From NCBI GenBank assembly GCA_026128865.1, contig JAHCJE010000013.1, positions 1-39,433 on the forward strand: a DNA stretch of 39,433 bases, in the 5' to 3' direction. Positions 1-39,433 of the stretch are shown here, one piece after another (within the stretch, counting starts at the first letter, position 1; the number at the start of each line of letters is the position of its first letter). The notes below the pieces were generated by a model that made no database searches, was not told where the DNA came from, and saw only the letters and a list, made by a program, of their open reading frames with translations. The position numbers and the translations under genes were made by a program. The DNA is from Phycisphaeraceae bacterium (GTDB lineage Bacteria; Planctomycetota; Phycisphaerae; Phycisphaerales; UBA1924).

Positions 1-334
1 GGCGTGCTCGGCCGATGGCGAGGACGAAGTCGTAGCGCAGCGCGGGGAGCGTCCGGAGCGTGAGGCCGGCGTCGGTCAGAAGTTCGGCGTCGAGGTAGTG
101 GTCCGGGCCGTTCTCGTGCTCGAGGGCGGGAAGGCGCGTGCCTCGCCAGCGGTCCGGCTCGTTCGACTGGTAGGCGACCTGCGCGGCGATGGCGGGGTCG
201 CGCACCCAGGCGGGCATCTCGTCGGGCAGAAGGGAGATCGCGCTGTGCGTGATCGTGCGGTGGCCGGGTGCGCTCCATCCGAGCGCGGCCGACGCGATGC
301 AGGCCAGCACGAGAGTGACCACTCGGCGATTCAT
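1..334 (-). CDS. Exported S1/P1-nuclease-like protein, N-terminal part only
   Basis: An ATG at 334 reads leftward without a stop to the window edge, so about 111 N-terminal residues are visible. A signal peptide (MNRRVVTLVLACIASAALG) is followed at once by W-SAPGHRTITHSAISLLPDE. A tryptophan at the mature N-terminus, followed by a GH motif, is the zinc-site hallmark of S1/P1 nucleases and zinc-dependent phospholipase C, where the N-terminal Trp itself binds metal. A later DHYLDAE segment fits the next ligand region. I infer a periplasmic zinc-dependent phosphodiesterase-type hydrolase. The remaining ligands lie outside the window, so nuclease and phospholipase cannot be told apart. It lies 75 bp downstream of truD on the same strand. 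Confidence 0.6.
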   Translation of the reverse strand, partial: MNRRVVTLVLACIASAALGWSAPGHRTITHSAISLLPDEMPAWVRDPAIAAQVAYQSNEPDRWRGTRLPALEHENGPDHYLDAELLTDAGLTLRTLPALRYDFVLAIGRAR

Positions 335-409
335 CCGTTCGTCTCCTGTCCCTGCCCGACTCGGCCGGACATCGAGGATATGGGCGTGATCCGGGACACT
401 CTCCGCGAG

Positions 410-1654
410 TCACTCCCCGAGGGCACGGAGCACAACGGTGGCGTACGCTCCGCGGGGCAGATCAAACGAAACCGTAACACGGAGGCGTCCCGGGGTGAGT
501 TCGTCGGGTTCGGCTCGGGACAGGTCGAACGCGGCGGCATCCACAAAAAGCGGTCGCGGCGCCTCGCCGAAGAACGGGCGTCGAAGTCCCGGGATGCGCA
601 GGTCGTTGAGCGTCAGTCCTTGCTCGGAGAGGACTGTCGATACGGCATCCGCCCACGGAGGTTTGAGCCGGGTGCGCCGAGAGAGCAGTGGCAGCACGAG
701 CGTGCGCCAACGTTCGCTGACGGCGGCCGCGACGGGGAAGAGCATCTCGCCGAAGGGGTCGTCTGACCGCAGGAGGCGGGGGCCTCGGATGCGAACCTCA
801 TTTCCGGTCTCCGCGGGTGGCGTGTCGTCGGCGATGCGCCGCGCGAGCAGCCGGGCGGCCTCGTTCCAGAGGTGCGACTGGTACGCCTCGACGCTCATCG
901 CCTGGGTGAAGTAGGGGAGCGCGGTGAAAGCGTCGCGGAATGAGCCTCCCGAGGCGAGAGTCTCGAACGCGGCCCGCTCAGGGCAGCGGGGGAGTTGGGC
1001 CACGAGGTCGTCCCAGTTGCCCCAGGCGGTCGCGCAGGCGCGCGTGATCCGGCGTGTGCGTCCGGCGTCCTTGCGCGAGGGCGTGCCGATGGCGAGGCGG
1101 AGGGCCTGCTCGAACTCGCCCCGAATGAGGTGTCGTGCGACCCACCCTTGCCCGTGCCGGGCTGAGCCGAAGCGCTGGTCGCCGAAGTAGTTGACGACGA
1201 GCAGGGAGTCCGGCCTGTCGCGTCGGCGCAGCGCACCGGCCCTTCGCTCCATCGTGCGCACTCGCTCGCGGGTGAGGTCGCGGACGACGATCGTGAAGCG
1301 ATTGCCGGTGATGCACTCGGCGGATACGGGCTGCCCCGAGAATCCGAGGAGTTCGGCAGACCAGCCGCGGCAATCGACGCGCTCCGGGCGCCTTGTAGCG
1401 CCATCGGGCACGGAGACGAGTTGTCGGGTCTCGGCGTGCTTGTCCTTCAGCCCTGCGTAGGCGATCTGCCCCTGGCGCACGCGCAGTTCACGGGCGAGGA
1501 AGGCGGCGGCGTCGGGCGTGGCGATCGAGGTCTTGAGCAGGGTGTACACGGCGTGCTGCGCGTCGCGGCCGGGCCGGTCGCGGAGCGAGTCGAGGAAGCC
1601 GGGAGCGGGCTGCTCCTCGACCCTGAAGTCCGACGGCTGGCGGCGGATCGTCAT
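410..1654 (-). CDS. truD: tRNA pseudouridine(13) synthase TruD
   Basis: TruD converts U13 of tRNAs to pseudouridine in the cytoplasm. The N-terminal half carries the family signature AYAGLKDKHAETRQ, placing the catalytic aspartate at about residue 71. It is followed by the GNRFTIVVRDL segment and, later, an AYQSHLWNEAARLLARR motif typical of the family's C-terminal catalytic half. The length of 414 residues is somewhat above the roughly 350 of the E. coli protein. The start ATG lies 9 bp after the stop of the helicase gene upstream, so the two are probably co-transcribed with the helicase first. No residue expected for catalysis appears to be missing. Confidence 0.93.
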   Translation of the reverse strand: MTIRRQPSDFRVEEQPAPGFLDSLRDRPGRDAQHAVYTLLKTSIATPDAAAFLARELRVRQGQIAYAGLKDKHAETRQLVSVPDGATRRPERVDCRGWSAELLGFSGQPVSAECITGNRFTIVVRDLTRERVRTMERRAGALRRRDRPDSLLVVNYFGDQRFGSARHGQGWVARHLIRGEFEQALRLAIGTPSRKDAGRTRRITRACATAWGNWDDLVAQLPRCPERAAFETLASGGSFRDAFTALPYFTQAMSVEAYQSHLWNEAARLLARRIADDTPPAETGNEVRIRGPRLLRSDDPFGEMLFPVAAAVSERWRTLVLPLLSRRTRLKPPWADAVSTVLSEQGLTLNDLRIPGLRRPFFGEAPRPLFVDAAAFDLSRAEPDELTPGRLRVTVSFDLPRGAYATVVLRALGE

Positions 1655-1663
1655 CTGGTCGTC

Positions 1664-4600
1664 TCAGGGAAGCCGCTGGAGGCGGGCGTATTCGAGAATG
1701 AGCGTCTTGTCGCCGACCTGGCCGAATCGGACGCGGACACGGATGCTCGTCCCGCCGTCGAGGCCGAGGACGGTGCCGACGCCGAACTGGGGGTGTCGCA
1801 CGCGGCATCCGGGGGGGAAGGCCTCCTTCGCCTGCCCGAGCCTGCCTCGGGAGGTCGATGCTGTTGAGGCGGGATGGTGGGTCCGAGGGTCGTGATCGAG
1901 GTTGTCGTCGTGCTCGTGGGCTTCGGCGAGTTCGACGATCCGGACGTGGGCGGTGTCGATCTCGTCGAGGAAGCGGCTGGGGATGGTGCGTTCGGTTCGG
2001 CCGCGGAGGGTTCGGGTGCGTGCGCTGGTGATCTGGAGACGCCGCATGGCCCGGGTCATGCCGACGAAGAAGAGGCGGCGTTCCTCCTCGAGGTCGGACT
2101 CGGACTCCCAGGCGCGAGCGTGCGGCAGGCAGCCCTCTTCGAGGCCGATGATGGCGATGGCGGGGTATTCGAGTCCTTTGGCCGCGTGGAGTGTCATGAG
2201 CGTGACCGCGCCCTGTGCCGGGTCGACGGCGTCGGCGTCCGCGACGAGGGAGACCCGCTCGAGGTAGGCCCGGAGCAGGGCCAGCAGCGGGGGAGCCGAG
2301 GCCTTCTCGCCGTCGGTGGCGGCCCGCGGGCCGGGGAAGGTCGTCGGGTCGGCTTCGGGGTCGTAATCGGCCTCGAAGTCAGCGGCGGAGGATACGACCT
2401 CGGCGAGATTGTCGAGGCGCTCGCGGTCGGTTTCGGTGCCGCTGTCGGCCTGTTTGACGTACATCGCTTCGAGTCCGGACTCCTTGATGACACGCTCGAC
2501 GAGTTCGCTGAGCGAGCCGGCGACGCTCTGGCCGAGGAAGGTGCCGCCGCCGGTCCAGCCGTCGAGGGTGGCAACGAATCTGCGGAGGGCAGCGTTCGCT
2601 CGCGTCGAGAGGCCGGGGATCGAGTCCGCGCGGCGCATGGCGTCGATGAGGGGCGTGCCGGCGCGGGCGGCCTGGGCCTCGACCGCGGCCAGCGTCGCGC
2701 CGCCGATACCGCGTGTCGGCACGTTCACGATGCGACTGAGCGAAACGTCGTCGGCCGGGTTCGCGACGACGCGCAGGTAGGCGAGCGAGTGCTTGACCTC
2801 CTCGCGCTGGTAGAACGCCGTGCCGCGGGCGACGACGTAGGGAGCGGCGGCGGCGCGGAGCGTGTCCTCGAGCACGCGGGAGAGGGCGTTTGTGCGGTAG
2901 AGCACGGCCATGTCGCGCCAGGCGAGGCCCTCCTCTCGAAGCCGACGGAACCAGTCCACGACGAGGTTGGCCTCGTCGTGTTCGTCCTCGCAGAAGGCGA
3001 CGGTGACCGGCTCGCCGCCCGGCCTGGAGGTGAAGAGGTCCTTGGGCTTGCGCATGCGGTTGCGTCGGATGACGGAATCCGCGGCGCCGAGGATTGGCGC
3101 GGTGGAGCGGAAGTTCTCGCCCAGCATGATGACGGCGGCGTCGGGGTAGTGCTCCTCGAACTCGAGGATGTTGGTGATGTCCGCGCCCCGCCACGAGTAG
3201 ATCGAGTTGTGAACGACGATCCCGCCCGCGACGTAGTTTCTCGCGTGCGGTACGGAAAGATCGAACACCGGGCCGTCGTACTCTTCCCGTTCGACTGAGG
3301 CAACGATGTCCTCGACGATCTCGCCGTTCCGATGCACGGGCACGACCATGCCGGGATGGACGTGGCTGGCGGGCATGAAATGGAACGCCTTGTCCGGCGT
3401 GAGCCTCGCCCGCGAGACGACTTCGATGTCCGAGGCGAGGGCGCGAATCTCGTCGGCGAGCCGGAAGGCCGCGTCGTAGTCCTTGCGCGACGTCTCGATC
3501 CGCCACGTGCCGCGTGTGCCGTCCCGGACTGGGAACGATGGCGCCGCGACCTTGCGCAGGTGTTCGTCGGACGACACGATCTGGACGCGGTGCTCGTGCC
3601 AGGGGCGGATCGACTTCGGGCGGGGATCGCCGAAGACCGTGACCAGGACGTGTTTGCGCGACCAGGGTTGGCCGTTCGTTCCTCCGTGACGGGTCACCGC
3701 GCCCGGGCGATGATGCGGGAAGCGCGCGTCGAGGGCGAGGTCGTGCATCAGCCGGAGCGCGTTTGCCTCTGTGTCCAGAGTTGAGTAGAGCCGATCGACG
3801 TGCTCCTGCGTGAGGTCCATGCGGCGTCCCCGCACGAAGAAGACGGTGGTCGGGATGCCGTACTTCACGGAGTAGTACTGCTCGTAGTACTTCGACTCAG
3901 CGGAAGTTCGGGCCGAGTGCAGCACCCACATCGCGTCGGCGACTTCCTGGTTCGCTCGGACTTGGAGGCCGGAGAGGATCTCCCGGTCCTTGCTGGCGCG
4001 CACGCCCCGCGTTGTGCCGATGCGGTACCCGACGCCGCGTTTCCACATGAGGTAGGTGTAGTGCAGGTTCGAGTCGGCGCGGAGTCTCGCGAACATCACG
4101 TGGTTCGGCGTAGCGCGGACGGCATGTCCGCCCTCGGTCGTGATGCGAACGAGCGTGCCCCGGTAACGCCGGGACATCACCCGATCGACCGGCATGGCCG
4201 ACCTTCGGCCCCAACCCGTGGCGGCCTCAACGTCGCTCCCTTCGGCGATGGTCTCGATGGCTCGCGATCCGTTCGGAGTCAGGATCGGCGTTCCGGGCGG
4301 CAGGCATTGATCTGGATCTCCCACGACGCAGACGTTCGGTCGAGCGACGCCGTCGCTCCCACCCGCGAGCAGCGAGGCGATCACGAACTGCGCGTGGTTC
4401 GTGTCCTGGTATTCGTCGATGAGCAGGTACTGCCAGCGGGCGCGGCAGTCTTCGCGGACGGCCTTCGAGCGGGTGAGCATGATCGCGGTGAGGAGCAGCA
4501 GGTCGTCGAAATCGACGGCGTTCGCAGCCCTGAGCGCCTTCTCGTAGGCCTTGTAGACCTTCGCGGTAGTCTTCGCGGCGAAGTCGCCCGCTTCGGCGGC

Positions 4601-5161
4601 AAAGGCGTCCGCGGTCTGGAGGCGGTTCTTGGCCCGGCCGATCGCGGCCAGCATCGCGGCCGGAGACCAGTTCGTGGTCGAGAGGTTGATCGACGCGATG
4701 ACCTTCTTCATCAGCGCGTTCTGGTCGGCGGCGTCGTAGATGGTGAAATCGTGGCCGATGCCGAGATCGACGCCCTCGGTCCGTGCCGTCTCGGCGTAAC
4801 GGCGCAGCAGGCGGGCGCAGAGGGCGTGGAAGGTCGTGACCGTCAGGCCGCGGACGCGCCGGGCGGCGGGGCCTTCGGTGTCGCCCGTGGGGTTGAGCAT
4901 GGCGAGGACGCGCTCTCGCATTTCGCCCGCGGCCCGGTTGGTGAAGGTCAGGGCGAGGATCGACCACGCCGGCACGCCGCACCCGACCAGATAGGCGATC
5001 CGGCGCGTGATCACCCGTGTCTTGCCCGACCCGGCCGCCGCGAGCACGAGGAGCGGCCCCTCGGTGGTCGTGACGGCTCGGCACTGCGGCTCGGTGAGGT
5101 CGTTCAGGAGGTGGTCGAGTTCGGGGGCTTCAGCGTGTCGGCCCGCATCCGTTCGGGTCAT
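1664..5161 (-). CDS. pcrA: PcrA/UvrD-type superfamily 1 DNA helicase with an intein
   Basis: This is a 3'-5' DNA helicase for repair, replication restart and transcription-coupled repair. The precursor has 1165 residues; removing the intein (residues 286-652) leaves about 798, near the usual PcrA/UvrD length. Visible motifs are Walker A AAAGSGKT (41-48), LTFTNRAAGEM, Walker B IDEYQDT (DEYQ 249-252), motif III VVGDPDQ/SIYSWRGAD split by the intein, GENFRST, VTLMTLHAAKGLEYPAI and FVGMTRAMRRL. The last 50 or so residues (FPPGCRVRHPQFGVGTV) match the Tudor-like C-terminal domain of PcrA that contacts RNA polymerase, which favours PcrA over Rep. Start: ATG preceded by AAGGAG with a 5-nt spacer. 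truD follows 9 bp downstream. Confidence 0.96.
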   Translation of the reverse strand: MTRTDAGRHAEAPELDHLLNDLTEPQCRAVTTTEGPLLVLAAAGSGKTRVITRRIAYLVGCGVPAWSILALTFTNRAAGEMRERVLAMLNPTGDTEGPAARRVRGLTVTTFHALCARLLRRYAETARTEGVDLGIGHDFTIYDAADQNALMKKVIASINLSTTNWSPAAMLAAIGRAKNRLQTADAFAAEAGDFAAKTTAKVYKAYEKALRAANAVDFDDLLLLTAIMLTRSKAVREDCRARWQYLLIDEYQDTNHAQFVIASLLAGGSDGVARPNVCVVGDPDQCLPPGTPILTPNGSRAIETIAEGSDVEAATGWGRRSAMPVDRVMSRRYRGTLVRITTEGGHAVRATPNHVMFARLRADSNLHYTYLMWKRGVGYRIGTTRGVRASKDREILSGLQVRANQEVADAMWVLHSARTSAESKYYEQYYSVKYGIPTTVFFVRGRRMDLTQEHVDRLYSTLDTEANALRLMHDLALDARFPHHRPGAVTRHGGTNGQPWSRKHVLVTVFGDPRPKSIRPWHEHRVQIVSSDEHLRKVAAPSFPVRDGTRGTWRIETSRKDYDAAFRLADEIRALASDIEVVSRARLTPDKAFHFMPASHVHPGMVVPVHRNGEIVEDIVASVEREEYDGPVFDLSVPHARNYVAGGIVVHNSIYSWRGADITNILEFEEHYPDAAVIMLGENFRSTAPILGAADSVIRRNRMRKPKDLFTSRPGGEPVTVAFCEDEHDEANLVVDWFRRLREEGLAWRDMAVLYRTNALSRVLEDTLRAAAAPYVVARGTAFYQREEVKHSLAYLRVVANPADDVSLSRIVNVPTRGIGGATLAAVEAQAARAGTPLIDAMRRADSIPGLSTRANAALRRFVATLDGWTGGGTFLGQSVAGSLSELVERVIKESGLEAMYVKQADSGTETDRERLDNLAEVVSSAADFEADYDPEADPTTFPGPRAATDGEKASAPPLLALLRAYLERVSLVADADAVDPAQGAVTLMTLHAAKGLEYPAIAIIGLEEGCLPHARAWESESDLEEERRLFFVGMTRAMRRLQITSARTRTLRGRTERTIPSRFLDEIDTAHVRIVELAEAHEHDDNLDHDPRTHHPASTASTSRGRLGQAKEAFPPGCRVRHPQFGVGTVLGLDGGTSIRVRVRFGQVGDKTLILEYARLQRLP
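3206..4306 (-). mobile_element. In-frame intein inserted in helicase motif III
   Basis: A 367-residue insert occupies precursor residues 286-652. It starts with Cys (CLPPGTPILT, the usual splice block A form), has a second splicing block near its end (DGPVFDLSVPHARNYVAGG) and ends in VVHN. The next extein residue is Ser. Cys1, penultimate His, terminal Asn and a Ser/Cys/Thr at +1 are the residues needed for canonical protein splicing. Joining the flanks restores an uninterrupted GDPDQSIYSW motif. The middle (about 200 residues, with GIPTTVFF and LMHDLALDARFPHH) is longer than in mini-inteins and resembles the homing-endonuclease part of other UvrD-family inteins. Its endonuclease class and activity are not clear by eye. 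Confidence 0.95.
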
Positions 5162-5318
5162 CGTCGCTCCTTGCTGCCGGAGCGTAGCGAGCGTGGCGCG
5201 GCTTCACACCACCAGCCGTGTACCGAACGCCCGATCGAAGGAAGGAGAACCACCGAAGGCTGGGCCTCGTATGGCCGATGGAAGGGATACCGCGAGGCGG
5301 AGCCTCGGGGATGCCCCA

Positions 5319-5347
5319 TTGACAGGGCGCGGTGCTGGAATTACGGT
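5319..5347 (+). promoter_or_regulatory. Sigma-70-like promoter of the kinase gene
   Basis: A perfect -35 hexamer TTGACA (5319-5324) is followed after 17 bp by TACGGT (5342-5347). That hexamer keeps the most conserved -10 positions (TA...T) but not the middle ones. Transcription would start near 5354, giving a leader of about 38 nt before the kinase ATG. A short dyad, CGAGGC-GGA-GCCTCG (5293-5307), sits just upstream of the -35. This 230-bp gap also holds the divergent 5' end of the helicase gene. Confidence 0.55.
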
Positions 5348-5391
5348 TCCCCCGCGCGTGAGGGGAATGGAAGGGCACGGCAGCCGATCGG

Positions 5392-6771
5392 ATGAGCCAG
5401 GCGCACCGCGAACCAGACCTGACCGAGAGCAGGACCGCAGGGCGGCCGGGTGACACCAAGCCTGTCGCACCCCCTGCGGACAGCCTCACTTCATCGCACG
5501 ACACCGATACCCCCCAGGACCTCGCCAAGGGAGGCACGAACGTTGACACGCTCGTCGGCCGGCTGGTGGTCGAACAGGGCTTGGCGACCTCGGAAGAAGT
5601 GCAGGCGTGCCTCGAGTTGTCGCGGCGTGCGCGAGAGGTCGAAGCCAACCAGCGCTCACTCGTCGAACTGCTCGTGGACAATGAGTATGTCACCCGACGG
5701 CAAGTGGCGCGGCTCCGCCAGATCATCGAAGCCGAGCGATCGGGGCAGCAGATCCCCGGCTACAAACTGCTCGGAAAGCTCGGCGCTGGAGCGATGGCGA
5801 CGGTCTACAAGGCCAAGCAACTGAGCCTCGACCGCATGGTCGCGATCAAGGTGCTGCCGCGGAAGTACTCGGCGAACCCGCAGTTCATCGAGCGGTTCTA
5901 CGCCGAGGGGCGTGCCGCGGCCCAGTTGAACCACCCGAACATCGTGCAGGCATTCGACGTCGGCAAGGCGGGCGAGCACCACTACTTCGTGATGGAGTAC
6001 GTGGACGGGCGGACGGTCTTTGACGACATTGCCAAGCACAGGCGCTTCAGCGAAGCGGAGGCGCTCGACGTCGTGATTCAGGTCGCCGAGGCGCTGGAGC
6101 ACGCGCACTCGAAGGGCCTGGTTCACCGCGACGTGAAGCCCAAGAACGTGATGCTGACGAAGGAGGGCGTCGCGAAACTGGCGGATATGGGCCTCGCCCG
6201 GGCGATCACGGACAAAGAGGCCGCGGAGGCCGAGGCTGGCAAGGCGTTTGGTACGCCGTACTACATCTCGCCGGAGCAGATTCGTGGGGAGAAGAACATC
6301 GGCCCACCGGCGGACATCTACTCGCTGGGGGCGACGCTCTATCACATGGTGACGGGGTCGGTGCCGTTCGATGGCAAGAATCCGTCTGCGGTGATGCACA
6401 AGCACCTGAAAGCGGACCTCGTGCCCCCGGACCACGTCAACCCGAAGCTCGGCGCTGGGATCAGCGAGGTCATCGAGATGATGATGGCCAAGGATCCGCG
6501 GCGTCGGTACCAGAACTGCACGGACCTCCTGATCGACCTACGGGCGATCCGCAAGGGGGAGACCCCTCCGATCGCTCACAAGGATGTGTTGCCGGCGGAC
6601 ACCGTGGCGAGTCTGGCAGCGGCTGAGGCAGCGGCCCCGGCGGAGATCGCAGTGGACACGACGGTTTCGGGGGCGGGGTCGGTCTTCAAGGAGCCGCTGT
6701 TCATCGTCATGTGCGTGATCGCGGTGATCAGCATCACGTTCAACGTGGTCCTGCTGGCTCTTCGCGGATGA
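5392..6771 (+). CDS. Membrane-anchored Ser/Thr protein kinase (Hanks type)
   Basis: This is a 459-residue kinase. Residues about 50-115 form a helical, non-catalytic N-terminal region (VDTLVGRLVVEQGLATSEEV...) resembling N-terminal domains of secretion ATPases. The kinase domain spans about 123-390: glycine loop GKLGAGAMATVYKAK (128-142), ATP-binding Lys153 in AIKVL, and catalytic loop HRDVKPKN with Asp247. The activation segment has DMG (265-267) in place of the usual DFG, and an APE-like SPEQ follows. The C-terminal 24 residues are one transmembrane helix, so the catalytic domain should face the cytoplasm, with no large extracellular sensor. Substrates cannot be predicted. Single kinases of this build are common in planctomycetes. 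Confidence 0.92.
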   Translation: MSQAHREPDLTESRTAGRPGDTKPVAPPADSLTSSHDTDTPQDLAKGGTNVDTLVGRLVVEQGLATSEEVQACLELSRRAREVEANQRSLVELLVDNEYVTRRQVARLRQIIEAERSGQQIPGYKLLGKLGAGAMATVYKAKQLSLDRMVAIKVLPRKYSANPQFIERFYAEGRAAAQLNHPNIVQAFDVGKAGEHHYFVMEYVDGRTVFDDIAKHRRFSEAEALDVVIQVAEALEHAHSKGLVHRDVKPKNVMLTKEGVAKLADMGLARAITDKEAAEAEAGKAFGTPYYISPEQIRGEKNIGPPADIYSLGATLYHMVTGSVPFDGKNPSAVMHKHLKADLVPPDHVNPKLGAGISEVIEMMMAKDPRRRYQNCTDLLIDLRAIRKGETPPIAHKDVLPADTVASLAAAEAAAPAEIAVDTTVSGAGSVFKEPLFIVMCVIAVISITFNVVLLALRG

Positions 6772-7050
6772 GGCCGGATTGGACTTGCCTTGCGGGGCGG
6801 TCCCGTGTTAGGCTTGGAGACCGCTCTCCGGGATAGGCCCGGCTGGGCGTGGTTCAGGGGTTCGGAGGCACGGCGCGGTGATTCAATCGGCACAGTCGAT
6901 CGCGGCCGGCGCATCCGCCCGTGGGCGGCGTTCGGCGGCGCGGTCATGACCCAGCCTCCGGCCCCCACAATCCGAACACAGCACCGTCACCGCGGGGCGT
7001 GTTTCTCGCCGACCGTCGTTGGTACGCGCGGGGATGCCTGCCCCCACACC

Positions 7051-7055
7051 AGGAG
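7051..7055 (+). promoter_or_regulatory. Shine-Dalgarno sequence indicating an AUC start for infC
   Basis: AGGAG at 7051-7055 is followed after 8 nt by an in-frame ATC (7064). This is the only good ribosome site near the beginning of the conserved IF-3 sequence. The overlapping ATG at 7059 is in another frame and too close. The in-frame TTG at 7019 and ATG at 7034 would add 15 or 10 residues without similarity to IF-3 and lack a comparable site. Confidence 0.55.
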
Positions 7056-7063
7056 TACATGAC

Positions 7064-7810
<747 letters not shown>

Positions 7811-7818
7811 TTCCTGCT

Positions 7819-7836
7819 CGAGGCCTCGATGCCTCG
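7819..7836. terminator. Possible weak terminator between convergent genes
   Basis: CGAGGC-CTCGAT-GCCTCG forms a 6-bp stem with a 6-nt loop in the 50-bp gap between the stop of infC and the stop of the convergent permease gene. No strong T-run follows on either strand (CCCTTTCTT lies about 15 bp downstream on the plus strand), so the call is tentative. Confidence 0.3.
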
Positions 7837-7860
7837 TGTGCCTTGGTCCCTTTCTTCGCG

Positions 7861-9174
7861 TCAATCGTGCCGCAGGGCGACGATGGGGTCTTGTTTCGCC
7901 GCCTGACGGGCCGGGTAGATGCCGAACACCAGGCCGGTGATCGTCGCGACGATGAAGGCGACGGCGATGGACCAGCCCGTGACCTGGGTGTGGAGTTGGG
8001 CATCGGACTTGAGGAGTTCGAGGACAAACGGCCCGGCGTAGCCGAGCAGCACGCTCGCGCCGACGCCGAGGGCGACACCGATGACGCCGCCGATGCCTGA
8101 GAGCACCCCCGTCTCGACGACGAACTGTGAGACGATGTCGAACCGCTTCGCGCCAACTGCCCTGCGGATGCCGATCTCGCGTGTGCGTTCTTGCACGGTC
8201 GCGAGCATGATGTTCATGATGCCGATGCCGCCGACGAGGAGCGAGATACCCGCGACCATGCCGAGCACGACCTGCCACGTGAGTGCGGTGCGCTTGGCCT
8301 GTTCGAGCAGTTCGTAGGGAACGATGATCGAGACGTCGGTCAGGTCGGGGTGGCGGACTGCCATGAGGCGGTGGAGGCGGGCCGCGTCCGACAGCACGGT
8401 CTCGCGTGTCGGCGAAACAATGTAGACCTCCGACACCTGCACTTCGTTACCCGTGAAAGACCCCGCTGACCGGCGCATCACGAGGTCGCCGAAGACGTCG
8501 TTGGCGGTCGTGACCGGGATGTGAACGTCGTGGTTCATATCGCGGCCGACGAGTTTGGCGCCCGCGCCGCCCGCGAGGCCGACCGGAGCGAGCACGCCGA
8601 CGACGGTAAAGGCCTTGTCGTCGATATTGACGGTGAGGCCGATCGGGTCTTCGTAGGGAAAGAGGGCACGGGCGACCTCCTTTCCGATGACGGCGACCAT
8701 CGCCCCTTCGTCGATGTCGCGCTGGGTGAGGAAGCGGCCTCGGGCGATGCGAAGGCCGGCCGCACCGAGCAGTTCCGGCGTGCTCCCGAACGCCTGGCTT
8801 GTGCGCACGCGGTCGGCACGGAGCACCTGCCCGCCGACTTCCTTGAGCGCGACGATGCTTTCGGCGTGCGGGAAGTTGTCTCGCAGGACTTTCAGGTCGT
8901 CGCGGGTCAGGCCGTAGCGGCTGATCATGCCGGTCTGTTGCCCGCCTTGCTGCGTGATGGAGTCCGCGGGACGCTCGGAACGGACGATGAGGTTTCGTGC
9001 GCCGAGTTGTTCGAGCTGCAGAAGGGCTTCTCGCTTCGAGCCTTCGCCGATCGAGACCATGATGATGACAGCCGCCACACCGAGGATGATCCCCAGTGCG
9101 GTCAGGAATGATCGGAGCATGTGCAGCCTGAGGTTGCGCAGTCCGAGGCGAAACGTCTCGAGGAAGTAGCTCAC
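7861..9174 (-). CDS. MacB-like ABC transporter permease (FtsX family)
   Basis: The 437-residue protein has the MacB/LolC-type build. A cytoplasmic N-terminus (SYFLETFRLGLRNLRLHMLRS) precedes TM1 (about 22-43, FLTALGIILGVAAVIIMVSIG). A large periplasmic domain of roughly 240 residues follows, then three C-terminal helices with the FtsX signature IGIMNIMLATVQERTREIGI and the end GIYPARQAAKQDPIVALRHD. Such permeases work with a MacB-type ATPase and a periplasmic adaptor in mechanotransmission, lipoprotein sorting or efflux. No ATPase or adaptor gene is adjacent, so the partner must be encoded elsewhere or the permease acts with a shared ATPase. Substrate unknown. Confidence 0.9.
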   Translation of the reverse strand: MSYFLETFRLGLRNLRLHMLRSFLTALGIILGVAAVIIMVSIGEGSKREALLQLEQLGARNLIVRSERPADSITQQGGQQTGMISRYGLTRDDLKVLRDNFPHAESIVALKEVGGQVLRADRVRTSQAFGSTPELLGAAGLRIARGRFLTQRDIDEGAMVAVIGKEVARALFPYEDPIGLTVNIDDKAFTVVGVLAPVGLAGGAGAKLVGRDMNHDVHIPVTTANDVFGDLVMRRSAGSFTGNEVQVSEVYIVSPTRETVLSDAARLHRLMAVRHPDLTDVSIIVPYELLEQAKRTALTWQVVLGMVAGISLLVGGIGIMNIMLATVQERTREIGIRRAVGAKRFDIVSQFVVETGVLSGIGGVIGVALGVGASVLLGYAGPFVLELLKSDAQLHTQVTGWSIAVAFIVATITGLVFGIYPARQAAKQDPIVALRHD

Positions 9175-9267
9175 GGCGGATTCCCGGGGTCTGGAACCGA
9201 CCCGTCACTCGCTGACGTCATGCGGGTCGTGCGTCTGGTCGATACTCTAGGTCCGGGAGAAGTACCG

Positions 9268-9564
9268 ATGAGCATCGTGCAGGTTGGCGCTGAAACCGAG
9301 ACCGATCGCGGATGGTCGTACGAGGTCCGCGTCGCCGCCCCCGACGGCGGCTTCTCACACCACGTGGTCACGCTCGCCTGGGTGGACCATGACTATTGGT
9401 GCGGTGGGACACGTCCTCCGAGCGAGGTCATCGAGCGACTGATGGCGCTTGTCGTCCGGCGGCGGGCGATCGGCCTGCCGGAGAGTTTTGATGCCGCGAC
9501 AGCCCGGCGTTGGATGCCCGATCTCGACAGGGAAATGATGCGTGGACTTGCGCCGAGTGAGTGA
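9268..9564 (+). CDS. Small conserved protein of unknown function (98 aa)
   Basis: I chose the ATG at 9268 because GGGAGA lies 7 nt upstream and the sequence becomes protein-like from there; the frame is open further upstream but that part looks like non-coding leader. The product is soluble and acidic, with WSYEVRVAAPDGG and HHVVTLAWVDHDYWCGG, then a helical stretch (PPSEVIERLMALVVRR) and a motif ESFDAATARRWMPDLDREM. The build (short beta sheet, then a helix, then an aspartate-rich end) recalls small uncharacterised proteins of planctomycetes. I can assign no function. It is divergent from the permease gene (93-bp gap) and convergent with argH (32-bp gap). Confidence 0.7.
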   Translation: MSIVQVGAETETDRGWSYEVRVAAPDGGFSHHVVTLAWVDHDYWCGGTRPPSEVIERLMALVVRRRAIGLPESFDAATARRWMPDLDREMMRGLAPSE

Positions 9565-9596
9565 AAGATGCCGTCGATGGTCTCGCTGGTCTGCGG

Positions 9597-10994
<1,398 letters not shown>

Positions 10995-11064
10995 GCAGAG
11001 GGAGTGTATGTGCATACTGCCGGGTGAGAACGGTGGATGCCCAGGATCCTGTACAATATCGTCC

Positions 11065-12294
11065 ATGAATCGCAAGACTCAGCGGTCTCTCCGGTCCCTT
11101 CGCGCATGGCATGGACGGTTACCTGCCGCGGCGTGTTGGCCTCTATCCCTTCTGCTCAGCCCTTTCTCGCCGACGCAGGCCCAACCAACCGGCTTTACGC
11201 CGTCATTCGCCCCTCGCGCAGCGATGGAGTGGAACGCGCTCTTTCATCGCACGACCGGATGGACCGGAGCGGACGGGGCGGCGAGCATCGTTCTGTCTCA
11301 GGGGCGCGTACTCTGGCTCTTCGGCGACACATGGATCGGACCTGTACGGGACAATCGGCACGCGGAAGGGTCGGTGATCGTGAACAATACAATCGCCGTT
11401 CACCAAGATGAGCGGTTGCGTGAGGCACCGGAACAGGTTGAGTTTTTCTGGGATGAATCGGGCATCCGGCCTGCATCGTGGGCGACGCCCGGGCAACCGG
11501 GCGAGTGGTTCTGGCCTGCGGGCGGGGGGCTTGTCGTGCGCGATGGCGGCGAGCCGAGGTCGCTCGTGTTCATGACGCGACTCTCACGGCGCGACGAGTC
11601 GGACAGCGTCTGGAACTTCACCTGCCGCGGCAGCACGCTGCTGACGATCGACAATCCGGACGACGACCCCTCGAAGTGGCGGATCGTTCAATCAACGCTC
11701 ACCTCGATCCCGGCCGAGCCACCACTCGAGCGGACATGGGGCACGGCTGTCCTGCCTAACCCCGAGGATTCGGCCTCGCTGCTCGTGTTCGGAATCGACG
11801 GGACGGAACCGCTCAACAAGCGAGCGCTGCTTGCCCGTGCGCCGGCCGCCTCCGTGGATCGGTTCGAAACGTGGCGGTTTCGTGCGGCCGACGGGTGGTC
11901 CGACACCCCGTCAGAAGCGGTTCCCGTCGTGGAGAATGTCGCAAGCGAAGTCTCGATCCACCTGTTGGACGCTCAATCTCCCGAATCCCGCTACATCATG
12001 ATCTACAGCGAACCGCCGCTCGGGTCGGGCATCATGGCCCGCACAGCGTTGAGACCGGAAGGGCCGTGGTGCGATCCGGTGCGGCTCTACGAGTGTCCTG
12101 AGCCGGGTCAGGATCCGCGGAATCTGGTCTACAGCGCGAAGGCGCACCCGCACCTGTCGCGCGAGGGTGAGTTGCTCGTGTCGTACTGCGTCAACAGCAC
12201 GGACTTCTGGCACATGGCGGCGAATGCCGACCTCTACCTGCCGCGCTTTATCCGAGTGCCGCTGGCGAGCCTTCCGGCGCCAATCGGTGAGTGA
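11065..12294 (+). CDS. Exported DUF4185-like (five-bladed propeller) protein
   Basis: The start at ATG 11065 gives a basic N-terminus (MNRKTQRSLRSLR), a hydrophobic core and a plausible cleavage site near PTQAQ. The mature part of about 370 residues begins NALFHRTTGWTGADGAASI...GRVLWLFGDTWIG. This block, with its GDTW motif, resembles DUF4185/DUF5005-type proteins, which fold like five-bladed beta-propeller glycosidases. Regular WNFTCRGSTLL and RYIMIYSEPPLG strands fit such a fold. A carbohydrate-related role outside the cytoplasm is an inference only. A TACAAT at 11052-11057, 8 bp before the ATG, could be a -10 box of an almost leaderless transcript, but no -35 is evident. Confidence 0.72.
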   Translation: MNRKTQRSLRSLRAWHGRLPAAACWPLSLLLSPFSPTQAQPTGFTPSFAPRAAMEWNALFHRTTGWTGADGAASIVLSQGRVLWLFGDTWIGPVRDNRHAEGSVIVNNTIAVHQDERLREAPEQVEFFWDESGIRPASWATPGQPGEWFWPAGGGLVVRDGGEPRSLVFMTRLSRRDESDSVWNFTCRGSTLLTIDNPDDDPSKWRIVQSTLTSIPAEPPLERTWGTAVLPNPEDSASLLVFGIDGTEPLNKRALLARAPAASVDRFETWRFRAADGWSDTPSEAVPVVENVASEVSIHLLDAQSPESRYIMIYSEPPLGSGIMARTALRPEGPWCDPVRLYECPEPGQDPRNLVYSAKAHPHLSREGELLVSYCVNSTDFWHMAANADLYLPRFIRVPLASLPAPIGE

Positions 12295-12311
12295 TCAGGC
12301 TACGATGCGGC

Positions 12312-13358
12312 ATGAGCACACGCGCCTATGCCGCCCAGTCCGCCACGTCGCCCCTCGGTCCTCACTCGATCGTCCGGCGCGAGCCGCTGGCGAACGACGT
12401 GGCGATCGACATCCTGTACTGCGGCGTGTGCCATTCAGACCTGCACTTCGCCCGCAATGAGTGGGGGTTAACGGTCTATCCGGTGGTGCCGGGGCACGAG
12501 ATCCTCGGGCGGGTGACGGCGGTCGGCGGCGAGGTGAAGAAGTTCAAGGTGGGCGACCTTGCGGCCGTGGGGTGCCTCGTGGATTCGTGCCGAACGTGCC
12601 CGAGTTGCAGGCAGGGGCTGGAGCAGTTCTGCCAAGGTGGGTCGGTCTTCACGTACAACGGGCCGGACAAGCACTCGGGCGGCATGACCTTCGGCGGGTA
12701 CTCGGAGTCGATCGTCGTCGACGAAGCGTTCACGCTGAAAGTTCCGGAGAACCTGGACCCGGCGTCGGCCGCGCCGCTGCTGTGTGCCGGGATCACGACA
12801 TACTCCCCGCTTCGCCGGTGGAACGCGACGAAGGGTCGGAAGGTGGGCGTGGTCGGGCTTGGCGGGCTGGGGCACATGGGCGTGAAGTTCGCGCACGCAT
12901 TCGGGGCGCACACGGTCCTCTTCACGACCTCGCCGGGCAAGGCGGAGGACGGCCGGCGGCTGGGTGCCGATGAGGTCGTCATCTCGAAAGACGCCGACGC
13001 CATGGCGAAGCACGCGGGCACCTTCGACATGATCCTGGACACGGTGTCCGCCGATCACGACATCAACGCATACCTGTCGCTGCTGAAGTTGGACGGGACG
13101 CTGGTGCTGGTCGGCGTGCCCGCGCAGCCGCTGGCGCTCACGGCGATGGGGCTGCTCATGCCGCGGCGTCAGATCGCCGGTTCGCTCATCGGGGGCATCG
13201 CGGAGACGCAGGAAATGCTGGACTTCTGCGGGCGTCACAGCATCGCGTGCGACGTCGAGGTGATCGCGATGGCACAGATCAACGAGGCCTACGAGCGGAT
13301 GCTCCGCAGCGACGTGAAGTACCGCTTCGTCATCGACATGGCGACACTGAAGCGGTGA
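12312..13358 (+). CDS. Zinc-dependent alcohol/aldehyde dehydrogenase (YahK/CAD type)
   Basis: This is a 348-residue medium-chain dehydrogenase/reductase. The catalytic-zinc part shows YCGVCHSDLHFARNEWG (Cys40) and PVVPGHEILG (His62). The structural-zinc lobe has CRTCPSCRQGLEQFC. The Rossmann fold carries GVVGLGGLGHMGVKFAHAFG, and TTSPGKAEDGRRLGAD is typical of the NADP-dependent cinnamyl-alcohol-dehydrogenase/YahK branch, which reduces many aldehydes. The physiological substrate is unknown; aldehyde detoxification is a reasonable guess. ATG 12312 is chosen because it begins the conserved MSTRAYAAQS segment. The gene starts 17 bp after the preceding stop, so both may share one transcript. Confidence 0.93.
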   Translation: MSTRAYAAQSATSPLGPHSIVRREPLANDVAIDILYCGVCHSDLHFARNEWGLTVYPVVPGHEILGRVTAVGGEVKKFKVGDLAAVGCLVDSCRTCPSCRQGLEQFCQGGSVFTYNGPDKHSGGMTFGGYSESIVVDEAFTLKVPENLDPASAAPLLCAGITTYSPLRRWNATKGRKVGVVGLGGLGHMGVKFAHAFGAHTVLFTTSPGKAEDGRRLGADEVVISKDADAMAKHAGTFDMILDTVSADHDINAYLSLLKLDGTLVLVGVPAQPLALTAMGLLMPRRQIAGSLIGGIAETQEMLDFCGRHSIACDVEVIAMAQINEAYERMLRSDVKYRFVIDMATLKR

Positions 13359-13380
13359 AGAACGTCGTGGGCGCGCGAAA

Positions 13381-13405
13381 CCGGGGGCGCCCCTCGCGCC
13401 CCCGG
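13381..13405. terminator. Bidirectional hairpin between convergent genes
   Basis: CCGGGGGCGC-CCCTC-GCGCCCCCGG is a perfect 10-bp GC stem with a 5-nt loop, placed in the 78-bp gap between the dehydrogenase stop and the convergent thioredoxin-like gene. On the minus strand it is followed by TTTC, only a short T-run. It probably ends transcripts from both sides. Confidence 0.6.
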
Positions 13406-13436
13406 CAGGGTCGTCCGTGCTCTCACGGCCGGCGGC

Positions 13437-13673
13437 TCAGCCCTTGAGCGCGCTGAGCGGGGCCCCGAAGTTGATGTGGAAGGGTGCGCCCTCGACGACC
13501 AGCACTGGCACCGACTTGACGCCGGCGCGCTCGGCCTCGGCGATCCGGCCCTTCTGCTCGCCGAGGTGGACGGTCTCGACCTTGTAGTGAGCGGGATCGA
13601 GCGACTCGGCGATCGTGCGCTCCGCCTCAACACAGACGGGGCATCCGGCGTGGTAGAACGTCGCGGTCTTCAC
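13437..13673 (-). CDS. Small thioredoxin/glutaredoxin-fold protein with CPVC motif
   Basis: The product has 78 residues: VKTATFYHAGCPVCVEAERTI..., then SLDPAHYKVETVHL, and a cis-proline-like SVPVLVVEG. The CPVC active site and the position of the Val-Pro element fit a minimal thioredoxin fold acting as a disulfide/thiol reductant or metal-thiol handler. The start is GTG 13673, since AGGAGG ends 5 nt before it; the upstream ATG at 13691 would place that ribosome site inside the coding region. It lies 22 bp after the MarR gene on the same strand and is probably its co-transcribed effector. Redox partner unknown. Confidence 0.8.
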   Translation of the reverse strand: MKTATFYHAGCPVCVEAERTIAESLDPAHYKVETVHLGEQKGRIAEAERAGVKSVPVLVVEGAPFHINFGAPLSALKG

Positions 13674-13695
13674 GGTTTCCTCCTTGTGCATGGAG

Positions 13696-14391
13696 TCACG
13701 ATTTGGGCAGGGCGGGGCGCGGAACGTCCGGTCCCGGGGGCCTGCCCCCGACGAACAGCTGCCAGAGCCGCGGGCGCTCGTTCGCCTCGGCTGCCTTGTG
13801 ATCGCGGCAGTCGATGCGCAGGTCGGTATCACCGATCGGCGCATCCACGAACGCGCAGTGATGAGGGTGCTCGCGGTCGGCGTGGGCGTGCGGGCGGAAG
13901 TAGTCGCACGACGGGCACATGCGCGAGACCGGAATCTGCCCGTCCTCCTGAAGCGAGTGGATCATCTTCACGAGGCCGCGCAGGAACGCGGCTCGCTCGT
14001 CCGCGTCGAGCGAGTCGATGGCTCGCAGCAGAAAATCGGGCCACTGCGCGGCCTGCACCGCGGTCCTGCGGCCTGCGGCCGTAAGCCGCACGAGCACGAC
14101 CCGGCCGTCCGCTTCCGATCTGGATCGTGCGGCGAGGCCCTTGCGCTCCAGGGCGGCGACCGCGTCGCTCACTGTGGGTTGCGATACGGCGGACTCCGCG
14201 GCGAGCATGGAGATCGGGAGGCCGTCGCGGTGGCGGGATTCGAGCAGGGCGAGGATCTGGGACTGGGTCGGGGTGAGTCCGCGCTGGCCCGAAGCCGCCC
14301 AGGCATGGTGCCGCTGTACAAGGCCGACCTTGGCAAGCCCGGCTGCGAGCTTCTCGTTCGCGGCGTTGTGGAATGGAGGCGACTTATGCAT
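13696..14391 (-). CDS. MarR-family regulator with cysteine-rich C-terminal extension
   Basis: This 231-residue protein starts at ATG 14391 (MHKSPPFHNAANEKLAAGL). The winged-helix domain is clear: LTPTQSQILALLESRHRDG, the recognition region ISMLAAESAVSQPTVSDAVAALERKGLAARS, and the wing EADGRVVLVRLT. The C-terminal 85 or so residues are an extension with CPSCDYFRPHAHAD, then HPHHC and LRIDC, a likely metal- or redox-sensing Cys/His cluster. A perfect dyad overlaps its start codon, suggesting autorepression. It lies between the P-type ATPase gene (76 bp upstream) and the CPVC protein gene (22 bp downstream), pointing to copper or thiol stress as the signal. That signal is inferred, not shown. 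Confidence 0.88.
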   Translation of the reverse strand: MHKSPPFHNAANEKLAAGLAKVGLVQRHHAWAASGQRGLTPTQSQILALLESRHRDGLPISMLAAESAVSQPTVSDAVAALERKGLAARSRSEADGRVVLVRLTAAGRRTAVQAAQWPDFLLRAIDSLDADERAAFLRGLVKMIHSLQEDGQIPVSRMCPSCDYFRPHAHADREHPHHCAFVDAPIGDTDLRIDCRDHKAAEANERPRLWQLFVGGRPPGPDVPRPALPKS

Positions 14392-14402
14392 AGGAGTCCT
14401 AT
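14390..14402. promoter_or_regulatory. Perfect dyad operator over the marR-like start codon
   Basis: ATAGGA-G-TCCTAT is an uninterrupted 6-1-6 inverted repeat. It covers the first base of the ATG (14391), the ribosome-binding position and the predicted transcription start, directly downstream of the -10 box. A MarR dimer bound here would block the promoter and is the obvious candidate ligand. A single half-site, TCCTAT (16909-16914), occurs in the leader region of the P-type ATPase gene. Confidence 0.65.
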
Positions 14403-14430
14403 ACACTATCGCGGCAGGACGGGATGTCAA
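14403..14430 (-). promoter_or_regulatory. Sigma-70-like promoter of the MarR/CPVC pair
   Basis: Read on the minus strand, TTGACA (14430-14425) is followed after 16 bp by TAGTGT (14408-14403), which keeps the TA...T positions. The start would fall at about 14396, inside the dyad and about 5 nt before the ATG, so the mRNA would be nearly leaderless. This gives the pair a promoter of its own, separate from the ATPase gene. Confidence 0.55.
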
Positions 14431-14467
14431 GCGGCATCGCCGGACGCGGGGGCCCGGTGGGAGTAGA

Positions 14468-16831
<2,364 letters not shown>

Positions 16832-17003
16832 CCTTGATCCTCGCACCTGTGAGTTGAGGTTCGGCGCTGGGGGGGTCGAGCGACGCCCCACGGCAAGGCA
16901 CGCGGCATCCTATATCTGGGTTCTGGGGAGTGCGGAGGGGCGTGGCCTCGAATTCCTAGAATCCGCCACGGCACCAGCGTTCGATCGGGAGCTCACTGTT
17001 CTC

Positions 17004-18983
17004 ATGGCACTCACTCTTGTAGAGAAGCTTGCCACGAATGCCACCATCGGCCTCGGGCAGGGCGAGGCGGCGTGGTCGGGGCGGATCGTCCGCATCCGCC
17101 CGAAGCACGTGATGACGCACGACAACACCGCGGCGGTGATCCCGAAGTTCCTGGGCCTGTTTGAGGGTACGGGCAGTGCGCCGCGCGTTCATGATCCACG
17201 GCAGCCGGTCTTCGCGATCGACCACGACATCCAGAACGTGACCCCGGAGAACATCGGCAAGTACGCGAGGATCGAGCGGTTTGCCGCCGAGCACGGGATC
17301 GACTTCTACCCGGCCGGGACTGGCATCTCGCACCAGGTGATGGTCGAGCAGGGGTACGTGACGCCGGGCGAGATGGTTGTCGGATCGGATTCACACTCGA
17401 ACCTGTACGGTGCGCTCTGCTGCCTGGGCACGCCGATCGTGCGCACAGATGCCGCCTGCCTCTGGGCGACCGGTACAACATGGTGGAAGACGCCTCGCGT
17501 CGCCCGGTGTGTGCTGAAGGGGCGGCTTCGCCCCGGTGTGGTCGGCAAGGACGTGATCATCGCGCTGTGTGGCCTGTTCAACCGCGACGAGGCGCTCAAC
17601 CACGCGGTCGAGTTCGGGGGGGATGGCGTCGCGTCGCTTTCGATGGACCAGCGCATGACGATAGCGAACATGACGACCGAGTGGGGTGCTCTGGCCGGGG
17701 TGTTCCCGTTCGACGGGACGCTCCGCGACTACCTGCTCGCCCGTGCGGCGTACTTCGCGGGCACGCGCCGGCAGGATTCGCAAGGCGGGTACACGCGGGA
17801 GGATGTCGAGCGGTGGTGGGAGCGGCGAGGGGAACTGACGGCGGACGACGGCGCGACCTACCACGCCGAGATGGAGTTGGACCTCTCCACCGTGACTCCG
17901 CACGTGAGCGGTCCGAACGGAGTGAAGGTGATGCACTCGCTTCCCGAGATGGAGCGGCGGCACGTGCGCATCCACAAGGCGTACCTGCTTTCGTGCGTCA
18001 ACGCGAGGCTTGAAGACCTTGCTGATGCCGCGTCTGTCGTCCGAGGCCGGCGGGTAGCCGACGGGGTCGAGTTCTACGTCGCCGCGGCGAGCGCCGAGGT
18101 GCAGCGCGAAGCGGAGCGCCTCGGCTATTGGCGGGCCTTGCTCGACGCCGGAGCGATCGTGCTGCCATCCGGCTGCGGGCCGTGCATCGGTCTCGGCGCA
18201 GGACTCGTGCGCGACGGCGAAGTGGCGATCAGCGCGACGAACCGCAACTTTCGCGGGCGCATGGGGAGTCGAGATGCCGAGGTGTATCTCGCGTCTCCGG
18301 CCGTCGTAGCGGCGAGCGCGATCTCGGGCTACATCCGAGCTCCCTACACATACCCCGATTCGCGTGTGCGTGCGTCTATCCGGGTAGGTGATCGGCCTCC
18401 CGCCTCACAGGTTCCCAACGGACCGAAGAGCGTCGTGCAGGGGTTCCCGGCCTCGATTCGCGCCGGGACTGTCTTCCTCCCCCGGGACGACATCGACACG
18501 GACGGGATTTTTGCCGGGAAACACACCTACAATGACGCCCTGACTCCCGAACAAATGGCCGCCGTGATCTTTGAGAACTATGATCCAGCGTTCAGTACGC
18601 ACTACAGAAGCGGCGAGGTGGTCGTGTCTGGCCGGAACTTCGGGACGGGTTCGAGCCGTGAGCAGGCGGCAACGGCCCTCAAGCACAGGGGCGTGCCGTG
18701 TGTGGTCGCGGCATCGTTCAGCGAGACCTACTTGCGCAACGCCTTCAATAACGGCCTGCTCTGCGTTGAGTGTCCTGGGCTTGTCGGCGCCATGCACGAT
18801 CGTTTCGTGGGTGTGTCCGGCGGGACGGTGCGAGGGCCGGCGATCGAGATCGACTTCGAGTCGGCGGTCGTGAGGTGCGAGGGAGAGGAGTACGGGTTCA
18901 CGCCGCTCTCACCGGTTGCGCAGGAACTGGTGGCGATGGGAGGGGCGGAATCGATGACGCGGATCGCGCTCGGCGCGGGATGA
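17004..18983 (+). CDS. Fused homoaconitase-like hydro-lyase (fungal Lys4/LysF type)
   Basis: The 659-residue product joins the aconitase-superfamily large part (about 1-460) and the swivel part (about 480-659). The three Fe-S cysteines are visible: Cys331 in LLSCVNAR and Cys391/Cys394 in SGCGPCIGLG. Segments such as KHVMTHDNTAAV, AIDHDIQNVTPEN, FYPAGTGISHQVM, GSDSHSNLYG, CLGTPIVRTDAACLWATG and LSTVTPHVSGPNGVKV closely recall fungal homoaconitases rather than citrate aconitase or LeuC. The swivel domain has GSSREQAATAL. It would interconvert homocitrate and homoisocitrate, or a related tricarboxylate. The gene heads an operon with an isocitrate/homoisocitrate dehydrogenase-like gene. Specificity is inferred. 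TAGAAT at 16957-16962 may be its -10 box. Confidence 0.85.
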   Translation: MALTLVEKLATNATIGLGQGEAAWSGRIVRIRPKHVMTHDNTAAVIPKFLGLFEGTGSAPRVHDPRQPVFAIDHDIQNVTPENIGKYARIERFAAEHGIDFYPAGTGISHQVMVEQGYVTPGEMVVGSDSHSNLYGALCCLGTPIVRTDAACLWATGTTWWKTPRVARCVLKGRLRPGVVGKDVIIALCGLFNRDEALNHAVEFGGDGVASLSMDQRMTIANMTTEWGALAGVFPFDGTLRDYLLARAAYFAGTRRQDSQGGYTREDVERWWERRGELTADDGATYHAEMELDLSTVTPHVSGPNGVKVMHSLPEMERRHVRIHKAYLLSCVNARLEDLADAASVVRGRRVADGVEFYVAAASAEVQREAERLGYWRALLDAGAIVLPSGCGPCIGLGAGLVRDGEVAISATNRNFRGRMGSRDAEVYLASPAVVAASAISGYIRAPYTYPDSRVRASIRVGDRPPASQVPNGPKSVVQGFPASIRAGTVFLPRDDIDTDGIFAGKHTYNDALTPEQMAAVIFENYDPAFSTHYRSGEVVVSGRNFGTGSSREQAATALKHRGVPCVVAASFSETYLRNAFNNGLLCVECPGLVGAMHDRFVGVSGGTVRGPAIEIDFESAVVRCEGEEYGFTPLSPVAQELVAMGGAESMTRIALGAG

Positions 18984-18994
18984 GGATCGAGGCC

Positions 18995-19648
18995 ATGGCG
19001 AAGAAGTCAGGTACGACAGCGACGAAGTCCGCGCCGAAGCCGAAGAAGGCGGCCCCACCCGCGGACAAGGTGGTCGCGAACGGTGACGCCGTCGCAGAGG
19101 TGAAAGGCGTGGACAAGACCGCGGGGATCACCGAGGAAGCCGTCAAGAAGGGAACCGGCCGTGGCTGGGAGGACTGGTGCCGAATCCTGGACGACGCGGG
19201 CGCTGAAGTGATGACGCACCATGAGATCGCGGTCTTTTTGACCGAGCGTGACGGTCTGTCGGCCTGGTGGGCACAGATGGTAACCGTCGGCTACGAGCAG
19301 GCGCGCGGGCGACGCGAGCCGAATCAGGCGGCAACCGGCTACCAGACGTCCGCCAGCCGCGTGATCGAGGTCCCGGTCTCGCGCGCGTACAGGGCGTGGG
19401 CGGATACACGGACGCGCAAACGCTGGCTCATGACGCCGTTCACGGTGCGTGTGGCGAACCGGGACAAGAACCTGCGAGTGACGTGGCCCGACCAGACATT
19501 CGTGGACGTGTACTTCACGCCCAAGGGCGAAGGCAAGTGCCAAGTCGCCGTTCAACAGCGAAAGCTGAAGGCATCAAGCGACGTAGCCAAGGCCAAGAAG
19601 TTCTGGGCCGATCACCTGGAGCAGTTGCGGGCATTGCTCGAAGAGTGA
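18995..19648 (+). CDS. DUF4287-like plus SRPBCC-like protein
   Basis: This is a 217-residue protein. Residues 1-50 are Lys/Ala/Pro-rich and probably disordered. Residues about 52-100 (GRGWEDWCRILDDAG, MTHHEIAVFL, SAWWAQMVTVGYEQARG) match the DUF4287 pattern. Residues about 115-217 (SRVIEVPVSRAYRAWADTRTRKRWL, FTVRVANRDKNLRVTW) look like an SRPBCC/START-type domain. I choose ATG 18995 (TGAGGA 8 nt upstream); an ATG at 18980 overlapping the previous stop is an alternative. It is sandwiched between two enzymes of one pathway (11 bp after the first, 4 bp before the next), but no catalytic function can be assigned; a ligand-binding or DNA-associated role is possible. Confidence 0.75.
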   Translation: MAKKSGTTATKSAPKPKKAAPPADKVVANGDAVAEVKGVDKTAGITEEAVKKGTGRGWEDWCRILDDAGAEVMTHHEIAVFLTERDGLSAWWAQMVTVGYEQARGRREPNQAATGYQTSASRVIEVPVSRAYRAWADTRTRKRWLMTPFTVRVANRDKNLRVTWPDQTFVDVYFTPKGEGKCQVAVQQRKLKASSDVAKAKKFWADHLEQLRALLEE

Positions 19649-19652
19649 GCCA

Positions 19653-20810
19653 GTGGGGAAGTACCGAATCGCATGGATGCCGGGCGATGGCGTCGGGCAC
19701 GACGTCATGGACGCGGCGCGGGTCGTGCTCGATGCGCTCCGGCTTGACGCCGACTACGTGCCGGCGGACATCGGCTGGGAGTGCTGGCAGCGCGAGGGCG
19801 ATGCGCTCCCGGAGCGAACGATCGACACGCTGAAGACGACCGACTGTGCCCTGTTCGGTGCGGTCACGAGCAAGCCGCGCGAGGAAGCGGAAGCGGAACT
19901 GGCCCCGCCGCTGCGGGGCCGGGGGTTGGTGTACGTCTCGCCGATTGTGCGCCTTCGGCAGTTGTTCGATCTGCACACGAATCTGCGGCCGTGCAGGAGC
20001 TATGAGGGGAATCCGCTCAACTTCCGCGGGACCGAGGCAACGCCGGTGACGGATCCGATCGACCTCGTGGTCTTTCGCGAGAATACGGAGGGGATGTACG
20101 CCGGGGTTGAGTTCTTTCCCATGCCGGAATCGGTCTACGGCGCTCTGTGTGCGAGCCCGCGCATGAGGCCTTGGGCCAGCAAGGGGTTGGAGAACGTCTC
20201 GCTTTCGACGCGGATCATCTCGCGGCAGGGGAGCGAACGCATCTGCCGCCAGGCGTTCGAGCATGCACAGCGGCACGGACGGAAGCGTGTCACGCTGGTC
20301 GAGAAGCCGAACGTGTTGCGGGAGACGGGGGGCTTGATGACCCGTGTCTTCCGCGACGTGGCGCGCGGCTATCCGGGGATCGCGAGCGACGAGGCGAACA
20401 TCGACGCCATCTGCATGTGGCTGCTCAAGAACCCGCAGGACTACGACGTGCTGGTCGCGGAGAATATGTTCGGGGACATCATTTCGGACCTCTGCGCGGG
20501 CCTCGTGGGCGGGCTGGGGTTCGCCCCGTCTGCGAACATCGGCGACGATTATGCAGTCTTCGAACCGACGCACGGGTCCGCCCCGAAATACGCGGGTCGG
20601 CACGTCGTCAACCCTATGGCGATGTTGCTGACGGTCCGCATGATGCTCGAGTGGCTCGACGAGTCGTCGCTTGCGGGACGATTAGAGAATGCAATCGCCG
20701 AGGTGATCCGCGAGGGCCGCGTAGCAACCTACGACGTCAAGGGCCGCGGTCGTGGAGACTCGACACTCGACGTCGCGCGAGAGGTGGCACGGAAGGCTGC
20801 CCGTGCATGA
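19653..20810 (+). CDS. Homoisocitrate/isocitrate/isopropylmalate dehydrogenase family enzyme
   Basis: This 385-residue beta-decarboxylating dehydrogenase starts at GTG 19653, 4 bp after the previous stop. It shows the family pattern: MPGDGVGHDVMDAA, NLRPCRSYEG (substrate arginine region), DLVVFRENTEGMYAG, a metal-binding block DYDVLVAENMFGDIISDLCAGLVGGLG, then the nucleotide site PTHGSAPKYAGRHVVNP. It oxidises a 2-hydroxy-tricarboxylate with NAD(P)+ and releases CO2. Next to a homoaconitase-like enzyme, homoisocitrate to 2-oxoadipate is the likeliest reaction, as in the alpha-aminoadipate route to lysine. Isocitrate or isopropylmalate cannot be excluded from motifs. No homocitrate synthase is in the window. 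Confidence 0.88.
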   Translation: MGKYRIAWMPGDGVGHDVMDAARVVLDALRLDADYVPADIGWECWQREGDALPERTIDTLKTTDCALFGAVTSKPREEAEAELAPPLRGRGLVYVSPIVRLRQLFDLHTNLRPCRSYEGNPLNFRGTEATPVTDPIDLVVFRENTEGMYAGVEFFPMPESVYGALCASPRMRPWASKGLENVSLSTRIISRQGSERICRQAFEHAQRHGRKRVTLVEKPNVLRETGGLMTRVFRDVARGYPGIASDEANIDAICMWLLKNPQDYDVLVAENMFGDIISDLCAGLVGGLGFAPSANIGDDYAVFEPTHGSAPKYAGRHVVNPMAMLLTVRMMLEWLDESSLAGRLENAIAEVIREGRVATYDVKGRGRGDSTLDVAREVARKAARA

Positions 20811-20837
20811 AAAAGGGCGGGCAATCCACGCCCGCCC
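20810..20837 (-). terminator. Intrinsic terminator of the PEP-CTERM gene
   Basis: On the minus strand GGGCGGGC-GTGGATT-GCCCGCCC (20837-20815, perfect 8-bp stem, 7-nt loop) runs straight into TTTTT (20814-20810), a textbook Rho-independent terminator 25 bp after the PEP-CTERM stop codon. Its T-run ends on the last base of the stop codon of the convergent dehydrogenase gene. The hairpin may also end that gene's transcript, though without a T-run in that direction. Confidence 0.85.
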
Positions 20838-20862
20838 AAGGTGGGAGTTCTGGTGAAGGCGA

Positions 20863-21483
20863 TCAGGCGCGGCGTCGGCGGATGGCGAGCGCACCGCCGA
20901 GGGCGAGCAGGGCAGCGGTGCCGGGCGTTGGGACGGTCACAATCCATGCGCTCGAGCCGTCCGCGAGGGCCTGCACATGCCCTGCGAATCGGACGGCACT
21001 CGGATCCGTGTAGGCGGCCTGGATGGCGGCGACGGAAGACGCGCCGGGGTCGATCTTGAGCGAGAGCCACTCGCCGGGGCCGATGCCGTTGGACGGCTTC
21101 GGGTTGTTGGCTGCAAAGGCGTACAAGGAGCCGCCCCACGGGCCGCCGAAGTCGGCGATGGAGCCGGGCGGGTTGGCGGGCGTTGCCCCGTTGCTGAAGG
21201 AGACGCCGCTCGACCAGTCGTGCAGCGAGACGCCGCCCCAGAGTTGCGAGGTGGGTGTGTTCTCGATGTAGAGGGTGGTGAGGACGCCGGCGGTGGCGGA
21301 GTCGTTCGAGATCACGAGTTGGGCGAACGAGCCTTGGTCGATCACGTCGAGGCGGATGGTGAGGCCGGCGACGGAAGAGGCGTCCTCCATGTTGAAGGGC
21401 GTGGCGACGATGTCGGCGTGCGTAGCCGAGGCGAGGCCGACCGTGGCGAGCGTCCCGAGAGCGATGCACGAAGTCCTTCTCAT
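20863..21483 (-). CDS. PEP-CTERM-like exported protein
   Basis: This is a 206-residue protein with a signal peptide (MRRTSCIALGTLATVGLASATHA), a beta-rich Ser/Gly/Asn body (DIVATPFNMEDASSVAGL..., IENTPTSQLWGGVSLHDW) and a C-terminal sorting tripartite signal: VPTPGTAALLALGG, a hydrophobic stretch, then RRRR. This is the PEP-CTERM arrangement recognised by exosortase in Gram-negative-type envelopes, and is abundant in Phycisphaerae. The body has no enzyme motif I recognise; a surface or exopolysaccharide-associated role is the family expectation. AAGGTGG precedes the ATG by about 6 nt. The gene ends in a strong terminator. Confidence 0.85.
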   Translation of the reverse strand: MRRTSCIALGTLATVGLASATHADIVATPFNMEDASSVAGLTIRLDVIDQGSFAQLVISNDSATAGVLTTLYIENTPTSQLWGGVSLHDWSSGVSFSNGATPANPPGSIADFGGPWGGSLYAFAANNPKPSNGIGPGEWLSLKIDPGASSVAAIQAAYTDPSAVRFAGHVQALADGSSAWIVTVPTPGTAALLALGGALAIRRRRA

Positions 21484-21712
21484 GCTGAACCACCTTTCCG
21501 GCGTGCGCCGGCTGATGCGGGCTGCGTCGTGAGCGACGTGTGCCCTGACACCTCCACCATTCCATACGAACGGCCGTGCGGCCAGACCACGCGGTGACGA
21601 CTCGAAGCCTCGGTAGCGACTATGACAGCGGCAGGGATGCTGCGGCCGCGCGTTTCACGGCGACGATGAGGGTGCCCGGAACGAGGTCCGAGAACCTGGC
21701 GCGACACGCACG

Positions 21713-22051
21713 TCAGCGCTGGGCGCGCAGTTCACGCTCGGCGTCGAGCCAGTCTTCGAGGTCATGGCCTTCCCGGCAGCCGCGGGCGATCCAGAGGTCG
21801 TATGCGCGACGGCGGACCTGATCCGGTGTCGGCTCGTGGGATGCGCCGCGGAGCGTTGGCGTGCATTCTGAAGCAGCCGCCGCCTTAGCGGAGGGAACGT
21901 CGAGCATCGGATGGCGGCCGAGGGTGCGGCGTCGGGGGGCTTCGGTACGACGTAGGGAGTTCAACTCGGCCAAGGCTCCCCTGACCGTGCCGAACTCGAC
22001 CGTTGCGCTCCGTGCCGTGCTACCTTCTGCCTGGTGGCTCCGCCTCTCCAT
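21713..22051 (-). CDS. DUF2934 domain protein
   Basis: The ATG at 22051 is preceded by GGGAGG with a 5-nt spacer and lies 40 nt after a predicted transcription start, giving 112 residues. The N-terminal two thirds are basic and low-complexity. The last 40 residues (PTPDQVRRRAYDLWIARG, EGHDLEDWLDAEREL) match the short DUF2934 helical motif, whose function is unknown. In other bacteria such proteins are often small and stress-associated, but nothing here shows a role. An internal ATG at 21907 would give a 64-residue version holding only the domain. Upstream of the PEP-CTERM gene, 21484-21712 holds no other gene I can support. Confidence 0.7.
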   Translation of the reverse strand: MERRSHQAEGSTARSATVEFGTVRGALAELNSLRRTEAPRRRTLGRHPMLDVPSAKAAAASECTPTLRGASHEPTPDQVRRRAYDLWIARGCREGHDLEDWLDAERELRAQR

Positions 22052-22097
22052 TGGGGCCTCCCTTCCCTTGGTCCATGCGGACAGCGTTGTCTTGAAT

Positions 22098-22126
22098 ATT
22101 CTCGGTGATTGGGGTGCGCGGGTCAA
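22098..22126 (-). promoter_or_regulatory. Sigma-70-like promoter of the DUF2934 gene
   Basis: On the minus strand TTGACC (22126-22121) and GAGAAT (22103-22098) are separated by exactly 17 bp. They match 5 of 6 and 4 of 6 consensus positions. Transcription would start near 22091, 40 nt before the ATG at 22051. The rest of the 296-bp gap to the divergent gene at 22348 shows no gene; that gene's own promoter is not obvious. Confidence 0.6.
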
Positions 22127-22347
22127 GATGGGTAACCAGGATTCTGCAACAGGCGCAAGTCATTGCCATGACGGATGTTGCGGACAGTGCCCGCATTGCA
22201 TGCCTGCTCCGATCACACGGTTCAGGGGTTTCGCCGGGGGGAAATCGCGGCGGGGCAATGAGCCACCCGGTCGATCATCATGGCTCATCATGCCCGCGTG
22301 TAGGCTTCGCAGCCGCACAGCAGGCGCGACGTAGCGGAGGCACGAGG

Positions 22348-25300
22348 ATGTTCAAGTTCCAACGTCCCGTGAGCGGCCGGCACCACGTCGAACCGCTCGA
22401 ACCGCGACAGTTGCTTGCTGCTGATCCGATCACGCAGGATCATCCGCTGTGGGCGATCCCATACGGCCATGCAACGATCGACGGTGTGCTGAACGACGCT
22501 GCCTGGGCGGATGCGTTCACGCTCCATCGCACGCTGCCGTTCAGGACCGGAGCCGCGGCGACGGTGCGGTTCATGTACAACGAGGCCGGGTTTTACGCCG
22601 CCGTTGACGTCAAGGATCAGTTCCTTTGGGCGGACGGCAATGGCGGTGGCGGGGGCAGCCGCTGGGAGTTGGAGAACGACGATTCGTTTCTCCTGTATTT
22701 CGACATCGATGGTTCGCGCGACGAGTTCTTCCGCTCGAACGACGTCGCGATCGGCGTGAACAACGCCAATCTCGACCGGCCGGTGAACGGGTCCGGCGCG
22801 GTCGCACGCGGCAAGTACGTGAGTGGGGACGGACTGGGCGGCGCACCGGGCATCCTGAACGCACCGGCGGATGACCTGGCGTCTTCGCTTCCCGCCGGCT
22901 TTCTGTACGCAACGGTCGCCAATGGCACGATCAACGATAACTCCGACCTCGACGATGGGTGGACGATGGAGATGTTCATCCCCTGGGCCGCGCTGGGAAC
23001 GACGGCACCTACGCACGGCCGCACGATGGGGATCAACTTCGAGGTCATCTTCGATGACTCGGGGGGCATGCGCGATCTGACCGACCGGCGCGACTTGCCC
23101 GAACGGTTCGATGTTCCTGCCTTCGTCGACGACTTCATCACCGGCGTTCATAGCAGTTACTCGACGACTCAGGCAGGCATACGCGGGCCTGTCAACTACG
23201 CAGAGGCAATGTTCATCGATACGCGTGCGGGCCAGAGGCCCGCGACCGTGGCCGGGGTTATGGTGACCGACGTGACGGGCTACTCCGCTCGTCTCCGGTT
23301 CGACGCGCCTGCAGGGACGACGACCGGCCTTGGTCATGTGTCGGGGTACGACATCCGCTACAGAACGTCGTCGATTCTCAATGAGCGTGACTGGCTCGAT
23401 GCGACTGTGTACGAGAACCGCCACGTGCCGCGACTCGCGGGGCTGGGGGAGGAGATTCGCCTCATCGGGCTGTCGCCTGGGACCACATACCACGTTGTCG
23501 TGCGAGCGTTCGATGCAGCCGGTGCGCTGGGTGATCTTGCCGGTTCCGTGCAGTTCACGACGCAGACGACGGTGCAAGACCCTTCCGGGGGGCTGCGGCT
23601 GGTGCCGTCGCCGCTGGGGCGGATGCTGGTCACCGAGCGAGGCGATGCGTTCGTGGCGGTGGGGGACCACCTGGGGCTGAGTTGGAACTACACGCGCAAT
23701 CTGTACCCCGGGAACGTGTGGGACAACGAGGGCGGTGTCTTCCAGAACTTCCACGACCAGCCGTCGTTCGAGGGGCCGGCGGGGCCGTACTTCGAGGCGC
23801 TGGCCGCACGCGGCATCAACACGATGCGCGTGTACCTCGAACTGCTGAACAACCACTGGCAGGGAAACCCGACGGTGCCCACGGGGCCTGACACGCCGAT
23901 CACCTCGGCGCCGGACGGGCTGTTCTGGCTGGAGTGGAGGCCGGGCGAGTTCAACCCGCATATGCGGCAGTTCATCCACAACCTGCTCGAGGAGGCCGAC
24001 CGGAACAGCATCTACGTGATTCTCAGCGCGTTCGACACGTTCCACTACGACGAGGTCTTCGAGGCGTTCGGCGATTCCGGCTCGGCGGTCGAAGGCCCTT
24101 GGGCAAAGAACTTCGGCGGCCCGCTGTCGTCAATCAACGACTTCTTCCAAACGCCAGAAACGCTCGAACTGGCGAAGCGCAGGATGGAGGTCGTCGCTGA
24201 CTGGGTCAACGAGAGCCAGTATGGGCACCGCGTGCTGGGGTGGGAGATCCCGAGCGAGTGGGACAGTTACGAGTGGACGCTCAACGCCGAGGGGAACGTC
24301 GGCCCGGGGCGCGAGCCGGAGTTCACGCGGCGAGCACAGTGGATCGACGCCCTCGCGGCCCACATGCGGACGTACGACCCTCACCACATGGTCCTGAACA
24401 GCACGATCGCGCAGGATCCGCGAGGCCCACTGTTTCGGCTCAACTTCCTGAGCAGGAACTTCGACGCGCTGACGCCGCACTTCTACACCAATGCGAACGA
24501 GGAGCCGATCAACAACCCGGACGCGGACCGGTCAGTCCGTGCCGCTCTCGAGCAGGGCAACGTCACGGCGTATTGGCTGACAAGTGAGTTTCAACGTCGA
24601 CCGATCATCAACGGCGAGTGGGGGATGACGCGCGTGGACTGGCCGAACGGGCGGCCGGTGTACGGTCCGGGTTTCACGCAGGCCGACGACGAGGCGCTCT
24701 TCCGCACGGTGCTGTGGTCGGGCCTGGCGTCGGGACAGTTCGGCACTCCGCTGCGCATCGTGACGGAAGAACTCGACTTCAACGGCTACATCCTGACGAA
24801 CGGGATGCGAAAACTGCAGCAGACGATGGCTCGCGTTGTGATGCACGGTGTGCTCGGCTTTGATTTCGCCCGCTACCACCCGGACTCGCTTGTCGGCAGG
24901 ATGGCGTGGTCGAACACGACGGGCCACATCCTGCACCTCTTTGGCGCGACCGACAGGGATCAAGGCATCGTGTACGTGCTGAAGGACGGGAACGCCGGCG
25001 AGGGCACGGTCTTCGGCGCGTCGGTGACGGTGCATGGTCTGAGACAGGACACGATTTATGACGCAGAAGTCTGGCGCACGGGTCCGAACATCACCGATCC
25101 GGCGGCAACTCTCTCTGGGCTGTTCCGCTCGCATGGCTCTCTCACCTTCTGGCTGCCGGCTTTCGGGACGGATCTTGTCGTCCGGTTCCGTGCGCGGGCA
25201 TCACATGGGCAAGCAGAGAAGATCGTCTCTACGCCGATCGGCGAGACAATCGCGACCTTCGCGGTCGGGCCGGACCTGCGACCGTTCCTGCTGCTGTCGG

Positions 25301-26310
25301 ACGGAAACACAGGGGACGTGAGCCGGCAGGACATCGCGCTGCTGACCAACTTCCGTGCCCGCGTGCACGACATGACACCCTTCGTCACGCCTGACGGCAT
25401 GCTGCACCTGGCGGTCACGGACACGGAGCATCGGCTCTGGATCTTCAGCGGCGACCACGAACTCGGGACGTGGACTGTCGTGAACAAGACGGCTGAGATC
25501 GGCGCACCCGGTCTGACCGGCGATCTTACGACCTACCAACCGAGCTGGGGATCGATCCACATCGCTGGGCTGGATGCGAGAGGGCACGCCATCAACTACT
25601 GGTGGGCGCCGGGTCTGCCCGCGTGGGAGTACTCTGACCTCACGTCCCTGTTCAGCGGCGCGACAATGATGGGAGGGCTTGCGGGCTACGTTGCCGCGTG
25701 GGACGGGCTGAATCTCGCTGGGCTGAACGAGCGAGGCGAGGTGATCGTCTACTGGTGGGCGCCCGGTCTCTCCGACTGGCAGACGTTGAACATGACGACG
25801 CTCTTCAACGGGCCGATCTTTCGGGGTCAGTTGGATGCGTATGTCACGCCATGGGGCGGGCTGAACATCGCGGGCCAGACGGCCAGCGGTGAGGTCTGGA
25901 CGTACTGGTGGTCGCCGGGGCTGCGCGACCAGAAGGTCGCGGCGGGCGAACCGGACGGGTGGGAAGTTGCGAACATATCGCGGGCTGCCGCCGCGCCCGC
26001 GCTCGACCGGGCCGTTGCTGCCGCGGTGTCGGCCGACGGGGGGATCAACCTGTTCGGTCTGACTCCGGCCGGGAACCTGGTGATGCTGCGGTTCTCGCTC
26101 GTCACGCTCGTGTGGGGTTCGAGCGATGCCACCGCGCTCGCGAGCGGGCCGGCGATAGACTTCCCCGTCTCAGCCGCGTCTGCGGGCGGGAGGATGATCG
26201 TCGCGGCACGTGAGGCCGGGGGTGACCCGCGACTCGGTGTCTACACGTTCCTCCTCGGCGACGAAGAGTGGGAGTTTGCGTCGAGCGCCGTCTCGCCGAT
26301 CGTTCTGTGA
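22348..26310 (+). CDS. Large exported modular glycosidase-like protein
   Basis: This 1320-residue protein starts at ATG 22348 (GGAGG 7 nt upstream). Residues 1-26 carry the planctomycete N-terminal motif VEPLEPRQLLAAD. Domains in order: a CBM9/DOMON-like sandwich (about 28-285; ATIDGVLNDAAWADAF), a fibronectin type III domain (about 298-408; LSPGTTYHVVVRAFDAAGA), a TIM-barrel domain of clan GH-A look (about 420-900; GINTMRVYLE, candidate acid/base Glu in VLGWEIPSEWD, candidate nucleophile Glu in PIINGEWGM), a small beta domain, and a seven-unit beta-propeller from about 976. It is probably secreted and acts on a polysaccharide; family and substrate cannot be fixed by eye. Confidence 0.82.
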   Translation: MFKFQRPVSGRHHVEPLEPRQLLAADPITQDHPLWAIPYGHATIDGVLNDAAWADAFTLHRTLPFRTGAAATVRFMYNEAGFYAAVDVKDQFLWADGNGGGGGSRWELENDDSFLLYFDIDGSRDEFFRSNDVAIGVNNANLDRPVNGSGAVARGKYVSGDGLGGAPGILNAPADDLASSLPAGFLYATVANGTINDNSDLDDGWTMEMFIPWAALGTTAPTHGRTMGINFEVIFDDSGGMRDLTDRRDLPERFDVPAFVDDFITGVHSSYSTTQAGIRGPVNYAEAMFIDTRAGQRPATVAGVMVTDVTGYSARLRFDAPAGTTTGLGHVSGYDIRYRTSSILNERDWLDATVYENRHVPRLAGLGEEIRLIGLSPGTTYHVVVRAFDAAGALGDLAGSVQFTTQTTVQDPSGGLRLVPSPLGRMLVTERGDAFVAVGDHLGLSWNYTRNLYPGNVWDNEGGVFQNFHDQPSFEGPAGPYFEALAARGINTMRVYLELLNNHWQGNPTVPTGPDTPITSAPDGLFWLEWRPGEFNPHMRQFIHNLLEEADRNSIYVILSAFDTFHYDEVFEAFGDSGSAVEGPWAKNFGGPLSSINDFFQTPETLELAKRRMEVVADWVNESQYGHRVLGWEIPSEWDSYEWTLNAEGNVGPGREPEFTRRAQWIDALAAHMRTYDPHHMVLNSTIAQDPRGPLFRLNFLSRNFDALTPHFYTNANEEPINNPDADRSVRAALEQGNVTAYWLTSEFQRRPIINGEWGMTRVDWPNGRPVYGPGFTQADDEALFRTVLWSGLASGQFGTPLRIVTEELDFNGYILTNGMRKLQQTMARVVMHGVLGFDFARYHPDSLVGRMAWSNTTGHILHLFGATDRDQGIVYVLKDGNAGEGTVFGASVTVHGLRQDTIYDAEVWRTGPNITDPAATLSGLFRSHGSLTFWLPAFGTDLVVRFRARASHGQAEKIVSTPIGETIATFAVGPDLRPFLLLSDGNTGDVSRQDIALLTNFRARVHDMTPFVTPDGMLHLAVTDTEHRLWIFSGDHELGTWTVVNKTAEIGAPGLTGDLTTYQPSWGSIHIAGLDARGHAINYWWAPGLPAWEYSDLTSLFSGATMMGGLAGYVAAWDGLNLAGLNERGEVIVYWWAPGLSDWQTLNMTTLFNGPIFRGQLDAYVTPWGGLNIAGQTASGEVWTYWWSPGLRDQKVAAGEPDGWEVANISRAAAAPALDRAVAAAVSADGGINLFGLTPAGNLVMLRFSLVTLVWGSSDATALASGPAIDFPVSAASAGGRMIVAAREAGGDPRLGVYTFLLGDEEWEFASSAVSPIVL
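25273..26307 (+). repeat. Seven-unit protein repeat forming a beta-propeller
   Basis: Aligning the pattern [W/D]-G-x-[LIM]-N/H-[LI]-A-G...YWW[AS]PG gives unit starts at residues 976, 1016, 1067, 1118, 1169, 1230 and 1279 of the modular protein, i.e. spacings of 40, 51, 51, 51, 61 and 49. Three consecutive units are exactly 51 residues (153 bp) apart and each carries YWWAPG or YWWSPG. The 61-residue step is explained by a 10-residue insertion (QKVAAGEPDG) after the third YWW. Seven units is the count of a closed seven-bladed propeller; a lectin-like binding role is inferred. Confidence 0.8.
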
Positions 26311-26353
26311 CGGCGGTTGCTCTCGGCGGCGGGTCCGGTTCGAGCGTACAGGT

Positions 26354-27277
26354 ATGGAGATGAAGAGCAGAGTCAAGACGCTGATGGCTCGGTTGCTCCG
26401 GCCCGGTTTGGCGGGTGTCGTCGCCCGAGTCGACAAGCTCGAGGCATTGGAGAAGGCTCGTCCCTGTGAAGCGGTAGGCCGATGGCGTGGGGGGTTGACG
26501 GACGGTTCCGCAACGCGGTTCGTCAACGGCACCGAGATCGATGCGCCAGACCTTGCAGCAAAGTACCGCGACGAGCTCGGCTTCTGGATCTCCCTCGTCC
26601 GGCATCCAGAGCGCTACGAGGGCTTCGGTGACTTCGAACGCAGCTTCGGCGAATGGCAGCGAGATCGGATCGTCGAGTTGGGGCGGTTCGTCGGCGCGAC
26701 CGGTGAGCGCGAACTTCGGGCTTGGTGCGCGAGGCAGTCCGTCCTGGAGATCGGCCCCGGCCCGTACCCGGCCATAGCGGCGGCGCGCTGGCGGCGGGCG
26801 ATCGCGGTCGATCCGCTTGCGGACGGGTACGTGCGCGAGGGTTTGCTGCCGAAGCGGGCGCACTGCGATGAGGTGGTGTTCGTCGCCGCGCCGGGGGAGT
26901 CGGTTCCGGTGCCTGGGGGCATCGCGGACCTCGTGATTGCGGAGAACTGCCTGGACCACGTGACGGAGCCTGCTTGCGTGATGCTGGAGTGCCGGCGCGT
27001 GCTGCGGCCGGGAGGGCTGCTGTGGCTGCTCGTGGACCTGATGGACTACAGCGACCACATGCACCCGCACTCATTCAGCGAGGAGAAACTCCGGCGGCTG
27101 ATCGCGACGACCGGGTTCGTTGTCGTCCGCGAGCGTGTGTCGAAGGACCACAAGTCGCACCCGAACGCGTACGGCGAGTACCGCGCGTTGCTGGCGAGGC
27201 CGGGGGGAACGCGCGACGTCGCGGGTACGCCGGTGACCGTTCGGACGATCCAGCCTGCGCACGCGGCCGAAGAGTGA
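26354..27277 (+). CDS. SAM-dependent class I methyltransferase
   Basis: The 307-residue product has the SAM-binding motif I VLEIGPGPYPAIAAARW in the middle, an acidic strand-2 end (AIAVDPLADGY), the post-motif block IADLVIAENCLDHVTEP and LRPGGLLWLLVDLMDY, then a HMHPHSFSEEKL segment common in UbiE/Methyltransf_11-type enzymes. The N-terminal 100 or so residues are helical and may recognise the acceptor (RDELGFWISLVRHPERYEGF), recalling glycan- or lipid-linked methyltransferases. ATG 26354 or 26360 are both possible starts; no strong ribosome site is visible. It converges with the oxoamine synthase gene with a 3-bp gap. Acceptor unknown. Confidence 0.82.
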   Translation: MEMKSRVKTLMARLLRPGLAGVVARVDKLEALEKARPCEAVGRWRGGLTDGSATRFVNGTEIDAPDLAAKYRDELGFWISLVRHPERYEGFGDFERSFGEWQRDRIVELGRFVGATGERELRAWCARQSVLEIGPGPYPAIAAARWRRAIAVDPLADGYVREGLLPKRAHCDEVVFVAAPGESVPVPGGIADLVIAENCLDHVTEPACVMLECRRVLRPGGLLWLLVDLMDYSDHMHPHSFSEEKLRRLIATTGFVVVRERVSKDHKSHPNAYGEYRALLARPGGTRDVAGTPVTVRTIQPAHAAEE

Positions 27278-27280
27278 ACA

Positions 27281-28393
27281 TCAGGAAGCCGCTCGGATCG
27301 GCCGGGAGATCGCGCCGGCGAGGGCGGCAGCGAGCGAGTCGATCTGGTCCTGGGTGTGCTCGCTGGAGACCATCAGGCGGAAGTAGACGGGCGCGGGGCC
27401 GCCGGGGTAGTCGATGAGCGGGACGCGGAAACCCGCGGCGGTCAGAGCGGCTTGGGCGTGCTCCATGTCGTCGCGTGTGCCGAGCGTGAAGGTGATGATC
27501 GGCGTCGGGTCGGGGCAGACGGCCAGTCCCAGACGGACAGCGTGCGCCCGCAGTCGCGAGGCGTTGTCGCGCAGGCTCTCAAGCCGCCAGGGTTCGTCGC
27601 GCATCACGCGGAGGGCCTCGCGCGCGGCCTCGGCGAGCGCGGGCGGGGTCGGCGTAGTGCAGACGTAGGCGGTGGCGCGCCTGGCTCGCTCGATGAAGCA
27701 ATGCTGACCCGCGACGATTCCGCCTGCGCACCCGAGGCCCTTGGCGAGGGTGGTGGTGAGGGCGATGCGAGGATCGTGCAGGCCGAGGTGCGAGGCCGTG
27801 CCGCGCCCGTCCGGGCCGAGCGTCAGGAAGCCGTGGCAGTCATCGACAATCAGCAGGGCGTCTTCGGGGAGTGCGGCGAGGAGTTCGCGAAGGCGTGCGA
27901 TGCGTCCGTCCGCGGCGAAGACGCCGTCGACCATCATGACGACGCCGTGCTCGACGTGCTGGGCGGCCATGGTCGACGCCTGGTCGGTATCGCCGTGTCG
28001 GTAGACGAGCGTGTGGAGGCCGGCGGCGGCCGCGGCATCGTGGAGGCTGGCGTGGGATCGCTCGTCGAGGATGGCGACGCCGTGGGTTCTCGCAGCCGCC
28101 TGCGCCGCGGCGACGTTCGCGGTGTAGCCGTCGGGAACGAGCAGCGCGCTTTCTGATCCGAGGAATCCCGCCGTCTCGAGTTCGAGGAGTTCGTGGGGGC
28201 GTGCGTTGCCGGTCGTCTCTCGGCTTGCCGACGCGCTGAGGCCGAAGCGAGCGAGAGCGTCCTGGGCTGCGTGAACGACGCGCGGGTGGTGCGCCAGCCC
28301 GTGGTAGTTGCACCCGCCGAAGGAGACGAGGGAGCGTCCGTCGGTGGTGGTGACGGTGGTCGCGGTGGCGGCGTCGAAGGGGGGGGCGGGCAT
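27281..28393 (-). CDS. Alpha-oxoamine synthase (BioF/Kbl family), PLP-dependent
   Basis: This 370-residue enzyme belongs to the family that condenses an amino acid with an acyl-CoA, losing CO2, to an alpha-amino ketone (BioF, Kbl, HemA, SPT). Visible: SFGGCNYHGLAHHPRV, the glycine-rich GLSASASRETTGNARPH, ILDERSHASLHDAAAAAG, the PLP Asp-His pair IVDDCHGFLTLGPDGRG, and the Schiff-base Lys in TTTLAKGLGCAGG. The N-terminus is shorter than in BioF (about 390). It starts 2 bp after the stop of the diaminopentanoate-dehydrogenase-like gene, so both surely lie in one operon. No biotin genes are nearby, which argues against BioF. Substrates unknown. Confidence 0.85.
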   Translation of the reverse strand: MPAPPFDAATATTVTTTDGRSLVSFGGCNYHGLAHHPRVVHAAQDALARFGLSASASRETTGNARPHELLELETAGFLGSESALLVPDGYTANVAAAQAAARTHGVAILDERSHASLHDAAAAAGLHTLVYRHGDTDQASTMAAQHVEHGVVMMVDGVFAADGRIARLRELLAALPEDALLIVDDCHGFLTLGPDGRGTASHLGLHDPRIALTTTLAKGLGCAGGIVAGQHCFIERARRATAYVCTTPTPPALAEAAREALRVMRDEPWRLESLRDNASRLRAHAVRLGLAVCPDPTPIITFTLGTRDDMEHAQAALTAAGFRVPLIDYPGGPAPVYFRLMVSSEHTQDQIDSLAAALAGAISRPIRAAS

Positions 28394-28395
28394 GG

Positions 28396-29436
28396 TCAGC
28401 GTCCGTGCTGAAGGGGTGCGTTCGCGTGCCGGTCGCAGGCCGGGGGCGCGATGGTGGACATGGTATGAAGCCCGGGCGGCGCCGCAAGCAGCGGCCGGAT
28501 CGAGTTCAAGGTGATGGCGACGGTCGCGATGTCGCCGTGGACGCCGCCGCGGATGGTCAGGTCGATCGGTGGGTCGCCGTCGATGCGCACGCTGTCGTGC
28601 GGGTCGGGCTGACCGATCGCGGCGACGAACTCGAGCCGAACGGCGTCACGCCCTCCCCCCACGCCGATGGCGACCTGCCTTACGCCCGCCGCCCGGCCTG
28701 GCTCGATCACGCCGAGGGCACACCGGAGTTCGCGGTCGGCGATGACAGGCTCGACAGACTCGCTCCAGTCCTCGATCTCCAGTGCGAGACGGTCCGCGAT
28801 GAAGTGGAGGCTCTCGCCGAGGCCGACGTGCCGGAGCCAGCCTTTGCGGACGCCGCGCACAAAGGCGTCGCGGTCGAGGCCGGCGCCGATCTTGCGTTGG
28901 AACGGGAGGCGGCGGGTCGAGGCGTCCTGCACGCGTTCCACCCGCACGGATCGGACGCTCCGGCAGACGCCGGTGGCGACGACCGGCAGCAGGTCCATGA
29001 GGAAGCCGGGATTGACGCCCGTGCCCAGCAGTCGGCCTCCCCTGCGCACGGCCAGGTCGTGGAGTTCGTCGGCGAGGAGGGCGTGGCGGAGACGTGGGTA
29101 GACCAGTTCCTCGCAGGTGCTCACGACCGTGACGCCGCGTTCGAGCAGCGTGCGAAGCGTCGGGGCGCAGGAGGCAAGCGATGAGACGGTCGTCACGATG
29201 GCGGCGTCGAACGCAGCGGAATCGGCTGCGTGGGAGAGGTCGGCGTCGATGGTGACTCCGGGCGTCGTGCCGGGTGCGAAATCGCTGAGGGGTCGTCCGA
29301 CGAGGGCCGGGTCGGGATCGACGGCGGCGACAACGGCGCCCGCGCCGCGGGCGTGCAAGTCGGCGGCGATGAGTCGTCCGAGCGGGCCAAGCCCGACGTG
29401 GAGCACGCGCACCTGGTGGCTGACAGATGGGATCAT
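28396..29436 (-). CDS. 2,4-Diaminopentanoate dehydrogenase-like oxidoreductase
   Basis: The 346-residue product has a dihydrodipicolinate-reductase-like Rossmann fold: VRVLHVGLGPLGRLIAADL, AAVDPDPALVGRPL, then VVSTCEELVYP. The central block LLGTGVNPGFLMDLLPV, followed by VQDASTRRLPFQRKIGAG, is what I know from 2,4-diaminopentanoate dehydrogenase (Ord) of ornithine fermentation rather than from DapB. Ord interconverts 2,4-diaminopentanoate and 2-amino-4-oxopentanoate with NAD(P). The ATG at 29436 overlaps the stop of the preceding gene (ATGA), implying coupled translation. The thiolase genes that accompany Ord in clostridia are absent; an alpha-oxoamine synthase is present instead. Confidence 0.78.
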   Translation of the reverse strand: MIPSVSHQVRVLHVGLGPLGRLIAADLHARGAGAVVAAVDPDPALVGRPLSDFAPGTTPGVTIDADLSHAADSAAFDAAIVTTVSSLASCAPTLRTLLERGVTVVSTCEELVYPRLRHALLADELHDLAVRRGGRLLGTGVNPGFLMDLLPVVATGVCRSVRSVRVERVQDASTRRLPFQRKIGAGLDRDAFVRGVRKGWLRHVGLGESLHFIADRLALEIEDWSESVEPVIADRELRCALGVIEPGRAAGVRQVAIGVGGGRDAVRLEFVAAIGQPDPHDSVRIDGDPPIDLTIRGGVHGDIATVAITLNSIRPLLAAPPGLHTMSTIAPPACDRHANAPLQHGR

Positions 29437-29867
29437 GGCGTCTCGTCGTGAACGTCGTACACCTTGATCCACTCGAACCGCGATCGCCACTCGGCGACGA
29501 CAGCAACGTGAAGCGGATGGTCCACGTACGCGGCGTAGTCCTTCAGCGTGTCGAAGCCGACGTAGAAGGCGACGTCGTACTCGGTCTCGACGGTTGGACG
29601 GCCTGTGTCGATGTGGCTGCCGCAGAAGTAGGAGGTGATGCCGGGGATGCGCGCGAGCCTGCGGTCGCAGTCGTCGATGAGGCGCGCTGCGTCAGCGGGG
29701 TCTTTGAGTTTGAAGAAGACGACGTGGTTGATCACGGCCGGGCGGGGGGGCATTCGCGCGGCCGGGCCAGTCTCGGGTTGAGCACGGGTCGGCACGATGG
29801 CGAGTGTGAGTCCCACGCCGAGGGCACCTGCCAGGACGGCAGTCACGATTCGGTTCTGGGCGAGCAT
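29433..29867 (-). CDS. Exported Dabb-domain (stress-responsive alpha/beta barrel) protein
   Basis: This is a 144-residue protein. The N-terminal 30 residues (MLAQNRIVTAVLAGALGVGL) form a signal peptide or membrane anchor ending near PTRAQP. The rest is a ferredoxin-like Dabb domain: INHVVFFKLKDPADAARLI, RIPGITSYFCGSHIDTG, EYDVAFYVGFDTLKDYAAY and HPLHVAVV. Dabb proteins are small dimers; some act in polyketide-type cyclisation or stress, most are uncharacterised. It is the first gene of a three-gene operon, its stop overlapping the next start by four bases. An exported domain together with cytoplasmic enzymes is unusual. The 306-bp gap to its right has no clear promoter for this direction. Confidence 0.82.
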   Translation of the reverse strand: MLAQNRIVTAVLAGALGVGLTLAIVPTRAQPETGPAARMPPRPAVINHVVFFKLKDPADAARLIDDCDRRLARIPGITSYFCGSHIDTGRPTVETEYDVAFYVGFDTLKDYAAYVDHPLHVAVVAEWRSRFEWIKVYDVHDETP

Positions 29868-30173
29868 GGCGCTTCTCCGGATGTCCGGTCAGCATACCCC
29901 AAAGGGGGGAATGCGTGCTTGAGAGCGGGCCAAGTCCTTGACGGGAAGGACGTTACGTGGCCTTCTCGGCGCGCGCTTCCGACCCAGACCCGCGAGACAA
30001 GTGGCCCAACGGGGGCTTCCCTTGACTCCTTCCTGCACGGGCAATGGGAGAGGGCTAGAATCTGTTTGTCCGGCGGGACCAGGCGTCTGGCCCCGCAACT
30101 GGATCGCCGAAGCTGACTCTTGCCCGGGTTCAAGCAGCGGTCGGAAATGCACTCGGGCAAGAGGATCGGGTTC
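29868..30173 (+). promoter_or_regulatory. Gene-free leader region of the RRM gene
   Basis: No gene is visible in this 306-bp gap between two divergent operons. The right half is organised as an RNA leader. TAGAAT (30056-30061) could be a -10 box, but the only good -35-like hexamer, TTGACT (30022-30027), is 28 bp away, too far. A hairpin then follows at 30073-30096 (GCGGGACCAG-GCGT-CTGGCCCCGC, one mismatch), and a second hairpin at 30117-30163 just before the ATG. If TAGAAT is used, the leader is about 106 nt and begins almost at the first hairpin. Confidence 0.4.
30117..30163 (+). promoter_or_regulatory. Leader hairpin that covers the RRM gene's Shine-Dalgarno
   Basis: CTCTTGCCCG (30117-30126) is the exact complement of CGGGCAAGAG (30154-30163). 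Adding a G-U, a G-C and a U-A pair gives a 13-bp stem closing a loop of about 21 nt. The 3' arm contains AAGAG of the ribosome site AAGAGG (30159-30164), 9 nt before the ATG at 30174. Folding should therefore lower translation; opening by the encoded RNA-binding protein, temperature or a helicase would release it. Confidence 0.65.
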
Positions 30174-30494
30174 ATGAAGCTCTATGTCGGCAATCTCTCG
30201 TTCAGCACCACCGAGGACCGTCTTCGCGAGCTGTTCGAGGAGCACGGCCAGGTCGCGTCCGCCACACTGGTGATGGACCGCGACACGGGTCGCCCCCGCG
30301 GGTTCGGGTTCGTCGAGTTCAACAACGATGACGAGGCCCGAGCCGCCATCAACGCCCTCAACGGCAAGAACATTGACGGGCGTGACCTCACCGTCAACGA
30401 GGCCAAGCCCCGCGAGAACCGCGGTGGTGGCGGCGGCGGAGGTCGTGGCGGGTACGGCGGTGGCGGTGGCCGCGGCGGACGGGGCGGCTGGTAA
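30174..30494 (+). CDS. Single-RRM RNA-binding protein with glycine-rich tail
   Basis: The 106-residue product has one RNA recognition motif (2-78): RNP2 LYVGNL (3-8), the alpha1 segment EDRLRELFEEHGQV, and RNP1 RGFGFVEF with both stacking Phe residues. It ends in an Arg/Gly-rich tail (RGGYGGGGGRGGRGGW). This matches the small Rbp-type proteins of cyanobacteria and planctomycetes, which bind mRNA and are often cold-induced. ATG 30174 begins the RRM directly and has GAGG 9 nt upstream; the frame is open further 5' but that part forms the leader hairpin. Autoregulation through the leader is an inference. The desaturase gene follows 26 bp downstream. Confidence 0.93.
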   Translation: MKLYVGNLSFSTTEDRLRELFEEHGQVASATLVMDRDTGRPRGFGFVEFNNDDEARAAINALNGKNIDGRDLTVNEAKPRENRGGGGGGGRGGYGGGGGRGGRGGW

Positions 30495-30520
30495 TCCAGA
30501 CGTCGTCCGGAACAACATCC

Positions 30521-31588
30521 GTGCCACACACACCGGAGCCATCGCGGCTTCCGGGGGGAACTACGGCATCGGCCCGCGCGGTTCACACCACGCCGGCCGG
30601 TGAGGACGGCAGCGTCTCGCCCATCGATCGCAGCGGGCGAGCGGAGCCGGCCGATGGCGTGTTTCTGACACCATTCGTTGACGCGATCGAGAACGAGCCC
30701 GCCCAGCGGGCTTCGTTCTTGTTACGACTGGTCAATCTGCTTGCCGTCGTGGTTCCCTTCATCGGGCTGGTGGCAGCGATCGTGCTGTTGTGGGGCGTCG
30801 GATTCGGCTGGGTTCACCTTTGGCTGCTGCTCGGCGGGTACATGCTCACGGGGCTGGGCGTCACGGTCGGCTACCACCGGCTCTTCACGCACAAGTCGTT
30901 CCGCACGAATCGGGCGACGACAGCGGTCCTCGGTGTGCTCGGTTCCATGGCCGTCGAGGGGCCGATCCTCTCGTGGGTGGCCACGCACAGGCAGCACCAC
31001 CAGCACAGCGACCGCGACGACGACCCGCACTCGCCGCACGGGCACGGCGAGGGCATCCGCGGGTTCTTCCACGGGCTGCTCCATGCCCACTTCGGCTGGC
31101 TCTTCCTGGGGCAGCAAAGCGACCCAGTCCGGTATGTGCCCGACCTTCAGGCTGATCCACTCGTGAGGGGCGTCAGCCGGCTGTTCGTGCTCTGGGTCGT
31201 GCTTGGTCTGGTCATTCCTGCGGGGATCGCGTGGGCCGTGACGGGGGCCTGGACGGGAGCGTTTCTCGGGCTGCTCTGGGGCGGGTTGGTGCGGGTGTTC
31301 CTCGTTCATCATGTGACCTGGAGCATCAACTCGGTCTGCCACCTGTGGGGGTCGAGGCCGTACCGCACGCACGACCACAGCCGCAACAATCCGATCTTCG
31401 GGGTTCTCGGGTTCGGAGAGGGGTGGCACAACAACCACCACGCGTTCCCGGCGTCGGCGCGGCATGGGCTGCGGTGGTGGCAGTTCGACCTCAGTTACCT
31501 CGTGATCAGGGGGCTGGCGTTGGTCCGGCTGGCCAGGGATGTCCGACTGCCGCGGCCGGAGCACGTCGCCTCGAAACGGGCGGCGTGA
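30521..31588 (+). CDS. Delta-9-type fatty acyl desaturase
   Basis: This 355-residue (from GTG 30521) membrane di-iron enzyme introduces a cis double bond in fatty acyl chains. The three histidine boxes are complete: HRLFTH (119-124), HRQHHQHSD (156-164) and HNNHHAF (near 304). Four hydrophobic helices lie in pairs (about 68-115 and around 195-245). The architecture is that of the acyl-CoA/lipid desaturase family (OLE1/DesC). The GTG start has no strong ribosome site; the first 45 residues are polar and poorly conserved, so the true start could be further in. Position directly after an RRM protein gene suggests shared cold-response expression, since membrane unsaturation rises in the cold; this link is inferred. 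Confidence 0.92.
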   Translation: MPHTPEPSRLPGGTTASARAVHTTPAGEDGSVSPIDRSGRAEPADGVFLTPFVDAIENEPAQRASFLLRLVNLLAVVVPFIGLVAAIVLLWGVGFGWVHLWLLLGGYMLTGLGVTVGYHRLFTHKSFRTNRATTAVLGVLGSMAVEGPILSWVATHRQHHQHSDRDDDPHSPHGHGEGIRGFFHGLLHAHFGWLFLGQQSDPVRYVPDLQADPLVRGVSRLFVLWVVLGLVIPAGIAWAVTGAWTGAFLGLLWGGLVRVFLVHHVTWSINSVCHLWGSRPYRTHDHSRNNPIFGVLGFGEGWHNNHHAFPASARHGLRWWQFDLSYLVIRGLALVRLARDVRLPRPEHVASKRAA

Positions 31589-31672
31589 GCGGGCGGGCGA
31601 CGGGTCGGCGGAGCAATATGATCCGGCGTTCGTGCCCCGGCGTGGATGGCCTGCGCCGCACGGAGACGGCTC

Positions 31673-32542
31673 ATGCCGAGAGTGACGCGTGCTGCGCTGA
31701 TTCAGGCCTCGCTCTGCGAGTCCGCCGACGCCCCGTTCGATCGGATCAAGCGGTCAATGATCGACCGGCACGTCTCGTTGATCGCCGAGGCGGCGGATCG
31801 AGGGGCGAGGGTGGTGTGTCTCCAGGAGTTGTTCAACGGGCCGTACTTCTGCGCCGAGCAGGAGACGAAGTGGTACGACTTCGCCGAGCCGGTGCCGGAC
31901 GGGCCGACGGTGACCACGATGCGCGGCGTGGCAAAGAAGCACGGTGTCATCCTGATCGTGCCGGTGTACGAGCGGGAGATGGCGGGCCTGTACTACAACT
32001 GCGCCGCGGTGATCGACGAGCGGGGCGAGTTCCTCGGCAAGTACCGCAAGAGCCACCTGCCGCACTGCAAGCCGGGGTTCTGGGAGAAGTTCTACTTCGC
32101 GCCCGGCAACCTCGGGTACCCGGTCTTTGAGACGAGCGCAGGCCGGATCGGCGTGTACATCTGCTACGACCGGCACTTCCCTGAGGGGGCGCGCATCCTC
32201 GGGCTGAACGGGGCGGAGATCGTCTTCAACCCCAGCGCGACCGTCGCCGGGCTGAGCGAGTATCTGTGGGAGATCGAGCAGCCGTCGATGGCGGTGGCCA
32301 ACCAGTACTTCGTCGGGGCGATCAACCGGGTGGGGCGCGAGGCGCCGTGGAACATCGGCGAGTTCTACGGGAAGAGTTACTTCTGCGACCCGCGCGGGAA
32401 GATCGTCGCGCAGGCCTCACGCGATAAGGGCGAGGTCGTGGTGGCGGACCTGGACCTTGACATGATCGAGGAAGTCCGCGCCACATGGCAGTGGTTCCGG
32501 GACCGCCGTCCCGAGACTTATGGCAGCTTGACGCGCCCCTGA
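31673..32542 (+). CDS. Beta-ureidopropionase / N-carbamoyl amidohydrolase (nitrilase superfamily)
   Basis: The 289-residue product hydrolyses an N-carbamoyl amine or amino acid to the amine, CO2 and ammonia. The catalytic triad is visible: Glu52 in LQELFNGPYF, Lys126 in GKYRKSHLP, Cys164 in YICYDRHFPEGARIL. YRKSHLPHCKPGFWEKFYF and the C-terminal WNIGEFYGKSYFCDPRGKI are typical of the beta-ureidopropionase/N-carbamoylputrescine group. The ATG at 31673 has GGAGA about 6 nt upstream and begins the conserved VTRAALIQASL strand. A hydantoinase gene follows 29 bp downstream, which points to N-carbamoyl-beta-alanine as substrate and the reductive route of uracil/thymine breakdown rather than polyamine synthesis. 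Confidence 0.9.
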   Translation: MPRVTRAALIQASLCESADAPFDRIKRSMIDRHVSLIAEAADRGARVVCLQELFNGPYFCAEQETKWYDFAEPVPDGPTVTTMRGVAKKHGVILIVPVYEREMAGLYYNCAAVIDERGEFLGKYRKSHLPHCKPGFWEKFYFAPGNLGYPVFETSAGRIGVYICYDRHFPEGARILGLNGAEIVFNPSATVAGLSEYLWEIEQPSMAVANQYFVGAINRVGREAPWNIGEFYGKSYFCDPRGKIVAQASRDKGEVVVADLDLDMIEEVRATWQWFRDRRPETYGSLTRP

Positions 32543-32571
32543 CACGTGCGTGGCGAGGCGGGAGCGAACGG

Positions 32572-33972
32572 ATGGCGTTGCTCATCAAGGGCGGCCGAGT
32601 CATCACGGCGAGCGACGACCGCGTCGCGGACGTCTACTGCGAGGGTGAGACGATCACGCGGGTCGAACCGTCGATCGAGGTGCGCTCGCTGCCCGAGGAC
32701 GGGGCCGGGGTCGAGGTCATCGACGCGACGGGCAAGTTCGTGTTTCCGGGGTTCATCGATCCGCACGTTCACATTCACCTGCCCTTCATGGGAACGCACG
32801 CGAAGGACGACTACGAGTCGGCGAGCAGGGCCGCCCTCGTGGGCGGGACGACGACGCTGATCGAGATGGTCTGCCCCGGGCCGAAGGACGAGCCTTCGGC
32901 GGCCTTCGACGAATGGCGGTCGAAGGCCGAGGGGCGTGCGGCGGTGGACTACTCGTTCCACATGGCCGCGGTGCGGTTCGACGAACCGGCGCGCCGGCAG
33001 TTGCGCGAGATCGTGCGGGCCGGCGTGGCGTCGTTCAAGGTGTTCCTGGCGTACAAGGGCGCACTGAATCTCAACGACGCGGACCTCTTCGACCTCATGG
33101 CGATGGCGAAGGAACTGGGGGTCATCGTCACGGCCCACTGCGAGAACGCGGATGCGGTGGCCGCGATGCAGGACCGGCTGATTGCGGCGGGAAAGACCGG
33201 TCCGGAGTGGCACGAGCCTTCGCGTCCGACGATCGTGGAGGCGGAGGGCGTCCGTCGGATCACGACGTTTGCGCAGTTGACCGGAGCGCACGTCTACACA
33301 GTGCACACCTCGTGCGAGGAGGCGGTGCGGCAGGCGGTCGAAGCGAGGCTCCGGGGCGTGAGCGTGTGGGTCGAGGCCGTCGTGCCGCACCTCACGCTCG
33401 ACCGCTCGTTCGCGGAGCGGCCGGACTTCGAGGGCGCGAAGTACGTCATGTCGCCGCCGCTGCGCGAGAAGCGGCATCAGGACTTTCTGTGGAACGCCGT
33501 CCGAGGGCGCGACATCGCCGCGATCGGGACCGACCATGCGCCGTTCGATTTCCGCGGCCAGAAGGAGATGGGGCGCGGCGACTTCACGAAGATCCCCAAC
33601 GGCGTGCCCTCACTCCAGGAGCGGATCGCGCTCGTCTACACCCACGGCGTCGCGGCCGGGCGCATCGACCTGCACACGTTCGTCGACGCCTGCTCGACGC
33701 AGGCCGCCCGCATCTTCGGGATGTACCCGAAGAAGGGCACGATCGCCGTCGGCGGCGACGCGGACCTCGTCGTGTGGGATCCATCGTGGCGTGGCGTGCT
33801 CTCGCAGCGCACGTCGCTCTCTCGCGTGGACTACTGCGCGTTCGAGGGCTGGCCGGTGCAGGGCAGGGCGACCGTGGTGACCGTGCGCGGCGAGGTGCAG
33901 GCGAGGAACGGCGAGTTCATCGGCACGATCGGGCGCGGGCGGTTCATCGCCCGCGAGCCGACGCATTTTTGA
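32572..33972 (+). CDS. Dihydropyrimidinase / hydantoinase
   Basis: This 466-residue amidohydrolase opens dihydropyrimidine or hydantoin rings to N-carbamoyl amino acids. Metal ligands are visible: HVHIH (His65, His67), the likely carboxylated lysine in FKVFLAYKG (Lys162), HCENAD, YTVHTSCE, and the Asp in GTDHAPFDF. The 466-residue length and the order of motifs are those of cyclic amidohydrolases. The start is ATG 32572 with GGGAG 7 nt upstream. Together with the preceding beta-ureidopropionase it covers the last two steps of reductive pyrimidine degradation; the dihydropyrimidine dehydrogenase is not in this window. It converges with the next gene, leaving 5 bp between stops. Confidence 0.92.
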   Translation: MALLIKGGRVITASDDRVADVYCEGETITRVEPSIEVRSLPEDGAGVEVIDATGKFVFPGFIDPHVHIHLPFMGTHAKDDYESASRAALVGGTTTLIEMVCPGPKDEPSAAFDEWRSKAEGRAAVDYSFHMAAVRFDEPARRQLREIVRAGVASFKVFLAYKGALNLNDADLFDLMAMAKELGVIVTAHCENADAVAAMQDRLIAAGKTGPEWHEPSRPTIVEAEGVRRITTFAQLTGAHVYTVHTSCEEAVRQAVEARLRGVSVWVEAVVPHLTLDRSFAERPDFEGAKYVMSPPLREKRHQDFLWNAVRGRDIAAIGTDHAPFDFRGQKEMGRGDFTKIPNGVPSLQERIALVYTHGVAAGRIDLHTFVDACSTQAARIFGMYPKKGTIAVGGDADLVVWDPSWRGVLSQRTSLSRVDYCAFEGWPVQGRATVVTVRGEVQARNGEFIGTIGRGRFIAREPTHF

Positions 33973-33977
33973 TCCCG

Positions 33978-35003
33978 CTACTGCACGGCCACCATCCGCC
34001 GGATGGTGGCCGGGCTTTCGCCGTTGGCGGTGCGTGCGCTGAGCAGCGCGGCCTGGCTCATGCACAGGATGGACTCGTGGTCGAGCGGCCCTTCGTCGCC
34101 CGCCGCTGGATCCATGAGCCGCAACAGGCTCTCCGAGATCGCGTCGACCGCGTGCGGCGCCGGTTCTTCGCCGCGCTTCTTCGTCCGGCGTGCCTGGTCC
34201 ACCTTCTCCCCTGTGCGGCTGACCCACTCGAACCCGTCCTCGAAGACGCGCAGCCTACCGTTCGGCCCCAGCAGTGTCGCCGTGCGCGACCACCGCCCGC
34301 TCTGGTCGCTCGCCAGCACACAGGCGGCCCGTCCGTCGGCGAAGCGGAGGTTGGCTGTCAGGTCGCCGTGAAGGTCACGGAGGGTCTCGCCAGGGAGGGC
34401 ATGGACCCCCGGCCCCTGCGCCGGGCCGGCGAAGGCCGCGTCGATCGTTTCCGGCTCGCCCATCAGCCAGTGCACCAGTTCCATGGCCGCGAAGAGCCGC
34501 GCTCCGAGCGACCCCTCCGCCGGCGTGCAGCAGGTTTCGACCGCGAGCGTGCGCACGGGGCCGAACATCTGGAGCACTTCCGCCGCGTCGCGGAAGGAAC
34601 GCGACGAGCGGGCGAGCGGGCAGAACCGAACGGCGTCGATCGGCCTCGGGTTGCCGCCGGTCCAGCCTCCTCCCGCCAGTTCGATGGCCGTCGCAGGGAT
34701 GGGTTCGAGCGAGGCGATGCGCACGCCGCGCGATCGGGCCGCGACGAGTGGGGAGAGGTCCGCGGATGAGGCCCCGAACTCACCGGGCGAGGCGAGCAGC
34801 ACGATGTCGCAGTCCGCTTCCGCGAGCGCGGCCCGCAGGTCGTCAAGAGCGCCGACGCCCAGCGCGGCCGCGGCGGCCCCGGCACGCCCGCGCCCCGGCG
34901 ACCCGGCCCCGACCAGCCGCAACCCCGCCGCCTCGACAACGCGGCCCACCAGCGACGCCTGGTGCTCCTCGAGCCACGCCACCACCCGTGCAGGTTCGCC
35001 CAT
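33978..35003 (-). CDS. Gfo/Idh/MocA-like oxidoreductase-type protein
   Basis: The 341-residue product (MGEPARVVAWLEEHQAS...) reads as a Rossmann-like N-terminal part (LRLVGAGSPGRGRAG, CDIVLLASPGEF, GVRIASLEPIPATAIEL) followed by an alpha/beta C-terminal part with LGARLFAAMELVHWLMGEPETIDAAF and GDLTANLRFADGRAACVLAS. That matches the two-domain build of NAD(P)-dependent sugar/cyclitol dehydrogenases, but the usual GxGxxG and EKP motifs are weak, so it may be non-canonical or inactive. The frame stays open far upstream, but that region is RNase P RNA in the opposite direction; ATG 35003 is the sensible start. Divergent from rnpB by about 53 bp. Confidence 0.65.
   Translation of the reverse strand: MGEPARVVAWLEEHQASLVGRVVEAAGLRLVGAGSPGRGRAGAAAAALGVGALDDLRAALAEADCDIVLLASPGEFGASSADLSPLVAARSRGVRIASLEPIPATAIELAGGGWTGGNPRPIDAVRFCPLARSSRSFRDAAEVLQMFGPVRTLAVETCCTPAEGSLGARLFAAMELVHWLMGEPETIDAAFAGPAQGPGVHALPGETLRDLHGDLTANLRFADGRAACVLASDQSGRWSRTATLLGPNGRLRVFEDGFEWVSRTGEKVDQARRTKKRGEEPAPHAVDAISESLLRLMDPAAGDEGPLDHESILCMSQAALLSARTANGESPATIRRMVAVQ
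33986..34012. terminator. Strong hairpin inside the 3' coding end of the convergent gene
   Basis: CGGCCACCATCC-GCC-GGATGGTGGCCG is a perfect 12-bp stem with a 3-nt loop, 13 bp after the hydantoinase stop codon. It lies within the last codons of the convergent oxidoreductase gene. It lacks a real T-run (GGGCTTTCG follows), so it is a terminator-like or 3'-stabilising structure for the hydantoinase mRNA. Confidence 0.5.
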
Positions 35004-35045
35004 GGCGCGTGCATCGTACCGGACGCGGCGGCGAACCGCGCGGCG

Positions 35046-35051
35046 TACAAT
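35046..35051 (+). promoter_or_regulatory. -10 box of rnpB
   Basis: TACAAT (5 of 6 matches to TATAAT) lies 6-8 nt before the predicted 5' end of the RNase P RNA (about 35057-35059). The -35 region (35023-35028, ACGCGG) is not recognisable. Only about 53 bp separate the RNA's 5' end from the start codon of the divergent oxidoreductase gene, so both promoters must overlap here. Confidence 0.5.
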
Positions 35052-35056
35052 CCTTG

Positions 35057-35520
35057 CAAGCGTGGCAACGCGGCCGCGGACCCGCCGGGAGGCGCGTCCG
35101 AGGAAAGTCCGAGCACGGCAGAGCACGGTGGTGGGCAACACCCACCCGCCCCATGGTCCGGGGCGAGGGACAGTGCCACAGAGAACAGACCGCCGATGGC
35201 CGGGTGCCCCGCCACTCTGTGGCGGATCCCGGCACAGGCAAGGGTGAAACGGTGCGGTAAGAGCGCACCGCCCGGACGGCGACGCCCGGGGCACGGCAAA
35301 CCCCACCGCGTGCAAGCCCAAGCAGTTCCCGCCCCGCAAGGGGACGCCCGGCTCGGGCGGCAGGGAACGGGTCGGGCGCTCGGGCCATCTGGCCCGGATC
35401 GCGCCGGCAACGGCGCGGCAAGAGAAATGGCCGCGGCCCGCGGCAGGCGCGCGCAAGCCCCCGTCAAGGTGCGCGCGAACCGCCGACGGGCACAGAACTC
35501 GGCTTACCAGCCACGCCGGA
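35057..35520 (+). ncRNA. rnpB: RNase P RNA, bacterial type A
   Basis: This is the catalytic RNA that removes 5' leaders from pre-tRNAs. Conserved cores occur in the right order: GAGGAAAGTCCGAGC (35100-35114), ACAGAGAACAGACCGCC, GGTAAGAGCGCACC (35256-35269), GGCACGGCAAACCCCACC and the 3' AGAACTCGGCTTACC (35494-35507). Helix P1 is formed by GCGTGGC (35060-35066) with GCCACGC (35510-35516), which fixes both ends. The length of about 460 nt exceeds E. coli's 377, with GC-rich peripheral arms such as the stretch at 35335-35400. A perfect terminator follows. Frames that read through it are spurious. Confidence 0.96.
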
Positions 35521-35528
35521 CCGTTTGG

Positions 35529-35566
35529 CGCGGGCCTCCGTGAAAGCGGAGGCCCGCGGCCTTTTT
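35529..35566 (+). terminator. Intrinsic terminator of rnpB
   Basis: CGCGGGCCTCCG (35529-35540), loop TGAAAG, CGGAGGCCCGCG (35547-35558): a perfect 12-bp stem followed by GCC and TTTTT (35562-35566), about 10 nt after the mature 3' end. Confidence 0.93.
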
Positions 35567-35581
35567 GCGCGGAACTCCGAA

Positions 35582-35609
35582 ACAGAGCACGAAGCGCAAG
35601 CGAGTGCCG
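35582..35609 (+). repeat. 28-bp inverted repeat, left copy
   Basis: The 28 bases here (beginning ACAGAGCACGAAGCGC and ending GCGAGTGCCG) recur without a mismatch, in inverse orientation, at 36099-36126. The two copies bracket one gene (35661-36065). The left copy sits 16 bp after the rnpB terminator. Confidence 0.9.
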
Positions 35610-35660
35610 ACTTCCGTACGGGTTCGAGCCGACGGCACCGAACCGTGGGCACGACGGGCG

Positions 35661-36065
35661 TCACCAGTGCATGACGGCAATGATGTAGAGCAGCAACAAG
35701 ACACTCGCAATCACGACGAGCGTGGCCATCGTGACGGTGGCCATGCACATGCCGATGTCCGCCAGCGGCGCCAGTCCTATCCGCGCACGCTCGTCCGCCT
35801 TCACCGCGAGAACGATCGCAACGATTCCGACCACGAACGATCCGATACCGAAGGTGCATGGCATCAGGGCCGCGGCAAGCACGGTCACAACCATCGAAAG
35901 CCAGGCGCGTCCGCTCGGCCCGCGCAGGTCGCGTCCCTGCATGATTGGCCGGCCGCACTCGGGGCAGGGCATCTCGATGCGCAATCCGGTGAGGTCGTAG
36001 CCGCATTGCCCGCAGAGGGGCGGGTGGACGGGGTGCTTCGGGCTTTCGGGCTGGAGGTCGGACAT
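35661..36065 (-). CDS. Small membrane protein with N-terminal zinc ribbon
   Basis: This is a 134-residue protein starting at ATG 36065 (MSDLQPESPKHP). Residues 18-41 hold a zinc ribbon, LCGQCGYDLTGL...PCPECGRPI, of a type very common in planctomycete genes of unknown function. Two transmembrane helices follow: one at about 57-87 (LSMVVTVLAAALMPCTFGIG, IVAIVLAVKA) and one at the C-terminus (MATVTMATLVVIASVLLLLYI). The frame is open upstream, but that part runs into the inverted repeat. Function unknown. The gene and about 50-80 bp on each side are enclosed by the 28-bp inverted repeat, suggesting that it was inserted or duplicated as a unit. Confidence 0.75.
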   Translation of the reverse strand: MSDLQPESPKHPVHPPLCGQCGYDLTGLRIEMPCPECGRPIMQGRDLRGPSGRAWLSMVVTVLAAALMPCTFGIGSFVVGIVAIVLAVKADERARIGLAPLADIGMCMATVTMATLVVIASVLLLLYIIAVMHW

Positions 36066-36098
36066 CGGCGGGAGTGAGTGTACCGTGGGGTCGGGCGC

Positions 36099-36126
36099 CG
36101 GCACTCGCTTGCGCTTCGTGCTCTGT
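36099..36126 (-). repeat. 28-bp inverted repeat, right copy, with partial tandem copy
   Basis: This is the exact reverse complement of 35582-35609. Its last 14 bases (GCTTCGTGCTCTGT, 36113-36126) are repeated directly at 36129-36142, ending on the stop codon of the methyltransferase gene. A partial tandem copy is what is often seen at ends of REP-like or MITE-like elements. I saw no further copy in this window. Confidence 0.9.
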
Positions 36127-36141
36127 CTGCTTCGTGCTCTG

Positions 36142-36918
36142 TTACGTTCGTCCCACGACCAGCACGATGAAACTCGCGTCCACCTCGTCGCCGCTCTCGA
36201 TCGGCGTCGCGTAGACGTTGCCCTCGTCGTCCACGGCGTCGGGGACGTGATCGTGGACCTCGGTGCTTGGGAAGCCCGCCTCGGTCATCGCGTCGCGCAG
36301 TTCCGGCACGCTCCACAATCTCCAGCGGTAGACGAATGCGTCGTGCATGGTCTGCTCGACCTCGCCGCCCCGGTCCACGCGGAAGTGCAGGGCGTTGACG
36401 ACCATTCCGGTCAGGGGGTCGGCCTCGCGCTGCTCCCATGTGTAGCGGACGCGGCGGTCGTCGTCGGTCCAGTGGTCGCGTTCGACGCTGCCGACGAGGA
36501 AGGCCGTCTCGCCGCCGTAGGTGTCGCAGACGAACACGCCGCCGGGATTCAGGCGCGAGCGGGCGTGGCGCAGGTACGCGAGCAGTTGGTCGCGCGTGTG
36601 CAGTTCGCCGATGGAGAAGTTGCCGACGAAGATGACGTCGGCGTCGTGCTCGCCGGGCCGCGTTGCCGTGCGCACGTCGCCGACGATCTTGAGCACGCGT
36701 GGGTCGTCGCCGTGCGTGTGCAGCGTCTCGGCGTCGAGGTCCACGGCGATCGCGCGCCCGCCCTCGACCCGCTCGACCCAGAGGTGCGAGAGCGCGGCCG
36801 TGCCGGCGAAGTCCTCGCCCAGCACGCGCGGCTGGCCGCCGTGCACGACGCGCAGCAGCGGCACCGCGTGGCGCGGCGACTGGACGCAGCGTTCGTAGAG
36901 GTCGTGGCGGGAGAGCAT
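36142..36918 (-). CDS. SAM-dependent methyltransferase
   Basis: The 258-residue product has a class I methyltransferase fold. The motif I region is VLGEDFAGTAALSHLWVE (a DFAG variant of the usual ExGxGxG), the acidic strand-2 end is AIAVDLDAETLH, then VRTATRPGEHDADVIFVGNFSIGELHT and LNPGGVFVCDTYGGE. A beta-rich insertion (RVRYTWEQREADPLTGMVV, ALHFRVDRGGE) and WSVPELRDAMTEAGF follow, as in small-molecule methyltransferases. Acceptor unknown. Its stop codon touches the 28-bp repeat unit, and a 20-bp dyad lies 31 bp upstream of its start. Confidence 0.85.
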   Translation of the reverse strand: MLSRHDLYERCVQSPRHAVPLLRVVHGGQPRVLGEDFAGTAALSHLWVERVEGGRAIAVDLDAETLHTHGDDPRVLKIVGDVRTATRPGEHDADVIFVGNFSIGELHTRDQLLAYLRHARSRLNPGGVFVCDTYGGETAFLVGSVERDHWTDDDRRVRYTWEQREADPLTGMVVNALHFRVDRGGEVEQTMHDAFVYRWRLWSVPELRDAMTEAGFPSTEVHDHVPDAVDDEGNVYATPIESGDEVDASFIVLVVGRT

Positions 36919-36948
36919 GGCGACAGTGGACAGTTGACGGTGGACATC

Positions 36949-36968
36949 CGGAGCAACCAGTTGCTCCG
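36949..36968. promoter_or_regulatory. Dyad upstream of the methyltransferase gene
   Basis: CGGAGCAAC-CA-GTTGCTCCG has 9-bp perfect arms with a 2-bp centre, a layout that fits a dimeric DNA-binding protein better than an RNA hairpin. It lies 31 bp before the start codon at 36918, in the 99-bp gap after the permease gene. No regulator can be named. Confidence 0.45.
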
Positions 36969-37017
36969 CTTGGAAGCGCCTCCGGCTTTTCTCCTCCCTC
37001 CGGCCTTCGGCCTTCCC

Positions 37018-38412
37018 TCACGCCATTCGCACCCAGCGGATGAGCGTCCTGAAGTTGGGCGGCTTTCCGAACATGAGCAGGCCGACTCGGAAGACTTTGG
37101 CCGCGGCCCACACCGAGAGGTACGCCCCGGCGGCGCTCACGCCTATCGACAGCAGAACCTGCCACGTCGGGATGACGTCCGCCTGCGTGCTTGTCAGGCG
37201 CATGACCATGGCGAACGGACTCATCGGGGGGACGAGGCTCAGCACGACCGAGAGCGTCGAGTTCGGGTCGCGCGTGATCGGAAGCCACAGGATGTAGGGC
37301 AGCATCACGACGATCATCACCGGCCCCATCAGCGACTGCGCCTCGCGCATCTCGTTGACCGCGCTCCCGACCGCCGCCATGAACGACGCCAGCATCAGGT
37401 ACGCCAGCACGAAGAAGACGAACAGGTAGAGCAGTTTGACAGGCCCGATCAGGTCCATGAGCCCGAACGCCGCCAGCGCACCCGTGCCCAGTCCCGTGTA
37501 CATGAACAGCAGGACGAATCCGACCCCCATCTGACCGAGGATCTTCCCGGTCATCAGCTGCATGGGCGAGACCGCGCTGAGCAGCACCTCGACGACGCGG
37601 CTCGACTTCTCCTCGACCGTCGTCGTCAGCAGGTACTGCCCGCCGACCATCGCCGAGATCATCAGCAGCAGGATGAAGCCGAACGGCAGCATTGCAGTGA
37701 GTTCCTGCGTGGACTTCCGTTCACCCGTGGCGGTCACCTCCCTCGTCTGCGCGGCCGCGACCGTGGTCAAACGACGGATTTCCTCGGGAGAGAAACCGTT
37801 CGCTTGGTAGCGTTCGCGCAGGATCGCGGCGTTCAGGCCGGAGCGGATCTCACTGATAATGCGATCATCCAGCTTGGGGCGGACGAACAGCTCATAACCA
37901 CCGAATGAGTCCGCATCGGGAGCACGAATCACCGCGTCCGGGGCGAGCACGGCGATCGCGAGGCGCCGTTCGTCGCCTCCGGTCGGACTGAGGAGCGCTT
38001 TCTCAGCATCCAGGTCGGTCCCCGCCGCGAGCGGCACGACGTGAAACGTTGGTATCTCGCCTGCCGCGGCGGCGATAGCCGCCTTCGCCGGGGCAGAGTC
38101 CTCTTGCCCTCCCCCTCCGATAGGTCCGAGTTGCTCCATCTGCTCGGCAACAGCCTGAACGGTCCGATTCCGCCTCGCGGCGACGGCCTCTGCTGAGAGT
38201 TCCCGTTCGACGGCAGAGAGCAGCACGCCCGAGCGGTCCAGTACGGCGACGTCGCCTTCAACGGAAGGGCCTTTCGCAGCCATGACCAGCATCACGATGA
38301 CCGGGATCATCGCGATGAACGCCAGCGGCACCACGACCGCGCCGATGATGAAGCCCTTTGTCAGCGCGGTCGACACGAACTCCCGCCAGGCCACAGCGAG
38401 CACGCGATTCAT
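37018..38412 (-). CDS. ABC-2 type permease (NatB-like)
   Basis: This 464-residue membrane protein has one N-terminal helix (about 21-45, FIIGAVVVPLAFIAMIPVIVML), a large soluble domain (about 50-235) and a C-terminal bundle of five to six helices beginning MLPFGFILLLMISAMVGGQYL. The conserved cytoplasmic EEKSSRVVEVLLSAVSPMQLMTGKILGQ is the hallmark of NatB/YhaP exporters. Its ATG overlaps the stop of the ATPase gene by four bases (ATGA), so the two are translationally coupled and form one transporter. NatAB in Bacillus exports sodium; similar pairs handle drugs or lipids, so the substrate here is open. Confidence 0.92.
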   Translation of the reverse strand: MNRVLAVAWREFVSTALTKGFIIGAVVVPLAFIAMIPVIVMLVMAAKGPSVEGDVAVLDRSGVLLSAVERELSAEAVAARRNRTVQAVAEQMEQLGPIGGGGQEDSAPAKAAIAAAAGEIPTFHVVPLAAGTDLDAEKALLSPTGGDERRLAIAVLAPDAVIRAPDADSFGGYELFVRPKLDDRIISEIRSGLNAAILRERYQANGFSPEEIRRLTTVAAAQTREVTATGERKSTQELTAMLPFGFILLLMISAMVGGQYLLTTTVEEKSSRVVEVLLSAVSPMQLMTGKILGQMGVGFVLLFMYTGLGTGALAAFGLMDLIGPVKLLYLFVFFVLAYLMLASFMAAVGSAVNEMREAQSLMGPVMIVVMLPYILWLPITRDPNSTLSVVLSLVPPMSPFAMVMRLTSTQADVIPTWQVLLSIGVSAAGAYLSVWAAAKVFRVGLLMFGKPPNFRTLIRWVRMA

Positions 38413-39401
38413 CGGTCCCCCTTCCCGGCCGCGACGGCCTCCGCCTCGCCTCGCAACTCCGCCCGCAGCACGGATTCCTCTTCATTACCCGCCGATCCCT
38501 GCACGATCTCGATGAACACGTCCTCCAGCGTCGGACGCCGCAACTCGACCCGCGACACCGGCGCGGCCTCCACGATCGCCCGGATCGCCGCGTGCGGGTC
38601 GTGCCCGTGCTCCAGCGACACCTCCAGCGCTCCATCAACGCGCGCCACCGATCGCACGCCCGCCAGCCCCGCCAGCACGCTCTCGGCTGAGCCGTCCAGC
38701 GGCTCGACCAGCACCGTGTGCGGGTCGAAGCGGGCCTTGATCTCGGGCAGGCTCGCGTCCAGCACTTTCCGTCCCTTGTTGATCATCACGATGTGCTCGC
38801 AGATCTGCTCCGCCTGCGGCATGACGTGCGTCGAAAAGATCACGGTCCGTCCGGCGGCGTGCTGCTCGCGGATCAGGTCGCGCAGCAGCCGCGTGTTCAC
38901 GGGGTCCAGCCCGCTGAACGGCTCGTCGAGGATCAGCAGTTCCGGCTCGTGCAGCACCGCGGAGATGAACTGCACCTTCTGCTGCATGCCCTTGGAGAGT
39001 TCCTCGCACCGCTTGCGCTCGCAGTCGGCCAGGTCCATCCGCTCCAGCCACGCCCGGACCTTCGCGTCCAGCCCGCGCCCCGGCACGCCCTTGAGCCGAC
39101 CCATGTGCCGCAGGAACGCCCCGACCCTCATCTTTTTGTAGACGCCCCGCTCCTCGGGCAGATAGCCGATGCGGTCCTTGCTCTCGACCGCCGACGGCCG
39201 CCCGAGCACGGACAACTGCCCGGCGTCCGGGAAGAGGATGGCCATGACCATCCGGATGGTCGTCGTTTTGCCGGCTCCGTTCGGTCCGATGAACCCGTAG
39301 AGCGCGCCCTGCGGGACGGTCAGGTTCATGTCGATCACGGCCTGCTTCGGGCCGAACGACTTGCTCACGCCCCGCATCACGATGGCATCGGTCACGGCCA
39401 C
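38409..39401 (-). CDS. ABC transporter ATP-binding protein (NatA-like)
   Basis: The 330-residue ATPase has Walker A GPNGAGKTTTIR near residue 38, signature ELSKGMQQKVQF, Walker B LLILDEPFSGLDP with the catalytic Glu, and the H-loop STHVMP. After about residue 225 a C-terminal domain typical of NatA/CcmA-like DUF4162 ATPases follows (HTVLVEPLDGSAESVLAGL, RRPTLEDVFIEIV). The start is GTG 39401; a second GTG at 39395, with GGGG at a better distance, is possible. It drives the permease encoded directly downstream. The 32 bp beyond it to the window edge show no further gene. Confidence 0.95.
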   Translation of the reverse strand: MAVTDAIVMRGVSKSFGPKQAVIDMNLTVPQGALYGFIGPNGAGKTTTIRMVMAILFPDAGQLSVLGRPSAVESKDRIGYLPEERGVYKKMRVGAFLRHMGRLKGVPGRGLDAKVRAWLERMDLADCERKRCEELSKGMQQKVQFISAVLHEPELLILDEPFSGLDPVNTRLLRDLIREQHAAGRTVIFSTHVMPQAEQICEHIVMINKGRKVLDASLPEIKARFDPHTVLVEPLDGSAESVLAGLAGVRSVARVDGALEVSLEHGHDPHAAIRAIVEAAPVSRVELRRPTLEDVFIEIVQGSAGNEEESVLRAELRGEAEAVAAGKGDR

Positions 39402-39433
39402 CCCTTTCGCGCCCGGTTTCCGTCCGCCGGGCC

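Follow-up and report, generated by a model that had tools for sequence, protein, structure and literature searches.

The chromosomal DNA-repair helicase gene pcrA of this uncultured planctomycete is interrupted in helicase motif III by what we take to be a class-1, cis-splicing and probably still mobile intein, with a homing endonuclease of the GIY-YIG superfamily lodged between Hint blocks B and N4 (probability roughly three in four). The new part looks to be the middle, where models place a GIY-YIG-like nuclease at an unexpected position in the Hint fold, a combination that appears undescribed in the searchable literature. The Hint domain (intein residues 1–77 and 308–367) would excise the inserted element by the class-1 pathway, joining DQ to SIYSW in a helicase of 798 residues. 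The central insert (∼78–307) would comprise the endonuclease and, in this branch of the family, a second, probably DNA-binding domain. The endonuclease would cut intein-free pcrA at or near the (S/C)-x-Y-x-W codons, and repair from an intein-bearing copy would then insert the element, that is, homing.

The precursor gene and its intein

In the window (the whole stretch of 39,433 nucleotides analysed here), an open reading frame at 1664–5161 on the minus strand encodes 1165 residues. Residues 286–652 form an intein of 367 residues, with base-exact coordinates, that starts CLPPGTPILT and ends GGIVVHN; VVGDPDQ precedes it and SIYSWRGAD follows. The features, with intein residues counted from the first cysteine, are as follows.

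1664–5161, minus strand: pcrA/uvrD-type helicase gene; 1165-residue precursor, predicted 798-residue mature helicase after splicing
4307–5161, minus strand: N-extein, residues 1–285, ending VVGDPDQ; PF00580 at 23–286
3206–4306, minus strand: intein of 367 residues in helicase motif III, running CLPPGT...VVHN; matched by intein profiles and by Hint structures
4076–4306, minus strand: Hint N-part, intein residues 1–77, blocks A, N2 and B, with C1 and TPNH at 66–69; TIGR01445 over 1–72, hedgehog and mini-intein matches at Z ∼20
3851–4069, minus strand: GIY-YIG-like core, intein residues 80–152; model, structure alignments and invariant residues
3707–3850, minus strand: two-helix extension, intein residues 153–200; predicted structure
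3389–3670, minus strand: second inserted domain, intein residues 213–306, in the helicase (long) branch only; probable DNA-binding part
3206–3385, minus strand: Hint C-part, intein residues 308–367, blocks N4, F and G, with H366-N367; intein profiles
3314–3337, minus strand: short loop VHRNGEIV, intein residues 324–331, at the standard C35 site and lacking an endonuclease; alignment to the C35 loop of PMC6801210
1664–3205, minus strand: C-extein, starting SIYSWRGAD and including the stop codon; PF13361
3191–3205, minus strand: codons 1–5 of the C-extein, S-I-Y-S-W, which presumably belong to the homing target; C-F/L-Y-G-W at related sites of unrelated genes

Both nucleophiles of a class-1 intein are present, C1 in the intein and S+1 in the C-extein, as are the TxxH of block B (TPNH) and the terminal His-Asn of block G. 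PF14890 (Intein_splicing) matches above its cut-off with an E value of 7e-15, TIGR01445 (N-terminal splicing region) scores 41 bits against a cut-off of 24.5, and TIGR01443 (C-terminal splicing region, intein residues 346–367) scores 23.5 bits against 15.6. In an AlphaFold2 model of the whole intein (pLDDT 89.5) the splicing parts adopt the Hint fold. A structure search with this model returned a match list filled by Hint proteins, and the splicing parts match hedgehog proteins and mini-inteins at Z 15–22 (VIA); those at Z ∼20 reach ∼1.6–2.2 Å over 132–138 residues. The rest of the protein is PcrA/UvrD, for which TIGR01073 is the top equivalog (E 1e-208) but falls under its trusted cut-off, and the insert splits this match in two.

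A preliminary description, made from the letters alone, had proposed a full-length intein at 3206–4306 in motif III of a planctomycete PcrA-type helicase. This proposal holds in each part: the three intein profiles exceed their cut-offs and the ends model as a Hint fold, the flanks match UvrD/PcrA helicase domains, and the genome lies in the same phylum as a Planctomycetia MAG. The profile search that it recommended for residues 286–652 matched the intein models and gave no LAGLIDADG or HNH match.

The window genome has no second copy. Base composition is uninformative, with GC 0.67 and GC3 0.85 in the intein versus 0.69 and 0.89 in the exteins. By eye, a Ser/Thr protein kinase-like open reading frame at 5392–6771 on the plus strand adjoins pcrA in divergent orientation.

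The central module and its position in the Hint fold

The preliminary description had also judged the middle large enough for a homing endonuclease. The size bears this out; by Pfam the domain is neither LAGLIDADG nor HNH, and we find instead a GIY-YIG-like domain at a non-standard Hint site. In Pfam, no member of the intein family matched LAGLIDADG, HNH or another nuclease family, and the core matched no family at all.

Modelled alone, residues 78–200 reach a pLDDT of 94.3, with a core in the order strand-strand-helix-strand-helix(-helix): strands at 82–89 and 93–100, a helix at 113–120, a strand at 125–132 and a helix at 135–149. Foldseek of the core model against the PDB gave no significant E value. 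When 995 Foldseek candidate PDB chains were re-aligned to the core model, the best five were all GIY-YIG proteins: UPF0213 1zg2 (Z 4.9, rmsd 3.5, 77 aligned), Slx1 6sei (Z 4.3, rmsd 3.2, 79 aligned), UvrC 1yd4 (Z 3.5, rmsd 3.8, 68 aligned), and UvrC 1yd2 and 1yd3 (both Z 3.3, rmsd 3.6, 63 aligned). Unrelated chains begin at Z 2.8. Scores of 3.3–4.9 are weak and a common arrangement could yield them; the case for homology is that one small superfamily fills every top place. The end points of the 1yd4 alignment put model positions 1–78 on chain residues 12–89, and with this offset held constant Y85 falls on Y19, R95 on Y29 and E142 on residue 76. Y19 and Y29 are named in PDB titles as mutated residues of UvrC, and Glu76 of UvrC is the metal ligand. 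In a library of viral structures, the three matches with E < 0.001 were a helicase, an adenine methyltransferase and an unnamed protein, all assumed to belong to the same family; among the lower, weak rows (E 0.009–0.2) were many GIY-YIG, SegE-like, T5orf172, MUG113 and group I intron endonucleases. In the models the topology of the middle looks GIY-YIG-like.

The alignment of relatives shows a conserved order, Y-L-M, about seven residues on [FYW]-R-[VIL]-G, followed in turn by R, E, W and E. All 43 relatives compared (43/43) are invariant at Y85, M87, R95, G97, R117, W127 and E142, just as they are at C1, H69 and N367. By topology and spacing, Y85, R117 and E142 would be the counterparts of the GIY tyrosine, the central arginine and the C-terminal glutamate. 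The YIG tyrosine is replaced (Arg95-x-Gly97); MUG113 carries Lys-Ile-Gly at this position, so that the tyrosine is not universal in the superfamily. T5orf172 is a GIY-YIG subfamily in which, according to PMC10448857, the glutamate was needed for activity in one tested case. Profile alignment (hhalign) with MUG113 members gathered from the phylum laid VYLM...RIG on VYII...KIG at P 0.005–0.012 and ∼3% probability, which is suggestive at most. Since the YIG tyrosine is absent and no sequence-profile match to a GIY-YIG family is significant, we file the domain as GIY-YIG-like, not as a member. For residues 80–152, dN/dS was 0–0.09 in 12 pairs (rough values, several pairs being saturated or very close), indicating strong constraint on the core, and in most pairs it did not exceed that of the Hint parts.

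The best-surviving alternative is that the middle, GIY-YIG-like in fold, no longer cuts DNA and instead stabilises the Hint fold or binds DNA. The weak structural scores and the arginine in place of the YIG tyrosine would fit, as would a relative that lacks the module and keeps an open reading frame. We nevertheless regard this as unlikely: the five putative catalytic positions, Y85, R95, G97, R117 and E142, are as invariant in the 43 diverged relatives as the splicing residues themselves, and in most pairs dN/dS is no higher in the core than in the Hint parts. The relative in question, L129 (G1175:C363), has a mini-intein of 194 residues at the same pcrA codon. Its Hint parts are 48–52% identical to those of the window intein, ∼55 unrelated residues stand between blocks B and N4 in place of the central module, and the helicase reading frame and the Hint parts are open. 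This natural form argues that the insert is a separable module. The second domain, residues 213–306, is modelled as strands and two helices and is confined to the long branch of the family; by analogy with modular GIY-YIG endonucleases, as described in PMC3943268 and PMC10448857, it probably binds DNA.

All intein endonuclease domains have been placed at the conserved C35 site, with steric limits given as the reason (PMC6801210, 2019). Here the insertion point is the junction of blocks B and N4, and the C35 loop is short. When the family profile was aligned to PabCDC21-1 (6rpp), the end of block B (profile position 76) fell on residue 101 and the first position after the insert (219) on residue 111. 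The whole insert thus corresponds to 9 residues of PabCDC21-1, and the C35 loop follows ∼20 residues further on. The endonuclease site of PabCDC21-1 is at I121, L124 and V126 (PMC6801210); these align to VHRNGEIV (324–331) if three extra N-terminal residues are allowed in the chain, a number we deduce from its length and letters. The mini-inteins PhoRadA and TvoVMA agree on the insertion point (99 to 106 and 99 to 105, respectively).

A conventional full-length intein, its middle a LAGLIDADG or HNH endonuclease at the usual site that has decayed or diverged, is far less probable, even though these are the commonest intein endonucleases and a LAGLIDADG intein of similar length occurs in a ribonucleotide reductase gene of the same phylum (L009). 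No LAGLIDADG or HNH match appeared at E values up to 10 in 27 family members, whereas the L009 control matched LAGLIDADG at 1e-19, and on this basis we rejected the assignment. Moreover, the predicted core is a single beta-beta-alpha-beta-alpha unit, and the position differs: by eye, the L009 endonuclease comes after the N4-like PACELTRDDILVL, whereas the N4-like FMPASHVHPGMVVPV here is downstream of the insert. Full-length inteins such as PI-SceI, PI-PkoII and that of L009 likewise have a presumed homing endonuclease that splits the Hint domain, but it is of another nuclease fold and sits at C35. Ribonucleotide reductase genes of two genomes in this phylum (L009 and L011) carry full-length inteins of ∼364 residues at one site, with the LAGLIDADG match in L009.

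Empty alleles, sporadic distribution and relatives in phages

Residues 1–505 of the joined exteins served as the query in a search of 61 relatives. Two congeneric genomes (L092 and L093) have an uninterrupted pcrA, 89% identical in protein sequence over ∼798 residues and with GDPDQ|SIYSW intact. The preliminary description had predicted exactly this reading upon removal of the intein, and the intein-free relatives that it suggested looking for therefore exist. Across the order, 2/251 sampled genomes carry the intein. These are the window genome and G332, which share the insertion codon; within the genus of G332 (g245), several genomes gave an uninterrupted match. Further full-length copies (E < 1e-100) were found in 4/379 genomes in the phylum of the Myxococcota MAG L003 and 5/398 genomes in the class of the Planctomycetia MAG L002, with an identical insertion codon wherever the flanks were read. 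Between lineages, the inteins are 51–60% identical and the helicases 43–54%; the sole close-host pair, L003/L004, shows the opposite trend (hosts 72%, inteins 61%). Empty alleles, sporadic spread and inteins more alike than their hosts point to horizontal movement, as opposed to vertical inheritance of a regulatory device, and these comparisons make the element look like a homing intein that is sporadic and moves horizontally.

No co-conversion tract was visible in third-position identity around the junction in three comparisons. Identity was low just 5′ of the junction and high just 3′, and because all three comparisons show this same pattern we claim no tract. In L005 versus L013 (both from one genome) and L056 versus L060, synonymous divergence varies in mosaic fashion along the intein, with dS of 0.04 in the Hint N-part and 0.36–0.62 in the GIY-YIG core, which suggests recombination or gene conversion within the intein.

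The preliminary description had further raised the idea that splicing acts as a switch. Helicase motif III is needed for ATP-driven unwinding, so the precursor would be expected to be inactive, and certain inteins show redox or stress sensitivity under laboratory conditions; a domesticated intein whose conditional splicing regulates the helicase could build on both. We consider this very improbable, and the idea finds no backing here: both congeners and almost the entire order lack the insert, inteins of the same type sit in phage helicases and methyltransferases, and we saw no independent sign of regulation or conditional splicing. An assembly or binning artefact is scarcely credible, even for a draft genome (89% complete, 4% contamination, 250 contigs), given a single reading frame uninterrupted by stops, 89% extein identity to congeners, and inteins 53–61% identical in independent genomes, which share the codon in those cases whose flanks were read.

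The same intein family occurs in the UvrD genes of phi92-like phages and SPO1. Prophages and viral contigs carry it in genes for adenine-specific DNA methyltransferases. Direct searches of viral contigs with P0002 or four PcrA inteins gave no match, and an alignment of 14 sequences was too divergent to serve as a query; a profile of the methyltransferase inteins detected 44 loci in viral contigs. The phage UvrD inteins (phi92-like/Justusliebigvirus coliphages, SPO1 gp34.33 and CampHawk) occupy the same motif III site, DQ|S/C-I/M-Y or FQ|C-I-Y, and have the same Hint domain and GIY-YIG-like core, with the second domain also present in the coliphage forms. They differ from the window intein in being phage-borne and only 23–27% identical to it, and the SPO1 form is short (275 residues). 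They are already labelled inteins in GenBank, and the CampHawk intein is mentioned in PMC3868849; neither the GenBank record notes nor that paper names the type of endonuclease.

A tree of 39 sequences separates a long branch (PcrA and coliphage UvrD) from a short branch (methyltransferase and SPO1 UvrD) with 100/100 support; the tree is unrooted and contains long branches. Both unrelated hosts have Y-x-W, mostly Y-G-W, at positions +3 to +5: PcrA reads DQ|SIYGWRG and the methyltransferase EW|CFYGWRE. Y-x-W has a frequency of ∼8e-4 in translated open reading frames, a value inflated because the set includes these proteins. The motif common to the two hosts suggests a shared nuclease target.

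Several further loci were seen along the way. By eye, one helicase open reading frame of Klebsiella phage KP13-16 (L018, 240–3836) holds two inteins. One, of the Ala1 type, has a LAGLIDADG-like motif and interrupts the P-loop (GTGK|AQPL...VTHN|TST); the other is the GIY-YIG-like one in motif III. A 485-kb phage (L019, 2001–3194) has a related intein at a shifted helicase site, after DEAQDLNK (motif II), and in a Stanieria cyanobacterial plasmid helicase (L114) one follows GDP, which places it two codons upstream of where the family usually inserts. Four records of ∼146 kb labelled as Campylobacter phages (MG065639, MG065645, MG065656 and MG065689) carry an intein close to that of the phi92-like coliphages; these records are possibly mislabelled.

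Relation to known elements and significance

GIY-YIG nucleases were reported in 2006 not to be found in inteins (PMC1564403). A related case is the fractured AceL NrdHF gene (PMC7891396), where a free GIY-YIG gene separates the two halves of a split intein; that nuclease has its own gene, whereas here it would be part of the intein protein. Relative to the GIY-YIG superfamily (UvrC N-domain, Slx1, I-TevI, T5orf172, MUG113), the module agrees in the predicted order of fold elements and in its Y / x-x-G / R / E pattern and finds there its best structure neighbours, but it has no significant sequence-profile match, carries Arg for the YIG tyrosine and is embedded in an intein. We found no intein with an internal GIY-YIG domain in the open-access literature (subscription papers lay outside this search, and an earlier report may exist), nor one among the inteins described in the available parts of PMC7765530, PMC5874633, PMC10448857, PMC3943268, PMC12363816, PMC5871332, PMC2988022 and PMC3868849.

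With somewhat less assurance than the main reading, we favour the view that these elements form a separate mobile intein lineage, in which a GIY-YIG-type endonuclease, acquired independently of the LAGLIDADG and HNH inteins, entered between blocks B and N4, and that this lineage spread through bacterial PcrA, phage UvrD and prophage DNA methyltransferase genes, apparently by attacking sites with (S/C)-x-Y-(G/x)-W as the first C-extein codons.

If our reading is correct, the intein would be an exception both to the rule that GIY-YIG nucleases occur in introns but not inteins (PMC1564403, 2006) and to the C35-only rule for endonuclease position (PMC6801210, 2019). It would offer a second, independent Hint-nuclease fusion in which to study the entry of endonucleases into inteins, and engineered inteins would gain a new insertion point. 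It would also connect phage helicases with chromosomal ones by a route along which such elements would move.
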